IMG/VR virus record: IMGVR_UViG_3300004463_000618 | Span: 1 to 40,452 of that record | Direction: 5' to 3' (one strand) | DNA length: 40,452 nucleotides | From: a virus | Shown here: in pieces, positions 1 to 40,452 of the stretch | Position numbering within the stretch: position 1 is the stretch's first letter | How the letters are laid out: each line of letters opens with the position of its first letter | Translations under genes and position numbers: made by a program | Notes under the pieces: model-generated | Database searches by the model: none | What the model was told of the DNA's origin: nothing | The model's input: the letters and a program-made list of their open reading frames with translations, nothing else

Positions 1-359
1 AGGATAGCGAGCTTTTCGTCTCTTTGGAATTGGTCATATACAGAGCAGTGGATAGCATAAGCTTTTTGATGTAGTTTATTCTGACATAATAACTTTTCTC
101 TTCTATCTGCAAGTATTGCTTTAACAGTTTCATAAACATCACAAAACTCAAGATTATGTTTTGACCAATGTAGAATCATTTTTGGATTATAAAAGTATTT
201 ACCACAAAAGCCATTTAAATTAATGCTGTCTTCATTTTTTACCCAGTCAATCATTTGGGTTGCAATTTTAGACAAGTCGGTATGTGGTCTTCCGCCATTA
301 TTTCCTAATGCGTTTTTATTTCCGAGAGGAGCGCCGCAACATCCTGGTTTACCAGCCAT
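1..359 (-). CDS. terS: Terminase small subunit, N-terminal part (runs off window start)
   Basis: The ATG lies at 359-357, and 119 codons plus two bases run off the left edge without a stop. The N-terminus, MAGKPGCCGAPLGNKNALGN, is the Gly/Asn/Lys-rich opening common in phage small terminases, which recognise the packaging site and hand DNA to the large subunit. The visible end (...RDEKLAIL) would continue naturally into the open frame at the right window edge (EFEAKLKSNE...) if one base were added at the junction. The assignment rests on this N-terminal style and on terL lying next in the same direction. No structure or homology search was run, so the name is probable rather than certain. Confidence 0.65.
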   Translation of the reverse strand, partial: MAGKPGCCGAPLGNKNALGNNGGRPHTDLSKIATQMIDWVKNEDSINLNGFCGKYFYNPKMILHWSKHNLEFCDVYETVKAILADRREKLLCQNKLHQKAYAIHCSVYDQFQRDEKLAI

Positions 360-425
360 GAAGAGCCTTTTGTTTAGTCATTCAAAATAGTTAATAACAT
401 GAAGAGGGAATTAAAGCAAATAAGT

Positions 426-542
426 TTATTTTAATTCTTTATCAGACCATGCCGCCAGGATAGCGATGAGGAGGGTGCTATTGAGGAAAGTGAAGACGGC
501 GTTAAAGATTACCAGTGGGTAGACGATTTCTTCAGAGATCAT
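426..542 (-). CDS. Small membrane peptide (38 aa)
   Basis: The 38-codon ORF runs from ATG at 542 to TAA at 426. A single hydrophobic segment fills residues 6-31, with an acidic start (MISEE) and a charged tail (DKELK), which fits one membrane span. It sits between the RusA-like gene and terS, about 20 bases after the resolvase stop. A weak AAAGG lies eight bases before the start. No family is recognised. It could be a holin-like or other small phage membrane peptide, but position and hydrophobicity are the only evidence. Confidence 0.5.
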   Translation of the reverse strand: MISEEIVYPLVIFNAVFTFLNSTLLIAILAAWSDKELK

Positions 543-563
543 GAGCGGCCTTTGTTGATATAT

Positions 564-1049
564 TCAAAAAAAGATTTTAATCTCGAGGGCGTAATAATCT
601 TTTTTTTCTTGTTGGTATTGCCAGCGTATTTCTTTGTTGTTATCTGCACGTCCTGGGCAAAAATCATTTGTGAGTAATTCTGCGATTGCGTCTTTGATCC
701 ATTTTAGAGCCATGCGCAAGTTATCATCTTCGTCAAGTAAATTTTTTCCGTGACGAATCATGAGGACAGTGCATGGGAGGCTAATGTTTTTTTTAAGAGG
801 CGATAGGGTCCAGTAGATTGCCTTTTGTTGCGCCTCGTGGCGTTGGTATTTTGTTCTCCAGGGTTGGAAGCAATTGGCTTCGCTGATAGTTTTTATAGGC
901 AAGAGGGCGTGGAGCATGTAGGTGCCGAAGATGGAGCTTTCGGTGATTCTGGCGAAGGCTTCGGGTTGTTTTTCTTTCGTCTTTCTTGGTTTTTTTGAAA
1001 TCCTCGCAGATTTGGCTTCAGATCGATCGTTTTTCTTGGTGGCTAGCAT
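564..1049 (-). CDS. RusA-like Holliday junction resolvase
   Basis: The C-terminal half has the RusA-type pattern DxDNL..A.K..KD near residues 105-120, then DNNKEIRWQYQQEK, where related phage proteins have an acidic pair followed by W-x-Y-x-Q. RusA enzymes are metal-dependent nucleases that cut four-way junctions made during recombination and replication, and the conserved aspartates bind the metal. The usual 'DD' before the W-Y-Q motif reads DN here, a slight deviation. The N-terminal 40 residues are Lys/Arg-rich and less conserved. I start at 1049 because GAGGGGGG lies eight bases before it. An upstream in-frame ATG at 1085 has no such site. Its place in the replication operon supports the call. 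Confidence 0.6.
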   Translation of the reverse strand: MLATKKNDRSEAKSARISKKPRKTKEKQPEAFARITESSIFGTYMLHALLPIKTISEANCFQPWRTKYQRHEAQQKAIYWTLSPLKKNISLPCTVLMIRHGKNLLDEDDNLRMALKWIKDAIAELLTNDFCPGRADNNKEIRWQYQQEKKDYYALEIKIFF

Positions 1050-1108
1050 ACCATTACCCCCCTCTATACTTTCGATCCTAGGCACATTTCTGTTCGTCTC
1101 ATGGGCAT

Positions 1109-1480
1109 TCAGAAAGGGACATTGTCTTGAGCAAAGCTATCTTCTCTTCTTTTTTCATTTTCCTGCGTTGCTTGCGTTGCTGGCGATGCAAAGGCCGAGA
1201 TAGATCTTTGGTTCAAATAATTTCTATAGCCTTCTCTTAGCAAGTCTACAAGATCTTCTTCTTCAATGCGCGAATCTAGCATGAAGCCGCTTAGGTTTTT
1301 TTTATCAGACATTTCCGTATAAGAAATATTTGGAGCCACGAAGAAATCGCCTCGTCCTTCTTTGCCTGCGATATGCTTATATCGCAAGAGAATCTTTCCG
1401 TATGCCTTCACGGTAGCAACGCCGAGCATATACTTGTCTTCTTTAGTACTTTTGTAACTAATAAATTCAAAGTTTTTCAT
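1109..1480 (-). CDS. Possible ssDNA-binding / SpoVG-like protein
   Basis: The protein has 123 residues. The first ~95 look like a small beta-rich domain (GVATVKAYGKILLRYK, then FFVAPNISY and a C-terminal helix), broadly resembling SpoVG-like nucleic-acid-binding proteins. The last ~25 residues are polar and end DNVPF, like the acidic Asp-x-Pro-Phe tip by which SSB proteins recruit partners. I infer single-strand DNA binding in replication or recombination, which fits its neighbours, but I do not recognise an exact family. Its leader (1481-1540) is a striking A-rich, almost C-free and T-free run on the coding strand, in place of a strong SD. Confidence 0.6.
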   Translation of the reverse strand: MKNFEFISYKSTKEDKYMLGVATVKAYGKILLRYKHIAGKEGRGDFFVAPNISYTEMSDKKNLSGFMLDSRIEEEDLVDLLREGYRNYLNQRSISAFASPATQATQENEKRREDSFAQDNVPF

Positions 1481-1540
1481 TTTTCTTCTTTTTGTTTTTT
1501 TTTCTTTTGTGTTTTGTTTGTTTTTCTTGTCTTGTCTTGT

Positions 1541-1879
1541 TTATTTTTCTTTCTTTAACTTTCTATCAAATTCTAATACCGTCTTAAAACCACGCTCTAC
1601 TTCTTCTTCAAAAACATGCATGCTTTGATTGCAGTATACCGGGGTGCAGTAATTGCCGGAACAGTTTTTTTGATTCGCCATATAGCGATAATAAAGAAAA
1701 GAATTGTTTTCACCAGGAGAAAAGAAGAGCTCTACCTCGACGTCGGGATAACCAGGCTTAATCTTCTCGCGAAATCTTAAAATTTTTTCTTTACAAGACG
1801 AAACATTGCGCTCGTAATCCTCGTGAAGTCTCGATGAAGCCTTTTTAGCCTCTATTTTATTAAATTTTTTAATATCCAT
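1541..1879 (-). CDS. Hypothetical protein (112 aa)
   Basis: This charged 112-residue protein has a Lys-rich N-terminal helix (MDIKKFNKIEAKK), a likely beta section around VEVELFFSPGENNSFLYYRY, a Cys trio (NCSGNYCTPVYCN) and a Glu/Lys-rich C-terminal helix. Its ATG lies inside the last codons of the replication gene, an 11-base overlap, so it is probably translationally coupled to it. No family is recognised. Its place between the replication gene and the SSB-like gene suggests a DNA-metabolism accessory, by context only. Confidence 0.7.
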   Translation of the reverse strand: MDIKKFNKIEAKKASSRLHEDYERNVSSCKEKILRFREKIKPGYPDVEVELFFSPGENNSFLYYRYMANQKNCSGNYCTPVYCNQSMHVFEEEVERGFKTVLEFDRKLKKEK

Positions 1880-2795
1880 GTATGTCTACAACCTTTCCGT
1901 TTAGTTTATTCTCTTCTTCTTTCTCAATATAAGGAGTAATAAAAACTTCCATGAATCTTCTTTGAAATGCTTCTGGAATCATAGTTAGAGATAATTCTTT
2001 CCCATCTGCTTTATCACAAATAAAGTTGCCAGAAAAACTTAGATGATTGAAAATACCGGGGTTGTCGTCGAAGATTTCCTTCTGAACCCAGGCACGATTT
2101 ATTTCAACATAGGCAAGCTCTCTTCTCTTTGCAATCGCAACGATGTAGCCGACAGGATCGCGTATCATGCTTTGATCTTGAGCAAGAAAGGCAGAAACAC
2201 CACGGGCGATATCAACCTCGGCATATTTTTTCGTTAGGCGAATCTTATCAAGCACAGAAATTTGATAAACTTCTTCAAGGCAACTCCAAATCTTTTCCTC
2301 ATTTGAAGGAACCGAACCAACCAAACCATCGGAAGCCGCGGAACTGGAAGGGGTTTGGGGTTGGTTCCTTCTTATATCTTCTTTCTTTATATCTTCTTTG
2401 TGGTTAATGGTTGGTTGATGGTTGGTTAATGGTTGGTTATTTGGTTGGTTATTGATTTTGTAAAAACGCTCTGTCACCCATATGTAGCAAGTAAAATGGT
2501 TGGTTAAACTGTTGGTCGACTTTTTGAGCAAACCTGCCTTTAACATGATTTTCTGTTGGTTACGAAAGATATTTTCTGTGAGAAAACATTCCTTCGAAGA
2601 TGTGAGGCGACCAGATATAAATTCAAATGGAGCTAACGTTATTTCGCGACCTTCTATTACCACTTTATGAGGTTGAGAGCGGCAACGTGAAAAGGCCCAA
2701 ATGACATATTTGAACATGTGTTCAGAATCAAACCAACCATTCTCACGAAAGTATTTAGGTACTGGAGTTTCAAAAAAATAAGGAATTTCAGACAT
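1869..2795 (-). CDS. Probable replication initiation / replisome-organiser protein
   Basis: The N-terminal ~110 residues resemble the winged-helix domain of phage and plasmid replication proteins (FKYVIWAFSRCR..., then TENIFRNQQKIMLKAGLLKK). A low-complexity linker of Asn/Gln/Pro/Thr repeats (NNQPNNQPLTNHQP) and Lys/Glu follows near residues 115-150. A C-terminal helical domain (~165-300) may bind a helicase or loader, as in DnaD/DnaT-like organisers. The repeat linker is also typical of such proteins. The ATG at 2795 has a strong SD (TGAGGTGG), but that SD is the 3' arm of a hairpin in the leader. Promoter, SD-sequestering stem and an overlapping antisense RNA upstream suggest dosage control of the kind used for replication initiators. 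Confidence 0.6.
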   Translation of the reverse strand: MSEIPYFFETPVPKYFRENGWFDSEHMFKYVIWAFSRCRSQPHKVVIEGREITLAPFEFISGRLTSSKECFLTENIFRNQQKIMLKAGLLKKSTNSLTNHFTCYIWVTERFYKINNQPNNQPLTNHQPTINHKEDIKKEDIRRNQPQTPSSSAASDGLVGSVPSNEEKIWSCLEEVYQISVLDKIRLTKKYAEVDIARGVSAFLAQDQSMIRDPVGYIVAIAKRRELAYVEINRAWVQKEIFDDNPGIFNHLSFSGNFICDKADGKELSLTMIPEAFQRRFMEVFITPYIEKEEENKLNGKVVDIHGY

Positions 2796-2908
2796 ACCAC
2801 CTCACAAAAGAGTTGATTTTTCTTCTGTGAGGTGTTACAATAAGAGTGTTGGAGTTCTTATTGTTCTCACAGTTTAAACAGTCGCGACGGCAAATCGCGA
2901 CTGTTTTT
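2796..2908 (-). promoter_or_regulatory. Structured leader that can sequester the SD of the replication gene
   Basis: On the minus strand the leader holds three stems: CAGTCGCGA/TCGCGACTG (2879-2903), ACAATAAGA/TCTTATTGT (2837-2864) and CACCTCACA/TGTGAGGTG (2798-2834). The 3' arm of the last is the SD of the gene starting at 2795. CTGTGAG at 2866-2872 can instead pair with CTCACAG at 2825-2831. That nests the middle hairpin and would free the SD. The two pairings are mutually exclusive, a switch-like arrangement. The pairing is read directly from sequence; the regulatory meaning is inferred. Confidence 0.6.
2813..2841 (+). promoter_or_regulatory. Promoter for the antisense RNA
   Basis: TTGATT at 2813-2818 is followed, after exactly 17 bases, by TACAAT at 2836-2841, a good sigma-70-type match. 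It faces the strong plus-strand terminator at 2876-2912 and no protein-coding gene, so its product would be a short RNA starting near 2848. Confidence 0.55.
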
Positions 2909-2912
2909 TTTT
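2848..2912 (+). ncRNA. Putative ~65-nt antisense RNA to the replication-gene leader
   Basis: The RNA is inferred between the promoter at 2813-2841 and the terminator hairpin with a nine-T tail. It would be fully complementary to the 5' part of the minus-strand leader, including the CTGTGAG segment needed to keep the replication-gene SD free. Binding should therefore release the anti-SD arm and close the SD. Antisense RNAs with this arrangement control plasmid replication genes. No ORF is present in it. The exact 5' end is a guess from promoter spacing. Confidence 0.5.
2876..2912 (+). terminator. Rho-independent terminator (plus strand)
   Basis: AAACAGTCGCGA (2876-2887), a seven-base loop CGGCAAA, and TCGCGACTGTTT form a 12-bp stem followed by an uninterrupted T run to 2912. 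It is directional: the minus strand has only TTT before AAACTG. No plus-strand gene lies upstream, which is why a small RNA is proposed. Confidence 0.75.
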
Positions 2913-2914
2913 GT

Positions 2915-2943
2915 ACTATACCCCTCACAGCTTTTCTAGTCCA
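2915..2943 (-). promoter_or_regulatory. Candidate promoter of the replication gene
   Basis: On the minus strand TGGACT (2943-2938) and TATAGT (2920-2915) are separated by 17 bases, giving a start near 2908, just before the first leader hairpin. The spacer holds CTGTGAGG, the same word found in the leader and SD. It could be an operator or another pairing partner. Confidence 0.45.
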
Positions 2944-2956
2944 TTTTTTCCTAATA

Positions 2957-3268
2957 TTATTTACACCAGCAATACACTGGAGAGCCCTTAGCTTGTGATC
3001 TCTTTGTGTTCGTCTTGATGCTAATTTTTGTTCTTGAAATTTCCGTAGAAACGAGGAATCTTTTCCCTTCAAGAAAGGAAAGGATCGGGAAGAGAGGGTT
3101 AGTTTCTTTATTCTGGGTTTCGAAGATAACGGGGATTTTGGCGAGTTCCAAGTTGCAGATTTCTTGAACAAAGAGTAGGGCTGGTTCACCATAATCAGAA
3201 AACCTTGAAACGCATTCGTCGCAGATGTCAGCCTCTTTTAAATGAAAGATACTTCGCTTGTGGTTCAT
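2957..3268 (-). CDS. Hypothetical Cys-containing protein (103 aa)
   Basis: The start at 3268 has SD AAGGAATC six bases upstream. The N-terminus has HLKEADICDECVSRF (a CxxC pair) and the C-terminus ends VYCWCK (CxC), so the four cysteines could form one zinc site across the chain. The middle, PVIFETQNKETNPLF, looks beta-rich. No family is recognised. It precedes the replication-gene promoter by under 20 bases. A longer overlapping frame (2788-3192) has an unnatural Lys/Ser/Arg-rich composition and is not favoured. Confidence 0.6.
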   Translation of the reverse strand: MNHKRSIFHLKEADICDECVSRFSDYGEPALLFVQEICNLELAKIPVIFETQNKETNPLFPILSFLEGKRFLVSTEISRTKISIKTNTKRSQAKGSPVYCWCK

Positions 3269-3326
3269 GAGATTCCTTAAAATAAGATTGCTTATATAGA
3301 TCTTTTCTTTGTCTTTTCATAGGCAT
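3228..3326 (-). CDS. Possible basic 32-aa peptide
   Basis: MPMKRQRKDLYKQSYFKESH opens a short frame ending at TGA 3228, preceded by a good SD (AAGGAATCCTC then ATG). The SD and start context nearly duplicate those of the next gene (AAGGAATCTC, ATG). It overlaps that gene's first 41 bases in another frame. It may be a real leader peptide or a duplicated ribosome-binding site. Length and composition give no function. Confidence 0.35.
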   Translation of the reverse strand: MPMKRQRKDLYKQSYFKESHEPQAKYLSFKRG

Positions 3327-3419
3327 GAGGATTCCTTTTTTGAGAGTGCATCATGCGCCAGAGAGCAGCGCGGGGGTCACTGCTCTTTTACGACTTTAGA
3401 AAATAATTAGCTAGTAGAA

Positions 3420-3443
3420 AAAAACTCCGAGAAAAGAGTTTTT
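3420..3443 (-). terminator. Terminator after the Cro-like repressor gene
   Basis: AAAACTC at 3421-3427 and GAGTTTT at 3436-3442 pair around an eight-base loop. On the minus strand the stem starts at the repressor stop codon and is followed by seven Ts. It would isolate the repressor transcript from the replication genes. The stem is short, so efficiency is uncertain. Confidence 0.5.
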
Positions 3444-3744
3444 ATGTGTTTTTGGAGGGATTTTGATTGCTGTTTAAGGCGTTATCTTGCATACTTTGTG
3501 AGGGTTCATCTTGTGACGTTTCTATTTTTTTACTTTTTACTCTTTGCTTCTTTGTATATGTGTCGATCAGGTCTTGAGAAGTGACGTTGCCTTGCGTTGC
3601 TTCGAAGATGTCTTTAGCTAGTCTTGGTCCTGCTTTGATTCGGCCGTTTATAACGTTAGCAATATGTACGTAGCCTATCTTTAGTTGTATTGCAAAATCT
3701 TTTATAGTCATATCTTTAGAACATAGATAATCTTTTAATCTCAT
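3442..3744 (-). CDS. Cro/C1-type HTH repressor
   Basis: The first ~60 residues form an XRE-like helix-turn-helix domain: MRLKDYLCSKDMTIKDFAIQ, then KIGYVHIANVINGRI, where the recognition helix lies near residues 27-38. The C-terminal 40 residues are polar (Ser/Gln/Asn/Lys-rich) with no peptidase-like S24 domain, so this is a Cro-sized protein rather than a self-cleaving CI. I chose the start at 3744 because AGGAG lies four to five bases upstream; a frame extending to 3783 would run into the operator. It is divergent from the Erf operon, with a 24-bp palindrome between, so it probably controls both directions. Confidence 0.8.
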   Translation of the reverse strand: MRLKDYLCSKDMTIKDFAIQLKIGYVHIANVINGRIKAGPRLAKDIFEATQGNVTSQDLIDTYTKKQRVKSKKIETSQDEPSQSMQDNALNSNQNPSKNT

Positions 3745-3776
3745 ATGTCTCCTTTTTATGTTAAGTAAGGAAAAGG

Positions 3777-3800
3777 GTAGCAAAGATAGCTTTTTGCTAC
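3777..3800. promoter_or_regulatory. Palindromic operator between repressor and early operon
   Basis: GTAGCAAA-gatagctt-TTTGCTAC is a perfect 8-bp inverted repeat with an 8-base spacer. It lies in the divergent interval, 18 bases before the rightward -35 and 33 bases before the repressor ATG. This is the expected place for the Cro-like protein's binding site. Confidence 0.6.
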
Positions 3801-3817
3801 AAGATAAAGAAAGAGCA

Positions 3818-3847
3818 TTGACTTAAAATATATGAAAATGCTATATT
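3818..3847 (+). promoter_or_regulatory. Rightward early promoter (Erf operon)
   Basis: TTGACT at 3818-3823 and TATATT at 3842-3847 are separated by 18 bases in an AT-rich stretch just downstream of the palindromic operator. The first gene starts at 3958, leaving a ~105-nt leader that contains a tRNA-like fragment and a purine-rich run. Confidence 0.6.
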
Positions 3848-3881
3848 TAGAGTATAAAGCGCATGTCTCCCTGGTGACTGA

Positions 3882-3918
3882 GGCGGAAGAACTCAGCAGG
3901 TAGAGCGGCGAGTTATAA
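3882..3918 (+). other. tRNA 5'-half-like sequence in the early leader
   Basis: GGCGGAAGAACTCAGCAGG followed by TAGAGCGGCGAGTTATAA reads like the acceptor strand, D-stem and D-loop (CTC-AGCAGGTA-GAG) and the start of an anticodon arm. No matching 3' half or T-arm follows; the sequence turns into a purine-rich run instead. It cannot be a functional tRNA. It may be chance, a relic, or a remnant of an attachment site. Confidence 0.25.
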
Positions 3919-3957
3919 AGAGAAAAGCAAACAAGAAAAGAGAAAAGAGAGAAAAAA

Positions 3958-4137
3958 ATGAAACAAATTAATGAAGCAGTAGAGAAGTTAGATTCTATAG
4001 AAAAATCTTTAGATCAGTGGTCAACAGATCCAAAGAACTACAACACAGAGTTAGCAATGTGTTTTGAGCGGATTGCCTGGGATATCAGCGCGCAGTCTAA
4101 TAACTTGAAAGAAATATCGCGATTACTAGGCATATAG
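3958..4137 (+). CDS. Small early protein (59 aa)
   Basis: The ATG follows a purine-only leader (AAAAGAGAGAAAAAA). The protein MKQINEAVEKLDSIEKSLDQ... is amphipathic helical throughout, with Trp residues near 21 and 41 and the tail NNLKEISRLLGI. It is the first gene after the early promoter, followed by a 9-base gap to the next. No family is recognised. A small regulator or recombination accessory is possible from position only. Confidence 0.6.
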   Translation: MKQINEAVEKLDSIEKSLDQWSTDPKNYNTELAMCFERIAWDISAQSNNLKEISRLLGI

Positions 4138-4146
4138 GAGATTAAT

Positions 4147-4296
4147 ATGAATACCCTAGATATATCCAACCTATGTGAGTACGACTTTGCAGAAGACCGA
4201 GAAGAAGCGAAAGAGAGTAGCGATGTTTGCTCTAGGAAAGAACCGTGCTTATGTTGTATGGATTGCCTAGGGCTGTCTTGGAGAGATTTCATTTAA
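4147..4296 (+). CDS. Small Cys-rich protein (49 aa)
   Basis: GGAG lies about six bases before ATG 4147. The protein is acidic in the middle (EYDFAEDREEAKESSD) and has a Cys cluster near its end (CLCCMDCLGLSW) plus C10 and C28, suggesting metal binding. It lies between the 59-aa gene and Erf in the same operon. No family is recognised. A long frame on the opposite strand is only its shadow. Confidence 0.5.
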   Translation: MNTLDISNLCEYDFAEDREEAKESSDVCSRKEPCLCCMDCLGLSWRDFI

Positions 4297-4324
4297 CGAA
4301 AGAGAAATAACAAAGGAAAAAGTC

Positions 4325-4993
4325 ATGTCACAGTCAGAAGGAATTAATGAACTTGCGGCCGCTTTATCGAAGGCGCAAGGAGAGATGCAGGCAGCTATTA
4401 AGGATAAAGTAAATCCGTTTTACAGACAAAATTACGCTGATTTAGGAAGCGTCTGGGACGCAGCTAGGCCAGTATTAAGCAAGTATGGTCTTTGCGTCAT
4501 ACAAACTATGGAAATGATACAGGATAAGATTTTCATGGTAACAACATTAGCACATACATCTGGCCAATGGATTAAATCGCATTTACCTTTGAATCCATCT
4601 AAGAATGATAATCAAGGAATAGGAGCGGCGATTACCTATTTGCGTAGGTATTCACTCTCTGCAATCGTTGGCGTTGTCTGCGATGACGATGATGATGGAG
4701 AAACTGCGGTTGGACGTGGTAAAACAACACAAAATAATGTGTCAAATCAGCACAAAGTGCAAGAAAGTGCAGAGCCACAGGTTATAAATCAGAAACAGGT
4801 GCAGAATATTAAGAAGCTTCTTGAGTCTGTAGATGAGGAATTTAAAAATAATCTATCTAAAGTTTTTAAGAAGAAGTTTAATTCTTCAGACGTGGAAAAA
4901 GTGTATGCGAACGCTTATGAAAATGTTGTGAAACACATTGAAGATTACATAACAGAAAAACAAAAACAAGAACTGAAAGTAAATGTAGGTTAA
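4325..4993 (+). CDS. erf: Erf-family single-strand annealing protein
   Basis: The protein has 222 residues. The Erf core spans about residues 5-125: INELAAALSKAQGEM, NPFYRQNYADLGSVWDA, then QGIGAAITYLRRYSLSAIVG and a run of aspartates (CDDDDDGE), which is diagnostic of the family in P22 and relatives. Erf proteins coat single-stranded DNA and anneal complementary strands, driving phage recombination and genome circularisation. The C-terminal ~80 residues are variable and helical, perhaps for partner binding. SD AAAGG precedes the ATG. The gene sits two bases upstream of the YqaJ nuclease, the classic exonuclease plus annealase pair. Confidence 0.92.
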   Translation: MSQSEGINELAAALSKAQGEMQAAIKDKVNPFYRQNYADLGSVWDAARPVLSKYGLCVIQTMEMIQDKIFMVTTLAHTSGQWIKSHLPLNPSKNDNQGIGAAITYLRRYSLSAIVGVVCDDDDDGETAVGRGKTTQNNVSNQHKVQESAEPQVINQKQVQNIKKLLESVDEEFKNNLSKVFKKKFNSSDVEKVYANAYENVVKHIEDYITEKQKQELKVNVG

Positions 4994-4995
4994 TC

Positions 4996-5826
4996 ATGGC
5001 GCAAGTTAAAGATATCGTTCAGAATACGCCGGAATGGCTCAAGTTTAGAGAAGGTAAGGTAGGCGCCTCCATGGCGTCTACAATCCTAGGCATTAATCCT
5101 TGGCAGAGTAAGTATCATCTCTGGGAACAGATGGTAGGCATTAGAGCACCTACAGAGATGACAGAGGCGATGCAGAGAGGTCATGACTTAGAGGAAATGG
5201 CAAGGCATGCCTTCAATGCAGAGCATGGCAAAGGAATGATCCCAGCCGTTTACCAACATGATGAATACTCATGGATGATAGCATCATTAGATGGCATTTC
5301 ATTTGATGGTTCCGAGATTGTCGAGATTAAGTGCCCAGGAGCAAAGACGCATCAGAGTGCCTTAGATGGCAAAGTTCCCGAGCACTATTATGCGCAAGTA
5401 CAACATCAGCTTTACGTTAGTGGCGCTAAGAAAGCCTATTACTTTTCCTTTGATGGTAGCCGAGGAAGAGCAATAGAGATATATCCTAATGAAGACTTTA
5501 TTAAGAGATTAGTAAGAGAAGAAAAGGAATTTATTAAATGCGTTATCTCGTTAAAGCCTCCTGGCGATGATGCAATGAATCAATTGATAGACGATTTAAG
5601 AGGCGTGAGACAAGAAAAAAAGCTTTTAGAAATACAAGAAGATGTAATAACAAAAAACATCTTGGACCTCGTTGATGAGCAAGGCTATGAAGGCAATGGG
5701 GCTAAAGTGAAACAGGTCGTGCGTTTGGGAACTATTGATTATAATAAGATCCCAGAGCTTAAGGAAATAAACTTAGAGGCTTATAGGAAGGAATCTACGT
5801 CATATTGGAAGATAAGCCTAGAATAA
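4996..5826 (+). CDS. YqaJ-family phage exonuclease
   Basis: This 276-residue protein has the YqaJ/lambda-exonuclease PD-(D/E)XK fold. It shows WLKFREGKVGASMASTILGI near the N-terminus, RGHDLEEMAR (active-site Glu region), SLDGI then EIVEIKCPG (Asp ... Glu-x-Lys), and a conserved YYAQVQHQLYVSGAKKAYY motif. It should resect double-strand ends 5'-3' to give ssDNA for Erf. The last ~80 residues form a helical tail. The TAA is followed at once by a strong terminator, so this ends the early rightward operon. Confidence 0.92.
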   Translation: MAQVKDIVQNTPEWLKFREGKVGASMASTILGINPWQSKYHLWEQMVGIRAPTEMTEAMQRGHDLEEMARHAFNAEHGKGMIPAVYQHDEYSWMIASLDGISFDGSEIVEIKCPGAKTHQSALDGKVPEHYYAQVQHQLYVSGAKKAYYFSFDGSRGRAIEIYPNEDFIKRLVREEKEFIKCVISLKPPGDDAMNQLIDDLRGVRQEKKLLEIQEDVITKNILDLVDEQGYEGNGAKVKQVVRLGTIDYNKIPELKEINLEAYRKESTSYWKISLE

Positions 5827-5830
5827 AAGA

Positions 5831-5854
5831 GGGGGCGAGTGCCCCCGTTTTTTT
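5831..5854. terminator. Bidirectional terminator between YqaJ and the collagen-like gene
   Basis: GGGGGC-gagt-GCCCCC is followed by G and seven Ts. On the other strand the stem is followed by TCTTTT. It serves the convergent ends of the early rightward operon and of the long leftward structural unit, whose last stop is at 5853. Confidence 0.85.
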
Positions 5855-6551
5855 AAGCAGACTTAAGACAATGGATATTCAAAGAGGCAACAACTACAGG
5901 GAATTGAATACCAACTGTATTTGGGTTCATATTAACAATTAAACTAGAAGCATTTCTAAGTTTAAGCACATCATTAGCAGCCACTTGAATAGTAACATCT
6001 CCGCTAATTTTTAATGTGTCATCATTTGGTGCTTGAGTATAACCGCTCAAAGTTGAACCAGGAACAAGAATGCCATTAAGCCACAAGCCAAAAGAAAAGC
6101 TTGGTGTTGGCACTGGAATAGGTGGTTCAACTTTAGCTTCTGCGCCCCAGTTGATGTAATAAACCCCAGCTTTCAAGAATTTAACTGATCCATCAATGCT
6201 CATCATGCTTAGATCAAAATCTCCTGCACTAACAGCATTTTGTCCTTGAAATAACACTGCATCTGCACCTAAACCAAAAGGCTGCAAAAGCTGTGGAGGA
6301 TTGGCATAAACGTTCGCCCATCTCTGGCAGCAGCAGCTTTCACCTGGCTGTGGTGGTTGGCAGTCTTTTCCTGGAGGACCTTGTAGACCTTGAGGACCTT
6401 GCACACCTTGAGGACCCATAGCGCCTTGTGCCCCTGGCACGCCTTGAATCCCTTGAGGACCTTGTAGTCCTGGAACGCCTTGAGGGCCTTCTTTGCAATC
6501 ACAACATTTTCTGTGATCCCAATGACCATGCTCATAATCTTCTTTACACAT
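5853..6551 (-). CDS. Collagen-like virion/adhesin protein with C-terminal jelly-roll-type domain
   Basis: A Cys/His-rich head (residues 1-20) is followed by about 14 uninterrupted Gly-x-y triplets (residues ~22-62, such as [19 protein letters not shown]) that should form a trimeric collagen-like stalk. A short Cys cluster (ESCCCQRW) links to a ~155-residue beta-rich C-terminal domain containing [13 protein letters not shown] and [13 protein letters not shown], the style of BclA/C1q-like trimeric heads. It ends the structural gene row, so a fibre or surface-decorating role is likely. GAGG lies before the ATG. Gly-x-y codons are repetitive and may vary in number between isolates. Confidence 0.75.
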
Positions 6552-6967
6552 AAAAACCTCATAAAAAATTGTTTATAACCCTAGCACCAAGACTATATAT
6601 AACATTTTTAAAATTTAAATTTCATTCGATAAGAAAATAGGGGAAGTAAGACGGCTTCCCCTACACAGAAGGAGGACTCATGAATACAAGTTCAAAGTAA
6701 AGAAAAATTTCTTTTGTTTCAAGGAAATTTCATAGAAGGGAAGGAAGACGAGAGGGATGACGAGTCCCCCTCAAGGAAAACATTATGATGCAAAGTCAAG
6801 ATAAGACGAAGAAAGTTTTTTGTCAAGAGGAGAATGAAAATTTTAATATATAAAAACTCAGCGTATCGCAACCCAACGTATATAAACCCAACCTAACGGA
6901 ACGCCATGATATGAATAATTTTTGTCTTTTCTTGTGCACATCAAGAGGCATATACACAAGAATGCCT
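6552..6967. other. Intergenic region between collagen-like and Lys-rich genes
   Basis: No convincing gene lies in these 416 bases. It holds a hairpin AGGGGAAG/CTTCCCCT at 6639-6662, a probable minus-strand terminator with a T-rich tail to about 6630. On the plus strand there is a very strong SD (AAGGAGG) before a six-codon ORF at 6680. A 22-codon frame lies at 6785-6853 (MMQSQDKTKKVFCQEENENF). At 6859-6904 there is a short G-poor AACCCAACG-type stretch like the longer tracts at 37.2 and 38.3 kb. The segment 6570-6625 is AT-rich and may hold the collagen-gene promoter. Confidence 0.5.
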
Positions 6968-7159
6968 TTATTCGTGTGCTTTAGCAGCTTTTTTCTTTAA
7001 GTCTTTAGAGGCGCTTTTAGCTTCCTTTTCCTCGAGCTTATGGTGCTTTAATTTTGCTTCTTCGCCCTTCTTCTTGTCTTTCACTTCTTCTTTTTTGTAG
7101 TGTTTGACATCTTTGTCTAGGGCTTTAGCTGCGCTTTTCATAATTCTCTTGTGGGCCAT
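6968..7159 (-). CDS. Lys/Ala-rich small basic protein
   Basis: This 63-residue protein is about one third lysine and almost wholly helical (MAHKRIMKSAAKALDKDVKH ... KSASKDLKKKAAKAHE), with alternating Lys/Glu patches. Such proteins are often DNA- or RNA-binding, like short histone-H1-like or nucleoid peptides, but I know no exact family and the charge is partly balanced by Glu. It lies upstream of the collagen-like gene and next to the DUF6496-like gene, which is also small and basic. Confidence 0.65.
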   Translation of the reverse strand: MAHKRIMKSAAKALDKDVKHYKKEEVKDKKKGEEAKLKHHKLEEKEAKSASKDLKKKAAKAHE

Positions 7160-7214
7160 ATTTTTCTCTTTGGTAAAGGTACTATGTTTAAATCACAACC
7201 ATAAGCAAGGTATA

Positions 7215-7391
7215 CTATTTTTTACGAGGAATTTTTGCACCTGACTTACGAGCCTCTGATAAGGCAATAGCGACAGCTTGTTTTCTATCTTTGACAATAG
7301 GGCCTTTTTTAGATCCGCTATGTAATTTGCCTTCTTTCATTTCATGCATTACCTTTTCAATTTTAGCTTTGCCTTTGCCTTCTTTCTTCAT
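7215..7391 (-). CDS. DUF6496-like small basic protein
   Basis: Residues 10-58 match the DUF6496 style: KVMHEMKEGKLHSGSKKGP, then VKDRKQAVAIALSEARKSGA and KIPRKK. The family is widespread in bacteria and phages and has no established function. The basic, Gly/Ser-bearing core suggests nucleic-acid contact, which is inference. I chose the start at 7391 because AGGAC lies nine bases upstream. A longer frame to 7460 would overlap the fibre gene and adds unlikely sequence. Confidence 0.8.
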   Translation of the reverse strand: MKKEGKGKAKIEKVMHEMKEGKLHSGSKKGPIVKDRKQAVAIALSEARKSGAKIPRKK

Positions 7392-7405
7392 TTGACAGTC
7401 CTTTT

Positions 7406-8824
7406 TTAGAATACAGATATAGTAGCAAAATGAGTTGTGTTTGTTGGATTTGTTGACCATGTAGGCTCTTGTATTTTAATCCAAATATAATCACCAGCGG
7501 TAACAGCTAAACCTAGAGAGGCATTTGAAAAAGTATTTTGTATAGCAGTATAAGTAACAGAGGATGATATTGTTGTATCGGCAGAGTTGTTTAATCGTAT
7601 GGAAGCCGTTGCAGTTTCTGCGCTTCCTAATGTTCCTTGAACCCAAACGCTAAGAGAGGCTAAGTTTAAAGTTCCTGTTACAGGGATAAAAATAGAAAGG
7701 GATTGAGGTACCCCAGTTGAAGTTGTTAGAGCTGCCCCCGAGACGCTTGAAAAATAATAAAGTGTGCCATCAACAGGGTTAAGAGAACCTCCACTTACAA
7801 AAGAATAACTCCATTTAGCGCCTGATGAGGCTGGAGCAGAAGAAGTCCAGTTAGTGCCATTGGAAGTAAGAACGTTTCCTGAAGTACCGGCAGTATCTGG
7901 GAATGTTGCAGTCGTTGCGACCCAGTTAGTGCCATCAGCTCTTAGGATTTTTCCCGTTCCCGTTGCAGTCGAAGGATATGTAGCTGTACTAAAACTAGGG
8001 GCAGCTGCTGCATTAGATTGGAGTATATTTCCAGTTGTGCCAGGTCCTGCAAGAATACTAGGCACACCTGTACTACTAGTAACCAAGAGTCCATTGTTGG
8101 CTGTTGCAAGAGCAGACATGACGTTAGAAGCTGAAGCATAGAGTAAGGTACTTACTGCGTTAGTAGCTGGATATGTACTTGTCGTTACACTCCAATTAGT
8201 GCCATCAGCACGAAGAAGAACGCCTGTAGATGTTGCTGTTGATGGATACGTTGCTGTTGAATAGGTAGGATCGGCACTAGCGCCACCAGATTGCAGAACT
8301 TGTCCCGCACTGCCTGCCGCTAGTTGAGTAATCGCTGAAGTGCCTGCTCCAACAAGGACGCCATGATTAGTTAATGTTGTTTGTCCTGTACCGCCGCCAG
8401 CAACTACAACGGTACCAAAAGTAGGATCAGCAGCTGCGCCTTGAGAAATTAGAGCAACACCAGAGGTTGCAGATGGTGCAACTGATGTTATTGCGTTACT
8501 AGCGCCACCAACGAGAATATTATGATTAGTAACGGCATTTCCTGTAACTGCTGAAGTGCCATTTCCTATTAAAACGCCGGTTAATGTAACAGCACCAGTA
8601 CCACCTCCAGCTACTACAGCAGTACCAAAAGCGGGATTTGAGGCAGCTCCCTGAGAGATTAGAGGAACTCCAGATGTGGCAGAGGGCGCTACATTAGTTA
8701 GTGTGCTTGATGTTGCGCCACCAACGATAATATTATGGTTTGTAACAGGAGTTTCGACAAAGACATTTCCTGTAAAACCAACAATACCGGCTGTGCTAAC
8801 ATTGATGGAATTTGCTGCTACCAT
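7406..8824 (-). CDS. Repeat-rich tail fibre / adhesin
   Basis: The 472 residues are mainly Gly/Thr/Ser/Ala. Two ~70-residue units (about 27-97 and 98-166) each hold VTNHNI.VGGA, APSATSGV.LISQGAA and VVAGGGTG. Further units carry STATYPSTAT.TG..LRADGTNW, seen twice. This is the beta-strand-repeat style of phage fibres and bacterial adhesins. The last ~140 residues are not repetitive (KWSYSFVSGGSLNPVDGTLY to the end) and look like a beta-sandwich head, perhaps the receptor-binding tip. It lies last-but-few in the fibre block. The host receptor cannot be guessed. Confidence 0.75.
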   Translation of the reverse strand: MVAANSINVSTAGIVGFTGNVFVETPVTNHNIIVGGATSSTLTNVAPSATSGVPLISQGAASNPAFGTAVVAGGGTGAVTLTGVLIGNGTSAVTGNAVTNHNILVGGASNAITSVAPSATSGVALISQGAAADPTFGTVVVAGGGTGQTTLTNHGVLVGAGTSAITQLAAGSAGQVLQSGGASADPTYSTATYPSTATSTGVLLRADGTNWSVTTSTYPATNAVSTLLYASASNVMSALATANNGLLVTSSTGVPSILAGPGTTGNILQSNAAAAPSFSTATYPSTATGTGKILRADGTNWVATTATFPDTAGTSGNVLTSNGTNWTSSAPASSGAKWSYSFVSGGSLNPVDGTLYYFSSVSGAALTTSTGVPQSLSIFIPVTGTLNLASLSVWVQGTLGSAETATASIRLNNSADTTISSSVTYTAIQNTFSNASLGLAVTAGDYIWIKIQEPTWSTNPTNTTHFATISVF

Positions 8825-8836
8825 GTAAAAAATTCC

Positions 8837-10486
8837 TTATGCTGATAAACTAAAATTTCCTTCTATACCATACCCGTAAAAGACTTGGTTGGTAGCATCA
8901 AATCGCAAACAAATCACATCTCCGATATCCTGGCTCGTTGCTGTTCCTGCTGCGCTAGTTGTTTGATTACCTATTCTAATTGTTTGAGATCCTACGGCTT
9001 GAATAACTAGAGCACCTACTGTTGTGGTAACATACATAAAAAGATCACCATCGGCAAGACCTGCGGATACTGGTAGTGTGCGCGTCACTGCTGCGGTTAC
9101 AAATTCACCTGTATTCGCTACGCTTGTTCCACTTGTTCCTACTTGAGAGAATGGAGGAGATTTTACAGTTAGAGTACTTCCTGATCCTGAAGTTTTACTA
9201 CCGGATAAGCCTACGATATTCCAGTTCCCCGTCGTTGGAGATAATGCACCACCACTATCACCAGTAATCGTTTGTCCGAATCCACTAGTAGCTGATGATC
9301 CTAGTTGTCCTGTAGATGTATTGATAGTAACTAAATTTAAATTAGATACGGCAACGCCTGTAATACCTGCAATGAAACAAGTGTTTTGTTGGCCGTTTCC
9401 GGACCCTTGTGTTCCGATTATTATTTTATTATTATCGCCAGCTGTTCCAGTGTTACCAATAAGAATGTTGCTTGAATCTGAAGTTGATAAAAAACGACCG
9501 CCTTGATATCCTATTGCGGTATTATTTCTTCCTGTAGTAATCGTTAATAAAGCTTGAGAACCTACAGATGTATTTTGTATTCCACTTGTTACACCTGTAT
9601 TTGCTGTATATCCCACAGCTGTATTGTCAGTAATAGCAACGCCACTACCTAAAGTTCCATGACCTACGCCTACGTTTTGTGATCCCGTTGTCAAGGATGA
9701 TAATGAGGAATAACCGATGGCAGTATTAGAAGTTCCTGTAGTAAGATTGTGTAGTGTGGAATAGCCAAAGCCATGATTAGCTGCTCCAGGAGTTGCCAAT
9801 AAGGCATTTCCTGAAAGTTGTCCTACAAGAGTATTTAGAAAGGCATCTGTAACTTTTAAATTCATTTCAGTAGCAGTAGAAGCAGCAAAAGTAACTGTTG
9901 CACCAGCAACACCATTGCTAGTATTTGCTTTGAAGGAAACTGTATTTCCAGCAACAGAGCCAGAATCGCCATTGATTGTTTGAATGGCAACTGCTCCGCC
10001 ATTTAATTGAACGAAGCCATTAGCGTCTACGTCGAAAGCTGCACTATCAAAATGAGCAACGCCATTTTGCGTTACATCTGCGGCGGCGGCTGCTGCGGCT
10101 CTTTGAATTTCTACAGTAAAGGCATTTGCAGAATGTGAATGTGTTTGTATTACATTAGCTAAGGAAGCATTAGCTCTCTGACCGCCAGTAATAGTAATAT
10201 TTCCTGCAAGGGGAAGAACAGGGTTTGTTCCTGGGGCTGTAGAATTATCAACTGTTACTTGTTCTACTGCTGTGCCACCACCTGCAACATCGATAGTAAT
10301 ATCAGGAGAGGAATAGCCAACAGTTATAGAACCGCCTGGAGAGGTTATATTACCTACAAGAATGGCAGGCGATCCGCCTGTACCAATAGGAAGGTCTCCA
10401 GCCGCTGTAGCTTGTGCAACTACAGGTTGAACCCCTCGAAAGTCCCAGTTATTACAGTAAACTACTTCGTTGTCAAAACCACTCAT
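8837..10486 (-). CDS. Fibre protein with YadA-head-like repeats
   Basis: The 549-residue protein begins MSGFDNEVVYCNNWDFRGVQ, then an Ala/Thr-rich section, then ~14-residue repeats around 245-345 (TGTSNTAIGYSSLSSLTTGS, TGSQNVGVGHGTLGSG, TGRNNTAIGYQGG). These resemble the left-handed helical head repeats of trimeric autotransporters and many phage fibres. NILIGNTGTAGDNNKIIIGT and CFIAGITGV follow. The C-terminal ~100 residues form a distinct beta domain. The ATG overlaps the previous stop as TAATG, implying coupling. A trimeric fibre role is likely. Confidence 0.75.
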   Translation of the reverse strand: MSGFDNEVVYCNNWDFRGVQPVVAQATAAGDLPIGTGGSPAILVGNITSPGGSITVGYSSPDITIDVAGGGTAVEQVTVDNSTAPGTNPVLPLAGNITITGGQRANASLANVIQTHSHSANAFTVEIQRAAAAAAADVTQNGVAHFDSAAFDVDANGFVQLNGGAVAIQTINGDSGSVAGNTVSFKANTSNGVAGATVTFAASTATEMNLKVTDAFLNTLVGQLSGNALLATPGAANHGFGYSTLHNLTTGTSNTAIGYSSLSSLTTGSQNVGVGHGTLGSGVAITDNTAVGYTANTGVTSGIQNTSVGSQALLTITTGRNNTAIGYQGGRFLSTSDSSNILIGNTGTAGDNNKIIIGTQGSGNGQQNTCFIAGITGVAVSNLNLVTINTSTGQLGSSATSGFGQTITGDSGGALSPTTGNWNIVGLSGSKTSGSGSTLTVKSPPFSQVGTSGTSVANTGEFVTAAVTRTLPVSAGLADGDLFMYVTTTVGALVIQAVGSQTIRIGNQTTSAAGTATSQDIGDVICLRFDATNQVFYGYGIEGNFSLSA

Positions 10487-11031
10487 TATACCACCACGTA
10501 TGTTCCAACAGCTTTGTAGCTGATTGTTTGAAGTGCAACGCCAGTTGCTCTAACGACAACATTATTTCCACTGGCAATAAATGATATCAACGCAGCTGCT
10601 AATGAAGCATCTTCGTCAGCGTCTATATCTGGAGCTGAAATAATTGCAGCCGCTGCGCCATTTGTTCTTGCAGAGCCATCAATAGTATAGCCAACACCGT
10701 CGCCTGTTGTTGTATCTCTTCCAGTAACAAGGAAATTGAATCTATAAACAGCAGCCGATGCGCCTAGATCGAAAGTAACAACATCACCAGTAACAGCGCC
10801 TGTAACGACTGCTGCCCCTGTTATGCGATTCGTTAGCTGTACAGTTAATGTATTGCCACCTGACGATCCATCAGTTCGTATGCCATCATCATCATTTACT
10901 GTAGTATCATTACCAAAGACATTTAGAATGTTTGCCGCTGGAACTGCTGGTGAATTTACATCAGTGACATAAGTTGTAGCCACACTAGGAGGCACAGGAC
11001 CACCAGCAAGAGATTTGTATATTTGGCTCAA
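10486..11031 (-). CDS. Predicted virion-associated protein (181 aa)
   Basis: The start is TTG at 11031 with AGAGG five bases upstream, directly after the previous stop. The N-terminus, MSQIYKSLAGGPVPPSVATT, is followed by VTDVNSPAVPAANILNVFGN and a Thr/Val/Ala-rich beta-strand region. The composition matches the surrounding fibre proteins. It may be a fibre adaptor or a short fibre segment. The stop overlaps the next start (TAATG). No enzyme motif is seen. Confidence 0.65.
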   Translation of the reverse strand: MSQIYKSLAGGPVPPSVATTYVTDVNSPAVPAANILNVFGNDTTVNDDDGIRTDGSSGGNTLTVQLTNRITGAAVVTGAVTGDVVTFDLGASAAVYRFNFLVTGRDTTTGDGVGYTIDGSARTNGAAAAIISAPDIDADEDASLAAALISFIASGNNVVVRATGVALQTISYKAVGTYVVV

Positions 11032-11039
11032 GTTAACCT

Positions 11040-11363
11040 CTACGTATTTTTTGCATAGATGTAGGAGATGGAAAAGTCACCGGAAGCGCCAGTGCCGTAA
11101 AAGCTTGTTCCTATATCAAAGGTATAGTTAGGAGCTAGGCCGTGAGCTGCTCTTAAGTCTAAAACTAAAGCTTCACCCGCAGGGAATGTTTTCCAAGTGC
11201 TCGTTCCACCATCGACAGAGATAGCAACAGAAGCACCACCCTGATTGTCAAAGATGATAATGACGGGGTTGAATTCGAGAGTGCCAATGAGAACGGCGGC
11301 TCCCGTCATCGTTGCAAGCAATTCAGGAGCAAACTCAGCTCTTTGGCTGTTATTAATTCCCAT
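11040..11363 (-). CDS. Predicted small virion protein (107 aa)
   Basis: It starts at 11363 with AGGA about eight bases upstream. The sequence GAAVLIGTLEFNPVIIIFDN, then GASVAISVDGGTSTWKTFPA and LRAAHGLAPNYTFDIGTSFY, suggests a compact single beta-sandwich domain. It is encoded between two fibre genes with 16- and 8-base gaps, so it is probably a fibre-complex or baseplate-like component. I do not recognise the family. Confidence 0.6.
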   Translation of the reverse strand: MGINNSQRAEFAPELLATMTGAAVLIGTLEFNPVIIIFDNQGGASVAISVDGGTSTWKTFPAGEALVLDLRAAHGLAPNYTFDIGTSFYGTGASGDFSISYIYAKNT

Positions 11364-11379
11364 GAGAAGAGTCCTTCGT

Positions 11380-13971
11380 TTAGGCTGTTAGAACCCAGAA
11401 GTTAACAGCAACGTTTCCGTTTAGGGCTGCGGCACCATTGTTTTTGCATGTGACAGATAATGAGCCAGCGCCACGAGTTACGCGTTGTATTGTCATTTGA
11501 GCATCATTAGCACCTTCATTACATACACTTACGAGCACACAAGAAGATGTTGTAACGATAGAGTTGGTTATTACAAATACTTGCGAGGCTGCGGCAGCTG
11601 TTGTAAAGCCTGTGAAGGTAGCGCGACCTACGTTTGCGTTTATTACAGCGGTAGCCGATGGGCTTGCTTGAGTATCTGTAGCAGCAACGACAGTTGCAAA
11701 GCCAGCAGAGCTGAGATCTATAGATCCGCCGCCTGTTGAGAGATCAATACCGCCAGCAGCATTAGAAGCATTAAGGACGATAGCGTTTGCGGCCGCCTCT
11801 GTTGCTGTGATGTTTACAGAGCCGCCAGTATTGAAAATGTCGATATCTAAGCCAGCGCCTGCGCCTGGAGCTAAGATATCAATACCGCCAGCAGAGCTAG
11901 AAAGAACAATAGAATCTGCAACAGCTTCAGTAGCCACGAGTGAAATCGAGCCGCCAGTATTTGTTACAGTGATATCTTGAGCCGCTGCACCTACTGCATC
12001 TATGTCAATACCGCCAGCAGAGGCCAGAATTCGCACTGCATCAGCGGCGTCTTGAGAAGATGTAATATTCGTCTGCAATGCGCTATCCATGTCGATGCCG
12101 CCGGCTGCGGCTTCTAGATTAATAGCATCAGCAGAAGCCAAGCCAGTAGCTCTAAGTGTGATTCCACCAACATCAGAAAGCAAGCCAACAGAAGCAACGC
12201 CAGTTCCTTGGTCGGAATGGATTTGTATTGTTTCACTTGTACCACCATTAGCATGCAAGCGAATAGCAAGAGCAGCATCTTCAGTTGATTCAACGAGAAC
12301 AGAGCCAAGAACAGAAGATAATGTTAGGTCAATGCCTGCGCCTGTAGTCGTTACGTTAGAAGCGGCTGCTCCATCGATAGAAAAGGCGCCAGTAGTATCT
12401 ACAGCAATACCAGTTGTACCAGCATCAATATCGATACCACCACCAGCATTACTTGCATTAATTCTAACAGCATTAGCAGCAGCTTGACCGCTCGTTAAAG
12501 CTAATTGCCCTAGAGTGCTATTTACAGTCATGCTAAAGGCACCAGTCGTCGTTAGATTTGAGTTAGCTGCGGCATCTAGAGAAATAGCTCCTGTAGTATC
12601 TACAATAAATCCAGCAGTTCCTGCATCAATGTCGATACCGCCAGCAGCATTCGAGGTAACGATGTTGATTGCATCTGCTGTTGCTAAACCTGCCGTTAAT
12701 GTAATACCACCAACGTCAGAGAGAAGATCTATGCTTGCAGCGCCAGTGCCTTGATCGGCTCTTAAACGAATCGTTTCACTCGCTCCGCCATTGGCATGCA
12801 GTTCAATAGCTTCTGATGCGTTATCCGTTGATATGATGGTAAATTTACCTGATGTTGTAGGTAAGATACCGCCAGTTCCGACAGTCATTGTAATGCCGCC
12901 CGCGGCATTACTTGTTACAAGAGAAATCGCTGTTGCGGCAGCTTGTGAGGATGTTAAATTGACTTCTCCCGCTGCATCTAGATCAAAGCCACCGTTTGAA
13001 TCTATGTTGATAGAATCAGAAACGGCCTCTGTAGCTGTAAGATGGATAGAACCGCCAGTATTATCAAGAACGATATCTCGACCAGCTGCGCCAGCAGTAT
13101 TGATTTGAATACCTTTATTTGTGAAGACCATGGAATCGGCGGCTACTTCACCAGCAGTTAAATTAAGACTTCCTGAAGTAGAGACAATATCGAGATCTTT
13201 TCCAGCAGCTCCAGTTGCCGTAATATCCATGCCACCAGCTGAGGTAAGTTGCACAGAATCGGCATTAGTTTCACTGGAAGCAATTACTACAGATTTGGCA
13301 AAAGAAGCAGCTAGGCCGCCAGCTGCTGATGTTAATTGAATAGCGTCATCGACAGCTTCAGCGCCATTGATAACGACAGAGTTTGCCGTAGCGAGTAGAG
13401 AAAGGTCCCCGCTAGTTACAGTAAAGTCTCCAGCTGCATTGGATGCTAAGCTTACTTGTCCTGAACCATCAGCGGTAAGATTGGAAAAGGTTGCATCTCC
13501 AGGAGTCGTTCCGCCTGTTGGAGGAGGTGATGCAAAGACGGCAGCCAAGTTGGAAGGTGTTAACAAGAGAGCAAGAAGAGGTGTAGAAGGAGTGCCGTTA
13601 ACGGCTTCCAAATCTGTAGCCAATTCGCCTATACCTTGAGTGACTTCTGTAGCGACAGGTGCTCCAGCTATTGCAACGCTATCAACGTAATCTTTTGTTG
13701 CTGTAACAGTAGGAACAAGCGTGTCTGATGGATAATCGGTTGGAATATCTAGAGACAATTGGACAATGCCTGCTGAAGTAGATGTAGCGTATAAGTTACC
13801 GCCTTTTGCCCACGTTTGACCGTTAAAGATATATTCCACAGGAGGGCTTTCAGATCTATCGAAATAGGATTGACCTAATTCGCCTTTGAAGGATGCTGGT
13901 GGAGGTCCTTCGCCAGTAATAGCGCCTTGAGGTACACTGATTAAACCACCGATACCGTATGCTAGAGGCAT
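11380..13971 (-). CDS. Long repeat tail fibre (863 aa)
   Basis: The first ~140 residues look like a virion-attachment region (MPLAYGIGGLISVPQGAITG, then GELGQSYFDRSESPPVEYIF). A very long run of ~25-35-residue beta repeats follows, built on xxADAIxLxxSAGGIDIxA and TTGAxSIDAAAxSN. Two copies of a longer module (about 385-430 and 575-620) read HANGG.SETI......DQGTG.AS and LLSDVGGITL. The final ~85 residues form a separate tip domain. This is probably the main shaft fibre. It is the first gene of the fibre block and faces the HTH gene at 14098. Repeats make it prone to recombinational length change. Confidence 0.75.
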   Translation of the reverse strand: MPLAYGIGGLISVPQGAITGEGPPPASFKGELGQSYFDRSESPPVEYIFNGQTWAKGGNLYATSTSAGIVQLSLDIPTDYPSDTLVPTVTATKDYVDSVAIAGAPVATEVTQGIGELATDLEAVNGTPSTPLLALLLTPSNLAAVFASPPPTGGTTPGDATFSNLTADGSGQVSLASNAAGDFTVTSGDLSLLATANSVVINGAEAVDDAIQLTSAAGGLAASFAKSVVIASSETNADSVQLTSAGGMDITATGAAGKDLDIVSTSGSLNLTAGEVAADSMVFTNKGIQINTAGAAGRDIVLDNTGGSIHLTATEAVSDSINIDSNGGFDLDAAGEVNLTSSQAAATAISLVTSNAAGGITMTVGTGGILPTTSGKFTIISTDNASEAIELHANGGASETIRLRADQGTGAASIDLLSDVGGITLTAGLATADAINIVTSNAAGGIDIDAGTAGFIVDTTGAISLDAAANSNLTTTGAFSMTVNSTLGQLALTSGQAAANAVRINASNAGGGIDIDAGTTGIAVDTTGAFSIDGAAASNVTTTGAGIDLTLSSVLGSVLVESTEDAALAIRLHANGGTSETIQIHSDQGTGVASVGLLSDVGGITLRATGLASADAINLEAAAGGIDMDSALQTNITSSQDAADAVRILASAGGIDIDAVGAAAQDITVTNTGGSISLVATEAVADSIVLSSSAGGIDILAPGAGAGLDIDIFNTGGSVNITATEAAANAIVLNASNAAGGIDLSTGGGSIDLSSAGFATVVAATDTQASPSATAVINANVGRATFTGFTTAAAASQVFVITNSIVTTSSCVLVSVCNEGANDAQMTIQRVTRGAGSLSVTCKNNGAAALNGNVAVNFWVLTA

Positions 13972-14097
13972 AACAAAACCCTTTGTGAAATTTTTACTTT
14001 GTTGATATTACTGTAGATTTTTTACTTGAATAAAGCAATAGAAAAATGTTGAAATTACAATCTTGCACAAAATTGCAACTTATGATAGGATGTAGCC
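13972..14097. promoter_or_regulatory. Divergent control region between the long fibre and HTH genes
   Basis: On the minus strand TTGCTT (14038-14033) and TACAGT (14015-14010) are 17 bases apart, a moderate promoter for the fibre genes. Near the HTH gene an inverted repeat TTGCA-caaaat-TGCAA (14063-14078) could be its operator. For the plus strand only weak promoter matches are visible. AGGA serves as SD for the ATG at 14098. Confidence 0.4.
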
Positions 14098-14340
14098 ATG
14101 GAAAAAGAAGAACCTGAGTTTCTAACAATAGACGAATTCTCAAAGCTCTTGAGGATTCATAGGAACAGCATTCGCAGTATGGTCTATTCAGGGCGCCTGA
14201 ATGCCATTAGAATCGGCTCTGGAAAGAATGCTTCCTATAGAATACCAAGATCTGAAGTGCAGAGGCTCGCCGTTGTAGACTTAGATAAGATTATTGACAA
14301 ATTGGTAGAGAAGAAATTAAAGGAAAGAGAAGAGAAATAA
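14098..14340 (+). CDS. Excisionase-like HTH DNA-binding protein
   Basis: This 80-residue protein has the HTH_17/excisionase (MerR-like winged helix) pattern: FLTIDEFSKLLRIHRNSIRS, MVYSGRLNAIRIG, then SYRIPRSEVQRLAV. The C-terminus is a charged helix (KIIDKLVEKKLKEREEK). Members act as recombination directionality factors or as small transcription regulators. No integrase is visible in this window, so a regulatory role over the divergent fibre operon or its own cassette is more likely than excision. It heads the plus-strand cassette. Confidence 0.8.
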   Translation: MEKEEPEFLTIDEFSKLLRIHRNSIRSMVYSGRLNAIRIGSGKNASYRIPRSEVQRLAVVDLDKIIDKLVEKKLKEREEK

Positions 14341-14352
14341 AGGAGAAAAATA

Positions 14353-14559
14353 ATGAACCCTATACGAGGCGCTGCGATTTTAAATAGAACAATAAAAGAA
14401 ACGATATGGAATTGTCCTGAAGATAATATTGAATTGCCAAGAGTAATTTTTTATTGTGGTGGTATAGGAGAGCCAACATTCAAGATTACAATCGAAAAGA
14501 TCGATGAGGACTCTTTCATTGATGGCAACGGACAGAAGTGGATTAAAGCTAAAGAATAG
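14353..14559 (+). CDS. Hypothetical protein (68 aa)
   Basis: It has a good SD (GGAGA) before ATG 14353, 12 bases after the HTH stop. MNPIRGAAILNRTIKETIWN is followed by a probable beta segment (RVIFYCGGIGEPTFKITIEK) and the tail DGNGQKWIKAKE. It is soluble, unlike its downstream neighbours. No family is recognised. It belongs to the plus-strand cassette by spacing. Confidence 0.6.
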   Translation: MNPIRGAAILNRTIKETIWNCPEDNIELPRVIFYCGGIGEPTFKITIEKIDEDSFIDGNGQKWIKAKE

Positions 14560-14577
14560 AAAAGAAGGAAAGAGAAA

Positions 14578-14742
14578 GTGAATGAAAATAAAAATTGGTT
14601 TATACATGTTGAATGGGTTGTTGTTTTAGTTACTTTATTAGGTGGCTTTTATCTAATAGACGGAAAAATAGAAAGACAAGGTGAAAGAACGGATAGATTA
14701 TATGAAATGTTTATAGATTTGATTAAAGAAGGAAAAAAATAA
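14578..14742 (+). CDS. Small membrane protein, R-x-D-x-LY family copy 1 (54 aa)
   Basis: It starts with GTG at 14578 behind AAGGAAAGAGAAA, has one membrane span (VEWVVVLVTLLGGFYLI, residues 11-27), then a charged helix IERQGERTDRLYEMFIDLIK and the end EGKK. The ERTDRLY...LIKEGK tail matches those of the genes at 15171 and 15392, so these look like tandem paralogues. One span with a short cytoplasmic coiled-coil tail is compatible with a holin or spanin-type lysis role, or with a membrane anchor. This is unproven. Confidence 0.6.
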   Translation: MNENKNWFIHVEWVVVLVTLLGGFYLIDGKIERQGERTDRLYEMFIDLIKEGKK

Positions 14743-14743
14743 T

Positions 14744-15169
14744 ATGATAAGTGTAAAAGAAGAAAGAGATAATGGATTTGATTTTTTTAAACTTCTTGTT
14801 TTTATTGGTGTTGTTTTTATTTGTATCATTTGGGCTTATTCAAGTTTTATTTCACCTCATCTTCATGTTTGGCAAGAAGGCATGTATGGTCAAGCAGAAT
14901 TAGCACGAGCAGAATATAACAGACAGATTTCCACCCTTGAAGCAGTAGCAAAGAAAGAATCTGCAAAAGCATTAGCAGAAGCAGAAGTTATTAGAGCTCA
15001 TGGCGTGGCACAAGCAAATAAAATTATAGGAGATAGTTTAACTGGTAATGAAGGCTATTTGCGTTATCTTTGGATTCAAGGCTTGCAAACAAATCAAATG
15101 CAGGTGGTCTACGTACCTACAGAGGCTAATTTACCTATCATGGAAAGTCAAAGAATGAAAGAGAAATAA
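14744..15169 (+). CDS. Membrane-anchored protein with SPFH/Band-7-like C-terminal part
   Basis: One membrane span lies at residues ~15-37 (FFKLLVFIGVVFICIIWAYS). A long helix follows (ARAEYNRQISTLEAVAKKES, then KALAEAEVIRAHGVAQANKI), ending GNEGYLRYLWIQGL and VVYVPTEANLPIMES. The AEAEVIRAHGVAQANKII and EGYLRYLW pattern is typical of the C-terminal part of prohibitin-like proteins, here without most of the SPFH domain. These oligomerise at membranes. In a phage it may scaffold a lysis complex or protect from host proteases. It starts one base after the previous stop. Confidence 0.65.
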   Translation: MISVKEERDNGFDFFKLLVFIGVVFICIIWAYSSFISPHLHVWQEGMYGQAELARAEYNRQISTLEAVAKKESAKALAEAEVIRAHGVAQANKIIGDSLTGNEGYLRYLWIQGLQTNQMQVVYVPTEANLPIMESQRMKEK

Positions 15170-15170
15170 C

Positions 15171-15377
15171 ATGAAGAATAAGACTGAATCAAGACCAAGC
15201 TTTTTAAAAGATCACGCCGACACCTTAGCAATCATCGGCGTTAACTTGGCCATTGCTGCGATATTAGTATCTATGTGGATTTCTAATTCACATCGCGTAG
15301 ATGCGGCCAATGCAAGAAGTGATGCTTTATATACAAGTTTAACAAATTTAGTAACAGAATTAAGTAAAGGAAAATAA
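15171..15377 (+). CDS. Small membrane protein, R-x-D-x-LY family copy 2 (68 aa)
   Basis: A polar head (MKNKTESRPSFLKDHADT) precedes one membrane span (LAIIGVNLAIAAILVSMWI, residues 19-37) and a helix SDALYTSLTNLVTELSKGK. The RSDALY ... GK tail matches copies 1 and 3. It starts one base after the SPFH-like gene. The repeated architecture suggests duplication and divergence of one small membrane gene in this cassette. Confidence 0.65.
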   Translation: MKNKTESRPSFLKDHADTLAIIGVNLAIAAILVSMWISNSHRVDAANARSDALYTSLTNLVTELSKGK

Positions 15378-15391
15378 AAAGGAGAAAAATT

Positions 15392-15604
15392 ATGAATACA
15401 GAAGTATTAAATATTGTTTTAATGATATTTGGATTTTTAGCTTCAGTTATTACAATTATAGGTTTTGTTTATGGAATTTTAAGAAATTTCAAAAACGACA
15501 TAAATGGTAATATTAATTCTATAGGAAGACGACTAGATGGACATGCGCAAAGAATAGATCAATTATATAGTGTAATTTTAAGTTTACTAAAAGAAGGAAA
15601 ATAA
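15392..15604 (+). CDS. Small membrane protein, R-x-D-x-LY family copy 3 (70 aa)
   Basis: The SD is GGAGA. A hydrophobic span covers residues 6-30 (LNIVLMIFGFLASVITIIGF), then a helical tail RRLDGHAQRIDQLYSVILSL and the end LLKEGK. The tail closely matches copy 1 (ERTDRLY...LIKEGK). Heptad-like spacing in the tail could allow coiled-coil association among the paralogues. Confidence 0.65.
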   Translation: MNTEVLNIVLMIFGFLASVITIIGFVYGILRNFKNDINGNINSIGRRLDGHAQRIDQLYSVILSLLKEGK

Positions 15605-15605
15605 A

Positions 15606-15668
15606 ATGAGCGTTTTAATAATAGTTTTACTTTTTAATATATTTGGATATTTTATTTACGATTCTTGA
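15606..15668 (+). CDS. Possible hydrophobic micropeptide (20 aa)
   Basis: The ATG follows the copy 3 stop by one base. MSVLIIVLLFNIFGYFIYDS is almost entirely hydrophobic, enough for one span. Its 3' end overlaps the convergent internal-virion gene by 13 bases. Copy 3's own end (KEGGAAAATAAA-like purines) gives it an SD of sorts (AAGGAAA). It may be a real membrane micropeptide, but at this length chance cannot be excluded. Confidence 0.35.
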   Translation: MSVLIIVLLFNIFGYFIYDS

Positions 15669-17068
15669 AATTTATATGGTGGCTTTTTCTTTTGCTCTTC
15701 TTTTTTTAGAGCTTTATCTAAAGCCTCCATGTTTTGAATAAAGACAGGAACATTATTTTCAGAAACAGCCTTAATGGAATTTAAATAGTATTTGCTTAAA
15801 GCCGGACTTTTGCTAATTCTAGTGACAACTTGTCCTGCTTTATGAAGTCCTAATAATGCAGCCCCTCCTGCAATTGAAAGAGTTGGATCAAAATAAGCTC
15901 CGCCTAATAAAGAAGCCAATCCGATAGACACTGATTTTACTACGTGTTTTTTTGCAAAATCAACCAGTCTATTACTTTGACTAATAGCGGCTAAAACTTC
16001 TTGTGATTCCATAAATTTTTTAAATTTTTCAGGTTCGTTTTTTAAAGTGTCTTTCATTGTGTCATATAAAGCAGACTTTAATTCCTTTAAATTTTTTATT
16101 TCTGCCTTTCTAACTGTTTTAGGAACTTTAAATGAATAATCAAAACCACCTTTAAAATCAATTTCAGCATTTATAGCATCGATCCGTGTTATTAAATCAT
16201 GAATACTTGTTTTTCCTTGTTTAATGTCTTTTATAATATGATTTATTTGATCTTTTGAAGAAGCGCTTCTTAAATCTCCTGAAATCCATTTTCTTTCGAG
16301 CGGCCTTAATTCTCTTCCTAATGAGTTCATGTCAGTAGAAACAGTAGGAATCCCTTTTCTTGCTTCATCACGTAATTTAAATGCAAATTCATTGGCGTTA
16401 GTATTTGCTGCAGATCCCAATAAAAACCACGCTCCTTGTTTTCCATATGCTTGAGCTTTTTTATCAAAACCAGTCATTTCTAAGCCTGATTCAATAAGAT
16501 TTGCTCCAATAGGAACAAGTAAATTGTTTTTTATAGACTTCTTTCCACCTAACAATGAAGACGTTATATCACCAACAACATTTCCTATTTTTTCTTCAGC
16601 AGGTGTTTTAGGCGTTGTATAACCGCCAGAAATTTTTTCTGATGATTCTCTTAATTCTGGTGACGTCATTGTACCAGGCAAACTTCCGGACACTTCAGGA
16701 TTAGAAGAAAAAAGATTTTTTAATCTTTCAGGTGCTTCTCTTTTTTTTTCTTCAGATACTATTTCATCAAAACCTAGATCCGCTTTTTCATAGCTTTCAA
16801 GTATTAAATCAGAAACAAATTTTTTAGCATCTGGAATAAAGCCCCCAACTCTTTCTAGAGCTCTAGATGCATATTGCGTACTTTGACGCAATAAAGATTC
16901 AAACTTAGACTCTTCAGGAGCTTTATCAGGAAGATAGCTATCAAATGAAAAAGACTTTTCTTTATCTTCTTTTTGTGGTTTCTTCTCTTCAAAACCAGCA
17001 ACTTCTTTTGGCTCACTTGTAGACTGTTTAGGAAGATATTTAGAAAAATAATCCGGTTGAGCACTCAT
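15656..17068 (-). CDS. Probable internal virion / DNA-ejection protein (470 aa)
   Basis: The protein has a polar, Lys/Glu/Ser-rich N-terminus with two related motifs (DYFSKYLPKQ and FDSYLPDKAP), a middle helical region, and a hydrophobic Gly/Ala-rich stretch near residues 375-410 (VVKSVSIGLASLLGGAYFDP, then LSIAGGAALLGLHKAG). Mixed helical and membrane-prone segments are typical of podovirus ejection proteins that form a channel through the host envelope. It overlaps the upstream gene by four bases (ATGA). No lysozyme motif is visible. The role is inferred from position after the tail-hub genes. Confidence 0.55.
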   Translation of the reverse strand: MSAQPDYFSKYLPKQSTSEPKEVAGFEEKKPQKEDKEKSFSFDSYLPDKAPEESKFESLLRQSTQYASRALERVGGFIPDAKKFVSDLILESYEKADLGFDEIVSEEKKREAPERLKNLFSSNPEVSGSLPGTMTSPELRESSEKISGGYTTPKTPAEEKIGNVVGDITSSLLGGKKSIKNNLLVPIGANLIESGLEMTGFDKKAQAYGKQGAWFLLGSAANTNANEFAFKLRDEARKGIPTVSTDMNSLGRELRPLERKWISGDLRSASSKDQINHIIKDIKQGKTSIHDLITRIDAINAEIDFKGGFDYSFKVPKTVRKAEIKNLKELKSALYDTMKDTLKNEPEKFKKFMESQEVLAAISQSNRLVDFAKKHVVKSVSIGLASLLGGAYFDPTLSIAGGAALLGLHKAGQVVTRISKSPALSKYYLNSIKAVSENNVPVFIQNMEALDKALKKEEQKKKPPYKFQES

Positions 17069-18318
17069 AAGTCAATAGCTCCATTGAATTTCGCCATGTC
17101 AATTTCGTTAACAGGAATATAGACAAGGCGACCTTGAGGATCTATCATCGGAACACTACCTTTAGGCGTTTGATCTATTTCTCTTTCATGATTTTTTATA
17201 AATTTAAATTTTTCATATAATTCATTTTGACTTTTTTCAATTAAATTTTTCATGTCTTTTTGAACAGTTTTTCCTAACGAACCAGGTTTAAAATCTTTTT
17301 CAGATGTTGTATCTACTTGATTTAAAAACGCTTTTTTTATGTCTGAATCAAATTTTAATGCATTATAAGTTATTAAGTTTGCTGACATTGATCTTCCAAC
17401 TTTAGCTAATGCATCAGTCATTTGTGTTTCAATATATTGATTCGGCCTTGCTCCAAATTTTGAAACGTTATTTATAAGAAATGTTTTTGATCCTGTTTTA
17501 AATTGTCCGCCAGCGGCGTCTCTAAACCATTCCAAACCTGTTTTTTCAGCTAAATTATTTGCAGAGAAAAAAGATTGATCGCCATTAACAATACCATCTC
17601 TCATCATTTCTAAAGAGGCTTCTTCCGTTGGTATAATAGTTCTAAAGGCATCAGACTCCTTTAAAATTTCATTATCTCTAGATAAACCTAATTCTGTTTT
17701 TTTATTTTGAATTTGGCGCGTTTCTTTTTCTAATTCCGACTTTCTCTCTAATTCACTTTTAGCAATATTTCCTATGATTCCTTTCGGACCTGGCTGTCCA
17801 GCAAATGCAGCTATTTGTTTCAATTTGTCTACAGGTATTTTCGAAATATCAAATCCGCCTTGCTGAGGCATTCCTTGACCTTGACGTTTACCTTGCTCTT
17901 CTTGGCCTAATCCTTGACCTAATTCTTGCCCTAATCCTTGGCCTAGTTCTTGGTCTTGAGAAATCTTTCCTTGCGCTCCGCCAGTTAAGCCTTGGAAAAG
18001 TTGTTGATCTTGTTGCAATGCAATTAATCTTTCTTCAGCTAATTTTTGTTGCGCTTCTTGAAGTGGCGTCATTGGTTTATTAACGGCGAATTGTTGTTTG
18101 AAATAAGCCTCTTGAGCTTCTTTTGGCAGATTAGCAATGTTAGGATCTAATCCCATGCTTTCCAAGTCTTTTTTTCTTTGTTCCAGCAATTTTTGTTCTT
18201 GCTTTTTTTCAATACCTTTATTGATTGATTCGCTAAAACCCTTTCCTACACCCCCGCCAAGAGCACGACCGAATTCCGCCCCGAAAGTTCTGCGCGCTGG
18301 TATGATTTGTATTGGCAT
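17065..18318 (-). CDS. Probable internal virion / ejection protein with Gln-Gly repeats (417 aa)
   Basis: It has a strong SD, GGGAGG. It begins MPIQIIPARRTFGAEFGRAL, then a Gly-rich hinge, a charged coiled-coil-like helix (KKQEQKLLEQRKKDLESMGL), a low-complexity run QELGQGLGQELGQGLGQEEQ near 125-145, and a long helical C-terminal half. Its end, QGRLVYIPVNEIDMAKFNGA, could be an anchor. Large helical Gln-rich proteins in this place are usually packaged inside the head and ejected with DNA. That is family-level inference, and no enzyme motif is seen. The repeats are nearly perfect and may vary in copy number. Confidence 0.55.
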   Translation of the reverse strand: MPIQIIPARRTFGAEFGRALGGGVGKGFSESINKGIEKKQEQKLLEQRKKDLESMGLDPNIANLPKEAQEAYFKQQFAVNKPMTPLQEAQQKLAEERLIALQQDQQLFQGLTGGAQGKISQDQELGQGLGQELGQGLGQEEQGKRQGQGMPQQGGFDISKIPVDKLKQIAAFAGQPGPKGIIGNIAKSELERKSELEKETRQIQNKKTELGLSRDNEILKESDAFRTIIPTEEASLEMMRDGIVNGDQSFFSANNLAEKTGLEWFRDAAGGQFKTGSKTFLINNVSKFGARPNQYIETQMTDALAKVGRSMSANLITYNALKFDSDIKKAFLNQVDTTSEKDFKPGSLGKTVQKDMKNLIEKSQNELYEKFKFIKNHEREIDQTPKGSVPMIDPQGRLVYIPVNEIDMAKFNGAIDL

Positions 18319-18320
18319 CT

Positions 18321-18872
18321 TTAACCTCCCGCCATTGCCATAGGTAATTTTCCTATTCCTTCACCAATACCACCAGCTAAAGCAACACCAGCTTCATGCA
18401 AGAAACCTTTTGGTTTTTCAACTAAAGATCTTTCATATGGACGTTGACTTAATAGCATTTGGCTCATGCCTCCTAAGTCTTGGAGTGCCTGGCGCTGGAG
18501 ACCTAGTCTTTGCGATTGTAATTGCTGAGCAAAGTTACTAGCTGCTTGATTTGACGTATTTTGAAATCCACTGCTCTTGCGTCCACCAGTACCCATGCCG
18601 CTAAATCGTGAAGCCAGACCGCCTTGTAATTCGTTGAATTGCCTAAAGGCAGGCGCTTCCATTTGCTCAAACATCGATTCATCACCGCCAGCAAGTTTTG
18701 AAAGGAAACTATCAGGTCCAAGATGACCAAAGAGCTGTTGGAAAAGTTCCATCATTTCAGGAGTGAATTGCTGTAGAGAAGCTGATGAATATCCCTTCGG
18801 GATCTTCTCTTTCATTGCACCTGTAGCAGTAGATTTGCCGCTGTAGCCAGTTCCCCCGGTCATAGAGCTCAT
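18321..18872 (-). CDS. Conserved phage virion protein (183 aa)
   Basis: The SD is GAGGTGAC. The sequence has the recognisable conserved core FTPEMMELFQQLFGHLGPDS, then LAGGDESMFEQMEAPAFRQF, NELQGGLASRFSGMGTGGRK and SSGFQNTSNQAASNFAQQLQ. I have seen this type of protein in several phages next to tail or ejection genes, without an assigned function. It is mostly helical and Met/Gln/Gly-rich with a Gly-rich C-terminal segment (GVALAGGIGEGIG). It is probably a small internal or tail-associated protein. Confidence 0.65.
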   Translation of the reverse strand: MSSMTGGTGYSGKSTATGAMKEKIPKGYSSASLQQFTPEMMELFQQLFGHLGPDSFLSKLAGGDESMFEQMEAPAFRQFNELQGGLASRFSGMGTGGRKSSGFQNTSNQAASNFAQQLQSQRLGLQRQALQDLGGMSQMLLSQRPYERSLVEKPKGFLHEAGVALAGGIGEGIGKLPMAMAGG

Positions 18873-18902
18873 ATGTCACCTCTTTTTTTTAAGAATAACA
18901 GG

Positions 18903-19370
18903 CTAAACATTTGTTATCCATTCCAAGACGATATTACCGTTAACAATAGCAGGAGCGCCAGCACCAGCAAGAATAACAATGTTTGTAGGCGTTATATAGA
19001 ATGAAACTTGGCCTGCTATAGCTACGCTAGATGCAAAGATAGCTCCATACCAGTTTGTGCCATCTGTAAAGGCGCCAGTGCACTTTGTGAACTGAGATAC
19101 GTTTATAAATCTTATATTATGAGGTATCGATCCTGTAGCTGTAAAGAGATAAACTTGCCTAAAGTTCTGCTGCCTTTGGTTTTTAGTAATAAACCAACTC
19201 TCGCCACCAAGAGCAGAACTGCCAGAAGGAAAGAGAGAAATTGTTCTGTCATTTACAGCATTTGCAATATCAAGATATGCTTTATTAAGCTCTACCGATA
19301 GTTGATGCGCTTCTTCAGGAAAGAGGCGCGACGTTTTAAGATAAGGTGATTGATTAATAATATTATTCAT
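18903..19370 (-). CDS. Conserved phage structural protein (155 aa)
   Basis: It overlaps the preceding tail-hub gene by four bases (ATGA). It opens with a helix (LFPEEAHQLSVELNKAYLDI ANAVN), then a beta domain with GESWFITKNQRQQNFRQVYL and FTATGSIPHNIRF. This pattern (a short helix, NDRTI, W-F, QGFRQVY, SIPHNI) recurs in many podovirus and siphovirus genomes downstream of tail-hub genes. It may be a tail or fibre-junction component. No biochemical function is known to me. Confidence 0.65.
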   Translation of the reverse strand: MNNIINQSPYLKTSRLFPEEAHQLSVELNKAYLDIANAVNDRTISLFPSGSSALGGESWFITKNQRQQNFRQVYLFTATGSIPHNIRFINVSQFTKCTGAFTDGTNWYGAIFASSVAIAGQVSFYITPTNIVILAGAGAPAIVNGNIVLEWITNV

Positions 19371-22351
19371 GCAAGCAATTGACTTGGGGTTACATCAAGG
19401 ATTATCGAATGAAGCTCTATCTCAGCAAAGGAATTAATGCCAGCTACAGCGGTAATCGTTCCTCCTGAATCATAGGCAGTAAAGGCCGAAGAATCCACAT
19501 TGAGCGTTACATCCGTCGTCGTTGAGGAAAGAATTTGATAAACGTTTCCATTGAGTTCAGTCATGCCTAGAACGCCTTCAATAAGAACAAGTTGACCCGT
19601 TTGTAGCGTATTGTCAGTCGTTATAATCAGGGGATCTGTCTGCGTAGCATCTGTAATTACAAAAGATGCCGTAATAGGCTCTAGATCGCGAACTTGCGTC
19701 TCTGAAAGAGTAAAGCCCACTTGAACAGTATCTCCAATGAGCGACGTATTAATGCGATGCCAAACTTGCTCTTGCTGTTGAGCCGTTGGCATTTGCAAGT
19801 TAACGTTTGCTGGCGTTAGACCTAGATTGGTACTTTCAGGACAAGTAAAGAGAATCGTACTGTAGATTAAGGAATTATTTACCACTCCATTTTGAGGCGG
19901 CAAGATTCGCCCTTCGTTGTAAGCATTAGCACCATTCTGGCTAAGGAAGATCAAGAGAGTAATCTGAGAATTGGCTGTTGTTGAAAGGAGGTATTGTTGC
20001 ACTCCAAGGCGCGTTTTTCTACCTAAACTCCAAGCTACAGGAAATTGCTTCGTTTGAATGTCAGGAACATAGATTCTTGTTATTAATCCGCCTGCTAAAT
20101 ACGTTGCATTAGTAATAAATGGATTTAACCTAAATGTGTTTTCATCTATGACAACAATAGAAAAAGTTTTACCATTCACTTGAGTTGCAACAGCACCATT
20201 GACGCCAGTAATAATAATATAATCTCCAGTGCTTAAACAATGATTAGGAGATGTTACAAGGCCGGAAGAAATATTTTGAATTGTTAAAGACGTACCTTCG
20301 CCAGTTCCAACACCACGAATTAAAACAAAACCCTGTTGATTACCAGCAATAACAATAGGTTGTAACAGTTCAGACTCGCCAGAATCCCAAGAGTCATTCC
20401 ATTCATCCCAAGACTCATAAATATTACCAACAGTAGACCAAGTAAAACCTGTTTGTTTACTAAAAGAGCCGTAAGTTGTATAACATTCATTGAAGATAGC
20501 CCAAGAATTGTCTCTATAATTATATTGTAACGTTTGAGTTGGAAAGTTATTAAGCGTTTCATCGTTAGGATAAGTAAAGTAGATCCACTCATTTATAAAG
20601 TCTCGATAAGCACAATATCTTTCTGGACCATTATTAGTAAGCCTCGTTTCAAAAACTTGATTAGAAATGTCTAGATCTATACGAGCAACCTCTACTTGAT
20701 TAGCTATAACATAGCCTCGGCTACCCCTAGAAATGACCCCTTTGTCCATAATAACAGTAGAAAAAGTACTGCTTGCACCAAGCTCTGAATTAATAATAAA
20801 GAAGTTGAATGGTACGATATCATTTCCTGTGTAGACAATTTGCGCATGTAGAGTAGAAAAACCGGCTATTAAAGCATCTCTATTTATTCCAATGGTGTTA
20901 ATAGGCTGGTCAATACCTGCGGAAGCAAAGCCACCAAAACCTGTTACATCTTCAAAATAAGCACTAGGCGTTGCAGTTTGATTCTCTGGAACAAGCATAG
21001 GAAAGTAACCAGGAGGTGTAACAACTGGCAATAGAGGATAGTTTACACCTGTTCCTGAAGCTGTAAAAGAAACCGTGTAATAAGGCGTTCCGTTTTGGCT
21101 ATAGATAATCGTATCTTGAAGATAGATAGGATTGCCGGAACTCGTTTGAACGACGGCGCCAATGAAAAGAAGACGATCCTTAAATGGAACAATCATTCGG
21201 GCGCCCACAAGATAATACTTAGCCGCCGGAAGATCGGCTATTGAAAAGTTATCCTGTGAAAGAGGAGGCGCAAAGTTCACCCAGCCCTTTCCTTGAATAA
21301 AGACTGGAGGATTGTTGTTGCCGTTTGTAGGATCGCCATCATACCAACGCAGGCAATCTTTTGTTGTATCAGAACGATTGGTAAGATATTGAGCAATGCC
21401 GCCAGAGGCATAAGCACCTCCCAAAGTAGCATAAGGAAATTCTACCTGCACAGTATTTGCAGCTTGCGGATCAGCACTAACGACATATCCCGTCTGAAAA
21501 TTAATGCCAGTAATCCCAACGACTTCATTGATAAAGACAAAGTCTCCTTGCACTAATCCATGAGCCGCTATCGTTAATGTTGCTAGCGCTGGAGGACCTG
21601 CTGCATCAATGACAATATTAGTAATTAGCTTGAATTGCATTCCGATATGTGTCGTTGTAAAAGGCACTGTGATGCCATTTGTAGCCCAGAGAGCGCCCTG
21701 ATAATTTACAGTCCAAAATTGCTGATAATCTTCACCATTCCAAGTCGTTGGTGTCCATGTCGTCTTAGGAATATATCCAGGTAATAGCGCAGAGGCGGCA
21801 GGATTTTTGTAAAAACTAACATCGTTCACAGTATAAGGAAAAGCAGTATTGATATTATAAGAATAGACCGTATCGAAGGCTATCGTTCCAGGAAAGGCAC
21901 TTGAAGACATAACAAAATCCTCAAGGCCCATGACAGGAAGCGTAGGATAATAAATGACCGAGGTAAGTGGCTGCGATCCCGTGATCGTCAAAACGCCCGT
22001 CACTCTATTTAGAGTATGAGTTGCTCCTAAACTATTTGTTATAAGAATTTGATCAGCAGGATTTGCCGTCGTACCCGGATCAACGAAAATTTCTGATCCT
22101 ATTACAAAAGAAGCAACACCCGTTTCAATCGGTACAGGAAGAATTGTAACCGTGATATTTCCGGCGCCATCCGTCGTTCCTAGATATCTCTGTAACCTAT
22201 TTAAAAATTGCGTACCACGCTTTCTCTTTATACGCCCGCGCCACTGATACGCATTGATAAGAGTAGGAAATGAATCATTATCAATATTAAATGGCGTGAC
22301 ATCAGTCTTTAGACCTCGATTAGCAGGACCAATAACAATTTTTTCACCCAT
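19367..22351 (-). CDS. Large tail hub / DNA-stabilisation-like protein with FCCH-like modules (994 aa)
   Basis: The N-terminus, MGEKIVIGPANRGLKTDVTP, then FPTLINAYQWRGRIKRKRGT, resembles large podoviral tail proteins that close the portal channel (P22 gp10-like in role). Near residues 680-740 and 900-960 there are modules of the type 'NHCLSTGDYIIITGV...VNGKTF' and 'NTLQTGQLVLIEGVLGMTEL', like the beta modules annotated as E1-FCCH domains in phage tail proteins. I start at 22351, where the stop of the upstream gene overlaps as TAATG. An in-frame start at 22372 lacks a good SD. It is the longest virion protein here and probably central to the tail hub. Confidence 0.65.
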   Translation of the reverse strand: MGEKIVIGPANRGLKTDVTPFNIDNDSFPTLINAYQWRGRIKRKRGTQFLNRLQRYLGTTDGAGNITVTILPVPIETGVASFVIGSEIFVDPGTTANPADQILITNSLGATHTLNRVTGVLTITGSQPLTSVIYYPTLPVMGLEDFVMSSSAFPGTIAFDTVYSYNINTAFPYTVNDVSFYKNPAASALLPGYIPKTTWTPTTWNGEDYQQFWTVNYQGALWATNGITVPFTTTHIGMQFKLITNIVIDAAGPPALATLTIAAHGLVQGDFVFINEVVGITGINFQTGYVVSADPQAANTVQVEFPYATLGGAYASGGIAQYLTNRSDTTKDCLRWYDGDPTNGNNNPPVFIQGKGWVNFAPPLSQDNFSIADLPAAKYYLVGARMIVPFKDRLLFIGAVVQTSSGNPIYLQDTIIYSQNGTPYYTVSFTASGTGVNYPLLPVVTPPGYFPMLVPENQTATPSAYFEDVTGFGGFASAGIDQPINTIGINRDALIAGFSTLHAQIVYTGNDIVPFNFFIINSELGASSTFSTVIMDKGVISRGSRGYVIANQVEVARIDLDISNQVFETRLTNNGPERYCAYRDFINEWIYFTYPNDETLNNFPTQTLQYNYRDNSWAIFNECYTTYGSFSKQTGFTWSTVGNIYESWDEWNDSWDSGESELLQPIVIAGNQQGFVLIRGVGTGEGTSLTIQNISSGLVTSPNHCLSTGDYIIITGVNGAVATQVNGKTFSIVVIDENTFRLNPFITNATYLAGGLITRIYVPDIQTKQFPVAWSLGRKTRLGVQQYLLSTTANSQITLLIFLSQNGANAYNEGRILPPQNGVVNNSLIYSTILFTCPESTNLGLTPANVNLQMPTAQQQEQVWHRINTSLIGDTVQVGFTLSETQVRDLEPITASFVITDATQTDPLIITTDNTLQTGQLVLIEGVLGMTELNGNVYQILSSTTTDVTLNVDSSAFTAYDSGGTITAVAGINSFAEIELHSIILDVTPSQLLA

Positions 22352-23028
22352 TAATAACCTATTGCAAACCAAAAGAAACCACGATATTTTCCACTATTGG
22401 AATTAAATTTCCAGTCAAAGATAGTAGATGATAATGTTGTTTCATCAACATTTACAGAAGCCGCTCCATCTGGAGCTACTGTAGCTGCACTTCTCCAAAA
22501 AGGAGATGTAAAAACAACAAAACAATCATTAGAATATCTTATTGCTCCTGCAACTCGATCTTTAAAAGTTACCTGACCAGCTGCCGCTCCCGATGGAAAA
22601 GATCCGCTAGTTGCAGAAGTTACAATTCCCCATTGTAATAATAAACCAGCGCACCAAACCCACCCATCATCTCCAATGAGATTTCCAGTCATTTGAGAGG
22701 CAGTGCCACCACCAGTAATGTTAAATAATTGTGTGTCTTGAACACCACCAGTAGTATTTGGAGTATATAATCCCGTTAAAAGTTGATTAAAACCCGCAAT
22801 TGCAGCCACTGGAGGAGTAAAAAGTTGTGTTGCAGGACTCCAAGTTCTTGGAGCACCAGGATCTTGATGAATAATTGTATGATAACCGCCATTGTTAGTA
22901 TTAAATGAATTATGATCAACAGCTATAATATCATCTGTAGAATTGGTATTAACTAACATGTCTGGAACGTCAGAGGAAGGATTATTGGGAGGATTTGGAC
23001 GATCTCTTGTATATAGAAAATTTGGCAT
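22351..23028 (-). CDS. Tail-associated fibre-like protein (225 aa)
   Basis: The SD is AAGGAG. After a Pro/Asn-rich start (RPNPPNNPSSDVPDMLVNTN) comes a beta-rich region with GGYHTIIHQDPGAP, then a C-terminal domain with WVWCAGLLLQWGIVTSATSG, VTFKDRVAGAIRYSNDCFVV and the end FFWFAIGY. The LLQWG and F.W.AIGY signatures resemble the C-terminal heads of phage tail-tip and fibre proteins. It is coupled to the large hub gene through a TAATG overlap, suggesting stoichiometric assembly with it. Confidence 0.65.
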   Translation of the reverse strand: MPNFLYTRDRPNPPNNPSSDVPDMLVNTNSTDDIIAVDHNSFNTNNGGYHTIIHQDPGAPRTWSPATQLFTPPVAAIAGFNQLLTGLYTPNTTGGVQDTQLFNITGGGTASQMTGNLIGDDGWVWCAGLLLQWGIVTSATSGSFPSGAAAGQVTFKDRVAGAIRYSNDCFVVFTSPFWRSAATVAPDGAASVNVDETTLSSTIFDWKFNSNSGKYRGFFWFAIGY

Positions 23029-23036
23029 ATTACTCC

Positions 23037-24200
23037 TTACAGTGAGCTGCCTCCAAAGTTGTTAAAACCTGTCGATCCCTGGTTAATACCTAGGCTATAT
23101 ATCGTCTGCGTTCTATTTGCAGTAAATTGCCTCTGACTACGCTTCCAAACGAGCATCTCCTGCTCTTTAAAAAGAGGCTCATAGAATTGAAATTGCTCTA
23201 TATCGCCAGTATCAGAGAGGATCTTTCTAGCCGCTCCTCGAGCAATATATTCCGCCATGTAGCCAAAAGGAATGGCTTGAGAAGTGGTAAAGAACGCCGA
23301 GGGACTTAAGTATGCATCGAGTTCAACGAGATATTGAGTATCAGGAGGACTACGCAGCGTTATAGTATTATTATTGAAGAGGATGCCTCTAGGGAGTCCA
23401 CATTGAAAGAAGAAACACTGAGCATTAATATATGCGCCAGCAGGTATGGCAACGGGAAACGTTACATTAACAACACCAGTAAGATAATTAACCGTATTTG
23501 ACGTATCTGTATACGGAGGAAGCGCAGAATAGCCGAAAGGCGCTGTTCCCGGTTGCATTAACAAGCCATGATTTGCAAAACCAATTAGAAATTGGCCACT
23601 ATCCTGGACAATGACATTAGAACCCGAAGCGTCTACCGAAGTAATGTAAACCGCAGGATAAATACTTGTACTCGGAATGTTGGTATTAAGCGTTACGCCA
23701 ATAGGCGGGTCAATATTAAAGCCAGAAGCAATAATACCAGCCATATCAACATGACCACGAAGGATAGCCTGAAAAGGTGGATTAAGAGGCACCGAATTGT
23801 TAGGAGCAATAGGAAACGTTAACGTATAAGGACCTGCCGTTCCATCGCCCGTACCCACGACCGTCATTTGCTGAACGACATTAGGCCACGCATTAAAGAA
23901 ATTATTCTTTTCAGTAATGAAAGGAACAGGAATGCCATGGATATACGTAGGAGAGAGAAAGCCCTGATAAACAGGATACATGCCAACAGTTTGACCGCCC
24001 TCAGTCTGCACGTCATAGAGTGGCATATTGTACTGATCAACACCCGGCTGCGTTTGAAACTGATACTTCGTCTTTAAATCAAAAAGCTGCATCCGAGCGT
24101 CGACATCCATGATCCAGAAGCGATTGACATAATCGATAAGCAAATTATCGGTTATAAGCGCGTTCGATGGACTCTTTATGATCCTGCGGATGTAAGTCAA
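23037..24200 (-). CDS. Head-tail connector / tail adaptor protein; true start uncertain
   Basis: The protein has about 387 residues. A helical N-terminus (TYIRRIIKSPSNALITDNLL, IDYVNRFWIMDVDARMQLFD) is followed by beta-rich parts and a C-terminal helical end (KSQRQFTANRTQTIYSLGIN-like). This matches the general plan of podoviral adaptor/stopper proteins encoded between capsid and hub genes. The only canonical-type start is TTG at 24200, which has no SD. AGGTGA instead lies just before ATT/ATC codons at 24224-24219, which would add INLLSD-ILTYIRR and extend the helix naturally. The TGA of the inserted HNH gene directly precedes that point. Confidence 0.65.
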   Translation of the reverse strand: MTYIRRIIKSPSNALITDNLLIDYVNRFWIMDVDARMQLFDLKTKYQFQTQPGVDQYNMPLYDVQTEGGQTVGMYPVYQGFLSPTYIHGIPVPFITEKNNFFNAWPNVVQQMTVVGTGDGTAGPYTLTFPIAPNNSVPLNPPFQAILRGHVDMAGIIASGFNIDPPIGVTLNTNIPSTSIYPAVYITSVDASGSNVIVQDSGQFLIGFANHGLLMQPGTAPFGYSALPPYTDTSNTVNYLTGVVNVTFPVAIPAGAYINAQCFFFQCGLPRGILFNNNTITLRSPPDTQYLVELDAYLSPSAFFTTSQAIPFGYMAEYIARGAARKILSDTGDIEQFQFYEPLFKEQEMLVWKRSQRQFTANRTQTIYSLGINQGSTGFNNFGGSSL

Positions 24201-24224
24201 AATATCGCTTAAGAGGTTGATAAT

Positions 24225-24827
24225 TCACCTATAAATTTGATGTTTCTTACAATGACAACTTTTACATAACCATTTAACTTCTAATGGCTTTAAATAATCT
24301 TCGTGATGTCCTTCTATTTTTCCTAATTTTTTACATTCTTCGCATTTTAAAGGTTTCACCAGTATCCCAGATTTTATAGCCCACAAAACTAAAGTATGAG
24401 CAGCTGCTTTTTGGGGATTTCTTTTTTTCCATTCTGCTACTGCTTTACCAATAGTTGATCTATTTTCTTGTCTCCAAAGTTGTTGACGAATTCGATTTTT
24501 TTCTTTTTCTTCTTCTAATCTCCGTTTCGCAGCTCTTTTTAGAGCTATTTTTTGGCGATGCTTTTCGTAAGATTTTTTAGCTTGTTTAGATCTTTTATCC
24601 CAATCAATATAATAAGAAAGCCACGCCTTTTTTCTTAGAAGTTCTTTGTTCTTTTTTCGATATTCAATTGCATATTTTTTTACCGATTCTAGATTATTTT
24701 CTCGTTGTTTTTTGCTCCTTTTTCTTATACATTCTTTACAAGAAGAAGATAAACCGTTTTTTTTCTGACAATCTTTTCCAAATTCTTTCTCATTCTTTTT
24801 TTTATCACATTTTTTACAATATTTCAC
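24225..24827 (-). CDS. Free-standing HNH endonuclease with N-terminal zinc finger
   Basis: The 200-residue protein starts at GTG 24827 behind a perfect AAGGAG. The N-terminus has a treble-clef-type zinc site, YCKKCDKKKNEKEFGKDC then GLSSSCKECIRKR. The centre is a very Lys/Arg-rich helix with repeated short K.R.. motifs. The C-terminus is a classic HNH core: CEECKKLGKIEGHHEDYLKP, then WLCKSCHCKKH. Such genes are homing endonucleases that insert between phage genes. It lies between two virion genes, and its stop abuts the connector reading frame. A hairpin covers its SD (24826-24858). Confidence 0.88.
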   Translation of the reverse strand: MKYCKKCDKKKNEKEFGKDCQKKNGLSSSCKECIRKRSKKQRENNLESVKKYAIEYRKKNKELLRKKAWLSYYIDWDKRSKQAKKSYEKHRQKIALKRAAKRRLEEEKEKNRIRQQLWRQENRSTIGKAVAEWKKRNPQKAAAHTLVLWAIKSGILVKPLKCEECKKLGKIEGHHEDYLKPLEVKWLCKSCHCKKHQIYR

Positions 24828-24858
24828 AATGTCTCCTTGTTTTATATGGAGACATTGT
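24826..24858 (-). promoter_or_regulatory. Hairpin sequestering the HNH ribosome-binding site
   Basis: On the minus strand ACAATGTCTCC and GGAGACATTGT form a perfect 11-bp stem with an 11-base loop. The 3' arm contains the SD GGAG and extends to the first base-pair of the GTG start, so the folded RNA should block translation. Structures of this kind are known to silence homing-endonuclease genes in polycistronic phage mRNA. Confidence 0.7.
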
Positions 24859-24892
24859 AACATCTTAAAAAAAATTCACCAAGTTTATTTCA

Positions 24893-25480
24893 TTAAAAGT
24901 TCGAAGCTCCCATGAAGATCGATTTTTTATTGCTTACTGGTATTGCATCTAAGCGCTGTATTACCGTATCTGCAGCCATAGAACCATAGTACTGACCCAT
25001 TTGATCCGCACCTGTATTGATATTTTGCTTCATAACGAGGCGATGATACTTTGCCTTTGTAATCTGCTCAGCTAAGAATCTAGGACCCCAAACAGGAACG
25101 CCAGTAGGAATTTTCCACTCTTCCGCAGGCATCCCAGGATAAGGCTTAGTCCACAATTCAATGGTTTCGCCAATAAGCTCTTTATGCTCAGCAATAAACC
25201 TCACGTACTCTTTAGAAAAGTTGTAATCCTCCCTAAACTTCTCATTGAACTTCTCTTTGCTACTAATCGTCCTCGAAGGCTTCAAATAGATATCTTTAGA
25301 CTTCTCGATGTCTTTTTGCGACAGCTTCGTTTGAGGCTCCACGTCTTCTTTGGGCGCAGCATTCATACGATCCAAGGTCAAATCCTTAACTTGCTGATCA
25401 AAGGCCTTAAATTGCTCTTCCGCTCTCTCTAATTCCTTCTGCCCGTCAGAGTTAACTTTTGGTTTATCCATCTTTGTCAT
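24893..25480 (-). CDS. Conserved phage virion protein (195 aa)
   Basis: The SD is GAGGTAATC. A charged helical N-terminus (residues 1-75) leads to a conserved core: FNEKFREDYNFSKEYVRFIA, EHKELIGETIELWTKPYPGM, GVPVWGPRFLAEQITKAKYH, then QYYGSMAADTVIQRLDAIPV and the end SKKSIFMGASNF-like. I recognise the pattern as a conserved protein encoded near capsid and adaptor genes in phages, with unknown role. It may be a head-completion or capsid-associated protein. Confidence 0.65.
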   Translation of the reverse strand: MTKMDKPKVNSDGQKELERAEEQFKAFDQQVKDLTLDRMNAAPKEDVEPQTKLSQKDIEKSKDIYLKPSRTISSKEKFNEKFREDYNFSKEYVRFIAEHKELIGETIELWTKPYPGMPAEEWKIPTGVPVWGPRFLAEQITKAKYHRLVMKQNINTGADQMGQYYGSMAADTVIQRLDAIPVSNKKSIFMGASNF

Positions 25481-25487
25481 GATTACC

Positions 25488-25898
25488 TCAGCTTATGTTG
25501 ATAAAACTACCAGGTATATTCGTGCTTGCTTGCACTCGACCCGTGGAACTAATAATCCCTGTATTTACATCCCCTACAGCCACAATCTGCGGCTTCTGCC
25601 TTAGGCTGGCACTAATAAACGGATCTGCATTTAAAGAAAAAATATCCACGACAACTTCATTAGATGCCGGAATCAATAAAACAATTCCTGTTTGTCCATT
25701 TAGTTGCCTACAGCCATAACCAGGAGGAATTAATAACCTTATTTCTTGCCCTATTACATAATCATTATCTAATAATGTCGTAACTGTTGTCGTTACTCCT
25801 AAAGCGATATCAGAAATTACAAAAACATGCGGCTTATAGAATTCCGGTTGTATCGGAGGATTAGAGTAAGGAGGCACAGGGCCAGAAATAACAGTCAT
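25488..25898 (-). CDS. Small beta-module virion protein, paralogous to part of its neighbour
   Basis: I start at 25898 (MTVISGPVPPYS), five bases after AGGTG; a GTG two codons upstream is less well placed. The body reads VISDIALGVTTTVTTLLDND, YVIGQEIRLLIPP, ASNEVVVDIFSLNADPF and PQIVAVGDVNTG. The same order (VISGIT..TTTIS, FVGQEVAIRIP, YNTVVVNINSVGFSAF, PQIVAVGDVNTG) occurs in the C-terminal half of the 399-aa protein encoded just upstream. This is therefore a duplicated beta module expressed alone, probably a decoration or tail protein. Confidence 0.7.
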   Translation of the reverse strand: MTVISGPVPPYSNPPIQPEFYKPHVFVISDIALGVTTTVTTLLDNDYVIGQEIRLLIPPGYGCRQLNGQTGIVLLIPASNEVVVDIFSLNADPFISASLRQKPQIVAVGDVNTGIISSTGRVQASTNIPGSFINIS

Positions 25899-25907
25899 AA
25901 ACACCTA

Positions 25908-25931
25908 TAAGGAGGAGCGTCCCCCTCCTTA
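25908..25931. other. Intercistronic hairpin built on TAAGGAGG/CCTCCTTA
   Basis: TAAGGAGG-agcgtccc-CCTCCTTA is a perfect 8-bp stem between two virion genes. It has no T run, so it is not a typical terminator. It may be an mRNA-processing or stability element. Each strand carries a perfect SD word with no start codon behind it. Confidence 0.4.
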
Positions 25932-25985
25932 AGATGCCATACACACGAAATAATTTACTACTTAAACATGAAATATTTATTCATG

Positions 25986-27185
25986 CTAAACAACATTTAA
26001 ATCATGTAAATATGCACGCCAAAAAATCTGATCATCAGCTTCCATAAACGCATCACCATTAGCCTCGCTAACTCCAGCACCAATAACAAAGCCTTGTCTT
26101 GAATTGTTAAAGAAGGCGCCTTGAATTGCAGGACCATTGATGGAGTTTACAACCACGTTTACATTAGGTGTTCCAGAGCTAAACGGCACAATGTATGGAG
26201 GAGGATATAACTGCGAATTAGCAGATATCTGCACTCCACCAGTATTAACATCACCAACAGCAACGATTTGTGGGAAAGACATCCCAGAAACGTTAGTCAT
26301 CGGAATGTCATTATTGAATGCCGAGAAACCAACAGAATTAATGTTAACAACAACAGTGTTGTAATCGGTTATAGCAATAACATAACCATAGATCGGTGAT
26401 CCAGGAATTACATTATTAGGTAAAGAATTCAACTCTACAGGACCCCAAGCCGTTGGAAAACCAGCAACTCTAGGAATCCTAATAGCCACTTCCTGTCCTA
26501 CAAAAAAGTTGTGAGCTGTAGTCGTGCTTATCGTTGTAGTAGCACCATTAGTGATGCCACTAATAACAGCTACACCAGGAGCAAATAAATAAGGACACAA
26601 TACTTGTCTGTATGAGCCGATATTACCTGTCGAGGTAGCTGTGTTAAATACGGTGTAGTTAGATCCACTGGTATCCCAAGGAATGCTAAAACTTGTCGCG
26701 TTGATCACCGTGACAGTAAAAGCAACTCCCGCCATCTGCTGCATACCCGTTGTTGCGGTCTGCTTAAGATTAGAGAATATAATAACATCACCACTCTGAA
26801 GACCATGATCACCAACAGTAGTAACGACAGCTGGATCGGCTTTTGAAATACTAAACTCCGAAACAGGTGAACCACCATGTTGGACAATAGGTCCATACTG
26901 CAACCCTAAACCACAAGAAAAGACAGAAATGCCATTCGTTAAAATGACATCCATAACTAACGCAGGACCACTATCATACAATTCAAGCATAGTTGGATGT
27001 GTATTAGATACAGGATCTAATAACGAAGCATCCCACCAAGCTCTAGTTGCAACATCAGCTCCCGCTGTTTTAATATTAGTATAATTCCACAGTTCTACAA
27101 AGTCAGGCTGAAATGGCAAATTAACCATTTGAAACCCACCTGTAGCAGTAAAATTACCCTTCGCCATTCTAGAATATTCAGTCAT
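25986..27185 (-). CDS. Virion protein with repeated beta modules (399 aa), likely head decoration or tail
   Basis: The SD is the perfect AGGAGGTG. The conserved start MTEYSRMAKGNFTATGGFQM, VNLPFQPDFVELWNYTNIK is followed by an FCCH-like module (AVVTTVGDHGLQSGDVIIFS) near residues 118-170, and by the module shared with the 138-aa neighbour near 210-310. The last ~50 residues (GFVIGAGVSEANGDAFMEAD, DQIFWRAYLHD) form a separate end. It lies 10 bases after the capsid gene, the usual place for decoration or head-completion proteins. The strong SD suggests high expression. Confidence 0.65.
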   Translation of the reverse strand: MTEYSRMAKGNFTATGGFQMVNLPFQPDFVELWNYTNIKTAGADVATRAWWDASLLDPVSNTHPTMLELYDSGPALVMDVILTNGISVFSCGLGLQYGPIVQHGGSPVSEFSISKADPAVVTTVGDHGLQSGDVIIFSNLKQTATTGMQQMAGVAFTVTVINATSFSIPWDTSGSNYTVFNTATSTGNIGSYRQVLCPYLFAPGVAVISGITNGATTTISTTTAHNFFVGQEVAIRIPRVAGFPTAWGPVELNSLPNNVIPGSPIYGYVIAITDYNTVVVNINSVGFSAFNNDIPMTNVSGMSFPQIVAVGDVNTGGVQISANSQLYPPPYIVPFSSGTPNVNVVVNSINGPAIQGAFFNNSRQGFVIGAGVSEANGDAFMEADDQIFWRAYLHDLNVV

Positions 27186-27195
27186 AATTCACCTC

Positions 27196-27801
27196 CTATA
27201 CGCCCAAGGCAGAGTTGCGGGTTGATAGAAGATTTCTTATAGCTGTATCTTGCGTAATCGCCTGCGCCTGAGCGAATTTAACCGCCAAGGTAGCATTCTG
27301 AGCAAGCATACCAGAATAGTAAGGATCACGATAAATCAAGTTCATGGAATAACCATCTTGATTTATGTGCGTGATCGCCTGTTTGCCTAATACAGTATTG
27401 TAATAGACATCATTACCAAGAGCTGAAACACCACGAGCAACTGGAGCCTCTGAAGATGTTAGCACACGAATATTGTATGCAGAACCATATTCAGCAGGTA
27501 GTGCCGAGGCATTCGTTGGATAGTTCCACTGATTAAGGAATCCAGAACCAACGAGAGCATCGAAATCGGACTGCAATTCTGTTGAAGACAACATGAAATA
27601 TGCGCTTCTTACGGGGCCAGTTCCGAAACGATCCATACCTTCAATACCCGACATAAATTTGTAGGCATTGTTAGTATCTAAAGTAGTAGCAACGAGTGAA
27701 AAATCACTCATGCCTAAATTAGTAGGATTATCACCGTTAGAACCACCACCAGCATTGATTGCCGAAGCAGCAGAAACGATGTAATCGCGAAGGATTAGCA
27801 A
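27196..27801 (-). CDS. Major capsid protein, 3' exon (residues after the intron)
   Basis: The 201 codons run from the splice point to TAA: LLILRDYIVSAASAINAGGG, then YKFMSGIEGMDRFGTGPVRS, AYFMLSSTELQSDFDALVGS, QWNYPTNASALPAEYGSAYN and the end LAVKFAQAQAITQDTAIRNL. This is the C-terminal two thirds of an HK97-fold phage coat protein of the ~330-residue class related to N4-gp56-type coats. No SD or canonical start precedes it: the TTG at 27801 follows intron sequence. Removing 27802-28273 joins it in frame to the 5' exon (...AVAMRQAED|LLILRDY). Confidence 0.8.
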   Translation of the reverse strand: MLILRDYIVSAASAINAGGGSNGDNPTNLGMSDFSLVATTLDTNNAYKFMSGIEGMDRFGTGPVRSAYFMLSSTELQSDFDALVGSGFLNQWNYPTNASALPAEYGSAYNIRVLTSSEAPVARGVSALGNDVYYNTVLGKQAITHINQDGYSMNLIYRDPYYSGMLAQNATLAVKFAQAQAITQDTAIRNLLSTRNSALGV

Positions 27802-28273
27802 CCTGTTACTTTATGACAAGTTATATAAAGTTATATTCAAAACAAACTATAACTTGCGGGCCAAATCCTCTCGGCTGGCCTCTCTATGTCTCCATAGAGT
27901 TCGGAGTACCGCATCTTAGCAAAGAGATTTTCTATATCGAAATAGCTCTTTTTCTTCTGCTAAGTCTTCTCGCTTACTGCTCTCAGGCTGATTATTTATG
28001 AATAATTTACGTAATATATCGGTGCATTGATCATAACTATCAAAAATATGTGACAAAGCAACTTCTTCTTGATTCTGTATCATTTCACCCATCAAAAAAA
28101 AACCACTTGGGCACTTTTGAACCCAAATATGTGAAATGTTATTCAAATTAAAAGCATCGCCACATTCTAAATATATCCATTCCATAATCTTGCCCCTTGT
28201 TGTCCCCCTGCGCCTACGCAGCTTCTAGGAGTTCCAAGTCTATCAGAGAAGATTTATCGAGGACATAATCTTT
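27802..28273 (-). ncRNA. Group I intron in the major capsid gene (472 nt)
   Basis: The 5' exon ends CGAGGAT and pairs with GTCCTCG at 28264-28258, giving a 7-bp P1 with the required U-G wobble at the splice site. The intron ends in G (27802). P3 is TCTTCTC (28252-28246) with GAGAAGA (27971-27965). P8 is a long stem from CTTAGC to GCTAAG with inner AAAGAG/CTCTTT. P9 is CTCTATG-GAGA-CATAGAG with a GNRA loop, placed as in the T4 td intron. A CTGCG/CGCAG hairpin suits P5. P7 is less clear. Splicing restores the capsid frame exactly. This is a self-splicing ribozyme by established family knowledge. Confidence 0.82.
27916..28185 (-). CDS. Intron-encoded ORF (89 aa), not a recognised endonuclease
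   Basis: It starts at 28185 with AAGGGG eight bases upstream, inside the peripheral (P6) loop, and ends within the P8 stem, so its last ~25 codons overlap the ribozyme core, as in several phage introns. The protein reads MEWIYLECGDAFNLNNISHI, WVQKCPSGFFLMGEM, SHIFDSYDQCTDILRKLFIN and a charged tail. It lacks GIY-YIG, LAGLIDADG or HNH motifs. It looks like a small general phage protein of the 'MEW...NL.NI' type. It may be a passenger that replaced an endonuclease. Confidence 0.55.
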   Translation of the reverse strand: MEWIYLECGDAFNLNNISHIWVQKCPSGFFLMGEMIQNQEEVALSHIFDSYDQCTDILRKLFINNQPESSKREDLAEEKELFRYRKSLC

Positions 28274-28672
28274 ATCCTCGGCTTGACGCATTGCAACAGC
28301 TAATCTTTCAGAAACCCAAGAGAGAACACCCTCTTGATCCTGCAAGATCACTTGTTCATTGATTCTTTTTACGTCAAATCATGCTGCACAATCATATATG
28401 CAGCCAGTTCCAAAAAATGCCATCTGAGCATCTATGATATCTCTCTGTGGCACTTGTGCAGGGGGATCTATCCCGCTGTTACCCAATTGTACAGTGGGTG
28501 GCTGTAGCGCTCTTGGGCGCATAAAACGGCATGTAGTTCCGCCATTAGCTGGCATAGAAACCTTGTCGCACACCGTAATATAGTTCATTGTGGGAGTAGG
28601 CACATAGAGCATAGCAGGCGCAAGCGACTGCAAGATCATAGGACCTAAATTCCCGGTAGTCGTAATCGACAT
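28274..28672 (-). CDS. Major capsid protein, 5' exon with in-frame TGA at codon 98
   Basis: The SD GAGG precedes ATG 28672. It begins MSITTTGNLGPMILQSLAPA and runs through GNSGIDPPAQVPQRDIIDAQ to MAFFGTGCIYDCAA, then TGA (28381-28379). The same frame continues FDVKRINEQVILQDQEGVLS, WVSERLAVAMRQAED to the intron. INEQV...L.....RQAED aligns with the normal coat-protein order, so both parts belong to one gene of 133 codons here. Relative to relatives as I recall them, about ten codons around the TGA look inserted. A GCTGCA/TGCAGC hairpin lies just before the stop. The frame is otherwise intact. Readthrough, bypass, or a sequencing/assembly or natural mutation are all possible. Confidence 0.75.
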
Positions 28673-28869
28673 GATAACCTCATTACTGAGATTAATGCTG
28701 ATATGATGATCGGTAGACGAACCTAACTACATCTATTCTCGATCATATCTGGTGAAAGGTGCGAAGCTTTCTAACGCGAAGTGCACATAACGCTTGTGCT
28801 TGCGTTATTTCAATGTATGAAATAAAAGATTTAATTGCAACAATGAGTCAATTTCATTTAGTGTCAAAT
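28673..28869 (-). promoter_or_regulatory. Capsid-gene leader with candidate promoter and hairpin
   Basis: On the minus strand TTGACT (28851-28846) and TTTTAT (28827-28822) are 18 bases apart, and another TTGACA lies at 28867-28862. Downstream, a two-part stem AACGCGA...GCAC / GTGC...TTGCGTT (28773-28806) would form in the mRNA, without a T run. It may stabilise or process capsid mRNA. No gene is seen; a plus-strand frame here looks like a shadow. Confidence 0.35.
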
Positions 28870-29103
28870 CTATGTCAGTTTCGTTTCCTTCATCGCTTTT
28901 ACCACTTTCTTGCGCTGCTTAGTAAACCACTGAACATAAAAAAGATTTTCAATGCATTGATTTGAGCATATGTAATATTCATTGTTGCCAAAGATGCGCT
29001 TAGCAACATTTGCAACATCTGGCTTGTTACAAACGTAGCAATATTTAGGTGCTTCCATATTGCAAATAAGGCAGTGTTTTGTAGGTCTATGTACTGGTGT
29101 CAT
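28870..29103 (-). CDS. Small zinc-binding protein (77 aa)
   Basis: The SD is AAGGAT. The sequence has CLICNMEAPKYCYVCNKPDV and later YYICSNQCIENLFYVQWF: cysteine pairs CxxC, CxxC and CxxxC, which fits two zinc sites of the MYM/TRASH or ribbon kind. The tail is a basic helix (KQRKKVVKAMKETKLT). It starts a leftward run of small accessory genes between scaffold and capsid. Binding of nucleic acid or protein is plausible. The function is unknown. Confidence 0.65.
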   Translation of the reverse strand: MTPVHRPTKHCLICNMEAPKYCYVCNKPDVANVAKRIFGNNEYYICSNQCIENLFYVQWFTKQRKKVVKAMKETKLT

Positions 29104-29106
29104 TCT

Positions 29107-29391
29107 TTATCCTTGGTTCTTAACCATAAACTGTTCGTTTTTACCTTGTTTTTTGACCATTTCATGCGCTCCCCATTGGCAACCAAATGCTATTGCAGAT
29201 GCCTGTAATAGTGTTTTTGTAAACCAAGGGAGGGCAACATCATTCCAATATACTCTATATTCTACACCTTCAACTTCCTCGTCATTTCCTATAAATTCGC
29301 CAACTTCTTTAGAAGAACGAATCTCTAGTGTCTCTCCAAAAGGCATCACAAAGGCCAAACATATTGTTTCTTCTTCACATTCATTCGACAT
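29107..29391 (-). CDS. Hypothetical protein (94 aa)
   Basis: The SD AAGGAATAATA precedes ATG. It has an acidic N-terminus (MSNECEEETICLAFVMPFGE), EVGEFIGNDEEVEGVEYRVY, then WNDVALPWFTKTLLQASAIA, a mildly hydrophobic helix. Three bases separate it from the next gene. It is a typical small accessory phage protein with no family that I recognise. Confidence 0.6.
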   Translation of the reverse strand: MSNECEEETICLAFVMPFGETLEIRSSKEVGEFIGNDEEVEGVEYRVYWNDVALPWFTKTLLQASAIAFGCQWGAHEMVKKQGKNEQFMVKNQG

Positions 29392-29393
29392 TA

Positions 29394-29621
29394 TTATTCC
29401 TTAATAGAATCTGTAGATGGGAGTGGCATCCAGTGAGTAGGTTTTGAATATGTTATAAATGGTGCACCATATTTGTTTCTTGGTTCTCTATTGTGATCTG
29501 GATGACTTGCTAAAAAAACATCAAGATTATCAAACGTAGAAGCAACCCAACATCTTTCACCGTCGGTAACTAAGATGTCTTTATATACTGGAGGCTTATT
29601 TTCGATATTAATCCATTCCAT
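29394..29621 (-). CDS. DUF551-like protein (75 aa)
   Basis: MEWINIENKPPVYKDILVTD, then CWVASTF and YSKPTHWMPLPSTD match the DUF551 layout (W-I at the start, V-D in the middle, THWMPLP at the end). The family is common in phages and prophages and has no known activity. I start at 29621, where the upstream stop overlaps as TAATG; a GTG two codons earlier is less likely. Confidence 0.7.
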   Translation of the reverse strand: MEWINIENKPPVYKDILVTDGERCWVASTFDNLDVFLASHPDHNREPRNKYGAPFITYSKPTHWMPLPSTDSIKE

Positions 29622-29938
29622 TAACACGGCCTCATGTTTTTGCTTCTTTGTTTTTGTTCTTCTAAAAGCTTAGCAAAAGATTCCACGTCCATATCAAGAC
29701 CATGAGATAAAAAAAGGATAGCCAATTGTCTCGATTCAATCCCGTAAGTGTTAAAAACCAAAAGAGCATCTTCACCGGAAACCAATTCTTTATTTCTTGT
29801 AAGTACTTTTTTTAGAACGTCTCCTCCTCGATAATAAGATTTTTTTCCACAATGTAGATTATGTAAAATCTCATTTAGACCATTTTGTTGACGTATGGAT
29901 AATGGTTCACAAGTATCCTTTAAAGACTTTTCAGTCAT
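29621..29938 (-). CDS. Hypothetical protein (105 aa)
   Basis: It starts at 29938 with AAAGG six bases upstream (an overlapping ATG two codons earlier lies inside the SD). MTEKSLKDTCEPLSIRQQNG, LNEILHNLHCGKKSYYRGGD, VLKKVLTRNKELVSGEDALL and SHGLDMDVESFAKLLEEQKQ suggest an all-helical soluble protein. It is coupled to the DUF551-like gene through TAATG. The family is not recognised. Confidence 0.6.
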   Translation of the reverse strand: MTEKSLKDTCEPLSIRQQNGLNEILHNLHCGKKSYYRGGDVLKKVLTRNKELVSGEDALLVFNTYGIESRQLAILFLSHGLDMDVESFAKLLEEQKQRSKNMRPC

Positions 29939-29940
29939 TA

Positions 29941-30192
29941 TCATCCTTTAATTTTTTTACGACGCCTACGACATACAAAATTAGTAAATTCTAGCCATTC
30001 CTTGTCGTTTTTTTCACTTGAATATCTTTCTTGTCTATGCTTCATAACTGCCAAAATTTGGTTTTCACATCCTTGAATAATCTCTTCTGTCAAAACTTTG
30101 TTAACATATTTTTCTAAATCAGAATCGCTAATTTTTGGTGAACATTTACACTCCAAAGCATGCTCGCCACAAAGTTCACATTCTCCACTCAT
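29941..30192 (-). CDS. N-terminal Cys-module protein A (83 aa)
   Basis: The SD is GGGGAAGTG. MSGECELCGEHALECKC is a compact four-cysteine module (C-x2-C-x6-C-x-C), followed by an unrelated helical body and a basic end (FVCRRRRKKIKG). The same opening recurs in the proteins encoded at 30321 and 30572 with different bodies. The module is presumably a zinc ribbon. The basic tail suggests nucleic-acid contact. A promoter with TATAAT lies 62 bases upstream. Confidence 0.65.
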   Translation of the reverse strand: MSGECELCGEHALECKCSPKISDSDLEKYVNKVLTEEIIQGCENQILAVMKHRQERYSSEKNDKEWLEFTNFVCRRRRKKIKG

Positions 30193-30253
30193 ATCACTTC
30201 CCCATGTTTTTCTAAGCTAAAAAGATGGTCTTGTATTGACTGCCAGCAAAGAT

Positions 30254-30282
30254 ATTATAATGCCTCTTTAACGGGCTGTCTT
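30254..30282 (-). promoter_or_regulatory. Candidate promoter for the small-gene run
   Basis: On the minus strand AAGACA (30282-30277) and a perfect TATAAT (30259-30254) are separated by 17 bases. It lies in the 128-base gap between two Cys-module genes and would drive the gene starting at 30192 and those after it, perhaps into the capsid gene. Confidence 0.5.
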
Positions 30283-30320
30283 ACGACGCGGCTCCTTTCA
30301 AGTACAAAACCATCAAATCA

Positions 30321-30575
30321 TTACATACAAACACAGGCTACCAATTCATTTTTACAATTAGCACAAAACTCATCTCGCCTTGTTATAGTACCATCTTTAT
30401 GAAACATAAATTTTTTATTGAGAACGTCTAACAACCGTTGTTTTTCTTCTTCGGGCTGGTTCCAATAAATATTACATCTATCGCATCCTTTACAACATCT
30501 AATATCTCCACAGCCACCACAATATTGGCAACATTCCAAAGCATGCTCGCCGCATTCGGAACATTCTCCACTCAT
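30321..30575 (-). CDS. N-terminal Cys-module protein B (84 aa)
   Basis: I start at 30575 (SD GGAAG); a longer frame to 30710 adds arginine-rich shadow sequence of the neighbouring gene. MSGECSECGEHALECCQYCG, GCGDIRCCKGCDRCNIYWNQ holds a dozen cysteines, then an acidic helix, and FCANCKNELVACVCM at the end. Three or four zinc sites are possible. It overlaps the upstream 52-aa gene by four bases (ATGA). It is a paralogue of protein A in its first 15 residues. Confidence 0.65.
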   Translation of the reverse strand: MSGECSECGEHALECCQYCGGCGDIRCCKGCDRCNIYWNQPEEEKQRLLDVLNKKFMFHKDGTITRRDEFCANCKNELVACVCM

Positions 30576-30730
30576 TTCACTTCCTTTCTTAAATACTCGC
30601 TTATAGTCTTGACAACATCTGTTAGCTGATCTAGTCCTTCTTCTAGAAACGCGATTCTCTCTGCTAATTCGTGTAGGTAGCACTTGCATTCTGCATCGTC
30701 TAGGCCGCATCTATCGCAATCGTTACTCAT
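30572..30730 (-). CDS. N-terminal Cys-module protein C (52 aa)
   Basis: MSNDCDRCGLDDAECKCYLH has the same C-x2-C-x6-C-x-C head as proteins A and B. It is followed by a single coiled-coil helix (ELAERIAFLEEGLDQLTDVV, KTISEYLRKEVK). The SD AGGGAAG precedes the start. It overlaps the gene before by eight bases and the gene after by four, so the three are tightly coupled. The short length and coiled coil suggest an oligomeric zinc protein. Confidence 0.65.
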   Translation of the reverse strand: MSNDCDRCGLDDAECKCYLHELAERIAFLEEGLDQLTDVVKTISEYLRKEVK

Positions 30731-30869
30731 CATCTTCCCTTTTAACAAACTCTATTTTATCAGGCGCAACATATCCTAAATCATAAAGCATATTGAAACC
30801 ACGACTAATAAAACGAAGAGCTAATTCAAGCTGCTCTTCTAAACTTTCTTCTTTTTCTTCTTCACTCAT
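30723..30869 (-). CDS. Small acidic helical protein (48 aa)
   Basis: MSEEEKEESLEEQLELALRF, then ISRGFNMLYDLGYVAPDKIE and the end FVKREDDE. It is acidic and probably two helices. It ends in overlap with the Cys-module protein C start. Only a weak SD (GAAG) is present. No family is recognised, but codon-level continuity with tightly packed neighbours supports it as real. Confidence 0.5.
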   Translation of the reverse strand: MSEEEKEESLEEQLELALRFISRGFNMLYDLGYVAPDKIEFVKREDDE

Positions 30870-30925
30870 CGTCTTCAAAAATCCTTATGTGCGCCCTTAT
30901 CTCTAAAAAATAAGGACGCCATTAC

Positions 30926-31090
30926 TTATCTCTTGTTCTTCTCTCTTTGCTTCGTAATTTCTTTGCATGGCTGCTTCACCGACCCAGACTTGTCGACAGT
31001 ATAATCGCCTGTAGTTCGGTTAACGTGAACACAAGCCTCCATCGCTACAAAAGAAAATGACATTAGTAATGTTAAAAGAATATATTTCAT
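30926..31090 (-). CDS. Small exported protein with signal peptide (54 aa)
   Basis: MKYILLTLLMSFSFVAMEAC is a good signal peptide, with Cys-20 right after a possible cleavage at VAMEA. The lipobox is imperfect (MEAC), so a lipoprotein is only possible. The mature part (VHVNRTTGDYTVDKSGSVKQ, PCKEITKQREKNKR) is short and basic, with a second Cys. GAGG lies nine bases upstream. It might be an outer-membrane spanin-like or superinfection-exclusion protein. It is the only clear exported protein seen here. Confidence 0.55.
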   Translation of the reverse strand: MKYILLTLLMSFSFVAMEACVHVNRTTGDYTVDKSGSVKQPCKEITKQREKNKR

Positions 31091-31254
31091 AAAGTCTCGT
31101 CCTCTTTAATGATTGCATCTAATCTTGTATAAATCGCTTGTAAATCTTTGTTTTTTGTTTCCTGGTACCTTTGTTTTACAAACTCCTTAATACCAAGAAT
31201 TTTATCAAAAAACTTAAGCAACTCAGGCGATGCCTTCTGTTTTTGTAAAGTCAT
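31087..31254 (-). CDS. Small helical protein (55 aa)
   Basis: A strong SD (AAGGAG) precedes ATG 31254. MTLQKQKASPELLKFFDKIL, GIKEFVKQRYQETKNKDLQA, IYTRLDAIIKEDETL reads as a soluble helical protein. Its stop overlaps the start of the exported protein (ATGA), so the two are coupled. It is the first gene after the scaffold terminator. The function is unknown. Confidence 0.6.
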   Translation of the reverse strand: MTLQKQKASPELLKFFDKILGIKEFVKQRYQETKNKDLQAIYTRLDAIIKEDETL

Positions 31255-31287
31255 AAAAGCTCCTTCTTGTCTTCATTCTTGAAATGC

Positions 31288-31321
31288 AAAAAAAAGCCAA
31301 GATCTATTGCTAGACCTTGGC
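31288..31321 (-). terminator. Terminator after the scaffold gene
   Basis: On the minus strand GCCAAGGTCTA-GCAA-TAGATCTTGGC forms an 11-bp stem with one mismatch and a GCAA tetraloop, followed by eight Ts. A promoter-like pair, TTGCTT (31377-31372) and TATACT (31354-31349) at 17-base spacing, lies just upstream, so a ~55-nt RNA could also be made here. Confidence 0.8.
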
Positions 31322-31382
31322 CAAACAAGTCAAGAGTGTTCATGGTATAGTATAATGCTTCAAAGATAAGAAAGCAAGCGCG

Positions 31383-32051
31383 TTAAATCCTTAACTTGCT
31401 CTTTAGCTCCTGCATCTTAGCGTAAGCACTCTTTTGCCCCGCAGGACTAAAGTCTCCAGCAGCTGCATAAGGAGGAGAACCAACGCTAGACGGTTGATAA
31501 TAAGGACTCCTGCGATTAGCATCGACCTTGTCCTGAATCGAAGATTGCTTCTGCTCCGGTTTATCAACACCTAATTGTTTTATGTTCTCATAGACGAGCT
31601 TCTGTCTCTCGAAGCCTTCAGGCATCCTAAGTATCGTTTCCGCCAGCTTGGGGGCTTTCTGTGCGAATTTCTCGGCATGCTGAAGCACGTCATAGAAGTC
31701 AGGGTTATTCTCTAACCACAACTCTTGCTTAACTTCCTCCTTAGCCCTCTGCTTCGCTATCTCCATAGCCTTCTGAATCTCACTTTGCGTAGCCTGATTA
31801 AACTTCGTTAGCTGCTTATTAAGCTTCTTCTTATCTACGTAAGGCTCATCATCCTTATCGTCGTCATCTTCCTGCGCCTTAACAGCATTCTTCTCCTGAA
31901 GCTCTCGCATGAGTCTTTCTGTCTCTGCTTTTTGTTGCTCTAGAGCACGTTGATACTTGGATTCCAATGCTCTAAAGTTTAATTCCTTATCCGATGGTTT
32001 GCTTTCTTGTGCCTGGTTCTGTGCCTGATTATCTTGAGGCGTAGCTGTCAT
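31383..32051 (-). CDS. Probable scaffolding protein
   Basis: The 222-residue protein is highly charged and helical: Gln/Asn-rich N-terminus, coiled coil (FRALESKYQRALEQQKAETE, RLMRELQEKNAV), an acidic patch (EDDDDKDDE), a central helical part (SEIQKAMEIAKQRAKEEVKQ, NNPDFYDVLQHAEKFAQKAP) and a basic C-terminal tip (KMQELKSKLRI). An acidic coiled-coil body plus a small basic C-terminal helix is the standard scaffold plan for binding coat protein. It lies between portal and capsid genes. I start at 32051 because TAAGGA fits it best. A strong terminator follows. Confidence 0.7.
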   Translation of the reverse strand: MTATPQDNQAQNQAQESKPSDKELNFRALESKYQRALEQQKAETERLMRELQEKNAVKAQEDDDDKDDEPYVDKKKLNKQLTKFNQATQSEIQKAMEIAKQRAKEEVKQELWLENNPDFYDVLQHAEKFAQKAPKLAETILRMPEGFERQKLVYENIKQLGVDKPEQKQSSIQDKVDANRRSPYYQPSSVGSPPYAAAGDFSPAGQKSAYAKMQELKSKLRI

Positions 32052-32089
32052 ATTCATCCTTACCCGTGACGCTGGGTTGCGTGTTGGAC

Positions 32090-32135
32090 TTAATTACATT
32101 AAAATTTAAAGTGCCTTTAATTACATTAAAATTTA
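32090..32135. repeat. 19-bp direct repeat between divergent scaffold and 177-aa genes
   Basis: TTAATTACATTAAAATTTA occurs at 32090-32108 and again, identical, at 32117-32135, a 27-base period. It lies in the divergent control region of the scaffold gene and the plus-strand gene at 32166. Tandem AT-rich boxes at such a place suggest regulator or polymerase binding sites. Confidence 0.6.
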
Positions 32136-32165
32136 TACTTTTGTTACACAAACCAAGGAAAAACT

Positions 32166-32699
32166 ATGAAAGTTAATCGCCATGAAACTCATGATCGCCT
32201 ACTCGTCTTTAAAAAACAATCAGAGTACATCTCTGAAGGCTGCGCCGAATGCATAGAAAATAGACCAGAAGAATTCAAGAACCATCCCTTCTACATCTTT
32301 GCACACTGCCGCACACATGAAAATGGTTATTCAAAGCGCCTTATCTGGGAACCAAGACTAACGAAGCCAAAATCTCAAACAAATAGCATGCTCTTTAGAG
32401 CCTATCCACCAAGCGATAAGGTAAAAATCATCTGGATGATCCCAGACAGAGAAATGTGGGAAGACTACGCAAAAAATACCATGCTCGAAAGTCAAGTAGT
32501 AACTAGAAGCGTCCAGGACTTTCAGTTCAACAGAGAACTTTTAGACGCCAGAGAAGATGATGACCTAGATGACGACCTCGTTCTTTCCATTCTTGCCGAA
32601 ATAGGACATAATGCTAGAATCAGAAAACAAAAAAAGACGTGGCTTGTTGAGTCAATGAAACAAGAAGATGCCGAAAAGAATGCTACGCCAAACCTCTAG
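32166..32699 (+). CDS. Conserved hypothetical protein on the opposite strand (177 aa)
   Basis: The SD is AAGGAAAAA. The sequence has SEYISEGCAECIENRPEEFK, PFYIFAHCRTHENGYSKRLI, then KVKIIWMIPDREMWEDYAKN and SQVVTRSVQDFQFNRELLDA, followed by an Asp-rich stretch and a basic end. The central KIIWMIPDREMWEDY motif looks like a folded conserved domain. I do not know a function. It stands alone on the plus strand among virion genes and converges with the 71-aa gene, overlapping it by 17 bases. That position suggests a moron-like, independently regulated gene. Confidence 0.65.
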   Translation: MKVNRHETHDRLLVFKKQSEYISEGCAECIENRPEEFKNHPFYIFAHCRTHENGYSKRLIWEPRLTKPKSQTNSMLFRAYPPSDKVKIIWMIPDREMWEDYAKNTMLESQVVTRSVQDFQFNRELLDAREDDDLDDDLVLSILAEIGHNARIRKQKKTWLVESMKQEDAEKNATPNL

Positions 32700-32898
32700 G
32701 CGGCGTCTTCATCTTCTTAGGCGAAGGAATAACCGTCCCAACACTATCGTCTCGCATACGACCAAATTTTGCACGTATCCCAGTGCCGTAATGATCGCCC
32801 ATGCCATACTTAGTATTCGCCGTATGTGCAAAGCGATTCTTACCAGGTTTCTTAGGATACTGCCTACTAGGCTCACCCGCTTGCTGCGCCTGTGCCAC
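32683..32898 (-). CDS. Small basic virion-type protein (71 aa)
   Basis: It starts with GTG at 32898 behind GAAGG. MAQAQQAGEPSRQYPKKPGK, NRFAHTANTKYGMGDHYGTG, IRAKFGRMRDDSVG is basic, Gly-rich and low in secondary structure. The next two genes encode small proteins of the same style. Together they look like minor capsid, cargo or DNA-associated proteins between portal and scaffold. No family is recognised. Confidence 0.6.
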   Translation of the reverse strand: MAQAQQAGEPSRQYPKKPGKNRFAHTANTKYGMGDHYGTGIRAKFGRMRDDSVGTVIPSPKKMKTPPRGLA

Positions 32899-32900
32899 GA

Positions 32901-33176
32901 TTAACCTTCATCCGTAATATCAATCTGATAAGATGGACCCCGATTAACGTAATCCACTTCCTGCGTATCCTTCTTTCTCCCCCAAGGAAGAGTATCAGCA
33001 CGCATGCTAGGATTGCCCTTATGACCTACAGGCTGCCTAAAACCAACACCATGATCATCGCCAGCCTCAACAAAACAACCCGACCTCTGATCATAGGGAG
33101 GCGCAGTAAAATCCCAGGGACCCTTCTGCTTCTTAGGAACCTTATCTTGGATAGGATCTTTAAAACCTGTTTTCAT
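32901..33176 (-). CDS. Small basic virion-type protein (91 aa)
   Basis: The SD is AAGGATAAAAC. MKTGFKDPIQDKVPKKQKGP, WDFTAPPYDQRSGCFVEAGD, DHGVGFRQPVGHKGNPSMRA, DTLPWGRKK is Pro/Gly/Lys-rich and extended, with a 'DDHGVG' segment reminiscent of 'GDHYGTG' in the next protein. Two bases separate them. It is probably a minor structural protein; this is inferred from place and composition. Confidence 0.6.
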   Translation of the reverse strand: MKTGFKDPIQDKVPKKQKGPWDFTAPPYDQRSGCFVEAGDDHGVGFRQPVGHKGNPSMRADTLPWGRKKDTQEVDYVNRGPSYQIDITDEG

Positions 33177-33188
33177 GTTTTATCCTTA

Positions 33189-33245
33189 TTAATAGAAAAG
33201 AGGAGTTTTTTTATCCTGGACTCCATACCAGGATCCTAAACCCAT
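33189..33245 (-). CDS. Possible 18-aa peptide in the packed small-gene row
   Basis: MGLGSWYGVQDKKTPLFY fits exactly into the gap between its neighbours, with ~20 and ~12 bases either side. The centre of the ORF is also an inverted repeat (ATCCTGG/CCAGGAT). No strong SD is visible. The aromatic Gly-Ser-Trp-Tyr-Gly start resembles the N-termini of small phage head proteins, but the length allows chance. Confidence 0.35.
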   Translation of the reverse strand: MGLGSWYGVQDKKTPLFY

Positions 33246-33265
33246 AACCAAAGGATCTCTAAAAA

Positions 33266-33490
33266 TCAATTACGATGCAAAGGCTTCTGAGGATGCGCCT
33301 TAACTTTCTTACCAGCCATAACTTGCTGTTCTCTAATCTTTTCTGTCGTATCTTCATAACTAGATAGCTCGCCAACGCCCTCAGCTGAGCTCTCCATCTT
33401 AACTTTATGTGGACCATCAGGAAATACCGAAGCCTTTCCTTTAGAACCAGCCCAAAAGCTATGATCATCAATTCTTTGTCCGCCTGCCAT
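33266..33490 (-). CDS. Small virion-type protein (74 aa)
   Basis: The SD GAGG precedes ATG 33490, directly after the methyltransferase stop. MAGGQRIDDHSFWAGSKGKA, SVFPDGPHKVKMESSAEGVG, ELSSYEDTTEKIREQQVMAG is soluble, with a basic C-terminus. 'DDHSFWAGSKGK' recalls proteins encoded next to portals in other phages. It may be a minor head protein. The function is unknown. Confidence 0.6.
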   Translation of the reverse strand: MAGGQRIDDHSFWAGSKGKASVFPDGPHKVKMESSAEGVGELSSYEDTTEKIREQQVMAGKKVKAHPQKPLHRN

Positions 33491-33492
33491 AA

Positions 33493-34557
33493 CTACCTCA
33501 TTTGAGCCACTCGAGGCTCTTGTTGATTTTCTTTAACTATATCATTTTTTTTAAATAAGTCTAGCTGATTTTCCTTTTTCACAAAGGCAACTCTTGATTT
33601 CGCAATTTCACAATATTCTTTTTCCTTTTCGATGCCAATGCACTCAATATTTAGTTCCTCGGCTGCAATTAAAGTGCTTCCAGAACCAGCAAAAGGATCG
33701 AGACAAATAGGATTACCGGGAGGAGCTAAGAGTTTGAGGATATATTTCATTAAAGCGATAGGTTTAACAGTTGGATGTTTATTATTTTCTCCACGCTCTC
33801 GACTTGAAGCCTTAGCGCAATAGAAAAAGCGAGAGGCTCCTCCAGAATTAGCCTGAAATTCGTTTATATTTGCATGAGCGTATTTTCCATAAACTTCATT
33901 TGTCTTTGGTTTCATTAATGGTTTATGTGCACCACTCTTCAAAACCCCTGTCATCTGATCCAATTGCTCCGCCGCTTCTTCGTCTAGAATTATGTTCGCA
34001 GGCCAGCGGCCTTTTATTGTCACATTTCCATCATTTCCATACCCACCTAATTTAAACACATCATTTTGTTTTCTTTGTCCGCTTCCTTTAGGAGTTTCTC
34101 CATTCGTTTCAATCCTACTTTCATCAATATTCAATCCAGCAACGCCCCATTTTTCAGCATTCTGAGCAAATGTGCCGTCTATAGGTTTCATTGCGAGTAT
34201 AATAGGTTCGTACGCTGGTTTAAGAGCAGTTCCGTAGCCATTAAGACCGAATTTATTGTGGCTTTTAGGAAAACCAGAACCATATAGATACATGATAACA
34301 TCACGAATCTCCCAGCCTGCTTGCTCTAATGCAACCATTAAATGATGATGCATACGAGAGCTACCAAATGCAGCAAGCATAGAACCAGGTTTACATACAC
34401 GTAAAGCCTCAATCCATATATCAATAGCAGGTATTTCTTTATCCCAATGCTTACCCATGAAATAAAGACCATAAGGCGGGTCTGTGACAATGAAATCAAT
34501 AGAATTATCAGCCATTTTGCGCATTTCTTCGAGACAATCACCATGAAGTATTGTCAT
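33493..34557 (-). CDS. DNA methyltransferase, beta-class (N4-C/N6-A type)
   Basis: Motif IV comes first: IDFIVTDPPYGLYFMGKHWD (DPPY, residues ~25-29). Motif I comes last: NPICLDPFAGSGSTLIAAEE (FxGxG, residues ~293-305). This is the order of the beta class of amino-methyltransferases that use S-adenosylmethionine. KHPTVKPIALMKYILKL is the usual conserved block before motif I. The region between (~100-240) should hold the target-recognition part. No restriction enzyme gene is nearby, so it is probably an orphan that protects phage DNA or marks it. It overlaps the portal stop by four bases (ATGA), an unusual place inside the head gene row. Confidence 0.9.
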   Translation of the reverse strand: MTILHGDCLEEMRKMADNSIDFIVTDPPYGLYFMGKHWDKEIPAIDIWIEALRVCKPGSMLAAFGSSRMHHHLMVALEQAGWEIRDVIMYLYGSGFPKSHNKFGLNGYGTALKPAYEPIILAMKPIDGTFAQNAEKWGVAGLNIDESRIETNGETPKGSGQRKQNDVFKLGGYGNDGNVTIKGRWPANIILDEEAAEQLDQMTGVLKSGAHKPLMKPKTNEVYGKYAHANINEFQANSGGASRFFYCAKASSRERGENNKHPTVKPIALMKYILKLLAPPGNPICLDPFAGSGSTLIAAEELNIECIGIEKEKEYCEIAKSRVAFVKKENQLDLFKKNDIVKENQQEPRVAQMR

Positions 34558-36659
34558 GCTATTTGCTGCCCCTGCTGCGGCCCCATGCCATTCATTATCT
34601 TCGTCATAAACTCATTAGAAGAAGCCTCTTTATAAGCCTGGTGCTTCTCCTCATCTTCTATATCCTTCTGATGATAATCAAAGGTCTGAATCTCAGCCGC
34701 TTTCAATGATGTTTCTATCTCCCCGTAACGTGCAATGACATCCATCATCTTCTCTAACGCCTCCATCTTGGCCTTAGTAGAAAGAGATCTGTTCTTACTT
34801 ATCTCTGAGATGCGCTCTTCTAGCAAACCTACATTACTTTCAAAGCGTCCATATCTCTCTTTAGCGCTAGCAATGTTATTGGCAGCCTTAGAATAGAGCT
34901 CCTTAAGCTTGGCATCCTCAACAGCATGCGCAAAGTTAGCCTGCTCCTGCTGCTGCGCCTGGGCCGCTTGCTCTTGTTGTTGCAGGAATGGTATAATCTC
35001 ACCTTTGCCAGTGATGTTGAGCTTAGGAATGATCATAGAAGGCGGAAACACTTCCCTCTGAAATGCTGCATTGATGTCCATCATGTTTTGCGCCTGTAGA
35101 TTCTGCTGCGTTGGCGTAAGATCACTTTCCTCTACTAGCGTCTGATACCTACTAAAGATCTTAGAATAAAAGTACGGCGAGGGATCTTCACCAATGAGAA
35201 GAGAAACTTTCTCTGCGTTCCAGTTATTTAGGCATACTTGCAATAATCTATCGCCAAGAAGTCTATCTGAGAAGTCCCACTGATCAAAGTACTTCTGAAA
35301 TACCATCAGATTAGCTGCCTGCTTAAGCATCATCGTCAAGCTACTTATCTGCTTGTCCGTCTGACCAGACCAATTCTCCATCTGAATGCCACTCGTCTCA
35401 TACATGAGCGTCTTCATCTGCTCGGCAAGAGCGAGGTCACTTTCAGGCACTGCAGAAGGAATAATCTTCTCAACGTCAGTCATCTCATAACCTTCGTTGA
35501 TAACAACATCCCAGCCTTGGCCAGATTTCTTTAGATTATCCTCATTAGCAACAGCCCCAGACTTACGCTTCCAACCCGCATTAATAGTAGCGGCGGCAAT
35601 ATCATTATTATTTATTACCTTAAAATTGAATAAGTATTGACTCGACCTCATAGTTCTAACTAGGCTACGCACGCGTAAATCATAATAATTGTTGTGAGGT
35701 TCATAGTTCCAGTAATAAGGAACAAAAGGACAACCAGAAAAACCTAAAGGATTATCGCCTTGAAACATAAGCTGATCATTCAAGACAACAGCTAACTTCC
35801 AAACAGGAACCTCAACAGAAACTTCCTCCATGTCCGGAATATTATAAAGAATCGCCTCCACGTCGGCATCTCGAGCCATGTCAAAAAACTGATTTCTTTT
35901 TTTACTATATAATTTCTTTCTCTTGGCTTGCCACTTATACCAAACATAAGAAAGCACCATGAGATCATTGCGAGCCATGTTGTAGTTTTCAGGAAGGAAA
36001 TAAAAAGACCCATAACGCTGCGGCGTTCCAGCCATAGGAGCAATAACCTCAAGCTTATCAGGAAACCTATTCTGCGCCTCTTTCTTACTAATATACTCCT
36101 GACACCAAACAAACTGAGCGTCGCTCATATCAGGGCTGCGAAAATAGGGATCTACAAGAAAGGAATTATACTCCCAAATCTTAAGCTTAAGATCACCCTG
36201 AGCAATATCCTCGCCATTATAATCAAGGTAAGGCTGCGCCAGAACCATGCCACTAATCGCCGACAACTCCTTAGCCTTCGACTTCTGCTCGTGAATGCCA
36301 CCAATGTTGCACGTATGCGTTATCAGCTTAGTATACTGGTCCGTCGTCTGATTATCACCGCCCTCCGAAGCCTGATACATGAAAGCCTTGCGATGCTGGC
36401 GCTCATAACCAGTAATCATATTAATCGGCTGCTGAACAATATTAAAATAATAATTATTCTGATTCGGCGTTACACCAGAATTAAAGTAATTATTAACAAA
36501 GTTCTGCGCACCCGCATAGAAAAGCGTATCAAAATTAGACTGCGTCCACCGCGACTGCTCTATAGGCTGAAATTTTGAATATAGGTTATCCAACCACTGG
36601 CGAACATTACCTTGATTGGGTTCTAAAGCACCACTCCAAGGAGGATAATAAAACGACAT
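34554..36659 (-). CDS. Portal protein (P22-type)
   Basis: The 701-residue protein resembles P22-like portals: N-terminal TQSNFDTLFYAGAQNFVNNY, then YYFNIVQQPINMITGYERQH, RKAFMYQ; a wing region with YNSFLVDPYFRSPDMSDAQF; a clip/stem core with RSLVRTMRSSQYLFNF; and a Gln/Ala-rich helical C-terminus (QQEQAAQAQQQEQANFAHAV). Portals form the dodecameric DNA channel where terminase docks. No SD is obvious before the ATG. Upstream (36660-36770) there is a palindrome ATACATGTAT at 36724 and a possible TTGATA/TATACA promoter with short spacing. The length suits a podovirus portal with barrel. Confidence 0.85.
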   Translation of the reverse strand: MSFYYPPWSGALEPNQGNVRQWLDNLYSKFQPIEQSRWTQSNFDTLFYAGAQNFVNNYFNSGVTPNQNNYYFNIVQQPINMITGYERQHRKAFMYQASEGGDNQTTDQYTKLITHTCNIGGIHEQKSKAKELSAISGMVLAQPYLDYNGEDIAQGDLKLKIWEYNSFLVDPYFRSPDMSDAQFVWCQEYISKKEAQNRFPDKLEVIAPMAGTPQRYGSFYFLPENYNMARNDLMVLSYVWYKWQAKRKKLYSKKRNQFFDMARDADVEAILYNIPDMEEVSVEVPVWKLAVVLNDQLMFQGDNPLGFSGCPFVPYYWNYEPHNNYYDLRVRSLVRTMRSSQYLFNFKVINNNDIAAATINAGWKRKSGAVANEDNLKKSGQGWDVVINEGYEMTDVEKIIPSAVPESDLALAEQMKTLMYETSGIQMENWSGQTDKQISSLTMMLKQAANLMVFQKYFDQWDFSDRLLGDRLLQVCLNNWNAEKVSLLIGEDPSPYFYSKIFSRYQTLVEESDLTPTQQNLQAQNMMDINAAFQREVFPPSMIIPKLNITGKGEIIPFLQQQEQAAQAQQQEQANFAHAVEDAKLKELYSKAANNIASAKERYGRFESNVGLLEERISEISKNRSLSTKAKMEALEKMMDVIARYGEIETSLKAAEIQTFDYHQKDIEDEEKHQAYKEASSNEFMTKIMNGMGPQQGQQIA

Positions 36660-36770
36660 GTATGCGCACTTGAATAAAGTTAATCGAAATCACAGAAAAT
36701 CTGCAACAGCACTTAACGATAGCATACATGTATACGATTAAATTTTAAATATCAATTGAAAGCGACGCTT

Positions 36771-37190
36771 TTACTCCAGTTCATAGTAGCGCGTTTCCTT
36801 CAAGATAAGCTTAGATTGCCTGTTTAACGCCGTGATAATTCGCAATTGATGTAACAACTCCTCTTTATCAACTTTTGATTTGATGCTATCCACATTCGTG
36901 TTTTCAAGCGTCCTCTGCGTCCTTAACTTCTTCCTAATAGCCGACTTAATCCGCTGCTTTGCAACGTAAGGATTATATTCCGGCGGCAAGATATAAAGAT
37001 TAAAGTCAACAATCTTACAAAAAAAACCCTCTTCCTCGACCTTTTCCTTGAGCGCTAAAACAGGACCAAGATACTCCCAAGACTCAAATTTAGTACTGCC
37101 AATAAGATCAGAAAGTAAGCCATTGTCAACAATATGGCCACCCTTGATCTCACCCTTCTCTTTAAGAATCTTGTACAAATTTACAGACAT
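36771..37190 (-). CDS. Hypothetical protein (139 aa)
   Basis: The SD is AAGGGG. MSVNLYKILKEKGEIKGGHI, then FCKIVDFNLYILPPEYNPYV, then a basic helical C-terminal half (KQRIKSAIRKKLRTQRTLEN; LRIITALNRQSKLILKETRY). The N-terminal part may be a small alpha/beta domain. It lies between the G-depleted repeat tract and the portal gene in the packaging region. It could relate to DNA packaging or repair, but no motif shows this. Confidence 0.6.
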   Translation of the reverse strand: MSVNLYKILKEKGEIKGGHIVDNGLLSDLIGSTKFESWEYLGPVLALKEKVEEEGFFCKIVDFNLYILPPEYNPYVAKQRIKSAIRKKLRTQRTLENTNVDSIKSKVDKEELLHQLRIITALNRQSKLILKETRYYELE

Positions 37191-37694
37191 AAAGACCCCT
37201 TAATAAACAAAACTTAACCCAACACAAAACAACGCACCTGAACACAACCCATTCCACCAGAACACAAATCAACTCAACATAACTAAACTTATCTCAGCTC
37301 AGCCAAGCGCACCAGATAAAACCTCAACATGACGGAACATAACGTAGTTAATAAACTTTCTCCAACTCCAAGTAACATAACATAACCTAACCCAACCCAC
37401 CGCAGATCAACCGAACAAAACTCAACCGAACTAAACAGAACTTAACTTAACCAATTCCATCACAACTCAACACAGGTAATAAACCTTTCTCAAATTCCAC
37501 TAATTAAAAAAACCTAACACAACATAACATATCACAACAGAACAAAGTTATTAAACTTTCTCCAACTCCACTTAATATAACTTAACGCAAAGAAACCCAA
37601 CATAACACATCTCAACTGAACCGAACTTACACGAACATAGCGGAACATAACTTAAACCAATTCCATCACAACTCAACACAGTTAACGCAATTTC
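37191..37694. repeat. G-depleted AAC-rich iteron-like repeat tract (504 bp)
   Basis: No gene. The plus strand is nearly all A, C and T, with about one base in fifteen G. It is made of loose 5-base steps such as AACAT, AACCC and TCAAC. Boxes of the type AGTTAATAAACTTTCTCCAA occur at 37346 and 37546 (25 bases, one mismatch, exactly 200 apart), with weaker copies at 37475 and 37680. CCAATTCCATCACAACTCAA (25 bases identical) recurs at 37451 and 37657. AGCGGAACATAACTTAAA at 37639 recurs at 38433. This could be an origin, a packaging site or an RNA spacer. Confidence 0.7.
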
Positions 37695-38315
37695 TCACGT
37701 TAAACGCTTAAACTCCTCAACTCTAAAAGTACCATAGTTTCCTGTCGCTAATCCAGGACGCAGCTCACATAACCCATACTCATAACCCGCAGTATCCAGG
37801 ATCATTTGCATATCTCGCTCAGGAAGTAACTCCGTATCTAATAAGAAACCAAACTTCACCTCCCAACGATGAAAGATAGGCCGCGTTCTCATGACCTTAG
37901 ACATATTAACAACAATACTCTCCCTATGAACATATATCTTTGCACCCTGACTTTCCTCATCATAGAGCGATTGAGGGTTTTTTCCTTTATATGGAATAAG
38001 AGGATAGCCTAGAGCTTCATCTAAAATAACAGCCTTCGTTTGCTTGCCCTTCTTATACTTCTTAGCCGCCGCCTTAATGCAACCAAGCAGGCACTTAGAT
38101 GGCATATAAACACCGAGATTCTCGTTATAATACAAAGCCGCCTCAAATTCTATCCTGGCCATAGCCAGATGATGCTCATCAGTCTTCTTTCGAATACAAG
38201 TAATCTCCTTCATTTGCTTAGATATAGGCAAAAGAGGATCGCACAAAGTATCGTTGTGCATAATAAGAGGTGTAACGCCTTTGATATAGACAGAATATTT
38301 CTTAACATTGTTCAT
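37695..38315 (-). CDS. Conserved phage protein with RAMP-like features (206 aa)
   Basis: The pattern YSVYIKGVTPLIMHNDTLCD at the start, KEITCIRKKTDEHHLAMARI, EFEAALYYNENLGVYMPSKC, and the end YGLCELRPGLATGNYGTFRV belong to a protein type I have seen in many phages without assigned function. 'TPL-x-MH' then a helix and a Gly-rich turn near the C-terminus resembles ferredoxin-like RNA-binding (RAMP/Cas7-like) folds. That resemblance is only by eye. It is flanked on both sides by the G-depleted repeat tracts, so binding of those repeats or their RNA is a possibility. Confidence 0.6.
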   Translation of the reverse strand: MNNVKKYSVYIKGVTPLIMHNDTLCDPLLPISKQMKEITCIRKKTDEHHLAMARIEFEAALYYNENLGVYMPSKCLLGCIKAAAKKYKKGKQTKAVILDEALGYPLIPYKGKNPQSLYDEESQGAKIYVHRESIVVNMSKVMRTRPIFHRWEVKFGFLLDTELLPERDMQMILDTAGYEYGLCELRPGLATGNYGTFRVEEFKRLT

Positions 38316-38458
38316 AGCCTTCCTTTAATTAAAAACAACAAAACCAAACATAACCCAACGCAATCCAAAAAAAACAAAACCAAACCAAACCCAAAAAAAC
38401 GCAACACAAATCAACATAACTGACACTAACAAAGCGGAACATAACTTAAATCCAAGAC
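38316..38458. repeat. Second G-depleted AAC/CAA-rich tract
   Basis: Between the 206-aa gene and the terL tail copy the plus strand reads as ACCAAACATAACCCAACGCA and CAAAACCAAACCAAACCCAA runs, with very few G. It shares the exact 18-mer AGCGGAACATAACTTAAA (38433-38450) with the longer tract. On the transcribed minus strand it is GT-rich. The SD of the 206-aa gene (AAGGAAGGC) lies at its edge. Confidence 0.65.
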
Positions 38459-38488
38459 CTAGAATCTGCGAGGCATAGGATTAAATCT
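38459..38488 (-). pseudogene. Orphan, synonymously recoded copy of the terL 3' end
   Basis: In frame directly after the stop of the 71-aa gene, ten codons encode RFNPMPRRF and a stop (TAG). These are exactly the last nine residues of the large terminase encoded at 38706-38735. Eight of thirty bases differ, and every difference is synonymous. This looks like the original terL 3' end, displaced by an insertion that brought a recoded replacement end. Confidence 0.75.
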
Positions 38489-38704
38489 TTATTCACCTCG
38501 TGATTTAGCTAACTCTATACGTAAAAAATTTAAATACGCTCCTAGATTTCTGTGGATTGTAAGCGACTCAAATAATTCGGAAGATATATCGATAGCAACC
38601 TCTTTAGATAGAACTTCCATTTCTTTTTTAAAGTTTTCATAAACATTTATCATGTTTTTAACTTTATTCAATCTGTTTTTTATATTTTCAGTTTCATTTT
38701 CCAC
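38489..38704 (-). CDS. Small inserted helical protein at the terL 3' end (71 aa)
   Basis: It starts with GTG at 38704, eight bases after GAGGAGA, which lies inside the last terL codons. A longer frame to 38764 only reads terL in another phase. MENETENIKNRLNKVKNMIN, VYENFKKEMEVLSKEVAIDI, SSELFESLTIHRNLGAYLNF, LRIELAKSRGE is a helical, charged, coiled-coil-like protein. It has no nuclease motif. Because the terL end is duplicated on both sides, the gene seems to be carried by a small insertion of ~250 bp. Confidence 0.65.
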   Translation of the reverse strand: MENETENIKNRLNKVKNMINVYENFKKEMEVLSKEVAIDISSELFESLTIHRNLGAYLNFLRIELAKSRGE

Positions 38705-38705
38705 A

Positions 38706-39992
38706 TTAAAATCTCCTCGGCATTGGATTAAACCGATTAGCCAAATAGTCATTTGGCCCATCATCCTTGTATGGTCTGTACTCAGGTACTTTGTGTGAAG
38801 CTATGCAATACCGAAGCGCATCAATTGCGTGATCGTCTCTCTTTATAGGTTCGTCAAGACCTATCTTCGCCTTACGAGGATCCCAGCTATACGTCTCAAT
38901 CTCCCTAATCAGATTCTTGGCATCCTTGCATACGAAGAGATTACCCTTCTTCATCTCAGATGTCAAGATATTAATACCGTCTAATACTTCATTGTTAGCA
39001 TCAACCGTATGAAGACCACGACGACGCAACTCTTCTTTGAAAGACGCTGCACTTGGATCAATGTAAAGCGCTTTTACACTGTAAGGCTCTAGAAAGTTCA
39101 CAATGTCATTGGCAAACTCACTGTTGGTTTTTGTTCTCTCAGTGACTTTTGGATTCCAATAATACTCCTTCTCAACCCAGAGCTTCTTGCCTGTTTGAGT
39201 GTACTTCCCCGTGCTTACTCCGATAAGAACACAAGCAAACGGATTAGATGCACCATAATCAATGCCAGCAATCCAATACTCAGCGGCCACAGGAGGCCTA
39301 TCACACACATAGACCTTCTTATCGAAGAAATCAAAAACAGCTCCCTCAGCCAAACTCCACTGGCCAAGATAATTGCGCTTATAAAAAAGTCCAGACAGGC
39401 TATTGCGTATTCTATTCTTATATTCTTCATCGACGTACGGATTGTCATCCAAGGTAAAGTGTAGCGCGTAATAGTTTGGATCTCCTTGATCTGCTCTATC
39501 TATCCACTTCTTAATCTTATGCTCAGGATATGAAGGGTTCATTGAAGCAAAGCCCATGCTGTGGGGATTGCTAAGGCGCGTGTCGATCATGTCAATGATA
39601 GATTCTGGATAGAGTGTCATTTCATCGCAGTACACTAAAGAAAAAGTCTTTCCTTGAAAAGAGCCGATTGCTCCTTCGTCTTTAGCACCGAGAGTAGATA
39701 TTGTCTTATCTTTAAGTTTGAGCTGGCGTTTTCCTGGGTACCAAGTACAAAAAGGACGAAACATAGCAAGCTGATCACTTTCAAGGAAGAGGCGTATTGC
39801 ATTATCATAGATTGTATTGCTTGAATGTCCTACCATCCAGATTTGAGAGTCTGGGCAATCTAGAACAGCTTGGCCAAAGCGGAAAAGGTTAGCAATAGTT
39901 TTCCCTGTTCTTACTGCGCCATGAGCTAGATTCCAACGAGCCGTGCTATTTTCTATGAATTCTAGTTGCTTTTTAGAGAAAGGTTCGAGCAT
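38706..39992 (-). CDS. terL: Terminase large subunit
   Basis: The 428-residue protein is of the PBSX/Terminase_3 type. The N-terminal ATPase has Walker A GAVRTGKT (residues ~25-32), SQIWMVGHSSNTIYDNA, Walker B FSLVYCDEMTL (~117-127), and SMNP as coupling motif. The C-terminal RNase-H-like nuclease has GIDYGASNPFACVLIG (first Asp), ALYIDPSAASFKEEL (second acidic) and DDHAIDALRY (third acidic). It pumps DNA through the portal and cuts it. It should act with terS split over the window ends. Its last nine residues are repeated beyond the 71-aa gene. Confidence 0.92.
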   Translation of the reverse strand: MLEPFSKKQLEFIENSTARWNLAHGAVRTGKTIANLFRFGQAVLDCPDSQIWMVGHSSNTIYDNAIRLFLESDQLAMFRPFCTWYPGKRQLKLKDKTISTLGAKDEGAIGSFQGKTFSLVYCDEMTLYPESIIDMIDTRLSNPHSMGFASMNPSYPEHKIKKWIDRADQGDPNYYALHFTLDDNPYVDEEYKNRIRNSLSGLFYKRNYLGQWSLAEGAVFDFFDKKVYVCDRPPVAAEYWIAGIDYGASNPFACVLIGVSTGKYTQTGKKLWVEKEYYWNPKVTERTKTNSEFANDIVNFLEPYSVKALYIDPSAASFKEELRRRGLHTVDANNEVLDGINILTSEMKKGNLFVCKDAKNLIREIETYSWDPRKAKIGLDEPIKRDDHAIDALRYCIASHKVPEYRPYKDDGPNDYLANRFNPMPRRF

Positions 39993-40063
39993 AGTGGCTG
40001 CAAAATAACAGACGGGGCATTAAGAAAAAAGAAAATTATAGAGTCTTAGGGGGGTTTAGAAAT

Positions 40064-40306
40064 ATGGAAGGCATAGAAGATAAAGACAAAGAAAGTAAAG
40101 TAGTAAAAATACCAGGTAAAGAAGATAAAGAAGTAAGTGGTAATTTAGCTTCATATTGTCCCTCTAAGGAAGAGTTGAAACAGATCATAGAGGAAATGAT
40201 TAAAAACTACGAGAAGTTACCACAGCATGCGATGCTGCAGCCTGTGACGCATTATGATGTTTCTTCGCTATTGTTCATATTGTCATCAATGCTGCGTGTA
40301 TCTTGA
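40064..40306 (+). CDS. Small protein opposite the terS-terL gap (80 aa)
   Basis: AGGGGGGT lies about ten bases before ATG 40064. The N-terminal 30 residues are Lys/Asp/Glu-rich; the rest, CPSKEELKQIIEEMIKNYEK, LPQHAMLQPVTHYDVSSLLF, ILSSMLRVS, is well structured and resembles a short conserved phage protein (LP-x-HAM-x-PVTHYD-x-x-SLL). It fills the 260-base gap between terS and terL on the opposite strand and overlaps the terS 3' end by 55 bases. It may be a regulator. An antisense effect on terS mRNA is also possible. Confidence 0.6.
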   Translation: MEGIEDKDKESKVVKIPGKEDKEVSGNLASYCPSKEELKQIIEEMIKNYEKLPQHAMLQPVTHYDVSSLLFILSSMLRVS

Positions 40307-40452
40307 CGATCTTGATTATCTTTATAGGTTCGTTTCGCTTCTTTGCATGCTTCTTGGCGATTACGCATTTGAAATAGGATCGCTTCTAGGCGCTCTATGT
40401 CGTCTTGTTTAAAAGATTGTTGTTCATTAGATTTTAGTTTGGCTTCGAATTC
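40252..40452 (-). CDS. terS: Terminase small subunit, C-terminal part (enters from window end)
   Basis: An open frame enters at the right edge and ends at TAA 40252: EFEAKLKSNEQQSFKQDDIE, RLEAILFQMRNRQEACKEAK, RTYKDNQDRQDTRSIDDNMN and the end NNSEETS. It is helical with a polar tail, as expected for a small-terminase C-terminus, and terL follows in the same direction. The gene at the left edge lacks just this part. Reading across the join needs one extra base (CT + N), giving ...KLAIL-EFEAKLK and a total of ~186 residues. Confidence 0.6.
   Translation of the reverse strand, partial: EFEAKLKSNEQQSFKQDDIERLEAILFQMRNRQEACKEAKRTYKDNQDRQDTRSIDDNMNNSEETS

Follow-up and report, generated by a model that had tools for sequence, protein, structure and literature searches.

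Organization of the replication region

The DNA analysed here, called the window throughout, is the whole of IMG/VR record IMGVR_UViG_3300004463_000618 at its full length of 40,452 bases. Because terminase, portal and major head proteins are encoded in it, the window was read as the genome of a tailed phage. No tRNAs were found in the window, and no terminase relative of >60% identity was found among named phages or plasmids. One relative, L003 (IMGVR_UViG_2651869516_000061; terminase 73% identical), has an identifier unlike those of metagenomes and may be an isolate or single-cell genome. Open frames are cut by the record boundary at both ends of the window (1-359 and 40252-40452), and the terminase gene would lie ~3 kb beyond the initiator gene only in a circular or permuted genome, with which the gene order of relatives agrees.

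A first-pass annotation had proposed an antisense-RNA switch in the leader of a replication gene. The promoters, the terminator stem, the Shine-Dalgarno (SD) sequence and the motifs CTGTGAG and CTCACAG were all located where it had placed them; the stem closing the SD, which it had given as 9 bp, was found to extend over 14 bp (2798-2811 with 2821-2834). The features of the region are as follows.

1869-2795, minus strand: putative replication initiator gene, 308 aa, with a winged-helix N-terminus, a repeat-coded linker and a variable C-terminus
2406-2516: iteron-like array of AATGGTTGGTT, five copies at spacings of 11, 11, 12 and 55, inside the linker of the initiator gene
2797-2804, minus strand: SD sequence TGAGGTGG
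2798-2811, minus strand: element 3, holding most of the SD and pairing with element 2 in the predicted closed form
2813-2818 (TTGATT) and 2836-2841 (TACAAT), plus strand: candidate antisense promoter TTGATT-17-TACAAT with an extended -10 TG
2821-2834, minus strand: element 2, the shared arm, predicted to pair with element 1 (open form) or element 3 (closed form); the CTCACAG at 2825-2831 is complementary to CTGTGAG
2837-2864, minus strand: central hairpin (2837-2845 with 2856-2864), which would bring element 1 beside element 2
2848-2912, plus strand: putative antisense RNA of ~65 nt, its start placed from the -10 and its end from the terminator
2866-2872, minus strand: element 1 with the sequence CTGTGAG, pairing with element 2 in the predicted open form and lying under the antisense RNA
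2876-2912, plus strand: intrinsic terminator of the antisense RNA, with a 12-bp stem (2876-2906) and ending in a run of nine T
2943-2938 (TGGACT) and 2920-2915 (TATAGT), minus strand: candidate sense promoter TGGACT-17-TATAGT
2957-3268, minus strand: upstream gene of 103 aa in the same operon as the initiator gene, without a family match

The complement of the antisense terminator forms hairpin I of the mRNA leader, and the sense mRNA is expected to start at ~2908, the base of this hairpin. Small genes similar to the upstream gene also precede the initiator gene in L084, L087 and L091, as read by eye, and a Cro/CI-like helix-turn-helix (HTH) gene is located upstream in the window. At 3361-3390 on the plus strand, upstream of gene 2957-3268, a GC hairpin with a trailing TTTTA looks like the terminator part of the switch; a signature scan detected no complete switch at this site.

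The window initiator protein had no Pfam or PHROG match and was placed in the nine-member family A5. In an AF2 model, residues 8-113 were predicted confidently and the N-terminal ~105 residues formed a winged helix. The best BFVD fold matches were replisome organizers, DnaD-domain proteins and lambda GpO-N-terminal proteins; initiator structures such as 4pt7 were matched insignificantly (E 0.39), and no member of family A1 matched RepA_N (PF06970) in Pfam at E <= 1. The iteron-like array is a probable origin, and arrays of other sequence with an 11-12 bp spacing were found at matching gene positions in L084, L020, L087, L091, L092 and L011. The winged helix, the replisome-organizer fold matches, the linker repeats and the arrays in relatives led us to read the product of 1869-2795 as a likely initiator whose origin would lie inside its own gene.

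Promoter- and terminator-like sites in the window were close to background, with 5 promoter-like sites between 2000 and 4000 against 4.4 expected and 3 terminator-like sites against 1.7 expected, and a single sequence proves little on these features. Hence, relatives were needed for a decision. The predicted cost of opening the SD in the window rose from 12.0 to 19.2 kcal/mol once the antisense-covered upstream part of the leader was removed (p = 0.003, which is the floor of 300 shuffles).

Conservation of the leader in relatives

When the window region was used as a DNA query against phages and plasmids, no match was returned, and single-protein searches with the window initiator were likewise negative. 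Terminases were 63-74% identical in the best 80 of ~200 loci; three of those terminase-related loci carried initiator homologues, and profile scans detected homologues in seven further distinct loci. The comparison set therefore consisted of 11 leaders, including that of the window, chosen by initiator homology alone; only these 11 are unbiased, the seven phages from the blind scans described below having been selected partly on pairing.

The leaders had little common sequence and one anatomy, in which the sense promoter is followed by hairpin I (the antisense-strand terminator), element 1, the central hairpin, element 2 and element 3. Element 2 lay inside the spacer of the antisense promoter, and element 3 covered the SD together with the start codon. 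An antisense-strand terminator was detected at the same place in all 11 homology-chosen leaders (shuffled sequences: mean 0.1, maximum 2), and an antisense promoter was present 38-44 nt before the ATG in 10 of them (shuffled: mean 1.1, maximum 5; the test required a -10 at -36 to -46). The spacing of this promoter was nearly always identical among the 10 leaders; in L092 the promoter was shifted. The putative antisense RNAs of the relatives would be 65-91 nt long. Sense promoters at hairpin I were also enriched, with a mean score of 7.44 in 18 leaders against 6.18 +- 0.27 in shuffled sequences. At 3655-3975 of L092, upstream of the initiator gene, a tandem pair of similar GC hairpins is flanked by A-rich sequence, a pattern suggestive of duplication of the antisense terminator region.

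Removal of the antisense-covered part raised the SD opening cost by 3.4-9.2 kcal/mol in 10/11 leaders (each p <= 0.033; combined p = 7e-13). The exception was L011, examined like the others over a -13..-4 window, possibly as a result of its SD lying further upstream. Element 2 was able to pair with either element 1 or the SD/start region in every one of the 11 leaders, and the element-2 bases used by both partners numbered 134, compared to a mean of 31 and a maximum of 63 in 200 shuffles. Relatives that kept the gene and lost the pairings, a finding that would have counted against the switch, were not encountered in this set.

Covariation in related genomes had been put forward as a check on the leader. 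RNAalifold, run on six alignable leaders with no structure supplied, recovered both hairpin I and the stem that closes the SD. Two-sided changes affected 12 of the 25 pairs returned; the antisense terminator stem had such changes in 7 of its 13 pairs. Cells were 86.7% paired for these six leaders, compared to 74.0% after shuffling and 38-51% when the sequences were slid. The SD-stem helix by itself exhibited only modest covariation in these six sequences; the same two stems were returned after addition of L025, and the SD stem covaries in A3/A6. A U-turn (YUNR) loop motif was sought in hairpin I and was not consistently present. Overall, the paired sequences vary among phages and complementarity is maintained, and the arrangement occurs across relatives far beyond chance. 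Relatives of different sequence reproduce the predicted logic first proposed for the window, namely that binding of antisense RNA over CTGTGAG would release CACCTCACAG and thereby close the SD.

Occurrence of the switch before different initiator genes

A signature scan of 6466 starts produced 20 matches, all on the initiator strand. In an independent scan, matches were obtained at 13 of 1052 starts on the terminase strand, at none of 621 on the other strand and at none of 1052 after shuffling, and relaxed settings applied to 43 records gave 28 matches compared to 3 in shuffled sequence. These blind scans identified seven additional phages with copies of the switch. Six of the new copies (L059, L010, L025, L038, L045 and L052) precede genes matching PHROGs replication initiation, DnaD-like helicase loader or O-like families; the seventh, in L051, precedes a gene for 166 aa with weak HNH matches. 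Relaxed matches in G023, G032, G034 and G040 likewise precede such initiator-type genes. Two other relaxed matches, in L142 (before a RecE-like frame) and L160, were treated as noise, the genes concerned not being initiators.

Altogether, the switch was present in the window phage and in no fewer than 17 relatives whose replication genes differ. In L059 and L052, hairpin I and the flanking DNA are common, the initiators differ, and the sequences of elements 2 and 3 differ yet pair. Since the new copies precede different initiator-type genes, the switch, as judged from sequence, is a cassette and is not tied to a single initiator family.

Several further arrangements were observed. In L084, a second copy (3170-3275; TTGATT-17-TACAAT, opening cost 6.6 rising to 12.0) lies before a gene for 91 aa that is itself upstream of the initiator gene, and this phage may contain two antisense switches. 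In L086 (2110-2590), a 118-aa gene without a family match lies between the leader and the initiator gene, with the switch preceding the 118-aa gene, an arrangement that suggests control of the entire operon. Otherwise different switch-bearing genes (L048, L059, L045, L051 and L052) start alike, for example with MSDSISDTYN, MTNSCSDTYN or MSHLESDTYN, as if the cassette included the first codons.

Proposed mechanism

Sequence and comparison together show the positions of the promoters and terminators, alternative pairings maintained by compensatory change and several different initiators downstream. We consider it highly probable that a cis-encoded antisense RNA, acting on an RNA switch in the leader of the initiator mRNA, controls initiator translation and so exerts negative feedback on replication. 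The best reading of the leader is an antisense-induced sequestration of the ribosome-binding site, which would limit an initiator whose own gene contains iteron-like repeats.

The mRNA would begin at hairpin I. In the nascent leader, element 1 would pair with element 2 around the central hairpin, and the SD would emerge open. If antisense RNA bound first to hairpin I and element 1, element 2 would be left free and could capture element 3, so that the SD, and in many cases the start codon as well, would be closed. As every genome copy would make antisense RNA, more copies would mean less initiator, which amounts to negative feedback.

Predicted folds were consistent with this sequence of events. 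With the SD forced open, the leaders folded element 1 on element 2, and in the absence of the antisense-covered part the SD was closed. For transcripts ending before element 3, pairing of elements 1 and 2 was predicted in 18/18 leaders. In the free window mRNA the closed form was favoured at equilibrium (-29 versus -16 kcal/mol), and hence the switch would have to act on the nascent transcript. We propose kinetic control, in which the nascent leader is open unless captured first by antisense RNA. Production of the antisense RNA, this kinetic mechanism and a function in plasmid-like prophages are what we infer from the conserved arrangement.

Lifestyle and alternative explanations

The first-pass annotation had suggested a phage-plasmid lifestyle. 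For the group as a whole this found some support: tyrosine integrase (PF00589) was detected in none of 43 records, some of which may be incomplete, and ParA scored over the cut-off in 4/18 switch-bearing records compared to 0/25 other relatives (~p = 0.025 by a rough hypergeometric count; variant switches may be present among the 25, and the records include fragments). The ParA carriers are G003, G004, G007 and G009 (L158, L159, L166 and L170), whose proteins are small ATPases with a clear Walker motif, GGxKGGTGKTTxATNL; G004 also has a PF00239 resolvase. A ParA-like match in G010 was rejected, as the protein looks like a DnaB-type helicase. No integrase, ParA or resolvase was found in the window itself. 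A plasmid prophage state is likely for part of the group and may also apply to the window phage, in which the switch may have a copy-number role.

The same switch could instead time or cap initiator synthesis during lytic growth, or provide superinfection immunity, and not maintain a fixed copy number of a plasmid prophage. The missing integrase, ParA and resolvase genes of the window would suit such a role, as would the precedent of lambda OOP, a lambdoid antisense RNA located by replication genes and involved in a developmental decision (PMC5869508). However, ParA-type genes occur in four switch-bearing relatives of a group devoid of tyrosine integrase across its 43 records, and the anatomy fits plasmid rep control; both roles could coexist. 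We regard lytic timing or immunity as a substantial possibility, although one we would not expect to prevail. Operation as DNA operators for a repressor or the initiator, with the RNA pairings a by-product, is very unlikely. Inverted repeats (I2 and I15) do overlap both promoters, and the Cro/CI-like HTH gene is located upstream; however, the sequence, length and internal loops of the repeats vary among phages with complementarity retained, the SD stem includes G-U pairs, the repeats are unlike the iterons and element 3 is always on the SD/start.

The sense and antisense promoters are face-to-face and ~70 bp apart in the leaders, which could also indicate a mainly transcriptional interference in which RNA pairing is minor. 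This would leave unexplained why, in every leader, element 2 has complementarity to element 1 as well as to element 3, and we consider it very unlikely. Chance assembly of weak consensus matches, suggested by the background levels of promoters and terminators in the window, is refuted by the conservation of the arrangement in 18 leaders and its near-absence from shuffled and opposite-strand controls, and retains a negligible probability.

Antisense control of the initiator thus remains the preferred reading. A wider proposal is that this large group of uncultured tailed phages with genomes of ~40 kb (~200 loci; terminase relatives at 63-74% identity) includes many plasmid prophages, that an exchangeable antisense-switch cassette has recombined before several unrelated initiators and diversified in sequence into incompatibility or immunity groups, and that it constitutes a new class of phage regulatory RNA; this is plausible, and we would stop a little short of calling it probable. 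If real, the switch would offer a sequence signature for plasmid prophages lacking an integrase and a basis on which incompatibility or immunity of phages could be tested, and would represent a single RNA control cassette retained while the controlled protein was exchanged.

Comparison with known systems

Antisense-RNA control of copy number is a textbook feature of plasmids. In IncFII (CopA) and IncI/IncB (RNAI) plasmids, an antisense RNA limits initiator translation via a leader peptide or a pseudoknot. The phage switch resembles these systems in the proposed limitation of initiator translation by antisense RNA; no ATG-initiated leader peptide was found between the inferred mRNA start and the rep ATG of the window, where only short TTG/GTG frames were seen by inspection. 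In pT181, antisense RNA decides between two leader folds and the induced fold is a transcription terminator. The phage RNA would similarly select one of two leader folds, but the induced stem extends into the SD/start and, unlike a terminator, lacks a following U run. Antisense control of the pT181 type is covered in PMC5703833.

Searches against Rfam families produced no match above the gathering score, only chance matches. No report of antisense copy-number control on a protein initiator of a tailed phage was found in the open-licence literature, and no such case was noted in passages of a 2025 review of phage sRNAs (PMC12197685). Lambda OOP is comparable as a short, terminated antisense RNA beside a phage replication gene. 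However, OOP overlaps the 3' end of cII and not the O leader (PMC5869508) and has no initiator SD switch, whereas the putative RNA of the window maps to the leader that separates ORF 2957-3268 from the initiator gene. In extrachromosomal mycobacterial prophages, replication itself depends on a region from which a non-coding RNA is expressed (PMC7157519). Those prophages offer a parallel, in that control of replication in a plasmid-like prophage involves a non-coding RNA, but here the antisense RNA would control a protein initiator.

The closest likeness was to the staphylococcal RepA_N plasmid pSK41, compared here by its published description. Its RNAI is an antisense RNA of ~83 nt whose complement in the rep leader lies ~100 nt before the start, and RNAI binding is proposed to induce an RBS-sequestering stem-loop without transcription attenuation; the origin lies inside rep, and the winged-helix initiator is related to DnaD (PMC5703833). 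The phage switch would be similar in the size and distance of the antisense RNA, in the RBS sequestration and in having a DnaD-like winged-helix initiator; for the in-gene origin, the iteron-like repeats of the initiator gene are a candidate counterpart. By sequence, an antisense gene with its own promoter and terminator is present in the rep leader, and sequestration of the RBS upon antisense binding is predicted thermodynamically with shuffle controls. In contrast to pSK41, the switch is found in tailed phages, before several unrelated initiators, and with no RepA_N Pfam match. Because neither RepA_N membership nor homology at the level of the RNA family was found, we regard the phage switch, by analogy, as working like the pSK41 control but as neither homologous to it nor a member of that system.
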